Shown here: positions 1 through 64,000 of the stretch, piece after piece | Numbering within the stretch: the first letter of the stretch is position 1 | Layout: each line of letters starts with the position of its first letter | Source: Planctomycetota bacterium | Lineage (GTDB): Bacteria; Planctomycetota; UBA8742; UBA2392 | Length of the DNA: 64,000 bases | Assembly: GCA_019636195.1 (NCBI GenBank) | Contig: JAHBYA010000003.1 | Coordinates: 1-64,000 of the forward strand | Direction: 5' to 3' | Notes under the pieces: model-generated | Databases searched by the model: none | Told to the model about the DNA's origin: nothing | The model's input: only the letters and a program-made list of their open reading frames with translations | Translations under genes and position numbers: made by a program

Positions 1-14
1 CCTATCGGGGCAAG

Positions 15-482
15 CTATTCGGCGTCTTTCTCGGCGGGTTCTTCTTCGTGCCTGGCGTGAAAGCGCATGTCTTTGAAGCGGATCACCGCTTCGCCTTCCG
101 GTGCAAGCAGCAAGCGATGTTCGAATGTCCCGTCCGGGCCGAGGTCGAACTCGTCGGTCAAGATCTGCTCCGCCAGGTCGAACGCGTCCAGCTCGCTCGT
201 GTCGCGCGAGACACCCAGGTACTCAAGCTCAAGATAGTGCTCAAGACCGTGACCACTGAACTTCAGCACCAGGGAAAACGCCCCCTCTTTGTCGTCAAGC
301 CGCGTCGCCAGCAACTCAGCTTCTGACAGCAGCATGCCGCGGCTTTGCACAGCCAGCGCGCGCGCGGCGTGGGGCAGTTCCGGCCCGATATCGGCCAAGT
401 GCTGCATGTACACGCTCAGGTACAAGCCGGTCGTGAAGTCGTCGTGCAAGCCCTCAGCCCAATTGCGGTCAAGAAAGCGCAT
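15..482 (-). CDS. hypothetical protein, 155 aa
   Basis: I do not recognise a family. The product is an acidic, soluble-looking protein with no signal peptide or membrane segment. It has a charged C-terminal tail rich in Glu and Ala. Its ATG shares one base with the TGA of the upstream EVE-domain gene (TGATG), so the two are probably co-transcribed and translationally coupled. Only 14 bases lie beyond its stop in this window, so any further operon member is out of view. Coding is supported by this overlap and by the codon bias typical of the window. Confidence 0.7.
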   Translation of the reverse strand: MRFLDRNWAEGLHDDFTTGLYLSVYMQHLADIGPELPHAARALAVQSRGMLLSEAELLATRLDDKEGAFSLVLKFSGHGLEHYLELEYLGVSRDTSELDAFDLAEQILTDEFDLGPDGTFEHRLLLAPEGEAVIRFKDMRFHARHEEEPAEKDAE

Positions 483-937
483 CAGCCCTTCCCCGCAAGC
501 CGGGTGATCAGCTTGAACTCGTCGGCAGTCACGGGCTGTACGGACAGGCGGCCCGACTTGACCAGCACCATGGATTTGAGTTTTGGGTGCGCCTTGATTT
601 CTTCGATCGTGACTACGCGAGGCAGTTTTTCGACAAACGCCAGGTCAACCAGGAACCACGTGGGATTGTCGCGCTTTGACTTCGGGTCAAAGTACTCATG
701 GTTGGGGTCAAACGCTGCGGGGTCGGGGTAGGCGGCCTTTGCAACCTTGGCGACTCCGACAACGCCGGTCGGCTTGGCGCTGGAGTGATAGAACAGCACG
801 AGGTCACCGGGCGCCATCGCGCGCAGATTGTTTCGCGCCTGGTAGTTGCGAATGCCCTCCCATGACGTCTTGCGGTCACGGGCAAGGTCGTCAATCGAGT
901 ACGCGCAGGGCTCAGATTTCACAAGCCAGTATGCCAT
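482..937 (-). CDS. EVE-domain protein (thymocyte nuclear protein 1 family)
   Basis: This 151-residue protein is almost entirely one EVE (PUA-like) domain, the fold used to read modified nucleotides in DNA or RNA. Visible family landmarks are the N-terminal YWLVKSEP, the WEGIRNYQARNNLR segment and the GDLVLFYHSS strand. A longer reading frame extends to 1051, but family alignment begins at MAYWLVKSEP, so the ATG at 937 is chosen. The extra 38 residues are low-complexity and run into the terminator hairpin of the upstream gene. The stop overlaps the start of the next small gene by one base. The ligand is unknown; the family assignment is firm. Confidence 0.9.
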   Translation of the reverse strand: MAYWLVKSEPCAYSIDDLARDRKTSWEGIRNYQARNNLRAMAPGDLVLFYHSSAKPTGVVGVAKVAKAAYPDPAAFDPNHEYFDPKSKRDNPTWFLVDLAFVEKLPRVVTIEEIKAHPKLKSMVLVKSGRLSVQPVTADEFKLITRLAGKG

Positions 938-986
938 GTCCGCATTGTGCAACGGCCCGCGGTGGGGGACAGTGGCGGCAAACAAC

Positions 987-1012
987 GACCCCGCGGATGA
1001 TTCCGCGGGGTC
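987..1012 (-). terminator. hairpin terminator downstream of the HY-repeat gene
   Basis: A perfect 11-bp stem (GACCCCGCGGA, 987-997, with its complement at 1002-1012) closes a 4-base loop. Read on the minus strand it follows the stop at 1063 and is followed by GTTGTTTG, a weak T-rich tract. It separates that gene from the EVE-domain gene. Confidence 0.65.
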
Positions 1013-1062
1013 GGTCGGTCCGGCGGGGCGCCCTGGGGGGCTGGGCGCCATCGGCCGCCGGG

Positions 1063-1593
1063 TTAGTGCCTGACGTGGCCGTGCCCGTTGCCGGGCTTGT
1101 TGTGTTCAACCCAGACCTGCTTTTCGATGATGTCGTAGTGGCCCTCGACCCAGACCTGTTTCCGGACTTCGCAGAAGTGACCGGGGATCACAACGCACCT
1201 CTCGACGTTCTTGTAATGCGCGGGGATGGTCTTGCAGACATTGACGAAGTACACGTTTCCGCAGTGGTCCACCCGGCGCTCGCGCACGGTGATCGTCTCG
1301 GCGGGCACGTACACGCGCTCAATCACGATCTTGTGTTCTTCGGGCACCCACACGCGCTCGGTGACTGTCTTGTAGTGGCCGGGGTGCCACACCTTTTCCT
1401 TGACCGTGACGTAGTGGCCGCTGGGCTTGGGCTGTTCGCGGGTGATGCGAACCTCGGCGCCGCGGCCGGCGTTGACTTCGACCTGTTTGTTGCCCTTGTT
1501 GATCTGCACGCTGACGCGCTGGGCGTTCAGGTCAGATGCGCCGACTGCCCCGATCAGCAGCATGCCGGCACAGGCGGTGAGTAGAGCTTTCAT
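1063..1593 (-). CDS. secreted protein with repeated GHY/VW motifs, 176 aa
   Basis: The N-terminus (MKALLTACAGMLLIGAVGA) is a clear signal peptide, so the protein is exported. The mature part is built from short imperfect repeats of the form V-W-x-P/E-G-H-Y-x-x-V: for example KVWHPGHYKTV, RVWVPEEHKIV, QVWVEGHYDII. It ends in a His/Gly-rich tail. Two cysteines (DHCGN and NVCKT) sit mid-protein and a third and fourth follow. The repeated pattern looks like a beta-rich surface or cell-wall protein, possibly metal-binding through the histidines; that is inference. It is a single-gene unit with its own terminator. Confidence 0.8.
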   Translation of the reverse strand: MKALLTACAGMLLIGAVGASDLNAQRVSVQINKGNKQVEVNAGRGAEVRITREQPKPSGHYVTVKEKVWHPGHYKTVTERVWVPEEHKIVIERVYVPAETITVRERRVDHCGNVYFVNVCKTIPAHYKNVERCVVIPGHFCEVRKQVWVEGHYDIIEKQVWVEHNKPGNGHGHVRH

Positions 1594-1747
1594 GGCATTC
1601 TCCAGAGTTTGTTTGCTGCCCCTTGTTGAGGGACGCCAGTCGTCCCGAGCTGTCCTAGTAAACCCTGTGAAATCAAGAATTTATGCGCAAAAGTTCCGGC
1701 AACGGGGTGCCAGAAAACAGGCGCTTGCATGGGTTGGCGTGGCTGGG

Positions 1748-2260
1748 TTAAGCGACTTCGCCGATGTACGGCAGGGTGCGTCCCTTGTTGTTGTCGTCCA
1801 TGCCGTAGCCTACGAGAAACTTGTCGGCAGCAACGTCAAAGCAGACGTACTCGCACTCGAACGGAATCTTTCGGCGGGCCTTCTTATCGACGACAATCGC
1901 GTAGCGCAGGCTGTGCGGGCCTTGGGCCTGAAGCGCCTCGTGCAGGTTGGCAAGCGTGAGGCCGGTATCGACTAGGTCTTCAATCACCAGCACGTCGTAG
2001 CCGCTGACGCGCGGCAACTGGCCGTGTAAGCGCAGGCGCCCGCTGGAGCTCCGGCCGACGTAGCTTTCAAGCTTCACGAACTCGAGCTCAATGTTCACGC
2101 CGTGGATGTTGCGGATCAGGTCGGCGGCAAAGAAGAATCCGCCGCGCAGCACGACCAGGCACAGCAGGCGCTTGCCCGCGTAGTCGGCGGACACGCGCGC
2201 GGCAACCTCGCGCACGCGGGCCTGGACCTGTTCTTCACTGAATACTATCGGGTACGTCAT
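1748..2260 (-). CDS. hpt: hypoxanthine phosphoribosyltransferase
   Basis: Purine salvage enzyme of the type I phosphoribosyltransferase fold, 170 residues, the usual length. It makes IMP or GMP from hypoxanthine or guanine and PRPP. The PRPP-binding loop is visible as VLVIEDLVDTGLTL (about residues 92-105). Other landmarks are the early LRGGFFFAADL loop and the FLVGYGMDD segment near the C-terminus. The ATG lies one base after the stop of the upstream phosphoglycerate mutase homologue, so the two form an operon. Assignment is firm; hypoxanthine versus guanine preference cannot be read from sequence. Confidence 0.93.
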   Translation of the reverse strand: MTYPIVFSEEQVQARVREVAARVSADYAGKRLLCLVVLRGGFFFAADLIRNIHGVNIELEFVKLESYVGRSSSGRLRLHGQLPRVSGYDVLVIEDLVDTGLTLANLHEALQAQGPHSLRYAIVVDKKARRKIPFECEYVCFDVAADKFLVGYGMDDNNKGRTLPYIGEVA

Positions 2261-2261
2261 C

Positions 2262-3512
2262 TCACAGCCCGTTCATGATGTAGTCGATCAGGCGCGTGCC
2301 GTCGTCGATCTTGATGCCTGTATCCCCCGCGTTGGTTTCAGTCAACGTCAGGTTCCAGCGACTTTCAACGCCCTGACCCCACATCAGGAAGGGCACAGGC
2401 CGGTCGTCGTGCTGGCGTGTCTCCACGCGGCTCATCAACGTCGGCACGACCGTCAGGCGCACGTCGGCCAGTTCCGTCAGTGTCTTGTGCAGCGGCTTGA
2501 AGAAGTGCTTGTCGATCAGCTCAATGCTGCGCACCTTGCCCTGCGCGTCGCCCTGGTGGCTGTAGTCGTCGGGCAACCCGAAGTGGGCGATCACGAGGTT
2601 GTTGCCGGCCAGCGCATCCACCACGCTTTCGCGCACCTTACTGATCTCTTCCGTCTCGGTGGCTTTGCTGGCTTCCTTGTCCGGGTTGACGGCGGCCATG
2701 CGCCCGCTGGGCTCGCGCACAAAGGGTGAATCGCCGGGGTTGATCACGCGAATGCCGGTGGCCACCGCGACGCCGCGAAACAGGTCGCTGTAGCTGATCA
2801 TCGCCGCGTCCAGCCCGAAGGTCTTTTGAAAGCCCGGCACATCGACGCTCGTGCCGCCGCCCCACAGCCACACGCCGTTGGCTGGGTTCTGCTTCAGGTC
2901 AACGCGCACGCGGTTGACTTCGTGTTTGGCCAGCACGGCGGGCGCCTCGTTGATGACCTTGGCCAGTGTCTCTGCGCCCGGCCCTTCGGGCATGTGTTCT
3001 TTCATCGGCAAGTTGACGACGTTGAACGGGCTGACCGTGGTGAGGCCGTTGAAGTTCACGCCGTCAACGACCATCAGGTGGCTGTGGCCGCGCCCCTGCA
3101 CAAAGCGCATGCGGGTCTGCTTGAAGTGGAGCTCAAGGGCCTTCAGCAGTTCGCGGCCTTCTTGTTCGCTCAGGCCGCCGGCACGGGTATCGACAATCTT
3201 GCCATCGACCGCGGTCACAAACTGCAGCCGGAAGCACCACTCTTCTTCGCTGAGCATCAGGCCCATCGCCAGTGCTTCGTAGTAACCGCGGCCGGTAAGG
3301 TACGGGCCGGGCGGATAGCCCAGCAGCGTAAACAGCGCCGCCAAGGTTTCGGGCGGCTCGTTACGTGGAATGGTGCGGATTGTCCCAAGGCGGCCGGAAG
3401 TGGCAATCTTGTCGAGGGTAGGGGTGGTTGCGGCTTCCAGCGGTGTCTTGCCCCCCAGTTCCTTGAGGGGTGTGTCGGCAAGCCCGTCAATCAGGACCAG
3501 CAGGTAGCGCAT
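2262..3512 (-). CDS. archaeal-type cofactor-independent phosphoglycerate mutase homologue, altered active site
   Basis: A 416-residue member of the alkaline-phosphatase superfamily, closest in layout to ApgM (COG3635). It starts with LIDGLAD, then the GKTPLEAATTPTLD segment, the LTGRGYYEALAMG segment, and near the end HFGLPDDYSHQGD and HDDRPVPFLMWG. In the family the nucleophile is the Ser of a PGSD motif just before the LLGY segment; here the aligned residues read PETL. The DH metal pair that normally precedes the HxxxPVP histidine by about nine residues aligns to TL. These changes suggest reduced or altered chemistry. The enzyme family is well supported; mutase activity is not. Confidence 0.75.
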   Translation of the reverse strand: MRYLLVLIDGLADTPLKELGGKTPLEAATTPTLDKIATSGRLGTIRTIPRNEPPETLAALFTLLGYPPGPYLTGRGYYEALAMGLMLSEEEWCFRLQFVTAVDGKIVDTRAGGLSEQEGRELLKALELHFKQTRMRFVQGRGHSHLMVVDGVNFNGLTTVSPFNVVNLPMKEHMPEGPGAETLAKVINEAPAVLAKHEVNRVRVDLKQNPANGVWLWGGGTSVDVPGFQKTFGLDAAMISYSDLFRGVAVATGIRVINPGDSPFVREPSGRMAAVNPDKEASKATETEEISKVRESVVDALAGNNLVIAHFGLPDDYSHQGDAQGKVRSIELIDKHFFKPLHKTLTELADVRLTVVPTLMSRVETRQHDDRPVPFLMWGQGVESRWNLTLTETNAGDTGIKIDDGTRLIDYIMNGL

Positions 3513-3739
3513 ACCCTATTCACGAATAAAGCCGCAGGGGCGGCTGTTCGGTAAGGACGATACAGGCAGGTGGGGTCGGCGCAATGGTGTAGAAATCCGA
3601 ACCGGCGTTGCGCCCGTACTGTTTACAGGACAAGAGCTTGCGCCCCGCTGTGTATTTCGGCGCTGTGGGATAAAATGGTCCCAATTGCAGTCGGCTGTGC
3701 GTAGCATGTACAGGTGCGGTAACCACTGAAGGACGTTAC

Positions 3740-6700
3740 ATGAAGGCAATTGTGCCCGTCATCGCGCTGCTGATTTGCGGCGCGCTGCTCGCCCAGGAGC
3801 CGACCGTTACGGTCGAAGCCAAAGGCGCCGCCAAGGCCGAAGCCGGGCAGCAGTGGACGCTGGAACTCAAGTTCACGATCCCGGAAGGGTATCACGCCTA
3901 CCACAAGGACAACCCGGGCATCGGTTTGGCGCCCGACGTGACGTTTACGAACACCAACGGCCTGAAACTCGCGCAGCAGAAGTGGCCCGAGCCCAAGAAG
4001 AAGAAAGATGAATTGGGCGAAGAGTGGCTGCTGGAGGGCGCGTTCACGGTCCAGTACATCTTTGATGTACCCGCCGACGCGGAGGGCAGACTCGCGGTTG
4101 AGGGCAAGCACGACACGCAGTTCTGCACCGACGAGTTCTGCCTGATGGCCGACGGCAAGTTCAGCGCAAACCTTGAAGTCACGCTGGAAAAGCCGTGGGT
4201 CAAGCTCAGCGCGTCGTTTGCCGGCAGCGCTGACGCCGGCGGCAAAGCCGAGTTCAAGCTGCACTTCAAGATCAGCGAGGGCTTTCACGCCTACCACAAG
4301 GACAACCCGGGCTATGGCGTGGCGCCGATCATCCAGTTCACGCAGACCGCGGGCCTGACCAAGACCGGCGAGACCTGGCCCGAGCCCAAAAAGAAAGAGT
4401 ACGACAAGGACTGGGTCGAGTGGGAGTACAGCAACGAGTTCACGTTGACCTACACGTTCAGCGTGCCCAGAGACGCCAAGGGCGCACTTGAACTTGCAGG
4501 CACATGGGACGTGCAGGTGTGCGACGACGACGGCTGCCACCAGCGCACCGGCAAGTTCACAGCCAAGCTTGACGTGAAGCCGGCCGCCGACAGCGGCAGC
4601 ACCCCGCGCCTTGACCCCAAGCCGACCGTGGTCGCCGGCTTTGACGGTGCGGCCAAGGCAGGCGGCGAGGCCAAGCTCAGCCTCAGCATCACGCTGCCCG
4701 GCGAATGGGTGACCTATCACCCCGAGAACATCGCCAAGGGCGGCACGGGCAAAGGGCCTGAAATCGTGTTCACGCAGCTCGGCGGGCTGGAGCTTGCGGG
4801 CGAGAGCTGGCCAGAGGCAGTGCAGAAAAGCTACGACGGCTACTTTGAAAACGTGTACCGCAAACTGGTTGTGGCCACTTACACGTTCAAGGTGCCCGCC
4901 GGCGCCCACGGCAAGATCAGCATTGAAGGTACCTGGAACATCCTGCTGTGCGACGAAGTCTGCATCCCGCACAAGGGTACCTTCAGCGCGGTGCTGGAAG
5001 TCGCAGCAGGTGTTGACCGCACCCGCACGGACAGCCACGGCTTCTATCTGGACTTTGACTACGCGCTTGAACAGGCAAAGTTGCAAGGCAAGCCACTGCT
5101 GGTTGACTTCAACGGCCGCAACTGCCCGCCCTGCCGGGTCATGGAAGCCAGGGTGTTCACGCTGCCGGAGGTGAAGGATCTGTTCAAAGGCTTCATCATC
5201 GCCAGCGTCCAGAACGACATTGACGACGCGCGCTACAACGAACTCTGGCAACAGTACAAGCCCGCCCCCAACGCCGGCGTGCCCTACTACGCGGTGATCG
5301 ACCACGACGGCAAGGTCGTCCGCGGCATCGGGTCCACGCTGCCTGCCGACAAGCGCAGCCACGAGTTTGTGGCCTTCTTGAAAGGTGAAGCCCCGGCCTC
5401 GCAACCCAAGCCCGAGCCCCAACCCACAGCCACCGACCCAGCCAGCAAGCCCGCCGCGGAAAGCAACGGCAGCGGCTGGCCGGAAGGACTGATCGGCCCG
5501 CCCTACGCCGCAACGCAGCAGGGCTTTGACTTTGAGGCGAAGTTCACGACCAGCAAGATCAAGCCGGGCGGAAGTGTCACCCTTGAGTTGCACTTCAAGC
5601 TGAAGGAAAGCCCGGACGCGGGCCCCTACAACCTGTACACGCCTGAAACCGAGTTCGGGATTCCGCTGATTCTGAAGCTGCTCAGCCACAAGGGGCTTGA
5701 GCCTGTGGGCCAGTGGAAGTACCCCAAGGCCAAGGTCGTCACCGAAGAAGGTGTCGGCACGATGCACAAACTGCTCGGCCACGTGATTGTCGTGCAGGAG
5801 TTCAAGGTTCCCGACAACACGCCGCTTGGCACTTACCGGGTGTGGGGCACAGCTTCAGGCCAGTACTGTGACGACGCCGGGTGCATCCAGTTCAACCGCG
5901 ACGACCCCAGCGCCCCGGACCGCATGTTCGGCTGGGTCGCCAGCCTTGAAGTCGCCGCCGATGGCGCAATCACCGGCGTGATCCAGCCGATCATTGATCC
6001 GATTGAACCCAAGCCGGAGACCGAAAAGGACAGCTTTCTGTGGTTCCTGCTGCTGGCGTTTTTTGCAGGCATGATCACGCTGCTTACGCCGTGCGTGCTG
6101 CCGGTGATTCCGCTGACGATCGGCTTCTTTGTCAGCCAGGCCGAAAAGGGCCGCTCGCCGCTGCTGACGGCATGGATCTACTGCACGTGCATTGTTGCCA
6201 GCTTCACGTTGTTCGGCTTGATCACTTCGCTGACACTGGGCGCCACCGGCGCGCAGAACATTTCCACCAACGGCTGGGTCAACAGCTTCCTGGGCCTGCT
6301 GTTTCTTGTGTTCGCGCTGAGCTTCCTGGGCCTGTTCGAGCTGCGCGTGCCGACGTTCATGACCGCGTGGTTCACCAAGAAGCAGATGAGCGCGCAGAAA
6401 GAGGGCAAGGGCTACGCCAAGGCCTTCTTCAGCGGCTCGGCGTTTGCGCTGATCAGCTTTTCATGCACCGGCCCGATTGCCGGCGCATTCCTGGCCGGCG
6501 CGGCGGGCGGCGACATCTGGCTGCCGACGCTGGCCATGCTTGCGTTCAGCACCGGCATGGCGCTGCCGATCTTCATCATGGGCCAGTTCCCCAGCGTGAT
6601 GAAGAAGCTGCCCAAGTCCGGCGGCTGGATGAACGCGCTCAAGGTTGTCTTCGGCTTCATCGAGATCGGCCTTGCAATCATGTACTTCAGCGCCGCCGAG

Positions 6701-7414
6701 CAGGCCTTTGGCAGCATGCCCGCCGCCGAGTGGGTAAACCGCTATGTGGTGCTGGCGGTGTGGATCACGGTCAGCCTTGCCAGCGGGTTGTACCTGTTCG
6801 GGTTCTTCCGTATGCCGCACGACCATGAAAAGACCGAGCAGATCGGCGTGGTGCGCGCGCTGTTTGCCGTGGCGTTCATTTCCTTTGCGCTATATCTGGT
6901 GCCGGGTCTGTTCGGCGCCAAGTTCGGGCCGACGCTGGAGGGCATCCTGCCGCTGCCGCCTGAAAACGGCGGCATCCAGCTGAGCCTTGGCGGCGGCGAG
7001 GGGCAGCGCAACGACGCCAAGAAGCTGCCCTGGGAAAAGAACCTGGCCAAGGGCATCGAGACAGCCGGTCAGGTGAAGAAGCCCATCTTCATCGACTTTA
7101 CGGGCTTCAACTGAAAGAACTGCCGTCTCGTGGAACGAGACATCTTTCCGAAGGACGAGGTTTACAATCAGCTTAAGGATGACTTTGTGCTGGTCGCGCA
7201 ATACACCGACGATCCCAAGGACCCTGTGCCCGCCCAGAAGCTGAGCGAGTACACGGGCGGCGGCAGTTTTGCCGTGCCGCTGTACATCGTGGCGGACCAC
7301 AACGGCAAAGAGCTCGCGCGATTTGTTCCGCCCACGAACATCGCCTCTCTGTCATCCAAAGAGTTCGCAGAGTTCCTGCGCAACGCCAAGCAGAAGTACG
7401 CAAGCGGGAACTGA
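3740..7414 (+). CDS. dsbD: DsbD-type thiol-disulfide transporter, predicted selenoprotein (TGA = Sec1125)
   Basis: Predicted 1224-residue inner-membrane reductase that moves electrons from the cytoplasm to periplasmic thiols. In order: signal peptide; three DsbD-alpha-like Ig domains with Cys pairs near residues 129/134, 261/266 and 404/408; a thioredoxin domain with CPPC at about 462-465; a fourth alpha-like domain with Cys near 710; a DsbD transmembrane domain from about 764 with the paired cysteines in TPCVLP (785) and SFSCTG (909); and a C-terminal thioredoxin domain. In that last domain the expected CxxC reads TGA-K-N-C (7112-7123), flanked by the family's IFIDFTGFN and NCRLVERDIFP. The frame stays open another 99 codons and ends with TGATG overlapping the next gene. 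The start has GAAGGA seven bases upstream. If the TGA were a true stop, the protein would lose its whole terminal redox domain. Confidence 0.85.
7113..7148 (+). promoter_or_regulatory. candidate bacterial SECIS hairpin directing selenocysteine at TGA 7112-7114
   Basis: The RNA after the TGA can fold as a lower 6-bp helix (7113-7118 with 7143-7148), an asymmetric internal loop, and an upper 7-bp perfect helix (GTCTCGT 7125-7131 with ACGAGAC 7135-7141). The apical loop is GGA at 7132-7134. The loop begins with G and lies 18 bases past the TGA, which fits the general pattern for bacterial SECIS elements: a small apical loop with a G among its first two bases, about 16-37 bases from the codon. 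Positions were paired by eye; no folding energy was computed. Confidence 0.75.
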
Positions 7415-9177
7415 TGGACACACCTGCGGACGACACCTCCAAGCTTCCCAAGACCGCGCTGGCCGAGCGTCTGGCCAAGGCCACGCGTACTGTTGACCTG
7501 GGCGGGCCGGCGCCCCGGCGCATCTTTGACCAGGTCAGCATTGTCGCCATTGTGCTTGATACGTCCCTGACCGTGGTGCGCTACAACCGCGCCGCCGAAA
7601 GACTTTTCGGCAAGCGCTTCGACACCGTGCTGAACCGGCCCTACGCCGACAGCGTGCCCGCGCTGGCTGAGGTCAACCGCAGCCAGGTCTTTCAACGCAC
7701 GCTGGCGCTGGGCGTGCCCGGCGAAGTCAAAGAGGTCGAGATCCGTGAGCCCAAGAGCGGCGTGACGTTTTACTTTGACTTTGTGATCGACCCGATCATG
7801 GGCGATGACGGCCAGATTGCGGGCATCAGCCTGGTCGGCCTGGACGTAACCGAACGCGCCAAGCTCAGGCGCCAGCTGGCTGAACAGAATGAAGACCTCA
7901 AGGCGCTGCAGCAGGTCAGTGACTGGCTGCGCAAGACGATGGACCTGGAAAAAGCCTTCTTCATTACGGCAAGCGCGCTCACCAGCGCCGAGGGCGGCTA
8001 CGACCACGCCATGATTTTCACGGTTGACCAGGACCGCGAGTACCTGGTGGGCCGCATCTGCGTGGACAGCCTGAAACTCAGTGAAGTCTGGAGCATCTGG
8101 CGCGGGCTCACCAGCCACGATGCGCCGTTGCAGAAGTCGCTGGAAACGATGCAGCCCGTGCTGGCGCGTCGCTGGGGCGACCTGACGGACATGATCAAGC
8201 AGGTGAAAGTGCCGTTGAGCGACCCCAAGAGCGTGTTGATTCACGCGCTGAAAAGCCACGAGACTGTCACGCACCGCACGCTGGATGCGCAGGCGCACCT
8301 GCGCGTTCACCCCGCGATCAAGCAGCACTTTGAACTGGAGAGTTTCGCAGCCACGCCGCTGATGGCCGACAATGAGGCCATCGGCGTGCTGCTGGTGGAA
8401 AGCCGCCGCCCGCGCGAGTTCTCGCCGGAACAGCTCACGATGCTGGAGATGTTCGCGGGCCAGGCCGCGCTGGCCATCAACAACGGCATGATCTTCCAGA
8501 ACGTGCTGGATCGCGCCCAGCGCGACAGCCTGACGCGGCTGTACAATCACGGCCATTTTCAAGAGGCGCTGCGCAGCGAGCTTGAGCGCGCCGGCCGCTA
8601 CGGCAACCCGCTGTCGGTGATCATGCTCGACATCGATCACTTCAAGCGCTTCAACGACACGTGGGGCCACCAGACCGGCGACCGCGTGTTGAAGTCAACG
8701 GCGCTGCTGCTTTCGGCGCTGGTGCGCGTGACCGACCTGCCCGCGCGCTACGGCGGCGAAGAGTTCGCGCTGCTGCTGCCGCAGACCGACTACCAGCACG
8801 CCCTTGAGCTGGCCGAGCGTCTGCGCGTGGGCGTTGAGCGCAAGGTGCTGGTTTCCGGACCGAAAGGCGAGAAGATCGGCGTGACAGCGAGCTTTGGCGT
8901 GGCAAGTTTCCCCAAGCATGCGGAAGACGCAGCCTCGCTGATCAGCATCGCTGACGAGGCGCTGTACCTGTCCAAGGAAAGGGGACGCAACTGTGTCTCG
9001 GGCGCCGCCGAAGTCAGCGCGCAGGCCGAAGAAGAGCGCCGCAAACTGAAGGAAGCCCGCCGCACCAAGAAGCTGAAGCAGCAGGTGACGCAGGTGAAGT
9101 CTTATCCCGTCTCGCCGCCGCCGCAGAAGTCGGCAAAGAGTTCCGGCCGCCACAAGAAAAGCGGCAAGGTAAAATAG
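7414..9177 (+). CDS. diguanylate cyclase with PAS and GAF sensor domains
   Basis: A 587-residue soluble signalling protein. A PAS domain lies at about residues 35-140, a short helical linker follows, then a GAF domain at about 170-355 and a GGDEF domain at about 375-530. The active-site signature is RYGGEEF (about 445-451). The inhibitory I-site RxxD is present just upstream (RVTD), so product inhibition by cyclic di-GMP is expected. The C-terminus is a Lys-rich, disordered-looking tail ending in KKSGKVK. The ATG overlaps the dsbD stop by one base, so the two are translationally coupled. Coupling to a redox protein hints that the sensor domains respond to redox state; that is inference. Confidence 0.92.
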   Translation: MDTPADDTSKLPKTALAERLAKATRTVDLGGPAPRRIFDQVSIVAIVLDTSLTVVRYNRAAERLFGKRFDTVLNRPYADSVPALAEVNRSQVFQRTLALGVPGEVKEVEIREPKSGVTFYFDFVIDPIMGDDGQIAGISLVGLDVTERAKLRRQLAEQNEDLKALQQVSDWLRKTMDLEKAFFITASALTSAEGGYDHAMIFTVDQDREYLVGRICVDSLKLSEVWSIWRGLTSHDAPLQKSLETMQPVLARRWGDLTDMIKQVKVPLSDPKSVLIHALKSHETVTHRTLDAQAHLRVHPAIKQHFELESFAATPLMADNEAIGVLLVESRRPREFSPEQLTMLEMFAGQAALAINNGMIFQNVLDRAQRDSLTRLYNHGHFQEALRSELERAGRYGNPLSVIMLDIDHFKRFNDTWGHQTGDRVLKSTALLLSALVRVTDLPARYGGEEFALLLPQTDYQHALELAERLRVGVERKVLVSGPKGEKIGVTASFGVASFPKHAEDAASLISIADEALYLSKERGRNCVSGAAEVSAQAEEERRKLKEARRTKKLKQQVTQVKSYPVSPPPQKSAKSSGRHKKSGKVK

Positions 9178-9196
9178 CCGGGCGCCGGCCGAGAAG

Positions 9197-9222
9197 CAGG
9201 AGCCCGGAGCGCATACGACGGG
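9197..9222 (+). repeat. dispersed intergenic repeat, copy 1
   Basis: A 26-base segment beginning CAGGAGCCCGGAGCGC and ending CGACGGG matches the segment at 45419-45444 at 23 of 26 positions. Both copies are intergenic. The unit is weakly self-complementary through its CCCG and CGGG ends. Confidence 0.6.
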
Positions 9223-9276
9223 AAACACGCCATGGCAACGTACATGCGGCATGTTGAAAGCAGGCACGAAGCAGCC

Positions 9277-10686
9277 ATGAAGCGAAGGTCCTCGTTTGCA
9301 GGTCTCATGGTCTTGCTTCGTTTCTTCGTTTCTTCGCGTCATGCCGTTTTCGTCGTCGCATTGCTGGCGTTTGCGACCATTGCCCACGCGGATGCGTCGC
9401 CCGAAGAAGCCGAGTTTCTGAAGCAGGCCGAAAAGACCCGCACCGCCGTGGCATCGGCCCATGTCGCGCTTGCCAAGTCCGCCCGCAAGGCCGGTCTGAA
9501 CGTCGCCGCCCGCGCCGAGCTGGACGCGGCCCTTGAACTGGCGCCGGAGTTCAAGGACGCGATGGAAGAGCTGGGCTACCGCCGCAAAAAAGTCGATGGC
9601 GAGGACAAGTGGGTGGCCGATGAGCGCCGCGCCCTGCCCGAAAAAGACGCTGAAAGCGCCACGCCCGCCGCACGCAAGAAACACGCCGACGCCCGCGACA
9701 AGATGCGCCGCGAGGCAGCCATCGAGTTCGTGAAGCTTGGCAAAACCGGCCAGCGGCTGGCTCTTGCGCCGCACGCCCGCGCCGCATTTGAGGTCGCGCT
9801 GCGCTACGACCCAGCCAATGAGGAAGCGCTGACCGGCGCGGGTTGGGCCAAGGTCGATGGCGTGTGGCTGAGCCCCGCCGAGCAACGCGAAGCCGACGCC
9901 ACCCGCAAGGCCCTGGAAGTCGGGACCAAGGCGCTGGACCAGCTGCCGGACTGGAGCGCCCGCGTGTTCCAGCAGGGCGCGTGGGGCCTGACCGGCGGCG
10001 GCGTTGAGTTGCTCGGCACCGGCGCGATGCACGAAGCGTTGACAAAGCATGCCGCGGCTGTGCTTTCATTGTCGGGCCGGCTGCTGGGCGGTGACGCAAC
10101 CCTTCGCGTCGTGGCATGTGCCAGCCGCGACGACTTCCGGCGTTACTGCGAAGTGCGCCACCCCGGCGCGCCGGGCCTTGCTGACGGCTGGATGGTCGTG
10201 GCCGGCACCGAGATCGGCGTGCTGATCACGGACCAGCGCGAGGAGAGCCTTGAGCGTGTGGCGTACGCCGCCGCGCTTAGCCAGGTGCGCAAGCGTTGCG
10301 GCGAGGCGCGCTTTACCTGGTTTGAGGTCGGCTACGCGGCGACGATGGCGCACCGCCTGACCGGCCGTGTGTCGTGCATCGAGTTTTCCGGCGAGCCGAC
10401 CGGGCCCAAAGAGCACGGCCGCTTCAAGCGCCAGTTGCGTCAGCAGCTTGAGGCCGGCAGCGCGCCAGAACTCGAGTACGTGGTGGCGGATCGCGACCCC
10501 GACGAGTCGCGCGCGATTGTCGCCTACTTCTTTGTGAAGTACCTGTGCCGCGAAAAGGCGGCGGGGTTGCCCCCCTTCTGCGCGGCCTTCAAGGCCGAGG
10601 GCGACAGCGAGGCAGCCCTCAGGCTGGCCTACGACAGCGACGTGGCAGCGCTGGAGCGGTCGTTTCTCGACTGGTTCGGGCGCTAG
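9277..10686 (+). CDS. exported protein of unknown function, 469 aa
   Basis: The N-terminus has a long basic region followed by a hydrophobic core ending AFATIAHADA, a likely signal peptide. The first part of the mature protein is helical, with a TPR-like pattern around ALELAPEFKDAMEELGY and ALRYDPANEEALTGAGW. The second half resembles the C-terminal, peptidase-like region of large secreted proteins, but I find no HExxH motif; the corresponding stretch is TWFEVGYAATMAH. In-frame ATGs also occur at 9232, 9244 and 9307. The 9277 start is preferred because 9232 sits directly behind the intergenic repeat, but no start has a strong Shine-Dalgarno sequence. Function unknown. Confidence 0.75.
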   Translation: MKRRSSFAGLMVLLRFFVSSRHAVFVVALLAFATIAHADASPEEAEFLKQAEKTRTAVASAHVALAKSARKAGLNVAARAELDAALELAPEFKDAMEELGYRRKKVDGEDKWVADERRALPEKDAESATPAARKKHADARDKMRREAAIEFVKLGKTGQRLALAPHARAAFEVALRYDPANEEALTGAGWAKVDGVWLSPAEQREADATRKALEVGTKALDQLPDWSARVFQQGAWGLTGGGVELLGTGAMHEALTKHAAAVLSLSGRLLGGDATLRVVACASRDDFRRYCEVRHPGAPGLADGWMVVAGTEIGVLITDQREESLERVAYAAALSQVRKRCGEARFTWFEVGYAATMAHRLTGRVSCIEFSGEPTGPKEHGRFKRQLRQQLEAGSAPELEYVVADRDPDESRAIVAYFFVKYLCREKAAGLPPFCAAFKAEGDSEAALRLAYDSDVAALERSFLDWFGR

Positions 10687-10780
10687 CACGGGCGCTTGCG
10701 GCAGCAACAACTGACAGCCGCCCACACTGCTGTAATCGGCGCCCGTGCTTGCTACAACCCTGCCCGGTGTGGAGATGGCC

Positions 10781-12358
10781 ATGGACCATGTTGCAATCCG
10801 GCGTGTTCTTGTTTCGGTTTCGGATAAATCCGGCATTGTCGAGTTCTGCAAGGCGCTGGCCCTGCACGGCGCAGAGCTGATTTCAACGGGCGGCACAGCC
10901 AAGGCCCTGCGCGAAGCCGGCCTGAGCGTAAAGGACATCAGTGAACACACCGGCTTTCCTGAAATGCTGGATGGGCGGGTAAAGACGCTTCACCCCAGGG
11001 TCCACGGCGGGCTGCTGTACCGGCGCGACCTGCCCGAGCATGAAGCCACGGCCAAAGAGCACGGCATCGCGCCGATCGACATGGTGATCGTGAACCTGTA
11101 CCCGTTTGAGCAGACCGTGGCCAAGGCCGGCGTCACGCGCGAAGACGCCATCGAGAACATCGACATCGGCGGCCCCAGCATGGTGCGCAGCGCCGCCAAG
11201 AACCACGACGCCGTGGCGGTCGTGACCGATCCCGCGGACTACGCCGAGCTTGCCAATGAGCTGGAATCCAAACAGGGCAAGCTGGGGCTCAGCACGCGGC
11301 GCAAGCTGGCGCTGAAGGCGTTTCGCGTCACCAGCTGGTACGACCACGCGATCGCCGAGCACCTGCAGCACCTTGAAGACGACGCCGACGAGCTCGTGCC
11401 GCGCAAGCTGATCGCTCTGAAGCAGGTGCAGGAGCTGCGCTACGGCGAAAACCCGCACCAGCAGGCGGCCTTCTACGCCACCGGGCGCGTGAAGACCGGG
11501 CTGGGAGACCTTACCCAGCTCAGCGGCAAGGAACTCAGCTACAACAACCTGCTTGACCTTGACGCCGCCATGCGCGTGGCCGCCGACTTTGAAGACGAGC
11601 CATTTGCCGTCGTCATCAAACACACCAACCCTTGCGGCGCCGCCACCGCCAAACACACCGCTGAAGCCTTTGCGCGCGCCTACGACTGCGACCCCCTCAG
11701 CGCCTTTGGCGGGATAGTCGGCTTGAACCGGGCCTTTGACCTTGCCACCGCCGAGCAGTTCATTGAGGGTGAGAAGTTTATTGAGGCCGTCGTAGCGCCC
11801 GAGTTTGACGCCGATGCGGTGGAAGCGCTGGTCGAGAAAAGCAAGAAGAAGTGGCGCAAGAGCATCCGGCTTGTGCAGGCGCGGGCCAGCCGTCGCGGCG
11901 CGCCGATTGAGTACCGCAGCGTGGCGGGCGGCATGCTGGCCCAGACCGGCGACGTGCAGCGCATCGACCAGGCCGAGCTGAAAGTGGTCACGTCGCACAT
12001 GCCTGACAACACGGAGATGAAAGAGCTGCTGTTTGCCTGGGCGCTGTGCCGCCACTACAAGAGCAACGCGATTGTGATTACCACGCGTAACGCGCTGCTG
12101 GGCTACGGCGCGGGCCAGACCAGCCGCGTCGATGCCACCGACCACGCCCTGCAGCGCGCCGGCGAAAAGGCGCGCGGCGCGGTGCTGGCCAGCGACGCCT
12201 TCTTCCCGTTCCCGGACAGCGTGGAAAAAGCCGCCAAGGCCGGCATCGCCGCGATCATCCAGCCCGGCGGCAGCGTGCGCGACGAAGACGTGATCAAGGC
12301 CTGCAACGACAACGGCGTGGCGATGGTGTTGACGGGCATGCGTCACTTCCGGCACTAG
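10781..12358 (+). CDS. purH: bifunctional AICAR transformylase / IMP cyclohydrolase
   Basis: Catalyses the last two steps of de novo purine synthesis: formylation of AICAR and closure to IMP. The 525-residue length is typical. The N-terminal IMP cyclohydrolase domain begins VLVSVSDKSG and carries the STGGTAK loop. The transformylase domain contains the conserved KHTNPCGAA motif with its catalytic Lys-His. GGAG at 10771-10774 lies six bases before the ATG at 10781, which fits the family N-terminus better than upstream in-frame starts. The gene appears to be monocistronic. hpt, also in this window, supplies the salvage route to the same product. Confidence 0.96.
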   Translation: MDHVAIRRVLVSVSDKSGIVEFCKALALHGAELISTGGTAKALREAGLSVKDISEHTGFPEMLDGRVKTLHPRVHGGLLYRRDLPEHEATAKEHGIAPIDMVIVNLYPFEQTVAKAGVTREDAIENIDIGGPSMVRSAAKNHDAVAVVTDPADYAELANELESKQGKLGLSTRRKLALKAFRVTSWYDHAIAEHLQHLEDDADELVPRKLIALKQVQELRYGENPHQQAAFYATGRVKTGLGDLTQLSGKELSYNNLLDLDAAMRVAADFEDEPFAVVIKHTNPCGAATAKHTAEAFARAYDCDPLSAFGGIVGLNRAFDLATAEQFIEGEKFIEAVVAPEFDADAVEALVEKSKKKWRKSIRLVQARASRRGAPIEYRSVAGGMLAQTGDVQRIDQAELKVVTSHMPDNTEMKELLFAWALCRHYKSNAIVITTRNALLGYGAGQTSRVDATDHALQRAGEKARGAVLASDAFFPFPDSVEKAAKAGIAAIIQPGGSVRDEDVIKACNDNGVAMVLTGMRHFRH

Positions 12359-12394
12359 GCCGTCCCGCGTTGCCACTTGCCCGCGTTGTGCTGC

Positions 12395-12400
12395 TAGTAT
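12395..12400 (+). promoter_or_regulatory. extended -10 element close to the CPBP gene start
   Basis: TAGTAT preceded by TGC (extended -10) lies nine bases before the ATG at 12410. TTGCCA at 12370-12375 is a possible -35 at 19-base spacing. No Shine-Dalgarno fits between the element and the ATG, so the mRNA may be leaderless. Confidence 0.45.
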
Positions 12401-12409
12401 CCTTGTTGC

Positions 12410-13264
12410 ATGCTGGCGTCCGTCACTTGGCATAACCTGCTGGACCCCGCGCGCCACCCGCCGGCGCACGCCGACGCGTGGCTGCTGCTGGCCGGCCTGC
12501 CGGTCGCGTTGATTGCGCTGCTGGCGGTGTGGCGGCTGTGGCGGCGGCACGGCAAGCCCGACGGCGGGCTTGAGCGCAAGGACGTGCCGCTGGCGCTGGC
12601 GCTTGGCTTCACGGTGATGTTGCTGCCGGACATTCTCGTTGCGGTCAGCGGCGGGGCGCATGAGCCCAAGCCGCTGCTGGCGGGCGGCGTGCAGGTGCTG
12701 ACGGCGCTGGGTTGCATCGCCATGCTGGCCATCAACCCGCTGCGCAATGATCAGCCGCGCGCGCCCCAGCCATGGGTGCACCTTGAGCCGAAGACGCTGC
12801 TGCCGGCGCTGCCTTCATGGCTGCTGTGCTACCCGGTGATCATTGCCGCCATGAGCGCCAGTGCCGCGGCGCTGGTGCTGGCAGGACAGCCCGTGCGCGA
12901 GCAAAGCCTGCTTGAGCTGCTGCGCAGCGACGACTCGCCGCACTGGGTGGTCGGGTGGTACCTGGTGGCCGCCATGGGCGCGCCGCTGCGTGAAGAGTTC
13001 GCCTTTCGTGTCGTGCTGTTCGGCACCGCGCGGGCATTTCTGCCGGGCACGGCGGGCTTGTGGATTGCGGGGTCAATCTCGGTGTTTCTGTTCGTGCTGG
13101 CCCATGAGCCATGGAAGTACCCGGTGATCATCCTGCCGCTGGCGGGGCTGGCCGTGGTGCTGACGCTGGCCTACACCTACAGCCGCAGCATCTGGCCGCC
13201 GGTGCTGATCCATGCGCTGCACAACGCGCTGGTGGTGACGCTTCAGTTCTTTGTGTTTGAGTAG
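12410..13264 (+). CDS. CPBP-family intramembrane metalloprotease
   Basis: A 284-residue polytopic membrane protein of the Rce1/CPBP (Abi) family of glutamate-type proteases. The family motifs are present: EExxxR as EEFAFR at about residues 195-200, a histidine in LAHEP at about 232, and a final HALHN near 270. About six to seven hydrophobic segments span the sequence. Bacterial members have been linked to bacteriocin self-immunity and to processing of membrane substrates; the substrate here is unknown. It stands alone between purH and the convergent carbonic anhydrase gene. Confidence 0.85.
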   Translation: MLASVTWHNLLDPARHPPAHADAWLLLAGLPVALIALLAVWRLWRRHGKPDGGLERKDVPLALALGFTVMLLPDILVAVSGGAHEPKPLLAGGVQVLTALGCIAMLAINPLRNDQPRAPQPWVHLEPKTLLPALPSWLLCYPVIIAAMSASAAALVLAGQPVREQSLLELLRSDDSPHWVVGWYLVAAMGAPLREEFAFRVVLFGTARAFLPGTAGLWIAGSISVFLFVLAHEPWKYPVIILPLAGLAVVLTLAYTYSRSIWPPVLIHALHNALVVTLQFFVFE

Positions 13265-13269
13265 GCGGC

Positions 13270-13860
13270 TCAGTCGATTACGTGCCAGCCGTCTTTACCG
13301 TGCTCAAGCACTTCCCCGGTTTCGATGCAATACACCCAGCCGTACAGGCGCAGCTTGCCCGCCGCCACGCGATCGCGCACGCAAGGGTACTCGCGCAGGT
13401 GCTCAACTTGCAGCAGCACGTTTTCGCGCGTGACGTTTGCCAGCGACTCGGTGTTCAGTTCACAGGGCATGGTCACCGGCGCGTAGTTCAGCCACTCGCG
13501 CACAGCCGGCAGATCTTTGATGGTGTGAGGCTGGCACAGGGCGCCCATGGCGCCGCAGCCGGTGTGGCCGGCAATGATCACGTCGCGGATGGGCAGCACG
13601 GAAATGGCGTACTCAATGCTGGCGGCGACACCGCTGGGGTGCACGCCCCAGGGCGGCACAATGTTGCCGGCGTTGCGGACAATGAACAGGTCGCCCGGGT
13701 CGCATTGCGTGAATTCGTCAAGCTTGATGCGCGAGTCGCTGCACGCGATGACGAGTATTTCCGGCCGCTGGCCCTCTGTCATCAGCTTCTCGAGCTTGGG
13801 CTTGAGCTTGGGAAAGATGTCAACCCGGTAGCGGCGGATGCCGGTCTTGAGCTTGTCCAT
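13270..13860 (-). CDS. beta-class carbonic anhydrase
   Basis: A 196-residue zinc enzyme interconverting CO2 and bicarbonate. The beta-class zinc-ligand motifs are present: ACSDSR (Cys, and the Asp-Arg dyad) and GHTGCG (His and Cys). The VRNAGN segment follows the first motif as expected. The reading frame extends to 13896 through a TTG, but the ATG at 13860 matches the usual family start. The gene is convergent with the CPBP gene (5-base gap) and divergent from the exported protein starting at 14064. Confidence 0.93.
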   Translation of the reverse strand: MDKLKTGIRRYRVDIFPKLKPKLEKLMTEGQRPEILVIACSDSRIKLDEFTQCDPGDLFIVRNAGNIVPPWGVHPSGVAASIEYAISVLPIRDVIIAGHTGCGAMGALCQPHTIKDLPAVREWLNYAPVTMPCELNTESLANVTRENVLLQVEHLREYPCVRDRVAAGKLRLYGWVYCIETGEVLEHGKDGWHVID

Positions 13861-14033
13861 GCGCGCAGAGTATTGCAGCAGAATGAAAACCGGCAAGGCG
13901 TTGCCTCAGGCCCTTGAATCATGCTTACTTTGCAAGGCAGCACGCGGCGGCCAATCCGTATTCATTGGCAGCAGGGTGGGCGGTTGCGGGCGCCGGGCGC
14001 ATATCTCCAATGGCGCCGCAGCTTTGCCTGTCC

Positions 14034-14039
14034 TACAAT
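14034..14039 (+). promoter_or_regulatory. -10-like element TACAAT
   Basis: TACAAT lies 24 bases before the ATG at 14064, with GGAG at 14053-14056 between them. A matching -35 hexamer is not evident. Confidence 0.4.
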
Positions 14040-14063
14040 AACCGGCCCAGCCGGAGCGACCGC

Positions 14064-16493
14064 ATGGCGCGAATGTCTGCAATCTTCTTGCTGGTGCTTG
14101 CCGGTGCAGTGCACGCGCAGGACCAGAAGATTGACATTGGCGTGGCCTACCCGTCCACGACCATGCTGTACGCGACCGCCGACAACTCGCGCCTTACTGC
14201 GGGGCTGGAACTGGACGAGCTGCTGACGTCACTGGGCAGCGAAGCCGGCCTGCCCGGCTTGCCCGAGTTCCTGCGTGAGCGCCTTGAGCTGAAACTGACA
14301 CCTGGAGAAGTGCGCAAGCTGGTGCGCGGCACACGCCGCACCAGTTTCGGACTGCTGGACATCACGGTAAGCGGCCCGAAGCTGCAGGTGGTGATTGAGC
14401 ACGACGACCTTTCCGCAGTCTCGCGCGCCCTGAAGCAGGCCCGCGCCGAAAAGCGCGGCACCGTGCCTGAGGTCAGGGAACACTACGAGACGCTGGTGTA
14501 CCTCATCAGCGTGCCGCAAGCGCCGGATCAGGCGCCACCCGGCATGGGCATGCGCATGAACCCGATGGGGGACTGGTTCCGGAACCAGGAGTTCTGGGTT
14601 GCAGTCCATGAAAACAAGCGGCTGGTGGTCGGCACGGCGCTGAGTTCCGTGACCGACGCGCTTGACTTTCTGTCGTTCCCGGATGACACGACCGACACGC
14701 TGCTTTCCAGCGCGCGCTACCGCGAAGCCGTCAACGAGTACGAAAAGCCGGACGCGCTGTTCTACGCCAGCATTGAATCCATCATCAACGCCGCCGAGCG
14801 GCTGGGCGGCGACCAGGGCCGCGGCATGATGTGGTGGTGGATCCTCGGCATGTGGCTGCCGATGGACGGCGACGATGAAACGGTGTCGTTCATGGTGCGG
14901 CTGTTGCAGTACGAGCAGTTCAAAAGCGCCTCGGCCGCGATGTGGCTCGACGACGCCAAGGGCACGCTACGCGTGGACATGAACGTGGCCTTCCACCACG
15001 CGCCCGGCTGGTTTGAGGCGCTGCGCATTGAGCCCGCGAAACGGCCTTTCACCGAGTTCATCCCCAACGAAACCACACTGGCCATCACCGACTGCATCAA
15101 GGACCCGATGGCGCTGTACCGGCGCTTCAAGGACTTTGTCGTGACGCGCGCCCGCAACGCCGGCCAGGACAAGCTGGCCGACGGCTGGGACGAGTGGGAG
15201 AAGCGCCTGATTGATGACGGCTCAGACCTTGAAGAAGTGCTGGGGCTGCTTGCCGGCGAGCAGGCGTTTGTGCTCGTGCCCAAGGCCGACGCGCCCACCA
15301 GCCCCTGGGACTTCCAGCCGGCGGCGTGGGGCGCCCTGCTGTCCGTCAAGGACCACGCCAAAGCTGAGAAGTTTTTGTACGAGCGGTTTCTGCCCAGCCA
15401 GCTTGGCGCATTTCTGCGCCCCGCCGAAGGCGGGCTCACGCGCGCAACCATAGTAGAAGGCATTGAGTTGCACGAGTCAGCCGACGGCAGCATCGCGTTT
15501 GCGCTGGCGCCGCGCGAAGACGGCAGCGGCGTGCTGCTGCTGGGCGACGCGCAGGCGGTGCGCCGGATGCTGGCGGCGAGAGCCGGCGGCGGCAGCGTGG
15601 CCGGGCTTGCGTCATGGCAGGCGGCGGGCAGCCAGTTGCCCGCGACATCCAGCCTTGGCATTTACCTGAATGCGGGCGCGGTGCTGACGGCGATTGGCCG
15701 CTACACGCGCATGTTCTCGTCGATGTGGATGTGGGAAGAGGAAGGCGAAGACAGCTTCGACCGCGACGACACCACGCGCGACGACGACTCCATGCCGTAC
15801 CTTGCCGGCATGTTCGAGCACACGGTGATCGCCGGCGGCGCGATCAGCCATGACAGCGGCATCCGGCTGCGAATGGCGGCGGCGGGCTGGCCGGCGCGCG
15901 ACGCGATGCAGGCGATGGTAAGCCACTTTCGTGATGTGCGCCGCAACCGCATGGTGCGCGACGACCTGTTGAAGGTGCGCGAGGCGGCGGTCGCCCACTT
16001 TGCCATCAAGGGCAAGATCGCGCGCGAGACCGGCGAGCTGCTCAAGCTGGGGTATCTGCGCGACGAGGAAGACGCCATCGACGCGTTCAGTGACGGAAAG
16101 CAGACCTACGCGCTGGCGGAGGTGCCGGATAATCTTGATATGCGCCAGGCCGTACTGCTGGCATACCAGCGCAGCCCGGGCTTGCGCGGCAACCACCTGT
16201 GCGTGCTGTGGAACCAGCATGTCGTTGAGCTTACGCCGCAGCAGCTTGCTGACGCGATGGAACGCGCCAGGAAAGGCGAAGCGATTGACGACCCGCAGTA
16301 CGCGAACCGCCTGCGCCCGTTGCATGAAGACAGCGGCCGCAGCGTGCGCGTGCCCGATGAATGGCCGCAGGAACGGATCCGGGTGGTCGTGATTGACGAC
16401 AACGGCGACGAGGTGGAAGCAGAAGTGGACCGCGAAAACATGCGTGCCGAAACTGAGCGCCTGCTTGACGAACGCAACGCCGAGAAAAAGTGA
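14064..16493 (+). CDS. exported protein of unknown function, paralogue A, 809 aa
   Basis: The N-terminus MARMSAIFLLVLAGAVHAQ is a signal peptide with a good cleavage site. GGAG seven bases upstream supports the ATG at 14064 over the longer frame that begins at 13914. The mature protein is large and of unknown function. It shares a recognisable block with the next gene: FGLLDITVSGPKLQVVIE here against VGLLDVTVEGPKFVIVLH there, about 100 residues from the start. Both proteins then show the same order of alternating strand and helix segments. The tandem arrangement, 33 bases apart, points to gene duplication and joint expression. An envelope or periplasmic location is inferred. Confidence 0.8.
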   Translation: MARMSAIFLLVLAGAVHAQDQKIDIGVAYPSTTMLYATADNSRLTAGLELDELLTSLGSEAGLPGLPEFLRERLELKLTPGEVRKLVRGTRRTSFGLLDITVSGPKLQVVIEHDDLSAVSRALKQARAEKRGTVPEVREHYETLVYLISVPQAPDQAPPGMGMRMNPMGDWFRNQEFWVAVHENKRLVVGTALSSVTDALDFLSFPDDTTDTLLSSARYREAVNEYEKPDALFYASIESIINAAERLGGDQGRGMMWWWILGMWLPMDGDDETVSFMVRLLQYEQFKSASAAMWLDDAKGTLRVDMNVAFHHAPGWFEALRIEPAKRPFTEFIPNETTLAITDCIKDPMALYRRFKDFVVTRARNAGQDKLADGWDEWEKRLIDDGSDLEEVLGLLAGEQAFVLVPKADAPTSPWDFQPAAWGALLSVKDHAKAEKFLYERFLPSQLGAFLRPAEGGLTRATIVEGIELHESADGSIAFALAPREDGSGVLLLGDAQAVRRMLAARAGGGSVAGLASWQAAGSQLPATSSLGIYLNAGAVLTAIGRYTRMFSSMWMWEEEGEDSFDRDDTTRDDDSMPYLAGMFEHTVIAGGAISHDSGIRLRMAAAGWPARDAMQAMVSHFRDVRRNRMVRDDLLKVREAAVAHFAIKGKIARETGELLKLGYLRDEEDAIDAFSDGKQTYALAEVPDNLDMRQAVLLAYQRSPGLRGNHLCVLWNQHVVELTPQQLADAMERARKGEAIDDPQYANRLRPLHEDSGRSVRVPDEWPQERIRVVVIDDNGDEVEAEVDRENMRAETERLLDERNAEKK

Positions 16494-16526
16494 GCCAAGG
16501 GCCAACCAGAGAACACGGAGACACGC

Positions 16527-19103
16527 ATGAAACGGATTTTGCTGCCATTGTTTGTGGCGCTGCTGCTGGCGCCCGCGTTGTTCAGCCAGAAGGTCGCGCC
16601 CGCCGACGGCGACCTGATCCCGCGCGCGGGCACGCTGGCGTACATGCTCAGCGACCGGCCCGAGGCGCTGCTGCACCTGTTCGGGCGTGATGCGGGCGGC
16701 AAGTGGCGACTACGCGCCTTCTTTGAGAAGAAGCTGGAAGAAGAGTTCGCGGAACGGCTGGACAGTGATGAAGCCCGCGAGGCGCGCAGCATTGTTGAGT
16801 ATATCTTCAACTCGTACGACTCGATCTCGCGCACCGAGGTCGGCCTGCTGGACGTCACGGTGGAAGGCCCGAAGTTCGTGATCGTGCTGCACGTCAAGCA
16901 GGGCCGGCGCATCGACGCCAGTCCTGCGTTCCTGGCCAAACATGTCGTGGAGACGCGCGAGTTTCACGGCATCAAGTACCAGGAGTATCGCCTGGGCCCC
17001 GATGCAACCGAGACCCCGAAGAAGCCTGAGGATGGAGACGAGGGGCCGCGCAAGGGCGACGAGGCCCCCCGCCCAGCCGTCCCCAGCATTGAACGCATGT
17101 ACGTCGCTTCCATGCCCGGCGGCGGGGTGCTGATGGCGAACTTTGAAAGCTCCATCCGTGAAAGCATCCAGCGCCTTGCCACGGGCGACTACAGCGAGAG
17201 CTTTTCCGGCCGGGCGGAGTTCAAGGAGTGGAAGCAGAACCACAAGCCCCACGACCTGTCGGTCTTCATCGTCGGCCGCGAACTCCAGAACGCCATTGAG
17301 CGCGTGCTGCCCGACAAGGACCAGGCCGGCATGGACGCCAAGGGCGTGTATCGCGGCGTCGATGACTGGCTGCAGTTGCGCGAGTACCGCTACATCGTGT
17401 TTGACCTCGACTACGATGAAAGCGCCCGCGCGTTCACGGTGGCGGCAAGCTTCAAGACTCGCCGCCAGACGCGCCTGCTGGAGAAGCTGGCGATTGAGCC
17501 CGCCGACTTCAAGCTGCTGAAGTTCGTGCCCGGCAGCGCCGTGTTGACCGTGGGCATGCAACTGGGCGATGCGCGCAAGACCTACACCAACCTGAAAGAG
17601 CTGGCCTATGACGTGGAGCGCTGGGCCGACGAAGTGATGAAGGGCTTCGGCGGCTCGCGCGAGTTCCCCGATGTCAAGCCGCCCGACGACGTTGAACCCA
17701 AGTCCGTGTTGCCCGGTGGCTTGTCGGACCTGATCAAGCTGGCCAACCAGGAAGATGAAGGCGAGCCGGATAGCCAGGTTGATCGTGCGCTCGGTGAGGT
17801 GGAAAAGATGCTGGGCGAGTTCGGCACCACGCTTGACTCTGTGCTGGGCGTGCTCGGCACCGAGGTGATTTTCTGCCTGACGCCTGAGCTGGAGCGCGCC
17901 AAGGCCGCCGTGTACGGCACGCCCGGCATGAACCATGTGCTGGGCAACGGCAACCTCGGCATCATCATCGCGCTCAAGGATGTCAACGCGGCAAAGAAGA
18001 TCATCGCCACTGCCCGCGAGAAGGACCCGCGCGGCGCATTCCGGGGGTTTGAAGAGCTGGGCTACCAGGGGCGCGCGCTGATGGTCAGCTCGGAGCATCC
18101 GTTCGGCTGGTGCTTCACCGACGACGCGCTTGTCCTGAACGTGGCGCTAGGCTTGAAAGAGGACGACGCAACCAAGCATGTGCTCGCCGGGTTGACCGCG
18201 ATGGTGGATGCATCGCGCAAGACCGGCGGCGCGACCTTCGTCAGTAACAGCAGCAAGTTCATTGAAGTCGATGTCGGCGCGCTTTCGCGCATCGAAGAAC
18301 AACTGGCGATGCACCAAGCCGAGAAGCTCGACCGCTATGCACAGCCGCCCCTTGAAAAGAGCCCCACGCGCTACATGGACAGCCTGACCGTGGCGGTACG
18401 CCTGAAAGAGTACAAGGACGGCGTTGAGCTTGCGTTGCGCGTGGGAGGGCTGCCGGATGTGTGGCAGTTCATTGACGGCGACGCCGGGTTGTTTGAAGGC
18501 AACCCCCGGCGCAACGCATACAGCTACAGCGAGGAGAACATGCGCCAGCTTGCCGCCGCCATGCGCCAGCAGGCCGACGACGGCAAGCCCGTGACGCTGG
18601 ATGCGCTGATTGAAGCCAAGCTGATCCGCCGGGGTACGCTGCAGGTGCCGTTTGATGCCCGGTGGAAAGGTGACATCAAGAAGATCGGCTGGATCACCCT
18701 TGACCAGGTGCAGCGCGACAAGGACGGGAACCTGCCCGAGTGGGTAAACAAGGAAGCCGCCGAGATGATTGAAGCCAACGAGGCCGCGGGCTGGCGCAGC
18801 TTCAAGCTGGTGGATGGCGACGTGGCGGCAACGGTCAAGGCTTACCGCACGGGCTTCATAGTCGCGTACCAGGAAAAGCCGGACTCGCTGGACGGGCACA
18901 TCGTGTTGTACGCGGACGGGCAAGTGGGGTGGCTGAGCGCCAACGCCTTCAAGCAGGCGCTCAAGCTCAACGCAGAGGACAAGCCCGTGCCCGCGCTTGA
19001 GTCCTGGCGCGAAGAAGGTCCGCACACCACGCCGCGCAAACCCAAAGAACCCGAGGGCGAGCGCCTTCCGCCCGATGACCCGTGGGCGCCCGGCGGCAAG
19101 TAG
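16527..19103 (+). CDS. exported protein of unknown function, paralogue B, 858 aa
   Basis: The signal peptide is MKRILLPLFVALLLAPALFSQ, and GGAG precedes the ATG at suitable spacing. The mature protein resembles the preceding gene product in length and in the shared GLLDVTVEGPK block. It also carries Pro/Glu/Lys-rich charged linkers around residues 155-185 and 385-425, and a disordered Pro/Glu-rich C-terminus. No catalytic motif is recognised. The gene ends at a strong bidirectional terminator. Confidence 0.8.
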   Translation: MKRILLPLFVALLLAPALFSQKVAPADGDLIPRAGTLAYMLSDRPEALLHLFGRDAGGKWRLRAFFEKKLEEEFAERLDSDEAREARSIVEYIFNSYDSISRTEVGLLDVTVEGPKFVIVLHVKQGRRIDASPAFLAKHVVETREFHGIKYQEYRLGPDATETPKKPEDGDEGPRKGDEAPRPAVPSIERMYVASMPGGGVLMANFESSIRESIQRLATGDYSESFSGRAEFKEWKQNHKPHDLSVFIVGRELQNAIERVLPDKDQAGMDAKGVYRGVDDWLQLREYRYIVFDLDYDESARAFTVAASFKTRRQTRLLEKLAIEPADFKLLKFVPGSAVLTVGMQLGDARKTYTNLKELAYDVERWADEVMKGFGGSREFPDVKPPDDVEPKSVLPGGLSDLIKLANQEDEGEPDSQVDRALGEVEKMLGEFGTTLDSVLGVLGTEVIFCLTPELERAKAAVYGTPGMNHVLGNGNLGIIIALKDVNAAKKIIATAREKDPRGAFRGFEELGYQGRALMVSSEHPFGWCFTDDALVLNVALGLKEDDATKHVLAGLTAMVDASRKTGGATFVSNSSKFIEVDVGALSRIEEQLAMHQAEKLDRYAQPPLEKSPTRYMDSLTVAVRLKEYKDGVELALRVGGLPDVWQFIDGDAGLFEGNPRRNAYSYSEENMRQLAAAMRQQADDGKPVTLDALIEAKLIRRGTLQVPFDARWKGDIKKIGWITLDQVQRDKDGNLPEWVNKEAAEMIEANEAAGWRSFKLVDGDVAATVKAYRTGFIVAYQEKPDSLDGHIVLYADGQVGWLSANAFKQALKLNAEDKPVPALESWREEGPHTTPRKPKEPEGERLPPDDPWAPGGK

Positions 19104-19123
19104 GCATCTTGACACGTCAATAG

Positions 19124-19150
19124 AACGGGGAGGCCGCCGGCCTCCCCGTT
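19124..19150. terminator. bidirectional terminator between convergent genes
   Basis: A perfect 12-bp stem (AACGGGGAGGCC 19124-19135 with GGCCTCCCCGTT 19139-19150) and 3-base loop lie between the stops at 19103 (plus) and 19168 (minus). T residues flank it on the plus-strand side. Confidence 0.8.
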
Positions 19151-19167
19151 TCGTTGAAGCGCCGGAC

Positions 19168-19635
19168 TTACGCAGCCAGCGCGAGCTCGGTGTCGCTGCG
19201 GCGGTAGTGCGTGACCTCAAGCCCCAGCTCAAGCAGCTCGCGCACCAGCGCTTCGGCGCGCTTGCGGCTGTCAAAGGCCTGGCTGTGCAATGTGCCCTCG
19301 GTCGAGCGATAGACCACGAGGTGCGGCGCGAACTCACGCAGCACAATCTTGTCGCGGTCAATGCCGCGGCGGCCCTTGAGGTTGAGTTTGCGGCGGCGCT
19401 CGCCGCGCGACTTTTTGTCGCGCAGGCCCTTTGCGCTTTCCGTTTCGTCCTGCTCTGTGGCGAAAATCTCGTCCCACACGCGGGACAGGCGGCCTGCTTC
19501 GTGCGCTTCAACAAGCTTGCGGGCGTCCATCAGGTTCAAGCCCTTGCCGAACCTGATGCGCACGCTGCGGCTGAGCTCGCCGGCGTTGGTCGTGCCGTCA
19601 GCCAGCAACTCGGCGACATAGCTTTTCTTGTCCAT
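19168..19635 (-). CDS. hypothetical protein, 155 aa, basic middle region
   Basis: The family is not recognised. The N-terminal 60 residues resemble a small helical domain around VRIRFGKGLNLMDARKL. A Lys/Arg-rich segment follows (DKKSRGERRRKLNLKGRRG), then an alpha/beta C-terminal part with VVYRSTEGTLHSQAFDSRK and ALVRELLELGLEVTHY. The basic stretch suggests nucleic-acid contact, but this is inference. GGAGAAC a few bases before the ATG supports the start. It is convergent with the upstream large exported-protein pair across a terminator. Confidence 0.75.
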   Translation of the reverse strand: MDKKSYVAELLADGTTNAGELSRSVRIRFGKGLNLMDARKLVEAHEAGRLSRVWDEIFATEQDETESAKGLRDKKSRGERRRKLNLKGRRGIDRDKIVLREFAPHLVVYRSTEGTLHSQAFDSRKRAEALVRELLELGLEVTHYRRSDTELALAA

Positions 19636-19774
19636 GGTTGTTCTCCGTAATTCCGCGATCGATGGCCGGGCAAACCCGGCACGCGAAACCCAATGGAATT
19701 CGGCCGGCGGGCGCCGCGGGCTTTAGCAAGATAGGCCGGTGCGTGCTGGGCGATTGCGATGTATAAGGGGATAA

Positions 19775-19795
19775 TTGGTACAAGCTTTGTGCAAA
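19775..19795. promoter_or_regulatory. near-palindrome in a divergent promoter region
   Basis: The segment TTGGTACAAGCTTTGTGC plus AAA is an imperfect inverted repeat centred on AAGCTT. It lies in the 231-base divergent gap 19636-19866, next to -10-like GATAAT (19770-19775). It may be an operator for one or both flanking genes. No other feature is evident in this gap. Confidence 0.3.
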
Positions 19796-19866
19796 GATGT
19801 GGCTATGATGGACGGCTTGATCGAGTCACAGACCCAGAGACCGAGACCCCAGCAGTGAGGTAACCC

Positions 19867-21642
19867 GTGGCAGAACAAACACCTGCGCGCAAAAAGCGCA
19901 TCGCGATGGTGCACCCGAAGTTTCCGCCGTCGTTCTGGAGCTTCGGCTTCATCAAGGACATCGGCGGCTTCAAGACTGTGATGCCGCCGTTGGGTCTTGC
20001 CACCTTGGCGGCGCTCACGCCCGCCGAGTATGACGTTGTCATCGTTGACGAGAATATCGAAGACATCGACTTCGACATCGACGCCGACATCATTGCGCTG
20101 TCGGCCATGGCGATTCAGGAAAAGCGCCTGTTTGAAGTCGCCGACGAGTTCCGGCGCCGCGGCTACTTTGTGTGCATGGGCGGGCCCATCTGCAACGTGC
20201 TGCCCGGCCGCTGCCGCCCGCACTGCGACGTGCTGTTTGAAGGCGAAGGCGAATACAACTGGAAAATCTTCCTTGAGCAATACGAGACACGCTCGCACAA
20301 GGATTACTACTGCCAGGAAGAAAAGATCGACATGCGCGACACGCCGCCGCCGCGCGTTGATTTGCTCAAGACCGGCATGTACCGCCTTGGTTGCATCCAG
20401 ACCACGCGCGGTTGCCCGTTCAACTGCGAGTTCTGCGACATCATTGTCACCTACGGCCGCAAGGTGCGCGCCAAGCCCATTGAAAACGTGATCGCCGAGC
20501 TTGAAAACTGGGCCAAGGCCGGCGTTGATTTCGTGACCATCGCCGATGACAACCTGGTCGGCGACCGCGTGTACGCCAAGAAAATGCTTAAGGCCGTGGG
20601 GGACTGGAACCGCGCCCGCAAAGTGCCCATGAGCTTCTACATTGAGATGAGCGTGGACGCCTGCCGCGACGTTGAACTGCTGGAGCTGCTGCGCTGGGCC
20701 AACGTAACGGAAGCATTCCTGGGCATTGAAACGCCGCGCGAAAGCTCGCTGAAGGAAACCAAGAAGTTCCAGAACGCGGCCACGCCGCTGGTCGATGCCA
20801 TTAAGATCATCCAGAGCTACGGCATGGTGACCGTGGCCGGCATGATTGTCGGCTTTGACAACGACGACCCGGGCATTTTTGAAGACCAGTACAAGTTCCT
20901 GCAGAAGGCGGGCATCCCGATCGTCATGCTGGGCATATTGCAGGCCATCCCGCGCACGCCGCTGTATGAGCGGCTGGAAAAGGCGGGCCGCCTGCGCAGC
21001 GCGGCGCAGGGCAACAACACACTCAGCTTCACCAACCTTGAGCCGTTGCAGATGAGCTACGAAGAGCTGATCAACGGCTACCGCGAACTGTTCGCGCGCA
21101 TTTACACATGGGAAGCGGTGGGCGACCGCTGGATCAGCAACGTCAAGCAGTGGGGCAAGCATCGCGACGTGCCCGCGCACATTGGCAAGGCCGGCGAAAA
21201 GAGCCCCGCCGACGACCCCACACGCAAGTGGCTGCAGGCGCCGCTGGGGCGCTTCAAGTTCCAGCTTGTGCTGGCCACATTGATGATCTTCAAGTACTAC
21301 TTTGCCAACGGGCGCGACCGCAGGCGCTTCGCGTTCAAGATGCTCTGGAACACGCTCAAGTACGCGCCCAGCGCGCTGCTGCAGACCGTGAACTACATGG
21401 CCTACTTCATTCACCTGCGCGAATACGCCGACCGCGTGGTGGCCAAGCAGTATCGCTTCGACTACGCCCTGACCGAAGCCAACCAGCAGTTGCACGCCAA
21501 CAAGTTCGGCGAAGGCGGCAACGTCAACATGGTCAAGCAGGAAAAGCGCAGCGCCACCAAGATCAACGTCAACGACGCCTACACCGGCGCCGACGTCACA
21601 GCCGACGTGGCCGCCGACCTGGAGACCGCGGCTTCAAAGTAG
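19867..21642 (+). CDS. B12-binding radical SAM protein, HpnP/HpnR-like group
   Basis: A 591-residue enzyme with an N-terminal cobalamin-binding Rossmann domain and a radical SAM core. The cluster motif is RGCPFNCEFC (CxxxCxxC) at about residues 184-193. The opening block (PPSFWSFGFIKDIG and MPPLGLATLAAL) is like that of hopanoid-methylase-type proteins and other radical SAM proteins with a C-terminal DUF4070 region. Members of this group methylate unactivated carbons or rearrange lipids and pigments. The substrate is not determinable here and no hopanoid genes are nearby. Start is GTG at 19867, with GAGG seven bases upstream. A terminator hairpin follows the gene. Confidence 0.85.
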   Translation: MAEQTPARKKRIAMVHPKFPPSFWSFGFIKDIGGFKTVMPPLGLATLAALTPAEYDVVIVDENIEDIDFDIDADIIALSAMAIQEKRLFEVADEFRRRGYFVCMGGPICNVLPGRCRPHCDVLFEGEGEYNWKIFLEQYETRSHKDYYCQEEKIDMRDTPPPRVDLLKTGMYRLGCIQTTRGCPFNCEFCDIIVTYGRKVRAKPIENVIAELENWAKAGVDFVTIADDNLVGDRVYAKKMLKAVGDWNRARKVPMSFYIEMSVDACRDVELLELLRWANVTEAFLGIETPRESSLKETKKFQNAATPLVDAIKIIQSYGMVTVAGMIVGFDNDDPGIFEDQYKFLQKAGIPIVMLGILQAIPRTPLYERLEKAGRLRSAAQGNNTLSFTNLEPLQMSYEELINGYRELFARIYTWEAVGDRWISNVKQWGKHRDVPAHIGKAGEKSPADDPTRKWLQAPLGRFKFQLVLATLMIFKYYFANGRDRRRFAFKMLWNTLKYAPSALLQTVNYMAYFIHLREYADRVVAKQYRFDYALTEANQQLHANKFGEGGNVNMVKQEKRSATKINVNDAYTGADVTADVAADLETAASK

Positions 21643-21669
21643 CGGCAGCAACGCAAGTTCCGCATACAG

Positions 21670-21689
21670 CCCGGCACGCAAGTGCCGGG
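21670..21689 (+). terminator. intrinsic terminator after the radical SAM gene
   Basis: An 8-bp stem (CCCGGCAC with GTGCCGGG) and a GCAA loop, followed by TTTGCGTTT. Confidence 0.75.
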
Positions 21690-21741
21690 TTTGCGTTTGG
21701 TCGCAGGCGCCCGTTGTGGCACAATGCACCCGGAGGGCGGT

Positions 21742-23931
21742 TTGCGGCAATCACGGATATTGTTCCTGCTGCTGGCTTTGCTGGCGCTGGCTGTGGCTTG
21801 TGCGTGGCTTGTGTTCAAGCCCGGCGACGAAGCCGCGGGCAAGCCCTTTGTTCCTGGCATTGTTGCCGATGGCGCTGAAACCGGCGAGGCGCGCGAAGAT
21901 CAAGCGCCGACGACCGAGCCGACAAGCACGCACACACAGTCGCCCCCGGCTGACGAACAGCAGCCGCATGGCGGCGACGCCTCACAGCCGGGAGCCGCAG
22001 CCCCGGGTGCATCGCCGTCGCAGGGCAACGGTGCGCAGGGCACTCCGCCTGCGGGCAGGAACACGCCCGGCAGCGGCGCGCAAACACAGCCGCAGGGCGG
22101 CGATCGCGGCGCGGCGCAGCAGCCACGCCAGCCCACGCCGCGCGAGCGCGAAGAGGCGGCCCGCGTTTCGACTGGCCGGCCCGCGCTGGCCGAGCGGTTG
22201 GCCCGCACGCCCGGCGCAAGTGGGGTCAAGTCGTCGCTGCAGAAATCACCCGAGCAGGAGAAGTGGGAAGAGGGCTGGCGCGCCGACGGCATCACGCCGC
22301 CACCGATGACGCCCACGCCTGTGACCGGCAAGATCATGTCCGAGCAAGCGCGCGAAGGCCTTGCCGAAGCCAGCGTCCACCTGATGACCTTCTTTCCGCT
22401 CGATGGCGTCGCGGGCGGGCCGCTGCTGCCGGTGGTCACCGAGTTCAAGACCGACGCACAAGGCAACTTTACGGGCAGCGTGCCCGCCAGCAAGCTTGCG
22501 CCGCAGGGCTTTCCGATCGCCGCCATCGGCGTGAGCTGGGAGGGCAAACGCATCCTGGCCGCCATGCCGATCAAGGTGCTGGACGTGGGCCAGAACAACG
22601 CACTGGGCATTTTCTGGGCGCCGGAGATTCCCTTCGTGCTCACGTGCGATTGCACGCAATTCAACGGCGCGCTCAGCGTTGTCAGCAGCGGCGAGCTGAA
22701 TGCCCAGCGCATCCACAAGCTCAAGCGCTCCGAGTTTCTGGCTTCGTTTCCCGCGTTTCCGGTCACGCCCCGCGACGCCGAAGCCAAAGAGGGTAAGCCC
22801 GCCCCCGGCTTTGCCGAACTGGTGGGCACCTGGGGACCCGGCACGATGCCATACATCTCGCTGCGCGACGGCACCGAGTTGCTGCGCACCCAGCGCCCCA
22901 AGAACGCAAGCGTCGTCAGCAGCAAGAGCAGCGGCCCGCTGCCGGAGCCTTTCGAGACGCTGGTGTTTCTCAATGAAAGTTACAAGCCCATGGGCGGCAT
23001 GGTCAGCGACGCGGACGGCATGCCGGTGCAGGGCGCCGTGGTCGCCACGCGCGGCGGCGCAATCCAGCACGTTGCAGTCACTGACGCCGGCGGCTGGTTC
23101 TTTATGGAGAACCCCGACGAGAAGACGAACGCCCTGCTGGTCACGCACGACCAGTACATCGAAGTCCTGCACAGCGCACAGCCGGGCGACACCACCGTGC
23201 AGATCACGCTGGGCCCGAAGCGGCCGCTGATCCGGCTGCACGTGATTGACCGACAGACGACGCAACCGATTACCGATTTGAGCATCAAGGTGGTCGGCAA
23301 TCACCCGTGGGGCAAGGACAAGGGCAAAGCCATGCCCGCGCAGGTGGTTGAGCTGGCGGCCAGCGACGGCAGGTACACGCTGCAATGGCCTGTGGAAGTC
23401 CGCAACATCACGCTGGAGAAGCTGGGCTATTTTCCAAAGCTGATCAGCAAGCCGGCGGCGGACGGCACCGAGATCGCGATTGAACTCAGCCCCGGCCGCA
23501 AGCTCGAGATTACGCCGCGCAACTACACCAGTGTACAGCAGGCCGACCGCTGGTTCCCGGACCCGAACAACGGGCCGGGAATTTACACGGCATGGTCGCA
23601 CCACTGGATTGAGTATGAGGTGGATTTCGGTGACGCGCCCGCCGAGGGCGAACAGGGCGGCTTTTTTGACATCGTGCTCGGCTGCACCAACCAGGGCATT
23701 GTCGATAACGAGTACCAGTTTGTCGTTGATATCTACATCGATGATGAAAAGAAACGCACTCTGAACATCATGGCCGACAGCATCACGGTACGCGAAGGCC
23801 GCGCCAGCCTGGGCGCGCTGTCAGGCGTGCACCGCATCAGGCTGATGTGGACCAACGACAAATGGATCCCCGACCAGCTCGACGCCAACATCCGCTACGC
23901 CACCCTGAAGTTTCTCGAGCAACCCAAGTAG
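21742..23931 (+). CDS. membrane-anchored or exported protein with carboxypeptidase-regulatory-like domain
   Basis: About 729 residues. A hydrophobic N-terminal segment (ILFLLLALLALAVACAWLVF) acts as signal or anchor. A long Pro/Gln/Thr/Gly-rich disordered region follows to about residue 150. The middle contains a carboxypeptidase-regulatory-like beta domain (GGMVSDADGMPVQGAVV, then VTDAGGWFFMEN). The C-terminal part looks like a beta-sandwich. TTG at 21742 is preceded by GGAGGG at good spacing. An ATG at 21724 is possible, but it overlaps a -10-like CACAAT (21720-21725) and would then be outside the transcript. Function unknown; an envelope location is likely. Confidence 0.75.
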   Translation: MRQSRILFLLLALLALAVACAWLVFKPGDEAAGKPFVPGIVADGAETGEAREDQAPTTEPTSTHTQSPPADEQQPHGGDASQPGAAAPGASPSQGNGAQGTPPAGRNTPGSGAQTQPQGGDRGAAQQPRQPTPREREEAARVSTGRPALAERLARTPGASGVKSSLQKSPEQEKWEEGWRADGITPPPMTPTPVTGKIMSEQAREGLAEASVHLMTFFPLDGVAGGPLLPVVTEFKTDAQGNFTGSVPASKLAPQGFPIAAIGVSWEGKRILAAMPIKVLDVGQNNALGIFWAPEIPFVLTCDCTQFNGALSVVSSGELNAQRIHKLKRSEFLASFPAFPVTPRDAEAKEGKPAPGFAELVGTWGPGTMPYISLRDGTELLRTQRPKNASVVSSKSSGPLPEPFETLVFLNESYKPMGGMVSDADGMPVQGAVVATRGGAIQHVAVTDAGGWFFMENPDEKTNALLVTHDQYIEVLHSAQPGDTTVQITLGPKRPLIRLHVIDRQTTQPITDLSIKVVGNHPWGKDKGKAMPAQVVELAASDGRYTLQWPVEVRNITLEKLGYFPKLISKPAADGTEIAIELSPGRKLEITPRNYTSVQQADRWFPDPNNGPGIYTAWSHHWIEYEVDFGDAPAEGEQGGFFDIVLGCTNQGIVDNEYQFVVDIYIDDEKKRTLNIMADSITVREGRASLGALSGVHRIRLMWTNDKWIPDQLDANIRYATLKFLEQPK

Positions 23932-23996
23932 CCGCGCCCCGGTTCCGGGCCCGACAAGCAGAACTGGCGGCATGAGTCCAGTGGAGCACTTCAGAC

Positions 23997-24990
23997 CTAC
24001 TTGTCTTTGCCAGGTTCCCTCGAGGTATCATCCTTCTTATCGGGTTTGTCAGGTGTTGGCTCCGGTTTCGCTTTTGCTTCTTCAGCCCGCCGCTTGTCGA
24101 TCTCTTCTTTCTTGAAAGGATTGGCCTTGGGATTGAAGAGAAATGACTCCAACTCTGCGTGGTAGGCGTCGCGGATGGCCAATTCGTCGGTTCCCCAATT
24201 GGGTTCATGTTTATCCAGAACCTTGGTGATGTCGGGGTGAGCTTACACCGCGCGTCGGGCCCGCGCCGCCGTCGTCGCCGACCACCATGAAGTACGTACG
24301 CTCTGGCGTGCTGCCCAGCATGTCGTTGGCTAGCCAAGGCGTGCCATTGAACGCATCCACGCTGCCCTCCTGCATGCCGCCGACGGTTGGATTGTACCAC
24401 CTGTACGGTACACGTTCGGGCTTAAGTCCGGCTGCGCGGCACAGGTTGCGGTAGGTGCGCAGGCTGCGCGAGTGGCTCATGATCAGTGTGGGGCGCCCGG
24501 TTCCGGCGGCTACGCGCTCGTAGGCTTCGTCAAGACAAGGCAGTGTCAGCGCACCGCCTGCAAGGTCGATCACGCGCGCAGGGTCAGCCAAGTCGCGCAA
24601 GCCGGCCTGGGCGGGGTTGCCGGTGGCTGTGCCAAGGCGCTGCGCATAAGAGTAAAGAATGCGCCGCTTGGCGATAGCATATAGGACGGTCTGCAAGAGC
24701 TGCGGATTGCGAAATCGGTCAAGGTCGGATGCACAGATGGCGTAGCGCGTGGCAAAGTCAACGAACTGGAACTCAGCCTGCGATACAGTTGCTTCCTGTT
24801 CGGGCACGCCGGCGCAACTCGTGAAAATCGTGGCTGGGGCCAACAGGGGCGTGCGCGCATAAGTCAGCGACTTGCCCGCGACCTCCTGCCAGATCCACGC
24901 TTGATAAAACGGAATCTTGACGGGCGAGTTCTCGACCAGCCAAAGCGCAAGCAGATCGTCAGCAAGCAGGTCGGCATTGGTGACAGGCAT
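23997..24990 (-). CDS. phage major-capsid-like protein with apparent +1 frameshift
   Basis: The ATG at 24990 follows a GGGGG-type Shine-Dalgarno. Read in one frame it gives 259 residues ending at 24211. Its central part resembles HK97-fold major capsid proteins: a FQFVDFATRYAICASDLDRF block, AQRLGTATGNPAQAGL, a VDAFNGTPWLANDM block and the late VVGDDGGAG. In the last 24 bases the frame loses sense. One base further on, the other frame continues as DITKVLDKHEPNWGTDELA and runs to 23997 with a Lys/Glu-rich tail, but it has no ATG or GTG start. A one-base skip at CACCCCGAC (24231-24238) joins them into 330 residues. This may be a programmed frameshift, a mutation or a sequence error. No other phage gene is nearby. 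Capsid identity is moderate. Confidence 0.5.
24234..24237 (-). other. candidate +1 slip site (CCC-C) in the capsid-like gene
   Basis: In the first frame the codons read TCA CCC CGA. Shifting the Pro codon by one base gives CCC GAC and enters the second open frame, giving P-D-I-T-K. Programmed +1 shifts near the 3' end of capsid and tail genes are known in Listeria phage PSA. A real indel is equally consistent with the sequence. Confidence 0.35.
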
Positions 24991-25111
24991 ACCACCCCCG
25001 TGAATCCCCAGTTCTCCAGAATATGGGGGGGGTCGTGTCAATGAGAATTCGACTTTGTTACGCTGGCAGGATGCGACACGTTGGTCAAGCACGCCGAGGT
25101 TGCCTGTACGG

Positions 25112-26089
25112 CTACCGGCTGTGTGCCTTGAGGGATTTCTTGATGGTCTCGGCCAGTTCATGGCGGAGCCACTTTGGTTCAACCAACTCGGCGTGTTCGC
25201 CGAATTGCATGATGTAGCCGATGGCCCAGAACTGGTTGTACAGCGGCGTTTCAAGCACGGCGTGGCCGTCGCCTGTGATCTGCACCTTGGCTTGCGGTGA
25301 GCCTTTCCATTCGTCGCTGATTTCCTGCGCCAGTTCGGGGGCAAAGCGCACGCGCAGGTTGTCCTTGGGCCGGCCGCCGAACAACGACTCCATGCGGCCG
25401 GTCGGGCGCTGTTTGGGCGGCTTGCGCGTCGAAGGGTGGCGCGTGACCTGCAACTCGCGCACGCGATCCAGACGAAAGTGGCGGGTGTCGCCCGCGAGTT
25501 CGCAGAACGCAAAGACGTAAAAGTGCGCGCCGATCTCCACCAGTTCAAAGGGATGCACGCGGCGCAACTGCAGCTTCGCGCGGTGGGCCGAGTAGTACTC
25601 GATTTCAACCTGCGTGCGTGACTCACACGCGCGGGCAAGCTGTGACATCATGCGACGCATGCGGTCGGTGCGGCGCGGCACCACAAAGCCGGGCGCCTTT
25701 TCGCGCAGCAGCTCGCGGGTGCGGCCGTGCAGCGCCTCGCCCAGCACGCGCGAAAGCTCGCCTACCTGGCCGGCTGTCTCGGAATCGGCGCCGGGTTCAA
25801 AATGCTCCAGCGCGTAGCGCAGCGCCATCGCCTCCTGCGGCGTGAAGCTCAGCGGGCGCGAAAAATGCTCACTGAGCTGCAAGTGAATTTGCTGTTGCGG
25901 GCCCACCAGCCGTACGTTGATGTAGCTGCCGGGGTCATACGGCGGCAGACCCACCAGCAGCAAACGGTTCAGGTCCTTGACCAGTTTCTTGACCGGGCGC
26001 TTCGTCGCTGTCGCCGCCTGCTTCAGCGGGATGCCGGGGTTGGCGGACAGGAACGTCACCAGGTTGACCAGGTCGGCAAGCTCGCTCAT
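25112..26089 (-). CDS. WYL-domain transcriptional regulator (PafC-like)
   Basis: A 325-residue predicted DNA-binding regulator with an N-terminal helix-turn-helix region and a WYL domain. The WYL core is seen as VEIEYYSAHRAKLQLRRVHP followed by FYVFAFCELAGDTRHFRLDRV. A C-terminal extension (WCX-type) follows. The start ATG at 26089 overlaps the stop of the next WYL gene as ATGA, a hallmark of PafB-PafC pairs. WYL domains sense nucleic-acid ligands in DNA-damage and anti-phage regulation. The targets here are unknown; the neighbouring capsid-like gene is only suggestive. Confidence 0.85.
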   Translation of the reverse strand: MSELADLVNLVTFLSANPGIPLKQAATATKRPVKKLVKDLNRLLLVGLPPYDPGSYINVRLVGPQQQIHLQLSEHFSRPLSFTPQEAMALRYALEHFEPGADSETAGQVGELSRVLGEALHGRTRELLREKAPGFVVPRRTDRMRRMMSQLARACESRTQVEIEYYSAHRAKLQLRRVHPFELVEIGAHFYVFAFCELAGDTRHFRLDRVRELQVTRHPSTRKPPKQRPTGRMESLFGGRPKDNLRVRFAPELAQEISDEWKGSPQAKVQITGDGHAVLETPLYNQFWAIGYIMQFGEHAELVEPKWLRHELAETIKKSLKAHSR

Positions 26090-27102
26090 GGCCCGGCCCC
26101 CTGCGCCATTTTCAAGGCGCCCTTCAGGCGCTCGACGATCACCTGGCGCAGGCCGTCCGGCGCCTGCACGCTCCAGTGCCCGGGAAACTCGCCGACATAC
26201 CGGAACACCTCGCCCGGCCATGCCTGCGGGATGTGCATCACTACGCCGCCATCGGGCCGGCGCGTAAACTTGTATGTGCCCTCAAACTCGTTCAGCACCG
26301 CAAACGCCACCTCGGCGTCAAAGGCGATCTTCACGTTCGTGTACGCGCCGTCGCCGCCGCCGAACGGCTGCGACGAAAAGCTGCGCTCCGGGTCGAAGTC
26401 GGCTGGCACTTCGTACTCGGGGCCCTTGGCGCGCGGGTTGCACACGCGCACCTTGCCGCGCACGCGCGACAACCGGAACGTCCGCTCAGCGCCGGCGCCT
26501 TCGTCGTGCCCGACCAGGTACCAGCCGCCGCGGCGACAGATCAGCGCCCAAGGCGCGACCACACGCTTCTTTGTGCCGTTCTGCGAGCGGTAATCAAAGG
26601 TCACGCGGCGCCGGTTCAGAAACGCGTCCACGACGGCTTGCAGCGTGCTGGCTTCGCCGGGCAGCCGCTCAAGGCTGCGCCGGATCACGTCGGGTGGCGG
26701 CTCAACGGGCAGACGGCCGCGGCCCGCGCCGGCCTGCAGTTTCATCAACGCTGTGGAAAGGTGGCGACCGAGCGCGCCGGGCGCGTCCACGTACGCCATG
26801 CCGATCCGGAACAGCAGCACCCGCTGTTCGCCGGAAAGCCCGAGGCTGGGCAGCAACGCGCTGTCGCGGTGGATGGCCCAGCGCAGGCGCATCTTGTCTT
26901 CGGGGATACGCTCGACAATCAGGCCGATCGCGGCAAGGTCATGCAGGTCGCGCTCAAGGCGGCGCTGGCGGGACTTTTCGCTGGTCTTGTCGTCGAAACC
27001 GTTGATGTCCAGTATGTCGGACCAGACCAGACCCTGGCGCGACTTCAACAGCGCGCTGATCAGGTTGAGTTGCCGCTCGCTTTTGTCGATGCCCCCCGGC
27101 AT
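26086..27102 (-). CDS. WYL-domain transcriptional regulator (PafB-like)
   Basis: A 338-residue partner of the following WYL gene. The N-terminus (SERQLNLISALLKSRQGLVW) is the winged-helix start typical of the family. The WYL core is VTFDYRSQNGTKKRVVAPWA, then GGWYLVGHDEGAGAERTFRL. The ATG at 27102 has no strong Shine-Dalgarno but lies eight bases after a TTGCTACACT promoter-like element. It overlaps the downstream gene by four bases. It probably acts as a heteromeric regulator with that product, as PafBC does; I see no proteasome genes here. Confidence 0.85.
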   Translation of the reverse strand: MPGGIDKSERQLNLISALLKSRQGLVWSDILDINGFDDKTSEKSRQRRLERDLHDLAAIGLIVERIPEDKMRLRWAIHRDSALLPSLGLSGEQRVLLFRIGMAYVDAPGALGRHLSTALMKLQAGAGRGRLPVEPPPDVIRRSLERLPGEASTLQAVVDAFLNRRRVTFDYRSQNGTKKRVVAPWALICRRGGWYLVGHDEGAGAERTFRLSRVRGKVRVCNPRAKGPEYEVPADFDPERSFSSQPFGGGDGAYTNVKIAFDAEVAFAVLNEFEGTYKFTRRPDGGVVMHIPQAWPGEVFRYVGEFPGHWSVQAPDGLRQVIVERLKGALKMAQGAGP

Positions 27103-27110
27103 GGCCCGCA

Positions 27111-27116
27111 AGTGTA
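27111..27116 (-). promoter_or_regulatory. extended -10 element TACACT close to the start of the PafB-like gene
   Basis: On the minus strand, TTGCTACACT lies eight bases before the ATG at 27102. The same ten bases occur before the helicase start at 49842. A leaderless transcript is likely. Confidence 0.45.
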
Positions 27117-27184
27117 GCAAGCATTGCGACAAATGGCGCGAATCTGACGGGTGGCTGGGCACACGTCGCGAGCCGGACCCCTTT

Positions 27185-27976
27185 TCAGGGCTGGCGGGGC
27201 AGATCCGGCTGAGAGGCGGTGCGGGCGGAAAGCTTGATTTCGGTCTCGATCAGCTCGGCGTCGCGCTTGGCGCGCTTGGCGGCGCGCACCTTGATCACGA
27301 TCAGGAAAATCACAATCGCCACGGCTGCCGCGGCGAACAGGCCGCCGCCCGCCGTCTTGGAGGCCTTGTCCAGCCACTCCTGCCCGTAGATCGCCGCCAG
27401 CGCGCCGAGCACAAACCAGACCGGGATGCTGACAAAGCAGCCCAGGAAGTCGAACAGCACAAACTTGTGCCACGGCATGCGCATGGTGCCCGCCGAAAAG
27501 AAGGTCACGAAGCGCACGCCCGCAAGCTGGCGGCCCAGAAAGACGGTCCAGTTGCCGTAGTTGTCGAACCAACCCTGCACGCGGCGCATGCGCTTTTCGT
27601 TAAGCGCGCGGCGCATGAGTTTAAAACGGTCGCGTATGCCGAAGCCCCAGCGCCGCCCCATGTACCACGCCGCGGAATCGCCAATCAGGTTCGCGGTCGT
27701 GCAGGCAAAGAACGCCGCCACAAAGTAGTACCAGATAAAGCGGTCGCCGGCCTGTTTGTATGCGCTGAAGCCGGCCAGCGTCAGCCAGATATCTTCGGGC
27801 GTCGGCAGGCCCACGCCCGTCAGGACCAGCACAGTCAATATCAGCGGCCAGATGGTGGTCGCGTGCTGCTGGTTCCATTCCGGGTTGAACAGCGTGGAAA
27901 ACAGGATCTCCAGCCAGCCTGCCTCGCGGGCGACTTCGGCCAGGGCGTCGGCGGGGATGGCATCGAGCAGGAGCAT
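27185..27976 (-). CDS. DedA-family membrane protein (VTT domain)
   Basis: A 263-residue polytopic protein of the DedA/VTT family, thought to act as lipid scramblases or flippases and to support envelope homeostasis. Diagnostic parts include GVGLPTPEDIWLTLAG, NLIGDSAAWYMGRRWG, and the F-L-G-R-x-x-x-G-x-R block (FLGRQLAGVRFVTFFSAG). The C-terminus has a final hydrophobic helix and a basic tail. The start lies five bases after the stop of the upstream small gene, so the pair is probably an operon. Confident at the family level only. Confidence 0.9.
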   Translation of the reverse strand: MLLLDAIPADALAEVAREAGWLEILFSTLFNPEWNQQHATTIWPLILTVLVLTGVGLPTPEDIWLTLAGFSAYKQAGDRFIWYYFVAAFFACTTANLIGDSAAWYMGRRWGFGIRDRFKLMRRALNEKRMRRVQGWFDNYGNWTVFLGRQLAGVRFVTFFSAGTMRMPWHKFVLFDFLGCFVSIPVWFVLGALAAIYGQEWLDKASKTAGGGLFAAAAVAIVIFLIVIKVRAAKRAKRDAELIETEIKLSARTASQPDLPRQP

Positions 27977-27981
27977 CCCGG

Positions 27982-28410
27982 TTAGTCGTGTTCCTCAGGA
28001 GGAAGGTCGGCGCAGAGTGTGCCTTGCGCGGCAAGCCAACTTCCGCCGCGATAGTCGGTGGCTGTCTGCGGCAGATTCAACTTCACGCCGACAGTCGGGT
28101 TCGCATCCAGCTTGATCACCTGGTGGTCCATGCTGTCCCAGGTGCGGCCCAGTACGCTGACGCGATCGCCGGACTGGTCGGCCTGAACCACGCTCAGGGC
28201 AGCCTGGCCGGGATCGGCGTATTCGACTTTGCCCTGCGCTTCCACGGTAAGGGCAATCGGGTAGCTGTTGCCCACGACAAGCAGGCCGTCGGCGAGCCCG
28301 GGGTCAGCATCGCAGCGTGCGTTGAAGACGCGCCCGTCAAGCTCAAAGGAAAGCTGCCCGGGCGAGGCGCCCCGCGGCACATAGCGCAGAATCTTGACCG
28401 TATGAACCAT
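27982..28410 (-). CDS. hypothetical protein, 142 aa
   Basis: A small soluble protein of unrecognised family, beta-rich in appearance. It begins MVHTVKILRYVPRGASPGQL and ends in an acidic PPEEHD. The ATG at 28410 is preferred because the frame beyond it, up to 28560, crosses a terminator hairpin at 28458-28479. It sits five bases upstream of the DedA gene and is likely co-expressed with it. Confidence 0.65.
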   Translation of the reverse strand: MVHTVKILRYVPRGASPGQLSFELDGRVFNARCDADPGLADGLLVVGNSYPIALTVEAQGKVEYADPGQAALSVVQADQSGDRVSVLGRTWDSMDHQVIKLDANPTVGVKLNLPQTATDYRGGSWLAAQGTLCADLPPEEHD

Positions 28411-28457
28411 GGGGCCCCAAGTGTGCCAATCAAGCCCCACAAGTAAAGCCGCCAACA

Positions 28458-28479
28458 GGGGCGGCCTGGCAGCCGCCCC
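28458..28479 (-). terminator. hairpin upstream of the small gene at 27982-28410
   Basis: An 8-bp perfect stem (GGGGCGGC with GCCGCCCC) and 6-base loop, without a clear T run. It follows the stop of the doubtful small gene at 28496. Confidence 0.5.
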
Positions 28480-28495
28480 GTCGCCCGGACTGTGA

Positions 28496-28717
28496 CTACT
28501 TTTCCCTGGCCTTGATTGTCTTGGAGTACATGAACCGGACATGGGCGCGGCCAGTCTCACGCTGGATGGTCTTGAGGTGGCTGTCCCATTGCACCTTCAG
28601 TGCTGCCGGTTGGCCCTGCGCGGCCGGGTGCGCCTGTGCCCGGCCTGGGCATGTGGGTACGTGGATTTTGCGCCGCGGCAGCGGCTTAGGAGACGCTTCC
28701 CATGGCGTCTTCCTCAA
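28496..28717 (-). CDS. possible small basic protein, 73 aa
   Basis: A small frame fills the gap between two terminator-like hairpins. The C-terminal half reads as a plausible basic helical peptide, ending HVRFMYSKTIKAREK. No homologue is recognised. The placement of a hairpin just after its stop is the main support. It could be a chance frame in GC-rich DNA. Confidence 0.3.
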   Translation of the reverse strand: MRKTPWEASPKPLPRRKIHVPTCPGRAQAHPAAQGQPAALKVQWDSHLKTIQRETGRAHVRFMYSKTIKAREK

Positions 28718-28741
28718 GATCTGGGGAAAGCGGGGATTGAA

Positions 28742-28763
28742 ACGGGGCCGTTTCCGGCCCCGT
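28742..28763 (-). terminator. terminator of the secreted 625-aa protein gene
   Basis: A 9-bp perfect stem (ACGGGGCCG with CGGCCCCGT) and a 4-base loop sit three bases past the stop at 28766. Confidence 0.65.
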
Positions 28764-28765
28764 CG

Positions 28766-30643
28766 CTAGTTCGGTTTCTTGCCCCCGGGCAGGTCCTTCT
28801 CTGCGACGTTGGCCTCAATCGCCCTGCGGTACACGACCGCGAACTCCACCTGGTTGGTGGCAGCCTTGATTTCACGGATCAGCGAGTCGAACGTAACCTT
28901 GACCGTGCCCGGCGCGCCCTGCGCGCGGTTGAAAAAGCGATCAAGCTGACGGTTGGTCACGCGGGCGTCTTCTTCGCGCCATTGGCGCACGACGTCGGAT
29001 GCGGTGTGGCCCATCTTCTGGGTGCGCGTGTGGTACTCCCATGAGTACGCGACCGAGACCACGGTGTCGCGTGCCGCCAGCGCCTTGTTCAAGGCGTCCG
29101 GCCAGACCTGGTTGATGTAGCGCTTGGTGGTGATCAGCTCGTCGAAGATCTTGTCCGTGGCTTCAAAGAACGTCTCGATGAACTTGTTGCGGTAGTCCTG
29201 CCACTTGTCGATGTCCAGCTCGACCGACTTGGTCTCGCGGTTGACGACGCAGAATTTTTCCGGGTCGAAGGTGTCCTTTTCTTCCTTTGTGCGCAGGTAG
29301 TCGAACACGACCTTCTTGACTTCGGCCGGAAAGAAGCGCCAGCCTGTCTGGCGGGTTGCCCACAGTTCGTCGTAGGCCTTGCGGTCGCGGCGCATCTGGT
29401 CCTGCTTGTCGCGGCGCTGGTTGCCGTAGGCGCGCAAGTCGTTGTCTGATACAGCCTGCCAGCAGTTTGCGCCGGGCGCGTTGACCGTGTGGTAGCCTGC
29501 ATACAGCAGGTACCCGTCGCACAGCACCCAGTAGCGGTGCGACAGGTACTCTTCAAAGGTGATCATCTGCTGCAACAGCGCGGGCTGTGCGGCCAGCGCG
29601 GACTGGACCATGGCGGCCTCGGCCTTGCTTGGTGCGCCGCCCCACGTCTCGAGCTGGTCCCTGTTGTTCTTCTTCATCGCGATTTTCTCAAGCTCGGCTT
29701 CGCGCCTCCAGCGTTCTTTCATTTCCTCGGTGGCGCCCTGCAGGGCCAGCTTGCGGTCCAGTTCTTCCTGTACGATCTTGTCGGCGTTATCAAGCTGGTA
29801 CTTCCATTGCTGCACCTGGCGCGCCATTTCGTGGTGCGGAGTCCACAGCACATAGTTGGCGGCGCGACGTTCACCGGGTGCCGCCAGTTCAACGCGGCCC
29901 TGCACCAGTGTTTCACCGATGTAGATCATGCAGTAGCTTTCGGCCTTGCGGGCCGTGTACATGATCTCGTCGTAGTAGCGGTCATGCAGCGCCTTGTCGG
30001 TCATCACGGACTTGAACAGTGACTCGCCGGTATCCGGGTCCGCACCGACGTAGTCCGAGCCGTACCAGTCGCTGCACCAGCGCAACGCGCGCTGCACGCT
30101 GGCGGCCTGGCTGGCAAACGTGACGCGGGCAACCAGCACATAGATGCCGGGGGCCAGCGGGCGCTCCATCACCGGCAGCTGGAAGGTGGCATGGCCGAAG
30201 TCGTCCATGCGGCCGGCTGCGGCGACTGAAATGACCTGGCCTGGCACCTGTACGCCCGGGTTGTCCTGCTTGGTCGGGTTGATGTTGGGGTCCACGACCT
30301 GGTTGTTGCGGCGCTTGAGCTGAGTGGCGTAGTGCACCAGTTCAATCTCAACATTCACGCGCTGCTGGCCGCGGGTGATCTGGGTGTCGCCGGGGGGTAC
30401 GCGGTCGGCGTCAAAGTCGGTCAGGATGTCGCCGGTGATCTGCATGCCGGCGCCCGCCGACGCCAGGCGCACGGTGCGCAAAAGCACGCGGTTGGTCACA
30501 TAGTACGGGTCCGGTGAGTGCCACTCGCCCTTGTTCATGCGCACACGGGCGCGCGGATAGTTGTCTGCGGGGTAATCCTGCGCGAATGCCGCGGGCGCAA
30601 GCACAACCAGCGCCAGCAGCGGCGCGAACCAGATAGCCTTCAT
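28766..30643 (-). CDS. secreted protein of unknown function, 625 aa
   Basis: The signal peptide MKAIWFAPLLALVVLAPAAFAQ is clear, and AGGAGG seven bases before the ATG at 30643 fixes the start. The mature protein opens with a beta-rich region (about residues 25-220), then a long, highly charged helical region with many Lys/Arg/Glu and aromatic residues. No catalytic motif is recognised. It is followed directly by its terminator and lies downstream of the giant pseudopilin-like gene on the same strand, 77 bases away. A surface or periplasmic role is inferred. Confidence 0.8.
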   Translation of the reverse strand: MKAIWFAPLLALVVLAPAAFAQDYPADNYPRARVRMNKGEWHSPDPYYVTNRVLLRTVRLASAGAGMQITGDILTDFDADRVPPGDTQITRGQQRVNVEIELVHYATQLKRRNNQVVDPNINPTKQDNPGVQVPGQVISVAAAGRMDDFGHATFQLPVMERPLAPGIYVLVARVTFASQAASVQRALRWCSDWYGSDYVGADPDTGESLFKSVMTDKALHDRYYDEIMYTARKAESYCMIYIGETLVQGRVELAAPGERRAANYVLWTPHHEMARQVQQWKYQLDNADKIVQEELDRKLALQGATEEMKERWRREAELEKIAMKKNNRDQLETWGGAPSKAEAAMVQSALAAQPALLQQMITFEEYLSHRYWVLCDGYLLYAGYHTVNAPGANCWQAVSDNDLRAYGNQRRDKQDQMRRDRKAYDELWATRQTGWRFFPAEVKKVVFDYLRTKEEKDTFDPEKFCVVNRETKSVELDIDKWQDYRNKFIETFFEATDKIFDELITTKRYINQVWPDALNKALAARDTVVSVAYSWEYHTRTQKMGHTASDVVRQWREEDARVTNRQLDRFFNRAQGAPGTVKVTFDSLIREIKAATNQVEFAVVYRRAIEANVAEKDLPGGKKPN

Positions 30644-30720
30644 GTCGGTCCTCCTCAAGACCCCGTTACTTCTACGCCCGGCGGGCGGCGCACCTTACGT
30701 CAAAGTGCGCCGATTCCGCC

Positions 30721-33700
30721 TTAGTACTCAATCTTGAACCATACCTTCCTCGGCGGCGTAAACACAGTCACCTTCACCTCCAGCAGGAAGGGCGTCACGT
30801 TGCACACCGTCAGGTCATCGCCGGCCTGGAAGTGCACCCGGTACATCAGCATCCCGACGCGCGACCCCGACGGGACCACCGCGCCCCGCAGGCTCATGCC
30901 GCCGCGCGCCCAGTACGCCGTTGAATCCAGCGCCGAGTCCTTCATGTCCTCGGATTCGCCCTTGTACTTCTGGCTGCGCATGTCGTTCACGCCGCCACCC
31001 GGATCAATGGACTGGTAGTCTTCAAAGACTGCCCATTCCACGCGCACGCGGGCCGACTTGGAAAGGTCGAGGCCGCGCACCGCGTAGGGGTCAAAATCCG
31101 GGCGCAGTTCAGTCCAGCTGATGGTGCCCACGCGCACCGGGCTGCCGAGCAGCTTTTCATTGTCTTCGCGCATGGGCCAGAAGCCGTGCTCGAAGTAGCA
31201 GTTCGCGGCGTTGGGGTCGCTTGGCCCGATGTAGCGGCTGTTGGCAGCCATGGCCGCCGTGTTGACCTGCTGCACCGTGGCCGGAATGACCTGGGCCGAA
31301 ATGCGGAAGTCGTCAATCGTCGCGTTGGCGACCGCCACAAAGTTACTGTCGAACTTGAATACCGGCCGCGGCGCCTTGGTCACGTTGCTGGGGTCGGGGC
31401 CCTGGGCGAAGTACACGTTGTACCAGTTGGTGTCCTTGATGTCGGGCTGGCGCCGGAAGATGCAGCCGACGGTCAGTCGGTCTTCCGGGTTGATCTCAAG
31501 CAGCTTGACCGTGGTGCGGTAGATCAGGTAGCTGGGCGTGCTGGCCGATTCAACGGGGATAGGCTCGTCGTAGGCGCCGGTGGGGCCCTTGTGGCGGCCG
31601 TCATTACGGAAGCCGGCGTCGCCGCTGGGGTCATCAAAGAACTGCACGCCGGACACCTGCCGCCCGTCCAGCCACAAACGGTAGGGCGCCGCGTTGTTGC
31701 TGTTGGGCGCGTTGCTGGCATAGCTGAGCGTGAAGCGGTGCCAGTCGTGGGGGCGCAGCGTCACGCGGTTGCCGCCGCTGACGTAGGTGGCAAACGACAG
31801 GTCGATCCACGAGTCGGTACGGCTGAACAGGAAGCCCTTGTCGCTGTTGGTGTCGTTGCAGATTTCGTTGGTGCCGGTGTAGGGGCTGAACGGGTCGGTG
31901 CTGGTGAAGGGGCCGCCATCGGCTGTGCCCAGCGGGCCGACAATGCGGCGCAGCGCGTTGCCGAAGCGGTTGATGGTCATGCTGCCGGTGCCGGTGGCGC
32001 CGCTGGTGACGTTGGAGCCGAACGCTTCGCTGAAGTACATGCGGGTGAAGCGCAGCAGGCCGCCCGGTTCTTTGTACACAAAGAACTGCACGCCCTCAAA
32101 GTCCGCCGAGTCGTCGCGGTCGTTGCTGCCGGGGTTGTTGATGAACGGCTCTGCGTGGAAGGGCGTGGTCACGTCGGTGGCTGACACCGGCCCGCCGCTC
32201 ATGCCGCGTGACGTAGCACGGAAGCGACCGTAGGCGGTGGCGCCGAACAGGCCTGAGAAGTTGTGGCTGGCTGGGTCAACCTCGCCCATTGCCACGACGA
32301 CGTTGTTGCGCTCGCTGCCCTGGGGCGGCAGGTCCCACTTGATCCAGAAGTCCACCGTGCCTTCGTAGTAGGGCATGTTGCTGCGGCGCTGGCGGTGATT
32401 TTCAACGGCGCGGTTGTGCTCGTCGTGGCCGCGGTACGGCGCCGCCGAGCCTTGCAGGCGCAGGCGCGCCATCTGCTCGTTGCTGCTGCCGTCCCACACG
32501 CTGCCGGGCAGGTCGCTGTCCTTTACACCCTGCGGGTAGCTGTTGTCGGTGGGCTGGATCGGCATGAACGGGTACTCGGAGTAATGGCTGCCGCAGGGGT
32601 AGCGCAGGATCTTGAGGCGCGCCATGCGCGACAGGCCGCGCATGCCGTAGGTGCCGACCATTGAGTTGCGGGCGCGGAAGCGCAGGCTCTGGCCGGAAAG
32701 GCGCGCGCCGTCCGGCAGCAGGGTGGAGTAGCGGGTGGCTTCATCGCCGTCGGCGCTGCTTGAGAATTCCTGCGGGGCGCCGCCCGGGGTTTTCAGCGCG
32801 TGGCCGGTATCGCGCGGCGTGGCGCTGGAGATGAAGTCGTCGAACACCGCGTTGGTTTCAAGGGGGAAGTGCCCCCAGTTCTGGGCGCGGGCGCGGTTGT
32901 CGCTGCACACGCCGTCAATCGTGATGTTGGAGTCCGTTTCCTGCAGCATTTCCGTGCGGGCGCGCAGGCCCTCATTGAAGCGTGCATGGAAATTGAGCGG
33001 ATAGCTGCGGCCGTCGGTGTATGTGAACGGCGTGCGGTCCTGCGGGTCCATTGTGACCCAGCCGAACTCGCGCGATGCCGCGGTGTACTCATTGTGGCCC
33101 TTCCAGCGGTCGCGCCCGTCGGTAAAGACGTTGGGGTTGCTGGGGTCGCGCCGATAGCCAAGGTTGCGCGAATCCTCGGCACGGCCCATGGCCGCGGTCT
33201 CGTCGGCGTTGTTGTTGTCCCAAATGCCCGCGGACTTCTCATCCACCGAGTACGGGCCGGACTTTGTGTTGCGTTTGGTCAGCGCGGCGTATGCTGAGAC
33301 CGGCGGGGCTGTCGCGCCCGAAGATTGGGTAGTGCGGTTGAAAATGATCGGGTCAGGCGGGGTCATGAAGTCTGACTGGCTGCTGTGCCGCCAGATGTCG
33401 TAGATCTTGATCACGCTGCGCACTTTGCGGCGTGCAATCGGCAGTCGATCGGCGGCGTTGCCGGTGGTGGTGACGTTCTGGTGTTTTGGCGGTGCCAGGA
33501 TTTCGCCCATGCTGACGACTTCATAGACGCCCATGCTGCTGAAGCAGATCGGGGCGTTGGTGACCGTCAGGTCCATGCGGTCCACGTTGGTGTGGTACGG
33601 GTAGTCCGAGTTGTAGCGGTTGGTGATGTTTACCGGGCACAACGCGGCGCGCAGCATGTCCACGCAGCTCTTCCAGTACCAGGCGCGGAAGTCGCCGCCC

Positions 33701-35427
33701 TTCATGGCCGCATCGCCCGACTTCAGCGGGTTGGCGGCGTGCTGGCAGTTTTCCGGCTTCGGCAGAAGGTTCTCGGGGTACTGGGCGCGCACCGCCGAGC
33801 TGTCGGCTGCGTTCAGGTCGCCGCGGTTCACGCCGACCACGTCGGGAACGCGCATGCCGGTCCGGCCTTCGTTGGGGATGCGCAACAGGATCTCGCGCAT
33901 GAACCGCGCGTCGAAGTCCTGCCAGCTTTGAAACGGGGCCTGCGTGCGCATCAGGATAATCTGGTCGGCAAGCATGCCCGCGTGCTCGGCGGCGCCGCCG
34001 CCCTGCGCGCTGGTCTGGCCCTTCTTGCCGTACATGGTCTCGATCGGCCCGATCGGCACCATCTGGAAAATGCCGCGGCTGTTGCTGCCGCTGGGGTACC
34101 AGTTGGTCTCAAGCAGCACGCCTGCGACGTCAGCGTGGTTGTTCTGGCGGCCGAGGTCGGTGGTGCCCGTGGTCTGCTGCGGCACCGCCTGCGTGAAGTT
34201 GTCGAAGTACAGCTGGTCATTGGCCGTGATCAGGTCCTGCTTCTGGTAGAACATCAGGCGGGCCCTGGCCTCAATGCCCGCCAGCAGCGCCACCAGCACC
34301 GGCTTGGGCGCAGTGTTGATGTTGATCGGCGACTTGCCAAAGCCGCTGGCTACGGGTTGCCAGTCAGGCCAGCCGTCCATGCCGCTGCTGGAAGTGTCGG
34401 ACCAGCCGGCGCGCATGCGCTCCTGGTCGGTCAGGCGCTTGGGATTCTCCGGGCCCTCGGCGACCTTGGTGTTGGAATCAGCCCAGTCGCGATAGTCCAT
34501 GTCGATCCAGCTTTCCGTGGTAATGAAGTTGGCAGCGATCTCGAACAGGCGGTCGCCGTCGGAGTAACCGGCGTAAATCGGGCGCAGGTCATCCTTGGTG
34601 TTGATGATGTTGCCGTTTTCCTCGGACAGTTTGCGGATGTCGGCCACGATGTCCGGCGTGAACGGGTTGTCCTTGCCGCCGGGCTTGCCGTTGTTCAGCC
34701 ACGCGTCAATCGCATCGCCCAGCACCAGCAGCACACGCGACAGGTGGTCGCCGGCAAAGTTGTTCAGGGGCAACAGGCTGGCGGCATCGACCGTGCGCAC
34801 ACGAAAGTAATCGCCCAGCGCTTCGTAGGTACCCGAGGGCGCAGCGCCCGACTGGTCGCCTTCACCGCTGCGCTTGCGCACCTGGTTCATGCTTATGCCG
34901 TCGCCGCCGAAGCCGGTGACGCCCGCGGCAAAACCTTCCGCGCCCAGCGGCAGTGCAGCCTGGATCTTGTCCGTGCCGTAGGTGGTCTCGTTGCCGCCTT
35001 TGGCGCCGTCGCTGTCAAAGTCAATCCAGTTGGCGTCCGCGCCGCCGCCGATGGACGTGCTGGAAGTCGAGCGACTCCAGCTGACCGACGGGTTGGCGGC
35101 GTCAAGCGGCCGCAGCGAGTACAGCCGCGGGTCGTAGTCCTTTGTCTTGCCCACGCCGGCGTGGGTGGGCTTGATGCCCTCATAGTGCTCGACTGCGGCT
35201 TCCGCACGCAGCCGCGCGACCGAATACTCGATGCCGTCAAGGGCAAGGTCCAGCGCCCGTTGGCGGTCAAGGTAGTTTTCGGCTGCGCGACGCTCAGCCA
35301 GCGTCACGAAACTGAACGAAGTGCCGATGACGAACAACGCCACCAGCAATCCGAGCACGACAACCAACAGTGTGCCCCGGCGGCTTGCGCGCGGGTTCCA
35401 CATCACTGTGCGCCTTGGTTGTTTCAC
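30721..35427 (-). CDS. giant GspK/PilX-like pseudopilin with LamG-like regions, 1568 aa
   Basis: The N-terminus has a basic stretch (NPRASRRGTL), then a hydrophobic helix (LLVVVLGLLVALFVIGTSF) and a long amphipathic helix with RAAENYLDRQRALDLALDG. This is the layout of a prepilin or minor pseudopilin. GspK-type features follow: ININTAPKPVLVALLAGI at about residue 370. The C-terminal half, far longer than any classic GspK, contains beta-rich blocks like concanavalin/LamG domains (EGTVDFWIKWDLPP; HDWHRFTLSY followed by YRLWLDGRQVSGVQFF). It probably serves at the tip of a pseudopilus or as a surface protein. The gene is followed by the secreted 625-residue protein. Confidence 0.8.
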   Translation of the reverse strand: MKQPRRTVMWNPRASRRGTLLVVVLGLLVALFVIGTSFSFVTLAERRAAENYLDRQRALDLALDGIEYSVARLRAEAAVEHYEGIKPTHAGVGKTKDYDPRLYSLRPLDAANPSVSWSRSTSSTSIGGGADANWIDFDSDGAKGGNETTYGTDKIQAALPLGAEGFAAGVTGFGGDGISMNQVRKRSGEGDQSGAAPSGTYEALGDYFRVRTVDAASLLPLNNFAGDHLSRVLLVLGDAIDAWLNNGKPGGKDNPFTPDIVADIRKLSEENGNIINTKDDLRPIYAGYSDGDRLFEIAANFITTESWIDMDYRDWADSNTKVAEGPENPKRLTDQERMRAGWSDTSSSGMDGWPDWQPVASGFGKSPININTAPKPVLVALLAGIEARARLMFYQKQDLITANDQLYFDNFTQAVPQQTTGTTDLGRQNNHADVAGVLLETNWYPSGSNSRGIFQMVPIGPIETMYGKKGQTSAQGGGAAEHAGMLADQIILMRTQAPFQSWQDFDARFMREILLRIPNEGRTGMRVPDVVGVNRGDLNAADSSAVRAQYPENLLPKPENCQHAANPLKSGDAAMKGGDFRAWYWKSCVDMLRAALCPVNITNRYNSDYPYHTNVDRMDLTVTNAPICFSSMGVYEVVSMGEILAPPKHQNVTTTGNAADRLPIARRKVRSVIKIYDIWRHSSQSDFMTPPDPIIFNRTTQSSGATAPPVSAYAALTKRNTKSGPYSVDEKSAGIWDNNNADETAAMGRAEDSRNLGYRRDPSNPNVFTDGRDRWKGHNEYTAASREFGWVTMDPQDRTPFTYTDGRSYPLNFHARFNEGLRARTEMLQETDSNITIDGVCSDNRARAQNWGHFPLETNAVFDDFISSATPRDTGHALKTPGGAPQEFSSSADGDEATRYSTLLPDGARLSGQSLRFRARNSMVGTYGMRGLSRMARLKILRYPCGSHYSEYPFMPIQPTDNSYPQGVKDSDLPGSVWDGSSNEQMARLRLQGSAAPYRGHDEHNRAVENHRQRRSNMPYYEGTVDFWIKWDLPPQGSERNNVVVAMGEVDPASHNFSGLFGATAYGRFRATSRGMSGGPVSATDVTTPFHAEPFINNPGSNDRDDSADFEGVQFFVYKEPGGLLRFTRMYFSEAFGSNVTSGATGTGSMTINRFGNALRRIVGPLGTADGGPFTSTDPFSPYTGTNEICNDTNSDKGFLFSRTDSWIDLSFATYVSGGNRVTLRPHDWHRFTLSYASNAPNSNNAAPYRLWLDGRQVSGVQFFDDPSGDAGFRNDGRHKGPTGAYDEPIPVESASTPSYLIYRTTVKLLEINPEDRLTVGCIFRRQPDIKDTNWYNVYFAQGPDPSNVTKAPRPVFKFDSNFVAVANATIDDFRISAQVIPATVQQVNTAAMAANSRYIGPSDPNAANCYFEHGFWPMREDNEKLLGSPVRVGTISWTELRPDFDPYAVRGLDLSKSARVRVEWAVFEDYQSIDPGGGVNDMRSQKYKGESEDMKDSALDSTAYWARGGMSLRGAVVPSGSRVGMLMYRVHFQAGDDLTVCNVTPFLLEVKVTVFTPPRKVWFKIEY

Positions 35428-35456
35428 GTCAGATCTCCATGCGAGACAGATACGAA

Positions 35457-36296
35457 CTAGCCGTCGATGTATGCACCGCCCCCCGCTTCAGCGAGGCGGC
35501 GGTAGTACTCTCTTTCAGTGCGGGTCAAGCCGATGCCGACAATGTCGAGCGTGGTCTTCTTGCCCGCCGTGCGAAAATCCTTGAGCTGCTGGACAATGAT
35601 TTCGCCGACTGTCTTGTGCTTCTCAAGCAGCCTATCGAGCGCCTGCTTGTCCAGGGTCGCCGGCGTACCCGGCATGCTGCCGACAATCAGCGCCGCGCTG
35701 TCCGGCTCCTGACGGAAGCACTCGATCAATATCGCGTGCAGGTCCGGCGAGCCGCCCGGCTCAAGCTTGCTGATCCACTCTTTGGCCTGCTTTGCGTTTT
35801 CGGCGCTTGCCTGCAGCAGGTCGCCGCCCTTGGCAAAGTCTTTCACCGCACCGAAGGTGATGATGTTGAAATCAAGGTTGCGGCGCGTGGACAGGTGGTC
35901 CAGTGTGCGGCCCAGCACCTCGCGCATGTGCTCCATGCGGGTGGTTTCGCGCGTGTCGTCAATGGTGATGCTGCCAGCCATCAGGTCGCTTGTATCCAGA
36001 AGAAAGACGCGAGACTTGTTGCGGGGGGCTGCCTCAGCGTCGCCTTCTTTCTTTTTTCCGCCAAAGCGGATCCGGGGGTACGTGGTCGGGCGATCGTATC
36101 CGTCAGTGTCTTTCGGGGGTCCGTTCTCTTCTTTGCCAGCTCCGCCTTTGCTGTCACTCTTGCTGCCGCCTTCATCTGACTTGGCAGGCCCTTCGGCTGG
36201 CTTGTCCTGGGCAACTGCAAATCCCGAAGCCAGCACAAGCGCCAGCGCAATGACCCAGCCGCGGGTCGAAATCAAGCCTTTCCGGCACATTGGCAT
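35457..36296 (-). CDS. exported von Willebrand A-like protein
   Basis: A 279-residue protein with an N-terminal signal segment (GWVIALALVLASGFAVAQ), then a Lys/Gly/Glu-rich linker, and from about residue 95 a vWA-like domain. The first strand and metal site read VFLLDTSDLMAGS; the usual DxSxS becomes DTSDL, so the metal site may be weakened. Further strands are LDFNIITFG and TTLDIVGIGLT. Fewer than 30 bases separate it from the downstream pseudopilin-like gene, so the two are likely co-expressed. Confidence 0.75.
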   Translation of the reverse strand: MPMCRKGLISTRGWVIALALVLASGFAVAQDKPAEGPAKSDEGGSKSDSKGGAGKEENGPPKDTDGYDRPTTYPRIRFGGKKKEGDAEAAPRNKSRVFLLDTSDLMAGSITIDDTRETTRMEHMREVLGRTLDHLSTRRNLDFNIITFGAVKDFAKGGDLLQASAENAKQAKEWISKLEPGGSPDLHAILIECFRQEPDSAALIVGSMPGTPATLDKQALDRLLEKHKTVGEIIVQQLKDFRTAGKKTTLDIVGIGLTRTEREYYRRLAEAGGGAYIDG

Positions 36297-36663
36297 AGGA
36301 CCCGCATTCCATCACAAGTCCCGCCCATTGCAACCCTTAGGGCGCACACCCCTGCATTGTGCGGCGCTTGTCCAAGGGGGGGATCGGGACCGCCGCGAAC
36401 CTGAGTTGCAGGTTCCTGAGTGCAACAATGGTGCCATCAACACGTTATCCGCAGCGCGCGTTGGGACGCGGTGTTGTAAGTGCATGATGCGCGTGGACTT
36501 GCATCTCGGACTTGGGCGAGTCGCGGTCTCCGACTGCCACCTCGCAAGTGACACACCCGTAACCCTTGGTCACCCTGCGTTCCTTTGGACGAAAAAGCTC
36601 AACCCCTTGCGCTCCAACGGCGTATAAAGGAAAGAAGCGTTGCGATTCTTACGAGGTTTACTC
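36297..36663. other. 367-base divergent intergenic region
   Basis: This holds promoters for the vWA-like gene (minus) and the HEAT lipoprotein (plus). On the plus strand TATAAA at 36623-36628 is a candidate -10, and GAGG precedes the ATG at 36664. ACTTGC at 36497-36502 and GCAAGT at 36544-36549 can pair around smaller inner helices, a possible structured element. No gene is supported. Confidence 0.4.
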
Positions 36664-38046
36664 ATGCGCAGTTTCAAAATGCCGCTGGCGCTCGGGATGC
36701 TGCTGTTGGGCGTGCTGGCTGGCTGTTCAAGCTCGCCATCGGCCGTGGACAACGACGGGCAGCCGACCTACATCGACGACCCGACCCTGGAAAACTTCGA
36801 CCGGTCGCTGGGCGAGCTGTCGCTGGCGATCCAGCGTGCCGACGCCGACACCGAGATGGCGATGCGCGCCAAGATCAGTGAGACGTCGCGCATGTACCAG
36901 AAGGCGCTGCTTTCAGCGCTGTACGACAACCACAGCACGCCGCGCCGCGCGCTGGCGGGCGTGATGCTGGGCTTCACGGGCGATGCCGCGGTGATTCCGG
37001 CGTTGCTTGAAAAGGTGAACGACAGCAGCGAGCACATCAGCGTGCGCCTGAACAGCATGCTGGGCCTGCAGACCATGGGCGACAAGCTGCGCGACTACCC
37101 GCAGCACAAAGAGTTGATGCGCACGCTTACGGTCAACATGGAAGACAAGGACGCGCCGTACACCATGCGCCGCGCCGCGGTTTACACCTATGCCGTCGCC
37201 TACGACGGCGTGCAGAACGACTCGATCCTCCCGCTGCGCAACCGCTTCCTTGCGGACAACGACCCGCGCGTGCAGGTTGCCGCGATCAACGCAATGGGCG
37301 ACATCGGTGACGTGGCGGCGGTCAACGACCTGAGCATTGTCGGCCTGAGCCACCCTGACCATGTGGTGCGCGCCGCGTCCGCGATTGCGCTGGGCAAGAT
37401 TTCAGACCCGCAGCGCGTGATCCCGGCGCTGGAAGGCGCCACTTTGGATGAGGTTGCCAACGTGCGCCGGCACTCGATTGACGCCCTGTCACGCCATTAC
37501 GGCAGCGACCCGGAGCGCGTGTACGTCAGCGTTCTTTCAGGATTGGCGGATTTCGATGAACGTGTGCGTGAAGCCGCCGCGCTGGCGCTTGCCCGCATCC
37601 GCGACGAGCGCGCCATTGAGCCGTTGCTGCAGGCAACCGGGGACCGTACCGCCGTCGTGCGCGAAGCCGCGGCGACCGCGCTGGGCCTGCTGATCTCGCC
37701 GGAGCGCGAGAAAGAGGCATACCCGCTGGTTGAGCTGCTTTCTGACCAGGCCCCCGGCGTGCAGATCAGCGCGATGCAGAGCCTTGAACGCGTGACACGC
37801 CAGAGCAACCTTGGCAACGACCAGCAGCGCTGGCGCAAGTTCTTCTATACCAAGTACCCGGACCTTGACCCCGCCAACATGTACGAAGGCAAGCCCAAGC
37901 CGCGCTTCAGCTCGGGCATCAGCGGCAGTGCTTCACGCCCGCGCACGACCAGCACGCCCAGCCGCAACACCCAGCAGCCGCGCACGCAGCAGCGGCCCAA
38001 CAACCAGCCCAACCGCACCACGCAGCAGCCGGCGCGCAGGCGCTAA
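36664..38046 (+). CDS. HEAT-repeat lipoprotein, 460 aa
   Basis: The N-terminus (MPLALGMLLLGVLAGCSSS) carries a lipobox LAGC, so it is a membrane-anchored lipoprotein. The body is a run of HEAT-like helical pairs, for example VREAAALALARIRDERAIEPL and VREAAATALGLL. The C-terminus is a low-complexity tail rich in Gln, Asn, Thr, Arg and Pro. HEAT solenoids bind proteins. The ATG at 36664, with GAGG seven bases upstream, is preferred over a TTG at 36640. It precedes the nuo genes but is separated from them by a strong terminator. Confidence 0.88.
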   Translation: MRSFKMPLALGMLLLGVLAGCSSSPSAVDNDGQPTYIDDPTLENFDRSLGELSLAIQRADADTEMAMRAKISETSRMYQKALLSALYDNHSTPRRALAGVMLGFTGDAAVIPALLEKVNDSSEHISVRLNSMLGLQTMGDKLRDYPQHKELMRTLTVNMEDKDAPYTMRRAAVYTYAVAYDGVQNDSILPLRNRFLADNDPRVQVAAINAMGDIGDVAAVNDLSIVGLSHPDHVVRAASAIALGKISDPQRVIPALEGATLDEVANVRRHSIDALSRHYGSDPERVYVSVLSGLADFDERVREAAALALARIRDERAIEPLLQATGDRTAVVREAAATALGLLISPEREKEAYPLVELLSDQAPGVQISAMQSLERVTRQSNLGNDQQRWRKFFYTKYPDLDPANMYEGKPKPRFSSGISGSASRPRTTSTPSRNTQQPRTQQRPNNQPNRTTQQPARRR

Positions 38047-38065
38047 GGCGCTGTCCGCGACAAGT

Positions 38066-38089
38066 GGGGCCCCGGTACTCCGGGGCCCC
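38066..38089 (+). terminator. terminator after the HEAT lipoprotein gene
   Basis: A 10-bp perfect stem (GGGGCCCCGG with CCGGGGCCCC) closes a TACT loop, followed by TTG. Confidence 0.75.
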
Positions 38090-38193
38090 TTGCATGTGAC
38101 GAAACCCCTTACGCGGCACGGGTTTGGGGGCGCTTGCGCGGGCATACCACCACTGCTAACGTGCCGCCCTCTAGTCGCTCAGGGTACGGATCA

Positions 38194-38883
38194 ATGGAAG
38201 TACTTTTCTTCTTAAGCGCGCTGGTATCACTGGCTGGCACGTTGATCCTGATCACGCAGAAGAACGCGGTTTTTGCCCTGATCGGGCTTCTTATCGCGTT
38301 TGCTGGTTCGGCTGGCATTTTCAAAGCGCTGGACGCACCATTTATCGCCGTTGCCCAGATCATCATTTACGCGGGCGCGCTGGCGGTGATGTTCCTGTTC
38401 GTGCTGATGTTCACGGATACGCGCAGCAGCGCCGAGCCGGCGGGACTGCCGCCTGCCGTGGGCTCGCGCGCCGTGTTTGACCCGCGCTCCCTTGAGGTCG
38501 CCAAGCCGAAGAAGAAGAAGGGTGCGCCCACGCTGCCCGGCCCGCTGGCGGCGGCGCTGGATGCGCTGCACCTGCCCAAGCCTATGGCGGTGGTGGTATC
38601 GCTGGCCTTTTTCGTCTGCTTTGCGCTGGCGATTTTCAAACTGCCCGCCGACTTCAACAGCTTTGAGCCGCTGCCCGCCGGCTATTCAGGCGAGGCGCTT
38701 GCGGCTGGGACGGGCCCCGGCCTTGAATACGGCACGACGGCGGCGGTGAGCAAGACGATCTTTGAGGGCTTTCCGCTGGCGTTTGAGGTTGTGAGCTTGC
38801 TGATTTTCGCGGCGCTGCTGGGCGCGGTGCTGCTGGCACGCAGGCACCTGGCGCCTGTGCGCAAGGAGCATGACCATGCTTGA
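38194..38883 (+). CDS. nuoJ: NADH-quinone oxidoreductase subunit J
   Basis: A 229-residue membrane subunit of respiratory complex I. The N-terminal helices match NuoJ (SALVSLAGTLILITQKNAVFA, then AQIIIYAGALAVMFLFVLM). The third transmembrane segment carries the family's AQIIIYAGA signature. The ATG at 38194 is preceded by GGTACGGA. The middle has a longer charged loop (KPKKKKGAPT) than classic NuoJ. The gene overlaps nuoK by eight bases. Confidence 0.95.
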   Translation: MEVLFFLSALVSLAGTLILITQKNAVFALIGLLIAFAGSAGIFKALDAPFIAVAQIIIYAGALAVMFLFVLMFTDTRSSAEPAGLPPAVGSRAVFDPRSLEVAKPKKKKGAPTLPGPLAAALDALHLPKPMAVVVSLAFFVCFALAIFKLPADFNSFEPLPAGYSGEALAAGTGPGLEYGTTAAVSKTIFEGFPLAFEVVSLLIFAALLGAVLLARRHLAPVRKEHDHA

Positions 38884-39202
38884 GCCCAAGGTCGTGCTGC
38901 TGCTTGCCGCGGTGTTGTTCAGCGCCGGACTGTACGGTGTGCTTTCGCGCCGGCACCTGATCATGCTACTGATGTCCCTTGAACTGATGCTGAATGCCGT
39001 GAACATCGCGCTGGTGGTGTTTTCGCGCCATTGGGCCGGCAAGGGCGCCGGGCTGATCGGGGCGCACAGCGGGCAGTTCTTTACCTTGATGGTGATGGCG
39101 GTGGCCGCAGCCGAAGTGGGCATCGGTCTTGCCATCATTGTTGCGCTTTACCGGCGCCGCCAGACATCTGACAGCGACGCCGCCGCGGAGTTGAAGGGCT
39201 GA
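38876..39202 (+). CDS. nuoK: NADH-quinone oxidoreductase subunit K
   Basis: A 108-residue complex I membrane subunit with three helices. It shows the typical SAGLYGVLSRRHLIMLLMSLE start and the conserved glutamate pair in membrane helices (MSLELMLNAVN and AAAEVGIGLAI), which belongs to the proton path. Two in-frame ATGs exist (38870, 38876). GGAG at 38865-38868 gives seven-base spacing to 38876. It overlaps nuoJ and is followed by nuoL after one base. Confidence 0.95.
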   Translation: MLEPKVVLLLAAVLFSAGLYGVLSRRHLIMLLMSLELMLNAVNIALVVFSRHWAGKGAGLIGAHSGQFFTLMVMAVAAAEVGIGLAIIVALYRRRQTSDSDAAAELKG

Positions 39203-39203
39203 C

Positions 39204-41235
<2,032 letters not shown>

Positions 41236-41249
<14 letters not shown>

Positions 41250-41925
41250 CGCGGCTGATCGCTGCCGCAATTGCGTCGCGCTCAGCTTGCCACCTGGCGG
41301 CTGGGCCTGCACAAAACGACTGGTTGAGTTCAATCTCGATGCCCGCATAGCGCGGCCCGAACTCGGCTCTCAGCGCCGTCGTGCAGCCATCATCTGTTCC
41401 GCGATATGGCTTGTTCAGTCGGATGCGCATGCCGGGCAACGCGCGCTTCAGCAGGCGCTGCAAGCGCAGCACGAAGGACTTCTCGTTGCTGCGCGCGGGA
41501 TCGTACAGCAGGCCGATATCGACATCCCGCACTTTGCCGTGCAGCACGGGCGTAAAGCTGTGCATCGACAGGTGCAGCACCGCGCCGCGCTTCAAGCCGC
41601 GGCGCACACCCGCGCGTATAGCGGCGCGGTAGGGAAGCCAGTAACGCTGCTGCAGGACGTTGCGCGAGCCTTCCGGCGTGAACTCGCTGTGCAGGCCGGG
41701 GTTATCGAGACTCCGGTTCAGGTCAACCAGCAGGCGTGTGACTTTGCCGCAGTGCAGGGACGTGCCCAGGGACTGCGCCAGTTCTGCGGCAAGCAGCGCG
41801 GCGCCGGGGTCCCATGCGCGGTGTGTGCGCAGCACACCTGTATCGTGCGCAAAGGCCCGCCGCCAGCGGGCCGGCACGAAGTTGCTCGCGTGTTCGCAGG
41901 AAACCACGATTCCGGGTGGCGGCAT
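41236..41925 (-). CDS. N-formylglutamate amidohydrolase-family protein
   Basis: A 229-residue metal-dependent amidohydrolase of the HutG-like family. The family landmarks are IVVSCEHASNFVP at the start, HRAWDPGAA, LHLSMHSFTPVL and VDIGLLYDP. The ATG at 41925 gives the canonical start, one base after the stop of the GCS2-family gene. The distance to the ligase genes suggests it hydrolyses an amide made by, or blocking, their product rather than taking part in histidine breakdown; that is inference. No hut genes are in the window. Confidence 0.88.
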
Positions 41926-41926
41926 C

Positions 41927-43141
41927 TCACACCGTCTCAAACAGGCGGTTGGCAGCAAGGCAATCGGCCAGTTCGCGGTACACGCTTTCAATGCCCGATC
42001 GCGTTGGTGTTGACCCGAGTGCCCGAACGATGCGCGTGGCCAGCGTGCCCTGCTTTTCAATGTGTCGCAGCACGCCGAGCATCGGCTGTGCCAAGCCGGT
42101 CTCGTGCGCGAGGTGGTGCCAGATTTCGTTGACCGGCAGCGGCTCATCAATGCCGAAGCCGCGCAGGTAGGCGAGGTCGCTGACGACAGTGTTTTCGGCC
42201 TCGACAAACCCCTGCCGCAGGATTGCCGCCAGCGGCGCTACTTCGGTGCGTGCAATCTCAGTAATGGGCAGCCAGCGTTCGCAGACCAGCGCCTTCAAAA
42301 CCTCGACAATCGCCGCGCAGATTGCCACGTCCGCCAGCGGGCACTCCTGGATGTCCAGCACGCGAATCTCGATCGCCATGCGGTCAAAGCGCGCAATGGC
42401 GCCGCGTGCGTTCGCAAACTCGCCCTGCAGGTTGCCGTCGGGGTCAAACGGCGCGGTGTCAGCCCAGATCTTCTCCAGAATGCCCGCGTAGTACTCATCG
42501 CGCGTGTACAGCGGCTCCGGGATCACCTGTCCTGTTGAACTGGGGATGCGCGCGCTGTTGCCGGCATAGTTCACCAGCCGGAAGTCCAACGCCTTCTGCA
42601 CGCGCCCTTCGGCCACGGGCGAAGCCGCGGCAAGCCCCGGCAGCAGCGGCAGCACGTAGCGCACGGCGGCATGGAGCCTGGCAAACTCGGTGTCGTCGGC
42701 AAACGGCAGGTTCAAGTGCGTGGCCTGCAGGTTGCTCCAGCCGTGGCCGCGGCAGTCGAAGATGCGGTTGTAGGTTTCATACACGACATTGTAGTCGTGC
42801 GGCCAGATGCGCGTTTCCGTGACGGGATCAAAAAACGGGTGCATCGCCCCGCCCAGCAGCATGGCGTTGTGCTTGCGCAGGGCATCGTTGGCTGTGCGAA
42901 CCTGGTCGGCAAACAGCGCGGGCAGCGGCTCCAGCGATGGCGCGGGCCCGTTGGTCTTGAACTCAACAACGTGCAGCACCAGCTCGTTGCTCCAGGCGGC
43001 GTCGCCGCGTTCAACGTCGTCAAGGCCGCCGCTGACTTGGCGCAGCAGCGTGTCGCAGATCGGCTTGGCCGCAAGCGTGTCGCGGTCCACGATCATGTAT
43101 TCAAGCTCAACGCCGAAACCCTGCCAAAGATGGAGAGTCAT
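41927..43141 (-). CDS. GCS2-family carboxylate-amine ligase
   Basis: A 404-residue ATP-dependent amidoligase of the glutamine-synthetase-like fold, related to YbdK and EgtA-type gamma-glutamyl-cysteine ligases. The opening FGVELEYMIVD carries the conserved metal-binding E-x-E. Other blocks are the HPFFDP turn, THLNLPF and RMAIEIRVLDIQECPLAD. Its ATG overlaps the stop of the ATP-grasp gene as ATGA. It likely joins an amino acid to the carboxylate of a small molecule or peptide; the substrate is unknown. Confidence 0.88.
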   Translation of the reverse strand: MTLHLWQGFGVELEYMIVDRDTLAAKPICDTLLRQVSGGLDDVERGDAAWSNELVLHVVEFKTNGPAPSLEPLPALFADQVRTANDALRKHNAMLLGGAMHPFFDPVTETRIWPHDYNVVYETYNRIFDCRGHGWSNLQATHLNLPFADDTEFARLHAAVRYVLPLLPGLAAASPVAEGRVQKALDFRLVNYAGNSARIPSSTGQVIPEPLYTRDEYYAGILEKIWADTAPFDPDGNLQGEFANARGAIARFDRMAIEIRVLDIQECPLADVAICAAIVEVLKALVCERWLPITEIARTEVAPLAAILRQGFVEAENTVVSDLAYLRGFGIDEPLPVNEIWHHLAHETGLAQPMLGVLRHIEKQGTLATRIVRALGSTPTRSGIESVYRELADCLAANRLFETV

Positions 43142-44601
43142 GCCCGCTTTCCGTTGGTGCCGGCCTCGATGCGTCGCAGAAACACGCCGGCCAGCCGTCG
43201 CCACAGTTCTTCTTTCAGCACCGCGTCTTCATAGCCGGCGTCGAGATTGGGGTTGTCGTTGACTTCGATGACGTAGGGCTTGCCGCTGACTTCTTTCAGG
43301 TCCACACCGTAAAGTCCGTTGCCGATCAGGTTGCTGGCCTTGACCGCGGCCTTCACGACTTCGGGCGGCGCCTCCTCGATGGGCACGGCATCGACCTTGC
43401 CGTAGCGCGTGTCGGTGCCGTCGCGGTGCGCGATCTGCCAGTGGCGGCTGGCCATGTGGTAGCGGCATGCCCACAGCGGGCGGCCGTCCAGCACGCCGAT
43501 GCGCCAGTCGTACTCGGTGGGCATCCACTCTTGGGCGATCACGAGGTCGCTGTCCTTCAGCATGGCCTCGATCGCGCCGCGCAACTCACTCACGTCGGCG
43601 GCTTTCATCACACCCTGGCTGAAAGCGCCGTCGGGCCGCTTCAGCACGCACGGCAGGCCCAGCTGCACGATCACGTCGTCAAGGTTGTCCTCGTGGGCGA
43701 TAATCGTGCGCGGCGCGGGTATGTCGTGCGCGTCCAGCAGTTCCGCCAGATAGACCTTGTTGGTGCAGCGCAGAATGCTGATCGGGTCGTCAATCACCAC
43801 CAGCCCCAGGTTCGCCGCGCGTCGCGCAAAGCGGTAGGTGTGGTGGTTGACCGCCGTCGTCTCGCGGATGAACAGCGCGTCGAACTCGGCCAGGCGGCCG
43901 TAATCGTTCTTGTCAATGCTTTCGGTGGCAATGCCCAGGTCCCAGCATGCGTCAGAAAAGCGCTTCAGGGCGCGTTCGTTGCTGGGCGCGTTTTCCTCGT
44001 CGTAGTCGTGCAGGATCGCAAGGTCGTACGGCGTCTGCTTGCGTCGCGGGCGCTGGTGCCGCTTGTTCATGAACTCCTGCGTGCACTGCACCACGTACTC
44101 GCGGTGGTTTTCGGGCACTTCGATAAAGCTGATCGTGCCTACGTCGTGCAGGGTCCAGTATTCGTCCTCACGCTTAAACACCGCGCGCAGAAACGGCGCA
44201 GGGAACAGGTTGAAGATCTGCAGTGCCAGCTTGCGGTAACGCTGCGCCATGTTCTGGCCGAAGTAGATGCTGAGCGTGAACTCGTCACCCTTCAGCGGCT
44301 TCAGCGCGCGCTGCATTTCTTCGTCAAGCTCAGTGGCTTGCGGGCGCGGCATCGACATCGTGCGCAGGTTCATGATGGTTGCGATATCGGGGAAAGGCCG
44401 GTGCCCGCGCGCTTCCGCCAGCAGCGAGACGTAGTAGCCCAGCCGCTGGTAGGTGTAGTAGCGGCAGAGATTGAAGACTTTGGCGCCTTTGATGTCGGAG
44501 TAGCGACGGTCGGAGAGGTAGTTGCGCGCAGCCACCACCTGCACGCCGGGAATCTGCAGCGGCCACTTTTCGGGGCGATTGACGACGATCAGCGTAGTCA
44601 A
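43138..44601 (-). CDS. RimK-type ATP-grasp ligase with N-terminal RLAN domain
   Basis: A 487-residue protein. The N-terminal half matches the RimK-like ATP-grasp N-terminal (RLAN) domain, with the SDIKGAKVFNLCRYYTYQRLGYY block. The C-terminal half is an ATP-grasp fold: CVLKRPDGAFSQGV for ATP binding, then YDWRIGVLDGRPLWACRYH, and VIEVNDNPNLDAG with the metal ligands. RimK relatives add glutamate or similar residues to the C-terminus of proteins or peptides. The four-base overlap with the GCS2 gene makes joint action very likely. Confidence 0.9.
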   Translation of the reverse strand: MTTLIVVNRPEKWPLQIPGVQVVAARNYLSDRRYSDIKGAKVFNLCRYYTYQRLGYYVSLLAEARGHRPFPDIATIMNLRTMSMPRPQATELDEEMQRALKPLKGDEFTLSIYFGQNMAQRYRKLALQIFNLFPAPFLRAVFKREDEYWTLHDVGTISFIEVPENHREYVVQCTQEFMNKRHQRPRRKQTPYDLAILHDYDEENAPSNERALKRFSDACWDLGIATESIDKNDYGRLAEFDALFIRETTAVNHHTYRFARRAANLGLVVIDDPISILRCTNKVYLAELLDAHDIPAPRTIIAHEDNLDDVIVQLGLPCVLKRPDGAFSQGVMKAADVSELRGAIEAMLKDSDLVIAQEWMPTEYDWRIGVLDGRPLWACRYHMASRHWQIAHRDGTDTRYGKVDAVPIEEAPPEVVKAAVKASNLIGNGLYGVDLKEVSGKPYVIEVNDNPNLDAGYEDAVLKEELWRRLAGVFLRRIEAGTNGKRA

Positions 44602-44673
44602 GCAGTCGTTGTGTGTTCAGGGTTGGGTGTGGAATGTGTGTTCAACGCCGAACACCGAACTCCGTACACCGAA
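44602..44673. repeat. short degenerate GTTC/CGAAC repeats between ligase and peptidase genes
   Basis: The 72-base gap contains repeated GTTCA/GGTTG-type words and, at about 44645-44673, two copies of ACACCGAACT. The function is unknown and it may be slippage-prone filler. Confidence 0.35.
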
Positions 44674-45381
44674 CTATTCCTTCGGTTCAATGATCAACAG
44701 GTTGGCATCATAGGTCACGATGCCCAACAGGATAGACGAGATCAGCCGATCCATGTCAACATCGTAGTACTGCTTGTCACCGGTCATCGGGTTGGGCAGC
44801 AGGGGGTCCGCGACCCGCACCGTGCGCTCGTCGCGGTTGTAGCCGGTCAGAACCACAAAGTGGCCGGACGGCGTGCCCTTGATGTCGTCGTATTCGTCGG
44901 TGACGCCGTACTCGCGGGGCGTGCCGTACAGGTACGTGGCGGACAAGCCCACGAGGATGGGCTTGTCGTCGTTCAGGATGTCGCGGATCAGGCGACCCTT
45001 CAGCGGCTCATAGCGCAGCTTGCCGCCAAGGTCAAAAAACTCGACATAGCGCCGCGTGGCGACCTGAAGCTTGGGGTCGTCATGCTTGAACTGCGCCTGC
45101 CGCAGCAGCTTTTCGGGGATGCTGACCTTGCCCTTGAACCACGACGGGTCAAACACGTGCAGGTTGCAGGTGTAGATGGTGGCTTTGAAGCCGCGCCGCA
45201 GGGCATCACAAGCCAGCATGACCGCCAGGGTTCCGCCGCTTTCAAGGTGTTCAACCTCAAGGGCAAGCTGGCGCACGGGTATCTCTAGGCCGTAGTACGC
45301 GTAAACCGCGTCAAGACAGGTAACACCGCAAGAGCGCGAGTCCGGCTGTGCAGAGATTTCAAATGCAAGTGAACGTTTCAT
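44674..45381 (-). CDS. C39-like papain-fold peptidase
   Basis: A 235-residue cysteine peptidase of the C39-like group (bacteriocin-processing fold) without a transporter. The catalytic residues are visible: Gln and Cys in QPDSRSCGVTC (about residues 11-21), His in SGHFVVLTGYN and Asp in VRVADPL. It may cut a peptide product or precursor of the adjacent amidoligases. The ATG at 45381 fits the family start. A TATCCT element on the minus strand, 11 bases upstream, is a possible -10 for a leaderless transcript. Confidence 0.85.
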   Translation of the reverse strand: MKRSLAFEISAQPDSRSCGVTCLDAVYAYYGLEIPVRQLALEVEHLESGGTLAVMLACDALRRGFKATIYTCNLHVFDPSWFKGKVSIPEKLLRQAQFKHDDPKLQVATRRYVEFFDLGGKLRYEPLKGRLIRDILNDDKPILVGLSATYLYGTPREYGVTDEYDDIKGTPSGHFVVLTGYNRDERTVRVADPLLPNPMTGDKQYYDVDMDRLISSILLGIVTYDANLLIIEPKE

Positions 45382-45392
45382 CGAAGGCCAGC

Positions 45393-45398
45393 AGGATA
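45393..45398 (-). promoter_or_regulatory. -10-like TATCCT before the C39 peptidase gene
   Basis: On the minus strand TGGTATCCT (extended -10) sits 11 bases before the ATG at 45381, with no Shine-Dalgarno between. Confidence 0.35.
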
Positions 45399-45418
45399 CC
45401 ACGCGCGAGAAGTGGGAA

Positions 45419-45444
45419 CAGGAGCCCGGAGCGCCAGCGACGGG
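45419..45444 (+). repeat. dispersed intergenic repeat, copy 2
   Basis: This 26-base segment, beginning CAGGAGCCCGGAGCGC and ending CGACGGG, matches 9197-9222 at 23 of 26 positions. It lies between the C39 peptidase gene and the lipoprotein gene. Confidence 0.6.
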
Positions 45445-45470
45445 TCAGGGCCGGCGCGGGGCAGTTGCGA

Positions 45471-46205
45471 CTACGACTTGTGATACCTTGCTCCGACGCG
45501 CCGTGTCTTGTCCTCGCGAAACGACCCGGTGTCGGGATCGAACAGGAAACACTTGGACACCGGCTCGCTGTGAGTCCACGGCGCATCATAGCCTTCGTTT
45601 TCGGCCCTGAAGCTGCGTGTGCCAGCCAGGGTTACGTCGCGGTATCCATCTCCATCAACGTCATTGTAGGTAGGTCGCAGCAGCCCGCCCTCAATAAGGT
45701 CTTCGTCGTGGTGAAAGTCTACGGCAAACGTATCGATGAGGGTTTCAACGCGGTCAGCATAAACCCGGTACAGATAGTAATGGCCATGGCCCATGTGCGT
45801 CATTCCGTAGGCTTCCAGCAGCGGACCCTTGATGCCTTCAATGGCAATGACCCGTAGCTGGTACATGCACTGCTCCGTTTGGCCGAGGCACAGGATGTTG
45901 CCTACCCGGCCATCGACAACGTCGAACACCAGTGCCGTTCCTCCCCACATGAAGCAGCGGTCGCATATTGCGGCATAGCGCTCGACCGGACCCGGAATGG
46001 GAAACAACTCGAATCGCGCAAACTCAGTTCCCCAGTGCTCAGGGTCGTCCGCCAGGAGTTGTTCTTCCAGCGACTGCAGCGGTGAATGAACGGGCGCGGG
46101 CAGCGATTGAATATGCCGTGGCGTTGTTGGGGGTTGGTCTGCCTTGCCGGTGTCCTTTGCGACACATCCGGTGAGCAGTACGGCCAATACTATGATCCAG
46201 CGCAT
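45471..46205 (-). CDS. lipoprotein of unknown function with FG-GAP-like motif
   Basis: The N-terminus MRWIIVLAVLLTGCVAK has a lipobox (LTGC). GGAGG six bases before the ATG at 46205 sets the start; the longer frame would run into the glnA terminator. The 244-residue product contains a calcium-binding-like DVDGDGYRDV motif (FG-GAP type) near residue 185, and cysteines in CDRCFMWGG and LCLGQTEQC. It lies between glnA and the ligase cluster, on the same strand, but has its own Shine-Dalgarno. Confidence 0.78.
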   Translation of the reverse strand: MRWIIVLAVLLTGCVAKDTGKADQPPTTPRHIQSLPAPVHSPLQSLEEQLLADDPEHWGTEFARFELFPIPGPVERYAAICDRCFMWGGTALVFDVVDGRVGNILCLGQTEQCMYQLRVIAIEGIKGPLLEAYGMTHMGHGHYYLYRVYADRVETLIDTFAVDFHHDEDLIEGGLLRPTYNDVDGDGYRDVTLAGTRSFRAENEGYDAPWTHSEPVSKCFLFDPDTGSFREDKTRRVGARYHKS

Positions 46206-46255
46206 CGGAGCCTCCACGCCGTACATCGAAAGTCCGCAGGCTGAACCGACATAGA

Positions 46256-46286
46256 AAAGCCCCGGTGCTGCTTTCCCCGGGGCTTT
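46256..46286 (-). terminator. intrinsic terminator of glnA
   Basis: A 10-bp perfect stem (AAAGCCCCGG with CCGGGGCTTT) and 11-base loop. Read on the minus strand it is followed by TTCTATG and has A residues before it, and it lies 54 bases past the glnA stop. Confidence 0.8.
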
Positions 46287-46340
46287 CTTCACGCTCGAAT
46301 GTCTAACCCTTCGCTTGCGCTCCAGGCTCCTGCTTCGCGC

Positions 46341-47789
<1,449 letters not shown>

Positions 47790-48131
47790 GGTCTCGGTCT
47801 CCGGCAGCAATCCACAAAACCAAAAAAAGCAGCCGCCCGCCTGTGGCGGGTAGGCAACTCAGTTGGTGTATCGGGTGGTCTGTGTGTTCCCGCTACGGGG
47901 GCCGTAACATAGCAAGCGTTTGAAGGCAATCAAGGGCAAACCCGCTTAAAATGCGCATTCACAGCCTGTCCACATTCCAAGTGCAACGGCGTCTTGGATT
48001 TGCCGCGTTGACCACAATTGACTGGCAGTAACATCCCACACGCACCGGCAGAAGTTTCTCGATCAGAAGACCGCACGGCTGTGCAGTTCCGGCGGGCAGG
48101 TTGCCGGTTCCTGAACTGCGACGCAAGGCTT

Positions 48132-48157
48132 GCACCGTTTTGAATCTGGAACGGTGC
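48132..48157. other. perfect inverted repeat upstream of the lipoprotein promoter
   Basis: GCACCGTT at 48132-48139 pairs with AACGGTGC at 48150-48157 across a 10-base spacer, ending 36 bases before TAGAAT. It could be an operator or a terminator. Confidence 0.4.
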
Positions 48158-48193
48158 CGAATCTTTGGCGGTTTGCGGGCACACGTTGGCGTG

Positions 48194-48199
48194 TAGAAT
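48194..48199 (+). promoter_or_regulatory. -10 element TAGAAT with TTTGCG -35
   Basis: TAGAAT lies 22 bases before the ATG at 48222. TTTGCG at 48172-48177 is a -35 candidate at 16-base spacing, and GGAG lies between the -10 and the ATG. Confidence 0.45.
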
Positions 48200-48221
48200 C
48201 CTGCGGGCCCCGGAGACTTCC

Positions 48222-49724
48222 ATGCGTAATGCGCTTGCCGTTCTTGCCATTGTGTTCTTCTTTGGTTGCTCAGCCGTCGAAGCCGACCGGCACGACTCGC
48301 CGCGTCAAGTCCATGAGATCAGCCGGCACCGGGATAACTCCACCCCGCATGCAACGCAGGCGCGGCGGAACGCAGGCCAGGCGCGCGTTTCGTATCGCGT
48401 GGCCGCTGACCCTGACTTCAAATGGAACGGCCACATGGCCAGCATCTGGTACCCGGACCTTGGCGAATGCGGCGAAGCGCTGGTCAGCGCCAACGCCATC
48501 GGCGACAAGATCACGGCCTTGAAGCTGCAAACCACCGTCAAAGCCGAGTTCAAGCGCAAAGCCAACTGGCCGACCGACAAGATCAGCGACGCGGGCATGA
48601 CCGCGATGATCTATTACTCAGTGACGGAAGACCGGCCTGAGCCGCCGCGCATCGCGCCGATCGTGATCGAGACCGTTGAAGAAGAGCGCGTGAAAGTCAA
48701 GGTAAGCGAAAAGTCCGGATCAAGCATGGTCTCCGCCGGCGGCTGGCAAGCGGCGTTTGCCGAGGCGGGCGTGGAAGTCGAGATCGTCAATCGCCGGACC
48801 GAAACCCGCGTTGAATACCCCGAGTACAAGGTGCGCGGTGAGCTTAAGGGCTGGCACGTCAACATCGCGATTGAGGCTTACTACCTGACCGGCGAAGGCA
48901 GGCGCAAGAAGGTCGGCGCCCCCGCAATGACCGGCATGGCCTATTACCACGCCGAGAAAGCCCCCGGCGACGAACGCATGGCCGAAGTCGCCGGCACGCT
49001 GGTCCAGAAAATGCACAGCGACGGCTGGAACCAGAGCAGCAAGGGGCGCACCGATGAAGAGAAGCTCAAAGTCGTGTATCGCACAGCCGCCGACGCCGAC
49101 TACAAATGGAACGGGCACATGGCCAGCATTCTGTACCCCGACTACGGCGAGTGCGGCAACGAACTGAGCGACCTGGGCGCGATCAGCGACCGCATCATCG
49201 CCATGAACCTGCAACGCGCGGCGCAGGCCCAGTTCAAGAGCAATTCAAACTGGCCCACCAAAGAGCCCGACGAAGCCGGCTTGATAGCCATGATCTACTA
49301 CACCATTGAACAGGACGCGCCGGCGCCGCCGCGGATTGTGCCCGTCGAAGTCACAATCACCGAAGAAGAAAAGGTCACCTACAAGGCCCACAGCAGCTAT
49401 GAAAGTGAAACCGTCAGCCACAGCGGCTGGCAGCGCATGTTCAGTGAAGCCGGCGTCAAGGTGACCGCCGAGAAGAAGAAGACAACCACCGAAAAGCGCG
49501 AAGAGGTGATCTACACCTGTGATGAAGCCCAGCCGCGCGGCTTTCACGTCAGCGTGGCGATTGAGGTCTATTACTTCAAGGGCGAGGGCAAGTGCCGGCG
49601 CGTGGGAAAGTCGGCGCTGCTGGGCATGGCCTACTGGTTTTCGCCCAAGTACCCCAGCGACGGCAAACTGTCGGAAGTCACGACCGAGCTGGTCAAGCGC
49701 ATGGGTAAAGAAGGCCGCAAGTAG
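48222..49724 (+). CDS. lipoprotein with two tandem copies of an unknown domain, 500 aa
   Basis: The N-terminus (MRNALAVLAIVFFFGCS) has a lipobox FFGC. Two halves repeat the same domain: the first starts with VSYRVAADPDFKWNGHMAS, the second with VVYRTAADADYKWNGHMAS. Each ends with a GWHVNIAIEAYYLTGEG or GFHVSVAIEVYYFKGEG block and then a GMAYxxxxK segment. The domain family is not recognised. Internal duplication of about 225 residues is clear by eye. GGAG lies seven bases before the ATG. Confidence 0.82.
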   Translation: MRNALAVLAIVFFFGCSAVEADRHDSPRQVHEISRHRDNSTPHATQARRNAGQARVSYRVAADPDFKWNGHMASIWYPDLGECGEALVSANAIGDKITALKLQTTVKAEFKRKANWPTDKISDAGMTAMIYYSVTEDRPEPPRIAPIVIETVEEERVKVKVSEKSGSSMVSAGGWQAAFAEAGVEVEIVNRRTETRVEYPEYKVRGELKGWHVNIAIEAYYLTGEGRRKKVGAPAMTGMAYYHAEKAPGDERMAEVAGTLVQKMHSDGWNQSSKGRTDEEKLKVVYRTAADADYKWNGHMASILYPDYGECGNELSDLGAISDRIIAMNLQRAAQAQFKSNSNWPTKEPDEAGLIAMIYYTIEQDAPAPPRIVPVEVTITEEEKVTYKAHSSYESETVSHSGWQRMFSEAGVKVTAEKKKTTTEKREEVIYTCDEAQPRGFHVSVAIEVYYFKGEGKCRRVGKSALLGMAYWFSPKYPSDGKLSEVTTELVKRMGKEGRK

Positions 49725-49728
49725 GAGC

Positions 49729-49771
49729 GCAGGCCTCCGGCCTGCACCGGGCGCGGACCTCCGGTCCGCGC
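49729..49771. repeat. two adjacent hairpins with the same TCC loop
   Basis: GCAGGCC-TCC-GGCCTGC at 49729-49745 and GCGCGGACC-TCC-GGTCCGCGC at 49751-49771 lie back-to-back just after the stop at 49724. They look like copies of one small palindromic repeat and may act as a terminator. Confidence 0.55.
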
Positions 49772-49829
49772 CTGTCATTAACAGGATTTCCACGGTCCAT
49801 GCAGGCGCGACCCCTGTCGCCACCCTTGC

Positions 49830-49835
49830 TACACT
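49830..49835 (+). promoter_or_regulatory. extended -10 TACACT close to the helicase start
   Basis: TTGCTACACT ends six bases before the ATG at 49842. It is identical to the element before the PafB-like gene, and no Shine-Dalgarno fits. Confidence 0.45.
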
Positions 49836-49841
49836 TCCGCC

Positions 49842-51866
49842 ATGAGCTTTTCGGACTCCATCCTGGGCCCGGGCGGGCTGATCGCGAACAAGCTGCAAGG
49901 CTACGAGGACCGGCCGCAGCAGCTTGAGATGGCGCGCGCCGTTGAGTTGGCGCTGGCCGGCAACACGCACCTGGTGGTGGAAGCCGGCACCGGCGTCGGC
50001 AAGTCGTTTGCCTATCTTGTGCCTGCAATCCAGCGCGCCGTGTCCGGCAAAGTCGATGACAAGCCGGTCGTGATCAGCACCGGCACCATTGCCCTGCAGG
50101 AGCAGTTGTACGCCAAGGACGTCCCGTTCCTGCGCAGCGTGTGGGGGCAGGAGTTCACGGCTGTGCTGGCCAAGGGGCGCAGCAACTATGTGTCGTTGCG
50201 CAGGCTTGAGCGCGCGCTGAAAGGCGAAGCGGAGGGCGTGCTCGACAGCGACGAAATGCGCGAGCTGAAGCGCATCCGCGACTGGGCCGAGACGACGCCC
50301 GACGGCAGCAAAGCCAGCATGGACTTTGAGCCCAGCAAAGAGCCGTGGCAACTGGTTGTCAGCGACCGCAACAACTGCATGGGCCGCGAGTGCCCCAACT
50401 ACGAGAAAAAGTGTTTTTACCAGGCCGCCAAGCGACGCATTTACAATGCCAACATTCTGGTGGTGAACCACGCGCTGTTGTGCGCCGACCTTGGACTGAA
50501 GGCCGCGGGCGTGAACTACCTGCCGGATTACCGCTACGTCATCATTGACGAAGCACATGACCTCGAACGCTACGCCAGTGAGCACCTGGGGCTGCGCATC
50601 AGTCACGCCGGGCTGAACTGGACGCTTTCACAGGTTTACAATGCACGCCGTAACCGCGGCCTGCTCACGCGCTACGATTTTCTGCGCGGCGCCCACGACG
50701 CGTTGCGGCGCGCCCGCGACGAGGGCGAACGCTTTTTTGTGCTGGTCGAGCGCTGGCTGGCGGACCAGCCGCAGAAGCCGGCGCGCATGCACCGCGCCGA
50801 GCAGTTCCCGCACGAGGCCGCCGACGCGCTGCGGGCGCTGTCGCTGTCGCTGAAAGAGGGGATGCTGCAGGCGCGCAACGAGGAAGACCGGCTTGAGATC
50901 GAGGCGAACGTCAACCGCGTGAGCGGCTACGCCGAGGAGATTGACGCCTTCAATCGCCAGTCGCTGGAAGGGCAGGTATATTGGGTCGAGACAGCGGGCC
51001 GCGACCAGAACGTTGAGCTGCGCGCGGCGCCCGTGCACGTCGGCGCGCTGCTGGACAAGCTGTTGTGGCAGCGCTGCAAGAGTGTGGTGCTGACCAGCGC
51101 CACGCTTGCGACCGGCCCCGACGACTTCAACTACATCCGCGGGCGGCTGGGCGTGCCCGAAGAAGGCGTGCAGCAGTTGCAGGTGGGCAGCCCGTTTGAC
51201 TTCAAGGCGCGCGCGCAGATTGTTGTGCCCGACGTGCCTGAGCCGCCCAAAGGCGGCGGCAAGGCTGAAGACTACGACAGGCGCATCAACGAAGAAGTCG
51301 TGGCCGCGATCAAACGCAGCCGCGGTGGAACATTCGTGCTGTTCACGAGCTTCGCCCAGATGCGCAAGGTGCATGAGGCTGTGCGCAACGAGCTTGAGTT
51401 CCAGGGGTACACGCTGCTGCGCCAGGGCGAATCCCTGGGGCGCGGAAAAATGCTCGAGCGCTTTCGCTCGGGCACCAAGATGGTGCTGTTCGGCGTGGAG
51501 ACGTTCTGGCAGGGCGTTGACGTGCCCGGCGAGGCGCTGACCACGGTGATTCTGGTGCGTCTGCCGTTTCCCGTGCCCAGCGACCCGCTGGTGGCCGCGC
51601 GCATGGAAGAAGTGGAGGCTGCCGGCGGCAGCGACTTCAACGACTACATGGTGCCGGAGGCGACGATCAAGCTGCGCCAGGGGTTCGGGCGGCTGATCCG
51701 GCGCAAAGACGATTTCGGGACTGTCGTGATCCTGGACAGCCGCGTGGTGCGCAAGCCTTACGGCAAGAAGATCCTGCGCAGCCTGCCGGAGTGCCCGGTT
51801 CATGACGGCAAGGGCAACGCGCCGGGTGCGCGCAAAGCCGTGCCCGCCAATCCGTTTGAGCTGTAA
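49842..51866 (+). CDS. dinG: DinG-family ATP-dependent DNA helicase
   Basis: A 674-residue superfamily 2 helicase of the XPD/DinG group, acting in DNA repair and replication-fork processing. Walker A is EAGTGVGKSFAY, and motif II is DEAH in VIIDEAHDLER. The late motifs include VLTSATLATGP, FVLFTSFAQM and QGFGRLIRRKDD. The iron-sulfur region has three of the usual cysteines (CMGRECPNYEKKC), but the first ligand position, normally in a GRxNYxC segment, is serine (GRSNYVSLRRL). The cluster may therefore be altered or absent. It ends at a bidirectional terminator. Confidence 0.9.
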   Translation: MSFSDSILGPGGLIANKLQGYEDRPQQLEMARAVELALAGNTHLVVEAGTGVGKSFAYLVPAIQRAVSGKVDDKPVVISTGTIALQEQLYAKDVPFLRSVWGQEFTAVLAKGRSNYVSLRRLERALKGEAEGVLDSDEMRELKRIRDWAETTPDGSKASMDFEPSKEPWQLVVSDRNNCMGRECPNYEKKCFYQAAKRRIYNANILVVNHALLCADLGLKAAGVNYLPDYRYVIIDEAHDLERYASEHLGLRISHAGLNWTLSQVYNARRNRGLLTRYDFLRGAHDALRRARDEGERFFVLVERWLADQPQKPARMHRAEQFPHEAADALRALSLSLKEGMLQARNEEDRLEIEANVNRVSGYAEEIDAFNRQSLEGQVYWVETAGRDQNVELRAAPVHVGALLDKLLWQRCKSVVLTSATLATGPDDFNYIRGRLGVPEEGVQQLQVGSPFDFKARAQIVVPDVPEPPKGGGKAEDYDRRINEEVVAAIKRSRGGTFVLFTSFAQMRKVHEAVRNELEFQGYTLLRQGESLGRGKMLERFRSGTKMVLFGVETFWQGVDVPGEALTTVILVRLPFPVPSDPLVAARMEEVEAAGGSDFNDYMVPEATIKLRQGFGRLIRRKDDFGTVVILDSRVVRKPYGKKILRSLPECPVHDGKGNAPGARKAVPANPFEL

Positions 51867-51871
51867 GCAAG

Positions 51872-51897
51872 ACGGCGGGGGCTTGGGCCCCCGCCGT
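51872..51897. terminator. bidirectional terminator
   Basis: An 11-bp perfect stem (ACGGCGGGGGC with GCCCCCGCCGT) and TTGG loop, followed by TT. It separates the convergent helicase and EF-hand genes. Confidence 0.8.
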
Positions 51898-51908
51898 TTG
51901 CGCTTGCG

Positions 51909-52832
51909 CTACTTGCCTTCCTTGTCAGGCGTGGGCGGCTTGCCGTCGGAGTCATCGTCGGGTGCGGGCATGTCTTCGGTCATGGCCTGGGCCAGTTCGT
52001 CGCCGGTAACTTTGCCGTCGCCGTTCTTGTCGATCTTCTTGAACTCTTCTTCGGTGGGCGGGTTCTTGGCGGCCTTGAGTTCTTCCATTGTCAAAGCCTT
52101 GTCGCCGTCTTTGTCGTACAGGCTGAAGTACGTTTCAGCCATGTAGGAGCCGAAACGCTTGATGTTTTCCTTGGAAAGCAGGTAGCCCGCTTCGCCCTTT
52201 ACCATCTTCTCGGCGTAGGACTTGTTTTCTTCGCGCGTCAGGGTGCCGTCGTTGTTGGCGTCACGGCACAGCAGCGTGTAGCCGACCATGTAAAAGTTCT
52301 GGACATCCAGCAGCTTCTCCAGTTTATCGGCGTCGTCGCCCGCGATCTTCTTGTACCGCTGCAGCTCAGCCAGCGCGGCCTTTTGCAGCTCGTCGATGGA
52401 GAGTTTGCCGTCCTTGTTGCCGTCAAAGCGCAGCATGTCATCGAACTCGACGTCTTCCTGGTCGATGTGGTCTTTCTCTGTGATTTCGAGGCCCTCGGGA
52501 ATGTTCTTGATGTACTCGTCTTTGGTCAGCACACGGTTCTTGTCTTCGTCGCGGAACAGGAACTCGAACAGGAACAGGCGCTCGCTGATCCACTTGTCCG
52601 CTTCCGCGATCTTCTTTTCGTCCAGCGACTCCTTGGCTTCGCGCATGCGCTTGTTGGAGTCGTGGTGCACCTTCTTCATTTCCTCGAAGGTGACTTTGCC
52701 GTCGCCGTCGAGGTCGGTGTTCTTGAACTTCACTTCGCGTGACACGCCTTCAGGTTCGGCGGGTTCTTCCTGGGCCGCCACGGGCCCAGCCAGCAACGCC
52801 GCGCACAACGCAAACAGATACGTGAATTTCAT
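51909..52832 (-). CDS. exported EF-hand protein, 307 aa
   Basis: The signal peptide MKFTYLFALCAALLAGPVAAQ fixes the start at 52832 (GGGAG six bases upstream); the longer frame upstream is unrelated. Six EF-hand-like loops are visible, for example DLDGDGKVTFEE, DGNKDGKLSIDE, DANNDGTLTREE, DKDGDKALTMEE and DKNGDGKVTGDE. This suggests calcium binding in the periplasm or outside the cell. The C-terminus is a Pro/Asp-rich tail. It resembles the EF-hand protein at 57155-58036 in style but not closely in sequence. Confidence 0.9.
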   Translation of the reverse strand: MKFTYLFALCAALLAGPVAAQEEPAEPEGVSREVKFKNTDLDGDGKVTFEEMKKVHHDSNKRMREAKESLDEKKIAEADKWISERLFLFEFLFRDEDKNRVLTKDEYIKNIPEGLEITEKDHIDQEDVEFDDMLRFDGNKDGKLSIDELQKAALAELQRYKKIAGDDADKLEKLLDVQNFYMVGYTLLCRDANNDGTLTREENKSYAEKMVKGEAGYLLSKENIKRFGSYMAETYFSLYDKDGDKALTMEELKAAKNPPTEEEFKKIDKNGDGKVTGDELAQAMTEDMPAPDDDSDGKPPTPDKEGK

Positions 52833-53012
52833 GCTGTCTCCCTTTCCAGAGCAACCGCTCCAGAGCATCAAGCGACCACACTGATTGGACGCAATTTCTT
52901 GCCACGAAGGTCCCGGCTGGGGCACATCATGACATTGACAAGGGTGCGGGCAAACTAGGCGACACACAGCCGCGGCCCTTGCAAAGTCGTACACGCCGAT
53001 CCCTTGCCGCAG

Positions 53013-53018
53013 TATGCT
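53013..53018 (+). promoter_or_regulatory. -10-like TATGCT six bases before a GTG start
   Basis: TATGCT ends six bases before the GTG at 53025, the same spacing seen at the helicase gene. No Shine-Dalgarno fits between them. Confidence 0.35.
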
Positions 53019-53024
53019 GCGCGC

Positions 53025-54515
53025 GTGACCGCGATCGACGCTGAAGGGGCATACCTTTTCCGGCATGCGCTGTTGCGGGATGCCGCGCTGCAACTGCACA
53101 TGCCCGACGAGCGTGCGGGGCTGCACGCATTGGCGCTGGAACTATCCGAGACGCTGCTGCAAGAACTGCCCGCTGATTACCGCGCTGCATGGGCAGCAGA
53201 TCTGGCTGACCACGCACGCCACGCTGCCCACGGGCTTGCCGGCACTGACCTTGAGCTCTTGCAGCGCAAAGAAGCCCTGTGGTTGCGCGAGGCGGCAGCC
53301 GCCGCCAAAGCCAGGCATGGCCAGGCAGAGGCTGCCCGTTGCCTTGAACGCGCGATCGAAGTTGGCCGGCTGCAACAGGCCGAACTGGAGTCGGCGTACC
53401 ACGAACTTGCGACACTGCTGCTTGGTACCAGCCGCTACGAAGCGGCGGGACAAGTCCTGGACAAGGCCCTGCAAAACGCCAGTCACGCCGCGCGCGACCA
53501 ATTGCGACTGCTGCGGGCCAAGGCGCACTTCAACCTGATGCAGTTTGATCAGGCCGTAGCGCTGCTTGAGCTGCTAATCCATGACGCGTCACGCCGGGGC
53601 GATGCTCGAGCGGTTTCGCAGGCGCTTGGCGCGTTGGGCGTGTCGTACTCCATGCGTGGCCGCCACGCCGACGCCGTACGGCATTATGATGCGGCTGTGC
53701 AGGCCGCCGAGCAGCTTGGCGACAGCGCCCTGATTGCCAGCGCGCTGGCCAACCGCAGTGACAGCCTATACCGCATGGGCCGATTTGCAGAGGCGCGCGA
53801 GCAGCTTGAGCGCGCGCTTCCGACGCTTCGGGAAGGCACCGACAGCATGCAGGCGCTTTCGGCGATCGCGCGCCACGCGATCATCCTGGACGACCTCGGG
53901 CTTAAGTCCGAGGCGGAGCGTGCGTCGGGCGAGGCCGAGCATCTGGCGCGCCGGTGCGGCAATCTGCGGATGATTGCGATCCTTCTAGGCAACCGCGGAA
54001 ATTCGGAATACGAGGCTCTGCGCCCGCACGCGGCACTGAGGCTGTACGCCGAAGCCGAAGCAATCAACCGCGAGATCGGCCACCAGTTGGGCGTGCTGGC
54101 CAACATCACCAACCGCGGCGGGGCATGCCGCATGCTCGGCGACCTAGAAGGCGCGTTGCGCTGTGCCAACGAGGGTATCGCGATGGCGAGGCGTCTGGGC
54201 CAGCGCGAGCTGTTGGCGACGAATCTCTCCAAACGCGCCATGGTGCTGCTGGACCGGGACGAGCACGAATCTGCGCTGGCGGCGGTGCGTGAAGCGGAAG
54301 AGATCATGGATGCCGCGGGGCTGTCGATGGGATTTGAGCGCCTTGGCGTTACGGCTGTGCACGGGGATGCACTGTTCCGGCTTGGCGACGCTGACGGCGC
54401 CGGGCGCTGCGCAGCGCGCTTCCGTGAAGTAGTGAAGTCTATGCAGGTGGGGCCGGACCACCACAACCCGGCCGTGCGCGAGGCATTCGAGCGCGTGCAG
54501 CGAATCGGCCTATGA
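53025..54515 (+). CDS. TPR protein resembling the C-terminal part of a STAND-type ATPase
   Basis: A product of about 496 residues made mostly of TPR-like helical pairs (for example AVRHYDAAVQAAEQLGDSAL, then ALANRSDSLYRMGRFAEAREQLERAL). It opens with YLFRHALLRDAALQLHMPDE, a hallmark found at the end of the ATPase domain of MalT/adenylate-cyclase-type STAND proteins, but the ATPase part is missing. Only 192 bases separate it from the divergent EF-hand gene, so there is no room for that domain. It is either a truncated relic or a genuine stand-alone solenoid. TTG at 53004 is an alternative start. The 3' end overlaps the thioesterase gene by six bases. Confidence 0.75.
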   Translation: MTAIDAEGAYLFRHALLRDAALQLHMPDERAGLHALALELSETLLQELPADYRAAWAADLADHARHAAHGLAGTDLELLQRKEALWLREAAAAAKARHGQAEAARCLERAIEVGRLQQAELESAYHELATLLLGTSRYEAAGQVLDKALQNASHAARDQLRLLRAKAHFNLMQFDQAVALLELLIHDASRRGDARAVSQALGALGVSYSMRGRHADAVRHYDAAVQAAEQLGDSALIASALANRSDSLYRMGRFAEAREQLERALPTLREGTDSMQALSAIARHAIILDDLGLKSEAERASGEAEHLARRCGNLRMIAILLGNRGNSEYEALRPHAALRLYAEAEAINREIGHQLGVLANITNRGGACRMLGDLEGALRCANEGIAMARRLGQRELLATNLSKRAMVLLDRDEHESALAAVREAEEIMDAAGLSMGFERLGVTAVHGDALFRLGDADGAGRCAARFREVVKSMQVGPDHHNPAVREAFERVQRIGL

Positions 54516-54998
54516 CTTGCGGGCGGTGCGGGTGGCTGACTTGCCGGCCTTTCTGGCCTCGTACCGTTTGTGAGCCTCGGCGTTCAGGCGCCGGTCCTGT
54601 TCGGTTTCCAGCTCGACTTGCGGCACGGGGATCGGCCTGCCGTCTGCGTCCACTGCCACAAAGCTGAAAAATGCCTCGCACACCAGCTCGCGGTTGCCCG
54701 TGTTCGGTTCTTCAGCAAACGCGCTGACGTAAATCTCCATGCTGGTGCGGGCCGTGAAGTGCACGCGCGCCGTCATATCCAGGATGTAGCCGTGGCGCAC
54801 CGGCGCCAGAAAATCCACTTTGTCAATGCTGACCGTCACGCAGTCCAGCCGCGAGTGCCGCAGCGCTGCCATCGCCGCCACGCGGTCGGCAAGCGCCAGC
54901 AACTGTCCGCCGAACAGGGTGCCGTGGCGGTTGAGGTCCTGCGGCGCGACGATCCATGTCAGGCGGCTTTCGCTTTCGGAGGCTTTCTTGGGTTGCAT
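54510..54998 (-). CDS. acyl-CoA thioesterase, hotdog fold
   Basis: A 162-residue hotdog thioesterase of the YciA/BFIT-like group, hydrolysing acyl-CoA. The family motif is DLNRHGTLFGGQLLALADRVA, with Asn, Gly-Gly and the conserved Asp; the later VDFLAPVRHG and GRPIPVPQV blocks also fit. The C-terminus is Lys/Arg-rich. It is convergent with the TPR gene. Confidence 0.9.
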   Translation of the reverse strand: MQPKKASESESRLTWIVAPQDLNRHGTLFGGQLLALADRVAAMAALRHSRLDCVTVSIDKVDFLAPVRHGYILDMTARVHFTARTSMEIYVSAFAEEPNTGNRELVCEAFFSFVAVDADGRPIPVPQVELETEQDRRLNAEAHKRYEARKAGKSATRTARKS

Positions 54999-55038
54999 CA
55001 GTCGTTTCCTTCCCGCTTGCTGATATCGAGTTCGGGCA

Positions 55039-55044
55039 TAAAGA
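55039..55044 (+). promoter_or_regulatory. -10-like TAAAGA near the YkgJ-type gene start
   Basis: TAAAGA ends seven bases before the ATG at 55052. TTGCTG at 55017-55022 gives a -35 at 16-base spacing, and no Shine-Dalgarno is visible. Confidence 0.4.
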
Positions 55045-55051
55045 TAGCGCC

Positions 55052-55663
55052 ATGGCCGACCAAACGCACCCGCTGATTGAACAGCTCAAGCAAGTGTGCG
55101 CGCAAGCCGACGCCGAGTTCGAACGCGGCCGCCGCGTGCACGGCGCGCGAATACTTTGCGCCGCCGGTTGCAGCTCGTGCTGTTCGCAGATCTTCCAGAT
55201 CACGGAAGTGGAAGCCGCCCGCATTTCACAGCACGTGGCAACCCTGCCTGAAGCGGAGCGCGCGGCGCTGCAGGCCCGCGCCCGCGAAAACCTGCGCCGC
55301 CGCAACTGGCTGTTCAATGATAACGAACGCTGGGGGGACTCACTGGCCAGCGGCGGCAACCCCTGCCCCGCGCTGACATCCAAGGGCGCATGCGGCATGT
55401 ACGACGCGCGGCCCATCATGTGCCGCAAGTTCGGTGTGCCGATTTTCAATCCCGACAAGCCGGCCAGCGTCATGGCCTGCGAGCTGAATTTCAAGCCGGG
55501 CGACGAGATCGAAGACGCCGAACTTGTTGAACAGCAGACCGCCCTGTACCGCGCGCAGCAGGACCTGCAAGCGGACTGGAACGGCATGCGCGGCGGCCGC
55601 GACGACAAGCCCTGGAGCATTGCCCGCGCGATTGTTGAAGACGCCACCAAGTTCCTGCCCTGA
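55052..55663 (+). CDS. YkgJ-family cysteine cluster protein
   Basis: A 203-residue protein with the CxxCC-type metal cluster of the YkgJ (UPF0153) family. Cysteines appear as CAAGCSSCCSQ near residue 35, then NPCPALTSKGACGMYDARPIMCRKFG, written here in parts, and a later Cys in MACEL. The family probably binds zinc or iron, with no established reaction. The ATG at 55052 gives a family-like start. The next gene begins six bases after its stop. Confidence 0.85.
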   Translation: MADQTHPLIEQLKQVCAQADAEFERGRRVHGARILCAAGCSSCCSQIFQITEVEAARISQHVATLPEAERAALQARARENLRRRNWLFNDNERWGDSLASGGNPCPALTSKGACGMYDARPIMCRKFGVPIFNPDKPASVMACELNFKPGDEIEDAELVEQQTALYRAQQDLQADWNGMRGGRDDKPWSIARAIVEDATKFLP

Positions 55664-55669
55664 GGCCGC

Positions 55670-56953
55670 ATGGCACGCGTGATTCATCTGCGCTGCGACC
55701 GCTGCGGCGCGCCCACCGACGGCGCGGCGTTGTGGGTGTACTGCGCAAGCTGCGGCGCGCTGGCTGCCTTCAACTTTACCGCCTACACCGAGTCGCCCGA
55801 GTTTCTGGACTTCCAGCGGCAAGCCATGCTCGACCCGCAGGGCTACATGCGGCGCTGGGAGCATCACAACGCAGAGCTTGAGCGTGCCGCGACGCTGCAT
55901 GCCGACTCGCCCGCGGCTGCATTGAAAATCGCCGCCGAGCAAGCCGAGTTCATACTTTCCAGCACGCCATGGGTGTTTCCGCCGGCATCGCTGGCAGACC
56001 CGGCACGACGCACCGCGTACCGCGAGTGGCTGGGCTTTGAGCTGCTGCACCATCGCCTGCCCGGCGAGATTCGCGATCTGTACGCGCGTTTGAACGAAGC
56101 GACTGCAGCAATCGGCTTCGGCGCCAACGAGAATCCGCTGCCGGCCTTCAACGAAATGCTGGCCGTGATGCGTGACCTGCTGCAGACGCGTCAGCGGCTG
56201 GGCTCGCCGCCTGATCCTGACGGTTTGTCGCTTAAGGGGCGCCTGCGCCTGAACGCGGCAGTCATGGTTGCTTCGTACATGCGGCTGGTTTCGCCCGAGT
56301 TGCAGTCGCAAGTGCTCGTCGCGATCTACGGCGAGCAACCGCAAAGCCTGCCCGGCCAAGACTACGGTGTTTACTTTGACTGGGAGTGCCCGCAATGCGG
56401 CCTTTTTTCGCCGCAGGCGGTCGGCACGGACCGGATGACCTGCCCCGGCTGTTACTGCGCGCGCGACTTCGGCCCGCCGCACGAGCAAGGCGCAATCAGC
56501 GCCGTGTGCCACGGGTGCGGCGCGCGAGTAGAGCTGGCCGAGCGGCAAATGCTGGCGCAATGCGCGTACTGCACGTCACAGGTCCAGCGCTATGTGCGCG
56601 CAGGCGACGCGCACCGCACGCTGGTCGCGGAGATGAAGGCAAAGTACGCCGCCGAGTACGGCTATAACCTTGCCGAAGTCAACGCCGAGACCAACGGCTT
56701 TGGCGTAAGCGCCGACAACCGCGAGCAGCGCCTGCGCGAGGGGCTGGTGCGCATTGCCCAGTGGTACCACCAGTTTCTGACGCCCGCGCGCTATCTGGGG
56801 TACGCCCGCGCCAGTCGCCCAGCCGACCTGCAAGCCCTGTTGCATGAAACGCTGGAGTACGCTGAACGCGAGGGCCCGCCTGAGGCGGCGGGTCTTGTGC
56901 GCAAGGCAATTGAGCGCGCCGGGCCTGCCGGTTCGGCCAGTGAAGGAAACTGA
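55670..56953 (+). CDS. zinc-ribbon protein of unknown function, 427 aa
   Basis: The N-terminus carries a zinc ribbon (LRCDRCGAP then VYCASCGALA). A helical middle region of about 200 residues follows, then two further ribbon-like Cys clusters (ECPQCGLFS with MTCPGCYC; AVCHGCGAR with AQCAYCTSQ) at about 238-305. The C-terminal part is helical. The layout suggests a structural or nucleic-acid-contacting role; no enzyme motif is recognised. It is probably co-expressed with the YkgJ-type gene just upstream. Confidence 0.82.
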   Translation: MARVIHLRCDRCGAPTDGAALWVYCASCGALAAFNFTAYTESPEFLDFQRQAMLDPQGYMRRWEHHNAELERAATLHADSPAAALKIAAEQAEFILSSTPWVFPPASLADPARRTAYREWLGFELLHHRLPGEIRDLYARLNEATAAIGFGANENPLPAFNEMLAVMRDLLQTRQRLGSPPDPDGLSLKGRLRLNAAVMVASYMRLVSPELQSQVLVAIYGEQPQSLPGQDYGVYFDWECPQCGLFSPQAVGTDRMTCPGCYCARDFGPPHEQGAISAVCHGCGARVELAERQMLAQCAYCTSQVQRYVRAGDAHRTLVAEMKAKYAAEYGYNLAEVNAETNGFGVSADNREQRLREGLVRIAQWYHQFLTPARYLGYARASRPADLQALLHETLEYAEREGPPEAAGLVRKAIERAGPAGSASEGN

Positions 56954-56994
56954 AACCGGTGGCCATTCAATAGCGCTTCACGGTGAAACAAGAG

Positions 56995-57014
56995 CCCCGG
57001 CTGGAAAGCCGGGG
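56995..57014 (+). terminator. hairpin after the zinc-ribbon gene
   Basis: An 8-bp perfect stem (CCCCGGCT with AGCCGGGG) and GGAA loop, 41 bases past the stop at 56953. Confidence 0.6.
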
Positions 57015-57045
57015 GCGCCGCGAAGGGGCACAGTGTGTTGCGCTT

Positions 57046-57107
57046 GTCGCGGACATTCGTCCGCGACCCCCCGGTCCCTCGGAAACGCGCTGCGTTTCCT
57101 GCGGGAC
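57046..57107. repeat. pair of strong inverted repeats between convergent genes
   Basis: GTCGCGGAC-ATTC-GTCCGCGAC lies at 57046-57067. A nested structure follows at 57074-57107: outer GTCCC/GGGAC around GGAAACGC/GCGTTTCC. No protein frame fits. They may terminate the EF-hand gene or form a mobile palindromic repeat. Confidence 0.55.
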
Positions 57108-57154
57108 GGTTGCTTCGCGACCTCTGCCGGGGCTTCTGTTCACGCGGCGACAGA

Positions 57155-58036
57155 CTAGAACTCGTCTTCCTTCTTGCCGCCGCTTTCTTTTTCGCGTTCG
57201 GGCTTCTTTTCTTCGCCTTCGGGTTTCTTTTCGCCTTCGGGCGTGCGGCCGGGCCGTTCGCGCTGCGGACGTTGCGCGCCCTGACGGCCGGCTTCAACTT
57301 CTTCCTTGGTCAGGAAGCCGTCCTTGTCCTTGTCGAGATTGTCAAACTGGCCCCTTAGTCGCTCCGGCGCTTCTTCCTTGCTGATCTTGCCGTCGCCGTC
57401 CTTGTCCCACTGCTTGAGCATCTCGTCGATGCCGCCGCGGTTGCCCGGCATGCGCTCGCCGGGGCCCCTGTCGCCGGGGCCGCGATCCGGCTGGGCGCTT
57501 GCCGCCGCCTTTTCGCGGGCAGCGACGAATTCATCGAGGTTCAGGAGTTCGTCCTTGTCCGTGTCTCCGTCCTTAAGCAACGTACCAAACTTCTCGCCAA
57601 GCTCTTCCTTGCTGAGCTTGCCGTTGTCGTCGCGGTCCAGAATCTTGAACTCCTCGGTGTAAACGGCCTTGGCTTTGGCCTTCGTGGCCGCGATGACGGC
57701 GTCGCGGTCAGCCATCATTTCCTGCACGGTCAGGAAGCCGTCTTCGTCCTTGTCCAGTTTCTTGAACAGTTCGTCGTTGCCCAACTCGGCCTTGTCCAGC
57801 TTGCCGTCCTGGTCGGTGTCATGCTCGCGCAGCACGCGCGCGAGTTCCGTGACCTGGCCGCGCTGCATGCGGTTGGGGCGTTCAGGCCGCGGGCGTTCGG
57901 GGCGGGCTTCTTCCTTGCTGTCTTCCTTCTTCTCTTGCTTTGGTTTCTCGGCAGGCTTCTCACCTTCCGGCATTTCCTGGGCAGCCAGCGGCAAGCCAAA
58001 GGCAAGGAATGCAGCGAGGATCATTGCGCGTTTCAT
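57155..58036 (-). CDS. exported EF-hand protein, 293 aa
   Basis: The signal peptide MKRAMILAAFLAFGLPLAAQ is followed by a Lys/Glu/Pro-rich linker. Then come several EF-hand loops (DTDQDGKLDKAE, DKDEDGFLTVQE, DRDDNGKLSKEE, DTDKDELLNLDE, DKDGDGKISKEE, DKDKDGFLTKEE). A low-complexity Arg/Pro/Gly/Glu/Lys tail closes the protein. Calcium binding outside the cytoplasm is likely. AAGGAG precedes the ATG. It is divergent from the redoxin gene. Confidence 0.92.
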   Translation of the reverse strand: MKRAMILAAFLAFGLPLAAQEMPEGEKPAEKPKQEKKEDSKEEARPERPRPERPNRMQRGQVTELARVLREHDTDQDGKLDKAELGNDELFKKLDKDEDGFLTVQEMMADRDAVIAATKAKAKAVYTEEFKILDRDDNGKLSKEELGEKFGTLLKDGDTDKDELLNLDEFVAAREKAAASAQPDRGPGDRGPGERMPGNRGGIDEMLKQWDKDGDGKISKEEAPERLRGQFDNLDKDKDGFLTKEEVEAGRQGAQRPQRERPGRTPEGEKKPEGEEKKPEREKESGGKKEDEF

Positions 58037-58064
58037 GGATGGCTCCTTGGTTGCCCGATGTTAG

Positions 58065-58079
58065 GTTGCATAATGCAAC
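58065..58079. promoter_or_regulatory. perfect palindrome in a 65-base divergent promoter region
   Basis: GTTGCA-TAA-TGCAAC is a perfect inverted repeat. It overlaps a CATAAT -10-like hexamer for the plus-strand redoxin gene and sits between both start codons, so it is a good candidate for a shared operator. Confidence 0.45.
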
Positions 58080-58101
58080 ACCTGACAGACCAGAGGGTAG
58101 C

Positions 58102-58836
58102 GTGAAAAGTTCCTGGCGATACCTGACCCCCTTCGTGATCACCGGCATGGTGGCGGCCTCGGTGTATGGCGCCTACCTGTTTGCACCCAAAGGGTTTGAA
58201 GAGTGCTGCGAGTACCTTGGCCTGCTGGCACCCGAAGGCGTCAGCGAGGTCCCGGGCGTCGAGCACGCCGCGATTGAACAGGCCCGCGACGACGGAGGGC
58301 TGCCTGACTCCGTGCCCGGCCTGCGCATCGGTGACAAGCCCGAGCCGATCACGCTGCCGGACCTGCACGGTGTGCCCGTTACCATCGATTTCGGGAAGCC
58401 GACTGCCGTCGTCTGGGTCTCGAGTTACTGCCCGACCAGCAAGATCTACGAAGAGCGGTTGAACAAGCTGGCGGCTGACTTTCCCGGCGTGCAGTGGTTT
58501 GCGATCAACAGCAGTGCCATGGAAGGCGTGCCTGAGCTGATCCGGCACTTTGAAGATGGCGACGCCAACCGCCTGAAGATTCGAGTGCTCAAGGATGAGG
58601 GCAACGCAATCGCAGACCGTTTTGGCGCGCGCGTCACCACAGAGACGTACATATTCACCGGCGGTGAGCTGCGCTACCGCGGCGCGATAGACGACGCCCG
58701 CAACCCCCAGAGCGTCGAGGTTGAGTACCTGCGCAAGGTGCTGTCCAGCGTGCTCGCTGGCCGGAATCCGCCATGGCGCTACCAGCCGCCGAAAGGCTGC
58801 TGTCCGATCGACAAGTTGAAGCCCGCAAAGCAGTAA
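58102..58836 (+). CDS. membrane-anchored redoxin-like protein, 244 aa
   Basis: The N-terminal segment (YLTPFVITGMVAASVYGAYLF) is a membrane anchor. The rest is a thioredoxin/peroxiredoxin-like domain: VVWVSSYCPTSKIYEERL, with the active-site region as CPTS rather than CxxC, then GVQWFAINSSAMEGV and FTGGELRYRGAIDDARNPQ. The C-terminal YQPPKGCCPIDK is a typical ending of bacterial thioredoxin-like proteins with a redox-active or metal-binding Cys pair. Start is GTG at 58102, with GAGGG upstream. It may work with the DsbD-type transporter at 3740, but is not near it. Confidence 0.82.
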   Translation: MKSSWRYLTPFVITGMVAASVYGAYLFAPKGFEECCEYLGLLAPEGVSEVPGVEHAAIEQARDDGGLPDSVPGLRIGDKPEPITLPDLHGVPVTIDFGKPTAVVWVSSYCPTSKIYEERLNKLAADFPGVQWFAINSSAMEGVPELIRHFEDGDANRLKIRVLKDEGNAIADRFGARVTTETYIFTGGELRYRGAIDDARNPQSVEVEYLRKVLSSVLAGRNPPWRYQPPKGCCPIDKLKPAKQ

Positions 58837-58860
58837 AGGCCGGGCCCTGAGAGAAACGCA

Positions 58861-59055
58861 ATGCGCCAAGCCAACTGGCACGAAGTGGGGGGCAACGCCA
58901 AGGTGCTCAAGGGCACCGAGGAAGACGCGTTGCGGCAGCACGCGCCGCCCCCGATCAAGGGCACTCACAGCGGCCGCGGCACAAAGTCCGGCGGCCAGCC
59001 GACGCACGAGCAGGCGCTGTACCCGAAGAACATTTCGCGCAAGCGCACGAAGTAG
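58861..59055 (+). CDS. small basic hypothetical protein, 64 aa
   Basis: It begins MRQANWHEVGGNAKVLKGTE and ends KNISRKRTK, with a His/Pro/Gly-rich middle. No family is recognised. It lies 24 bases after the redoxin gene, and its TAG overlaps a possible GTG start of the methyltransferase gene by one base, which supports its being real. Confidence 0.6.
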   Translation: MRQANWHEVGGNAKVLKGTEEDALRQHAPPPIKGTHSGRGTKSGGQPTHEQALYPKNISRKRTK

Positions 59056-59090
59056 TGTGCCGGGGCCGCCTTTGCGCTATCGTTGCTGCA

Positions 59091-60440
59091 ATGCCCCGTG
59101 CCGCAACAACACTTGATCCCGCCTGGCAGGTCCACGACAGGTCAGCGCTGGCACAGCGCGGCAAACCGGGCTGCGTTTACACGCCCCGCGCTGTCGCGTT
59201 GCGGCTGGCACAGGCCGTGTTGTCACCGCTGGAGCGGGCGCCGACATTGCTGGACCCCGCGTGCGGTGGGGGAGCGCTGTTGCTGGGGGCGATCGAGTGG
59301 GCCAGCCGCGAGCGCCCGGGCTGGCTTGAGCACTGGTTTGACGGGGGCATGTCGGGTTGGGACGCTTCGGCGGCGGCCGCGAACGCATGCAACGAGGCGT
59401 TGCGGGTTGCGGCACAAGAGCTGGGTTTGAAGCCGCGCGGCATTGCCATTGTGCGGGACGCGCTGGCCGATGATGCGGATGCCGCGTTTGACGTGGTGCT
59501 GGCCAATCCGCCATGGGTGAGCTTTTCGGGCCGCCATGCCGACGACCTGCCTTCCGGGGCGCGGGCTGACTTGCAGCGGCGTTTTTGGGCATTTCGCGGC
59601 TGGCCGTCCCTGCACGCCGCGTTCGCGCAGCGCTGCCCGGAATTGACGCGTCAAGACGGCCGGTGCGGACTGCTGCTGCCGATGCAGGTGGCTGATCTTG
59701 CCGGTTATCAGGCCGCCCGCGAAGCCATGTGCGCGCGGCATCAGGTTGAGGACGTGATTGAACTGGGCGAGAAGGCCTTTGACGGCGTGATTGAGCCGGT
59801 GGGCATGTTCGTGTTGGCGCCGGGCGTTGCCGGGCCGGGCCCGTGGCATGCGCCGGCAGTTGCGCAGCTGACGTCGCGCTTCACGCCATTGCCGCCGGAG
59901 TGCTTCGGCGACATTGGCGTGCACACCGGAAACGCGGGCGACTTGCTGATTGCAGAGGCGCCGGAGGCCGGAGCGCGCCCGATCCGCGTCGGCCGCGATA
60001 TTAAGCCGTACCGGCTTGCGGCGCCTTCGCACTGGTTGCGGCAAGTTGCGCTGCCCCCCGGCAAGTATGCGCGCATTTCCGGTGAGGCACGATTTGCGAA
60101 GGCGTTGATCGTGCTGCGCCAGACGGCGGCGCGGCCGGTTGCGGCGCGGCATGAGCCGGCTGGGCTGTTTCGCAACTCGGTGCTGGCGTGTTTCGGCGCG
60201 CCGGGGCACGACCCGGACTTTCTGGTGGGAGTGTTCAACAGCGACACGATTGCGGCGCTTCACGCGGCACGCTTTCGTGACGCGCGGCAGCGCACCTTTC
60301 CGCAGTTGAAGATCAGCCACCTGCGCGCGCTGCCTGTGCCGGGGCGCGAGATCGGCCCGCTGTATGAGCAGATTGCGAATGCAAGCCGCGCGGGCGATGC
60401 GGCGGCCGTCAGCGCGCTGGTGGCGCAAGCCTTTGCATGA
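59091..60440 (+). CDS. N6-adenine DNA methyltransferase, Eco57I/TaqI-like
   Basis: A 449-residue class I methyltransferase. It has the cofactor motif LDPACGGGALLLGAIE (motif I) and VVLANPPW (motif IV, the NPPY-type catalytic motif of gamma-class adenine methylases). The C-terminal part has the length of a target-recognition domain. No restriction nuclease gene is adjacent, so it appears to be an orphan or stand-alone modification enzyme. Start is ambiguous: GTG at 59055, overlapping the upstream stop, would add 12 residues; ATG at 59091 lies six bases after a TATCGT -10-like element. Confidence 0.85.
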   Translation: MPRAATTLDPAWQVHDRSALAQRGKPGCVYTPRAVALRLAQAVLSPLERAPTLLDPACGGGALLLGAIEWASRERPGWLEHWFDGGMSGWDASAAAANACNEALRVAAQELGLKPRGIAIVRDALADDADAAFDVVLANPPWVSFSGRHADDLPSGARADLQRRFWAFRGWPSLHAAFAQRCPELTRQDGRCGLLLPMQVADLAGYQAAREAMCARHQVEDVIELGEKAFDGVIEPVGMFVLAPGVAGPGPWHAPAVAQLTSRFTPLPPECFGDIGVHTGNAGDLLIAEAPEAGARPIRVGRDIKPYRLAAPSHWLRQVALPPGKYARISGEARFAKALIVLRQTAARPVAARHEPAGLFRNSVLACFGAPGHDPDFLVGVFNSDTIAALHAARFRDARQRTFPQLKISHLRALPVPGREIGPLYEQIANASRAGDAAAVSALVAQAFA

Positions 60441-60476
60441 AAGGCGCCCGGCTTCGATCTGGCGCGGGCGTTCAAT

Positions 60477-61790
60477 TCACTTGCGGGCGTTGGTGCCCAT
60501 GCGTGTGGTGACGCTGTAGCTTGCCTTGCGGGTTTCGGCGGCCTTGAGCGTGAGCTTCCACTTGTGGGTCTGGGCGTCGTGCCTTTCCCAGCCTTCGCCG
60601 CTGAAGTCGAAGTCGCCGCCAAAGGCCTGGTGCACTTCCACTTCAACTTCGCGGTCGCGGAAGTTGCGCAACTCAAGCTCATAGGTATCAACCTGCGTCC
60701 AGCCCTGCAGCCAGCGCTGGTTGAAGGTCAGGTCTTTCTTCTGCGTGCGAGTGCGCTTGAGCTTCATGGTGCACTCAGGGTCGGCTCCGACGTTGACCTT
60801 CACTTCGTCCTTCTTGGGGATGTACTTGCTGGCGAGCGCGCCCATCCATGACAGTCGGCCTCCGCCGGCATCCTTGTAAAGACGAACGATGCCGTTGGGC
60901 AGCGGCTCTTTGCCCAGCTTGTGGTCTTCGTCGTTCTTGAATTCCAGCACCTTCGTGAACTCCCAGCCGAACTTCGCAGGCTCGTAGCGATACACGGTTT
61001 TCAGCGGCACGCCGGCGACCGTGAAGCTTTTCAGGCGTTTGCTCCAGCGGTTGGGCACGGTCTCGCGGCCCTCGACCGTATAGATGTAGTATTCGCTCAA
61101 GCCGACCTTCTCGATCTCCTTGGGGCGGCGCATGCCGTCTTCATTTTCCTCCGCGTCTGCGTCGTCTTGCGGGCCTGCGGCCCTGCGCGCGGCGCTTGGC
61201 GGCAGCGGCGGGCCGGGGCGCCGTGCGCCGCCACCGCCCGGCTGCGGCGGCGTGGCAAGGTCGATGATCTTTTCGACCAGGTTGATCGTGCCGACAACAA
61301 GGCGCACCTGTGCGTCTTCGTAATCTTCCCCGCTGTTGTTGTGGACGGTGACGAACGCCGTGAGTTCCATGCTGCGCTCGTCGGGGGCGACCACGCCGTG
61401 GTACTCGGCGCTCCAGCTGATGCCGCTGGTGAAGTAGCTGATCTCGACCTTGTAGGCCGCTGCCTTGGTGCAGGCTACGGTCCAGATCAGCATTTCGTGG
61501 CCCTGCGCGGGAAAGCTGGTGTCCAGAAGCTCCAGCTCTTTGGCTGCCTCGGCGCCTACCGGCATGAACTCGACGCTGGTGGGGTCAATCAACGTGTTGG
61601 CCCAGGAAAACTGGAGGCGATTGTTACCCTGCCGGAAGCTGAGGGTGCGGACCTCACGCACCAAGGTCAAATCTTCGCTGTTGTAAATCGTGAGCTGCAC
61701 CGAGTCGCGAGAGGGCAGCGTCACCAGCTCTTCTTTGGCCACAAGCGGCGCGGCGAGCAGCAGTGCAAAGATGATCGTTGCATACTTCAT
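60477..61790 (-). CDS. exported DUF4139-type protein, 437 aa
   Basis: The signal peptide MKYATIIFALLLAAPLVAK is clear. The mature protein matches the DUF4139 (mucoidy-inhibitor-like) group, with a beta-rich N-terminal region (QLTIYNSEDLTLVREVRTL) and the strands VKVNVGADPECTMKLKRTR and GWTQVDTYELELRNFRDRE. It shares long blocks with the truncated third member (SYFTSGISWSAEYHGV, AQVRLVVGTIN, GLSEYYIYTVEGRETVP), so the two are paralogues. The function is unknown. It is last in a likely three-gene operon on this strand. Confidence 0.88.
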   Translation of the reverse strand: MKYATIIFALLLAAPLVAKEELVTLPSRDSVQLTIYNSEDLTLVREVRTLSFRQGNNRLQFSWANTLIDPTSVEFMPVGAEAAKELELLDTSFPAQGHEMLIWTVACTKAAAYKVEISYFTSGISWSAEYHGVVAPDERSMELTAFVTVHNNSGEDYEDAQVRLVVGTINLVEKIIDLATPPQPGGGGARRPGPPLPPSAARRAAGPQDDADAEENEDGMRRPKEIEKVGLSEYYIYTVEGRETVPNRWSKRLKSFTVAGVPLKTVYRYEPAKFGWEFTKVLEFKNDEDHKLGKEPLPNGIVRLYKDAGGGRLSWMGALASKYIPKKDEVKVNVGADPECTMKLKRTRTQKKDLTFNQRWLQGWTQVDTYELELRNFRDREVEVEVHQAFGGDFDFSGEGWERHDAQTHKWKLTLKAAETRKASYSVTTRMGTNARK

Positions 61791-61853
61791 TGGAGTTCCG
61801 TGTTCCCGGTTTCCGGCTTGGCCGTCTGCGGTGTCGTGCTGCGCGCGCCGCGC

Positions 61854-62969
61854 CTACCAGTTGTTGAGGCGCTTGTAGTGGAACTTCAGCTTGACCGGCT
61901 CTCCCTTGCCCGGAACCTTGACCTTGAACTTGATGGTTTCATTGTCGATGCGCTCGAAGCTGGTGTAGCCGCTGCTGCTGTTCTGCATTTCCCATTCGCC
62001 GTCAACGCGCAGCGTGAAGATGACTTCGGCCTCGCCGTCCTTGAAGTTCTTGATTTCGTACTCATCGACTTCGTTTGTGTCATAGACGTTGCCGCGGCGG
62101 TTCTCGATGTCGTTGACCATCTTCTTGAACTCGACCTTGATGTCCTGCGCGATGCCGATGTTCAGGCGCATGTCGTCGCCGATCGGGGTGAAGCGGCCCC
62201 AGTCTTCGCCGGTGAAGGCGGTGGTGCCGGCGCTGTCCTGCTGGTAGATGCGCACCTTGCCGTATTCCAGCGGAATCGCGCCCAAGCCGTGGTCCTTGGC
62301 GTTTTTGAGCACGTAGTCAGTAAGGATCTTGCCTTCGCTCTGGCGCTGCGGGTCGTAGTTGTACTCCTTGACCAGCTTGACGTTGTCCCAACGGTTGACG
62401 AGCACGCGCTTGGCTTCGCCGTTGGCCAGGCCCTTCTCGAATGTTTTGCCGTCGCGGGTGATGAAGTCGGCTTCGTCAAACTGCCCGCCGGACCAGTTGC
62501 GAATCTTGAAGTAGTGCCGGAAGGTGCAGGTCTTTTCGTCGGCGCTGACCACCGCGCGATAGTCGGTTTCGCGCTGGATGTTTGCCATCAGGTAGCTGAG
62601 CCGGAACTTTTCGCTGCGGGCCTCGGTGGCGTTGATCTGCCACGTCAGCGCTGCTTCTCCGGGCGGATAGCTGGTGGACAGCACGACGGTCGTGCTTTTT
62701 TCATCGACCGGCCGGAAGATGATGCTGCCCTTGTCGATGTTGGTGCCGGCCCACGAGAAGTCCACGTTGTTGACGCCCTTTTGCAGCGTCAGCGTGCGCT
62801 CTTCTTCAACGATCACGACGTTGGGGTGGTCAAAGCGCACGACTACCGCCTCTTTGTCGGGCAGCGTGGCCAGCTTGATGCGCGCGTGCGCGGGCTGCTC
62901 GGTGGCGACGCCGATGAAGCTGGTGAAGGCGGCGGTGGCGGCAAGCGTGAGGAGGAGTTTGGTTTTCAT
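61854..62969 (-). CDS. exported DUF4139-related protein, 371 aa
   Basis: The signal peptide (MKTKLLLTLAATAAFTSFIG, then VATEQPAHA) sets the start at 62969, with AAGGA upstream. The protein follows the same plan as its neighbours (ERTLTLQKGVNNVDFSWAGTN, VDEYEIKNFKDGEAEVIF) but is more divergent and lacks the GISWSAEYHGV block. It starts 58 bases after the stop of the upstream gene and ends 63 bases before the next gene. Three related genes in a row suggest local duplication, with products acting in one envelope process. Confidence 0.85.
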   Translation of the reverse strand: MKTKLLLTLAATAAFTSFIGVATEQPAHARIKLATLPDKEAVVVRFDHPNVVIVEEERTLTLQKGVNNVDFSWAGTNIDKGSIIFRPVDEKSTTVVLSTSYPPGEAALTWQINATEARSEKFRLSYLMANIQRETDYRAVVSADEKTCTFRHYFKIRNWSGGQFDEADFITRDGKTFEKGLANGEAKRVLVNRWDNVKLVKEYNYDPQRQSEGKILTDYVLKNAKDHGLGAIPLEYGKVRIYQQDSAGTTAFTGEDWGRFTPIGDDMRLNIGIAQDIKVEFKKMVNDIENRRGNVYDTNEVDEYEIKNFKDGEAEVIFTLRVDGEWEMQNSSSGYTSFERIDNETIKFKVKVPGKGEPVKLKFHYKRLNNW

Positions 62970-63027
62970 GGTCTGATCCTTCATGGGTTGATCGTGCGTT
63001 TCCAGGGCGCTGCCGTACGACGTGCCG

Positions 63028-64000
63028 CTACTTCTTGGCGTTGCTGCCGTTGCGGGTCCTGACGACGTAGGTGATTTCCAGCTTGCCGTTGGCATTGACC
63101 GTCTGCGTGAAGCGCTGGGTACGGTAGTCCACCTTGGTGCTGGCTATTTCACTGGTGAACGTGAAGTCGCCGTTGAAGACGAGATTCAGCTCAAACTCGC
63201 TGTTGCGGCTGCGGAAATTCTTGAGCTCGATGTGGAACGTCTCCACCGTGTCCCAGCCGGCGAGGTACTGGCGGTTGCCGGACCACTGGAAGACCAGGTT
63301 CTCTTTCTTGAGGCTGCGGCGTGTGTGCTTGAAGCTGACTTCAAGGTCGGCGCCCGCGTTGACTTTCACTTCGTCTTTCTTGGCAATGTATTCGGTGGCC
63401 ACCGCGCCGACGTACCCCAGGCGGTTGCCAGCGTGCTGCTTGTAAAGTCGGACAATGCCCGCGGGCAACGGCTCTTTGCCCAGCTTGTGGGCCTCATCGT
63501 TTTTGAAAGTCAGCAGGCGCGTGAGGCCGCTGTACTTCATGGGGTCCAGCGTATAGACGGTGCGCACCGGCACGCCAGGCTGGACAAAGCTCTCAAGGCG
63601 CTTGGACCACTTGTCGGGGATCGTCTCTTTGCCTTCGACGGTGTAGATGTAGTACTCGCTGAGGCCTTCCTTGACGATGTCTTTCTTGGAATCGCCGGAC
63701 TTGGCGGCGTCGCGCATGCCCCGGTAGGCTTCTTCGCGCTGGCCCTGTGATGCGCCGCCCGCCAGCCGGGCGATTTCTTCGACAATGTTGATCGTGCCGA
63801 CAACAAGGCGCACGCTGGCGTCTTCGTACTCTTCGCCCGATCGGTTGTGCACCGTCACATAGGCGGTGAGAGTCATACTGCCTTCGTCGGCGGCCAGCAC
63901 GCCGTGGTACTCGGCGCTCCAGCTGATGCCGCTGGTGAAGTAGCTGATCTCGACGTTTGCGCTGACAGCTTCTTCGGCGCTGATGGTCCAGATCAACATC
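63028..64000 (-). CDS. exported DUF4139-type protein, 5' end beyond window
   Basis: The visible 323 residues are the C-terminal part. Comparison with the 60477-61790 product shows that MLIWTISAEEAV lies about 100 residues inside the protein, so the true start and signal peptide are outside the window. Shared blocks are SYFTSGISWSAEYHGV, ASVRLVVGTIN and GLSEYYIYTVEGKETIP. This is probably the first gene of the three-gene operon seen here, though upstream genes cannot be excluded. Confidence 0.88.
   Translation of the reverse strand, partial: MLIWTISAEEAVSANVEISYFTSGISWSAEYHGVLAADEGSMTLTAYVTVHNRSGEEYEDASVRLVVGTINIVEEIARLAGGASQGQREEAYRGMRDAAKSGDSKKDIVKEGLSEYYIYTVEGKETIPDKWSKRLESFVQPGVPVRTVYTLDPMKYSGLTRLLTFKNDEAHKLGKEPLPAGIVRLYKQHAGNRLGYVGAVATEYIAKKDEVKVNAGADLEVSFKHTRRSLKKENLVFQWSGNRQYLAGWDTVETFHIELKNFRSRNSEFELNLVFNGDFTFTSEIASTKVDYRTQRFTQTVNANGKLEITYVVRTRNGSNAKK

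Follow-up and report, generated by a model that had tools for sequence, protein, structure and literature searches.

An in-frame UGA predicted to encode selenocysteine in the terminal thioredoxin domain of a DsbD-type membrane thiol reductase of Planctomycetota

Introduction

DsbD is a textbook example of a protein that relays electrons across the inner membrane of bacteria. In a 64 kb stretch of planctomycete DNA (referred to as the window), a DsbD-type gene on the plus strand appears to end before the active site of its last domain is complete: the open reading frame that starts at ATG 3740 runs for 1,124 codons and then meets a TGA at 7112-7114. Past this codon, the frame continues with KNCRLVERDIFP... 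and meets no stop for 99 codons, up to a second TGA at 7412-7414. Is the first TGA a stop, or does it encode selenocysteine (Sec) in a full-length enzyme? An original prediction, made from the sequence of the window, had favored a selenoprotein. We examined the reading frame, the protein, the corresponding site in other Planctomycetota, and the selenocysteine genes of the genome.

Results

An in-frame UGA in a DsbD-type gene

Frame analysis again showed the predicted arrangement, with 1,124 codons reading into an in-frame TGA and 99 more open beyond it. When all six frames were scanned for codon usage, TGA 7112-7114 marked the sole interrupted coding frame in the window, and coding-type codon usage was kept downstream of it. 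The scan gave one further match, at 16491, which has the look of a normal stop separating neighboring genes. The features of the locus, all on the plus strand, are as follows.

3740..7414, +, Sec-DsbD gene of 1,224 codons with one internal UGA (predicted Sec1125) and a UGA stop at 7412-7414; from the frame and Pfam DsbD_N (three stretches), Thioredoxin_7 and DsbD_TM
3740..3796, +, signal peptide MKAIVPVIALLICGALLAQ, predicted by eye
3812..4168, +, first of three DsbD_N (alpha-type) stretches, with Cys pair CTDEFC at 4124-4141; Pfam PF11412, E 1.5e-29
4520-4537, +, further alpha-type Cys pair CDDDGC; motif position
4949-4963, +, further alpha-type Cys pair CDEVC; motif position
5051..5302, +, additional thioredoxin domain inside the chain, with Cys retained (NCPPC, 5120-5134); Pfam PF13899
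5867..5884, +, fourth CxxxxC motif, CDDAGC, in a region without a Pfam match
6041..6685, +, DsbD_TM membrane domain (beta); Pfam PF02683, E 5.2e-32
6092-6094 and 6464-6466, +, relay cysteines in TPCVLP and FSCTGP, neither of which varies among 65 aligned homologues
7031..7411, +, C-terminal thioredoxin (gamma) domain with predicted UKNC active site; Pfam PF13899, AlphaFold and Foldseek
7112..7114, +, UGA, predicted selenocysteine codon (Sec1125), equivalent of E. coli DsbD Cys-461
7121..7123, +, resolving Cys1128, equivalent of Cys-464, invariant
7125..7141, +, SECIS-like hairpin GUCUCGU-GGA-ACGAGAC, with the apical GGA loop 17 nt past the UGA
7414..9177, +, PAS-GAF-GGDEF (diguanylate cyclase) gene, a neighbor and not part of the selenoprotein

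The protein has the architecture of a DsbD-type thiol reductase

All domains expected of DsbD were detected. The alpha-type DsbD_N domain matched in three stretches with a Cys pair (PF11412, 103 bits), and the membrane domain matched PF02683 at 111 bits, with the relay cysteines falling in invariant alignment columns (C26 and C150). The C-terminal domain has the DsbD gamma fold and carries UxxC here and CxxC in 47 homologues; both positions of this pair are invariant in the 65 aligned homologues when U is written as C. The protein is therefore DsbD-type as originally described, but "transporter" does not suit a membrane thiol reductase, which moves electrons and not solutes. With the NCBIfam DsbD subfamily model NF001419, it scored 156 bits, below the cut-off of 330, and thus appears to be DsbD-type but outside that subfamily.

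The membrane and gamma domains were modeled using AlphaFold with a mean pLDDT of 89.5 and a pTM of 0.84. In this model, the Sec position lies immediately before, or at the N-terminus of, the first thioredoxin helix. Foldseek matched the gamma domain to 3f9u, 1uc7, 1vrs, and 2fwe and returned no convincing solved match for the membrane part. The nearest solved structure in sequence and fold is 3f9u, the C-terminal domain of a Bacteroides fragilis cytochrome c biogenesis-related protein, which reads DFTGYGCVNCRKME around the site and is a Cys version. The other three structures are of the E. coli DsbD gamma domain.

E. coli DsbD shares with the planctomycete protein the alpha-type domain, the two relay cysteines of DsbD_TM, and the C-terminal thioredoxin domain, in which Glu +7 (Glu-468) is conserved; Asp -6 (Asp-455) is also kept in this copy. 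The planctomycete protein differs in having multiple alpha-type domains, a further thioredoxin domain within the chain, and a predicted Sec where E. coli DsbD has the attacking Cys-461; the gamma domains are only about 20% identical.

Only TGA or Cys occurs at the site across Planctomycetota

One alternative is that the TGA is a real stop, arising from a recent nonsense mutation, a pseudogene, or a sequencing or assembly error, with the 99 codons as a remnant. The open reading frame does end there mechanically, and the assembly that contains the window is a draft (3.9 Mb, 26 contigs, 95% complete). In a draw of 392 Planctomycetota genomes, a homologue was found in 215; 130 loci from 129 genomes were taken and aligned at the site. 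TGA was present in 83 loci and a Cys codon in 47; neither TAA, TAG, nor any other residue occurred. The eight named Planctomycetota relatives in the GTDB collection all have TGA. A scan across genome contigs matched close relatives only. An alignment that had been proposed as a check on the prediction thus returned Cys or TGA only in relatives, in agreement with the placement of the TGA at the family's first redox Cys of the C-terminal domain. Recurrence of the same TGA in 83 genes from many genera and families, with the frame intact beyond it and Cys as the only alternative, argues strongly against a stop, as does the coding-type codon usage downstream; an error is made untenable by independent genomes with the same TGA. 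We consider a real stop highly improbable. On this comparative evidence, TGA 7112-7114 is best read as a selenocysteine codon and not as a stop, a sequencing error, or the mark of a pseudogene. One part of the prediction was not borne out: the terminal domain of DsbD was called a rare place for Sec, whereas in Planctomycetota, 83 of the 130 copies examined have TGA.

On the best tree, which was built without the site, Sec and Cys have exchanged at least 10 times, or 6 times if supported branches alone are counted. Both forms are held by genera of the window's own family.

A selB match was detected in the genomes of 79 of 83 TGA copies; for Cys copies, the figure is 37 of 47 (Fisher P = 0.006). 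When selA is counted as well as selB, 82 of 83 TGA copies are covered. SelB was called at E < 1e-70, because the same model gives elongation factors E-values as low as about 1e-60. The presence of SelB alone separates the two groups only moderately because many genomes with the Cys form also have selB, presumably for other selenoproteins. Four TGA copies lack a selB match. Since three of their genomes have selA (498-572 bits), two of these together with a strong tRNA-Sec match, selB is probably missing from these three through incomplete assembly. The fourth (G061, 90% complete) has neither selB nor a convincing selA. Searches of four Cys genomes that are 100% complete (G320, G282, G216, and G372) gave no selB, and no tRNA-Sec match passed the cut-off.

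The residue at -6 also differs between the groups: Asp is absent in 55 of 83 Sec copies and, among Cys copies, in 12 of 47 (Fisher P = 9e-6), and many Sec copies have Asn. A link between Sec and loss of this pKa-raising Asp was rejected, as the trend vanishes on independent pairs of the tree.

The genome encodes the selenocysteine machinery and further candidate selenoproteins

We then searched the genome family by family. All four genes on which the prediction was to be judged were found: selC (tRNA-Sec, 69 bits; anticodon UCA by ARAGORN), selB (340 bits against a cut-off of 242), selA (532 bits, about 1 kb from tRNA-Sec), and selD (396 bits). The last has its own in-frame UGA in SHGAGUGCK, a well-known selenocysteine site. 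A phosphonate-type ABC transporter gene with fused permease and ATPase (by eye; locus L015, 10090-12946, on contig C8) adjoins selA and tRNA-Sec and is possibly a selenium-oxyanion importer.

UGA is a sense codon in some bacteria, and a genome-wide reassignment (e.g., to Trp or Gly) could be proposed in place of Sec. This reading is difficult to reconcile with the use of UGA to terminate both the Sec-DsbD gene at 7412 and a neighboring gene at 16491, with the presence of a dedicated tRNA-Sec and SelB, or with Cys, never Trp or Gly, as the alternative residue at the site. We judge it even less probable than a real stop. Selenocysteine remains the preferred reading.

At least five other genes of the genome have Sec-type UGAs. 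One encodes the formate dehydrogenase alpha subunit (FdhA; G000:C20:342121-343392), with Sec in AATUHFP. Three are exported thioredoxin-family genes with UGA at redox sites. The first (L159, G000:C23:120770-121012) encodes a thioredoxin-TPR protein, AEWUGPCKKL, with Sec in the classic WCGPC site; its paralogue (L158, C20:302455) has SWCGPC. The second (L162, G000:C10:11952-12188) is lipoprotein-like and joins a heavy-metal-associated-like domain (GITUAGU) to one of thioredoxin type (GPGUAPC); its three in-frame UGAs are all at Cys-type positions. The third (L163, G000:C21:49998-50189, minus strand) is a thioredoxin/PDZ-type gene with two UGAs (FRUDPUADC), resembling by architecture alone the Trx7/PDZ selenoproteins of NCBIfam NF041199.

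A SECIS-like hairpin follows the UGA

In bacteria, the SECIS element is a hairpin immediately 3' of the UGA with a G-containing apical loop 16-37 nt away. Such a hairpin is found here, with a GGA loop after 17 nt, compensatory changes in relatives, and support from a folding test on the group. The corresponding stems of close relatives are GGACCGU/ACGGUCC and GAACCGU/ACGGUUC, so that three of seven pairs are altered on both sides with every cell of the comparison paired; when the register of the stem was slid, pairing was not kept in these relatives. Across the phylum, the 40 bases past the site were compared with synonymous recodings. In TGA copies, they folded more strongly than the recodings (mean z = -1.32 over 81 copies), and by a larger margin than in Cys copies (mean z = -0.56 over 46 copies), with a Mann-Whitney P of 3e-4 that is optimistic because the rows are related. 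Folded alone, the window's own sequence is mildly better than shuffles (z = -0.3 to -1.75), and a longer alternative hairpin competes. An Rfam scan of the site gave chance matches only. Assignment of this hairpin as a putative SECIS thus rests on comparison; folding of the single sequence is not convincing.

The downstream gene overlaps the second UGA in the nearest relatives

The stop of the DsbD gene (7412-7414) overlaps the ATG of the PAS-GAF-GGDEF gene at 7414 in the sequence TGATG (7412-7416). This overlap had been noticed in the original prediction; we found it again, and it recurs within the genus. In the relatives checked, the gene after DsbD is likewise of PAS type and similar, and this neighborhood suggests a link between periplasmic redox and c-di-GMP.

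Selenocysteine decoding in bacteria is inefficient, and the locus could yield two products by design: under scarce selenium, partial termination at UGA 7112 would give DsbD without the gamma domain, and read-through would give the full enzyme and, owing to the overlap, also set translation of the GGDEF gene. The overlap within the genus and the similar downstream gene in relatives are in keeping with this idea, which would add to the main explanation. However, the overlap is confined to the nearest relatives, and the other relatives have gaps of roughly 12-110 bases. We regard two products by design as doubtful.

Discussion

Taken with the selenocysteine genes and the SECIS-like hairpin, the restriction of the site to Sec or Cys upholds the predicted selenoprotein with UxxC in the terminal domain of DsbD. 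We are highly confident that the product of the gene is a DsbD-type membrane thiol reductase of full length, with Sec-x-x-Cys in its C-terminal thioredoxin domain, UGA 7112 being decoded by SelB, tRNA-Sec, and a SECIS. Comparison among genomes supports this through Sec-decoding capacity, the exclusive exchange of Sec and Cys at the site, and covariation in the putative SECIS stem, and it points to a real and widespread selenoprotein of Planctomycetota. SelB and tRNA-Sec would insert Sec at UGA 7112 with the help of the downstream hairpin inside the coding sequence, and UGA 7412, without a SECIS context, would end the protein.

The gamma domain of E. coli DsbD takes up electrons from the membrane domain and passes them to alpha, with Cys-461 attacking the alpha disulfide; this residue is said to need its unusually high pKa of 10.6 so that gamma is spared side reactions (PMC3961690). 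If the planctomycete enzyme works in the same way, cytoplasmic thioredoxin would reduce the Cys pair of the membrane domain, which would pass electrons to the Sec-Cys pair of gamma. The exported alpha-type domains would receive them next, at their Cys pairs, and exported thiol proteins last. In the gamma-to-alpha step, the attack would be made by Sec, and the oxidized Sec-Cys pair would be a selenenylsulfide, re-reduced by the membrane pair. Sec should either make the gamma-to-alpha step faster or ease recovery after over-oxidation. A selenol would be expected to undo the high-pKa protection of the E. coli gamma domain.

A broader reading joins these observations. Sec-DsbD, with a Sec gamma domain that lacks a very high pKa, might be the hub of an extracytoplasmic selenium-based reducing chain that feeds the UGPC thioredoxin-TPR protein, the triple-Sec lipoprotein, and the double-Sec thioredoxin/PDZ protein, and selenium supply might set both periplasmic redox and, by way of the overlapping stop and start codons, production of the c-di-GMP enzyme. 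We offer this picture as tentative and, as a whole, rather unlikely.

The principle of Sec in thioredoxin domains is already known. We take the model cd02953 to be that of DsbD gamma; going by its Table 2, the GOS selenoproteome of 2008 therefore already counts Sec in a DsbD-gamma-like domain, which is thus less new than the original prediction held. The entry, 'Trx-like 2 (Thiol disulfide interchange protein)', cd02953, comprises 22 marine metagenome sequences and shares with our protein a UxxC in a thioredoxin domain (PMC2398784). As far as this table entry goes, it differs in being listed as a thioredoxin-like family, without membrane architecture, host phylum, or Sec/Cys history (PMC2398784). 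By description, the PF13098 'Thiol:disulfide interchange protein' of Geobacter and Syntrophus likewise has UxxC in a thioredoxin domain (PMC1794560, PMC13188914).

No NCBIfam selenoprotein model was passed by Sec-DsbD. Membership in TsoB (NF045694), a rhodanese/DsbD fusion-like selenoprotein, was considered and rejected. The DsbD_TM region matches this model (residues 760-1054), but the 171 bits are far under the curated cut-off of 805, and the single-Sec UxxC in the gamma domain has no second Sec, unlike the two in the UxxxxU of TsoB (PMC13188914). The openly accessible literature searched yielded no full-length Sec-DsbD and none in Planctomycetota. The whole membrane-embedded Sec enzyme, its phylum-wide spread, and its repeated Sec/Cys switching appear undescribed in that literature.

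Standard gene callers would cut Sec-DsbD before its last domain, and planctomycete redox annotation is therefore likely wrong in many genomes. A phylum that usually has Sec at the equivalent of Cys-461, with many switches between near relatives, makes it possible to test with matched natural pairs what selenium buys in a membrane electron relay. Four loci of the window's own GTDB family (L036-L039) provide such pairs: they have a Cys DsbD (TG.IC.NCRWVE) in genera whose other species have the Sec form.
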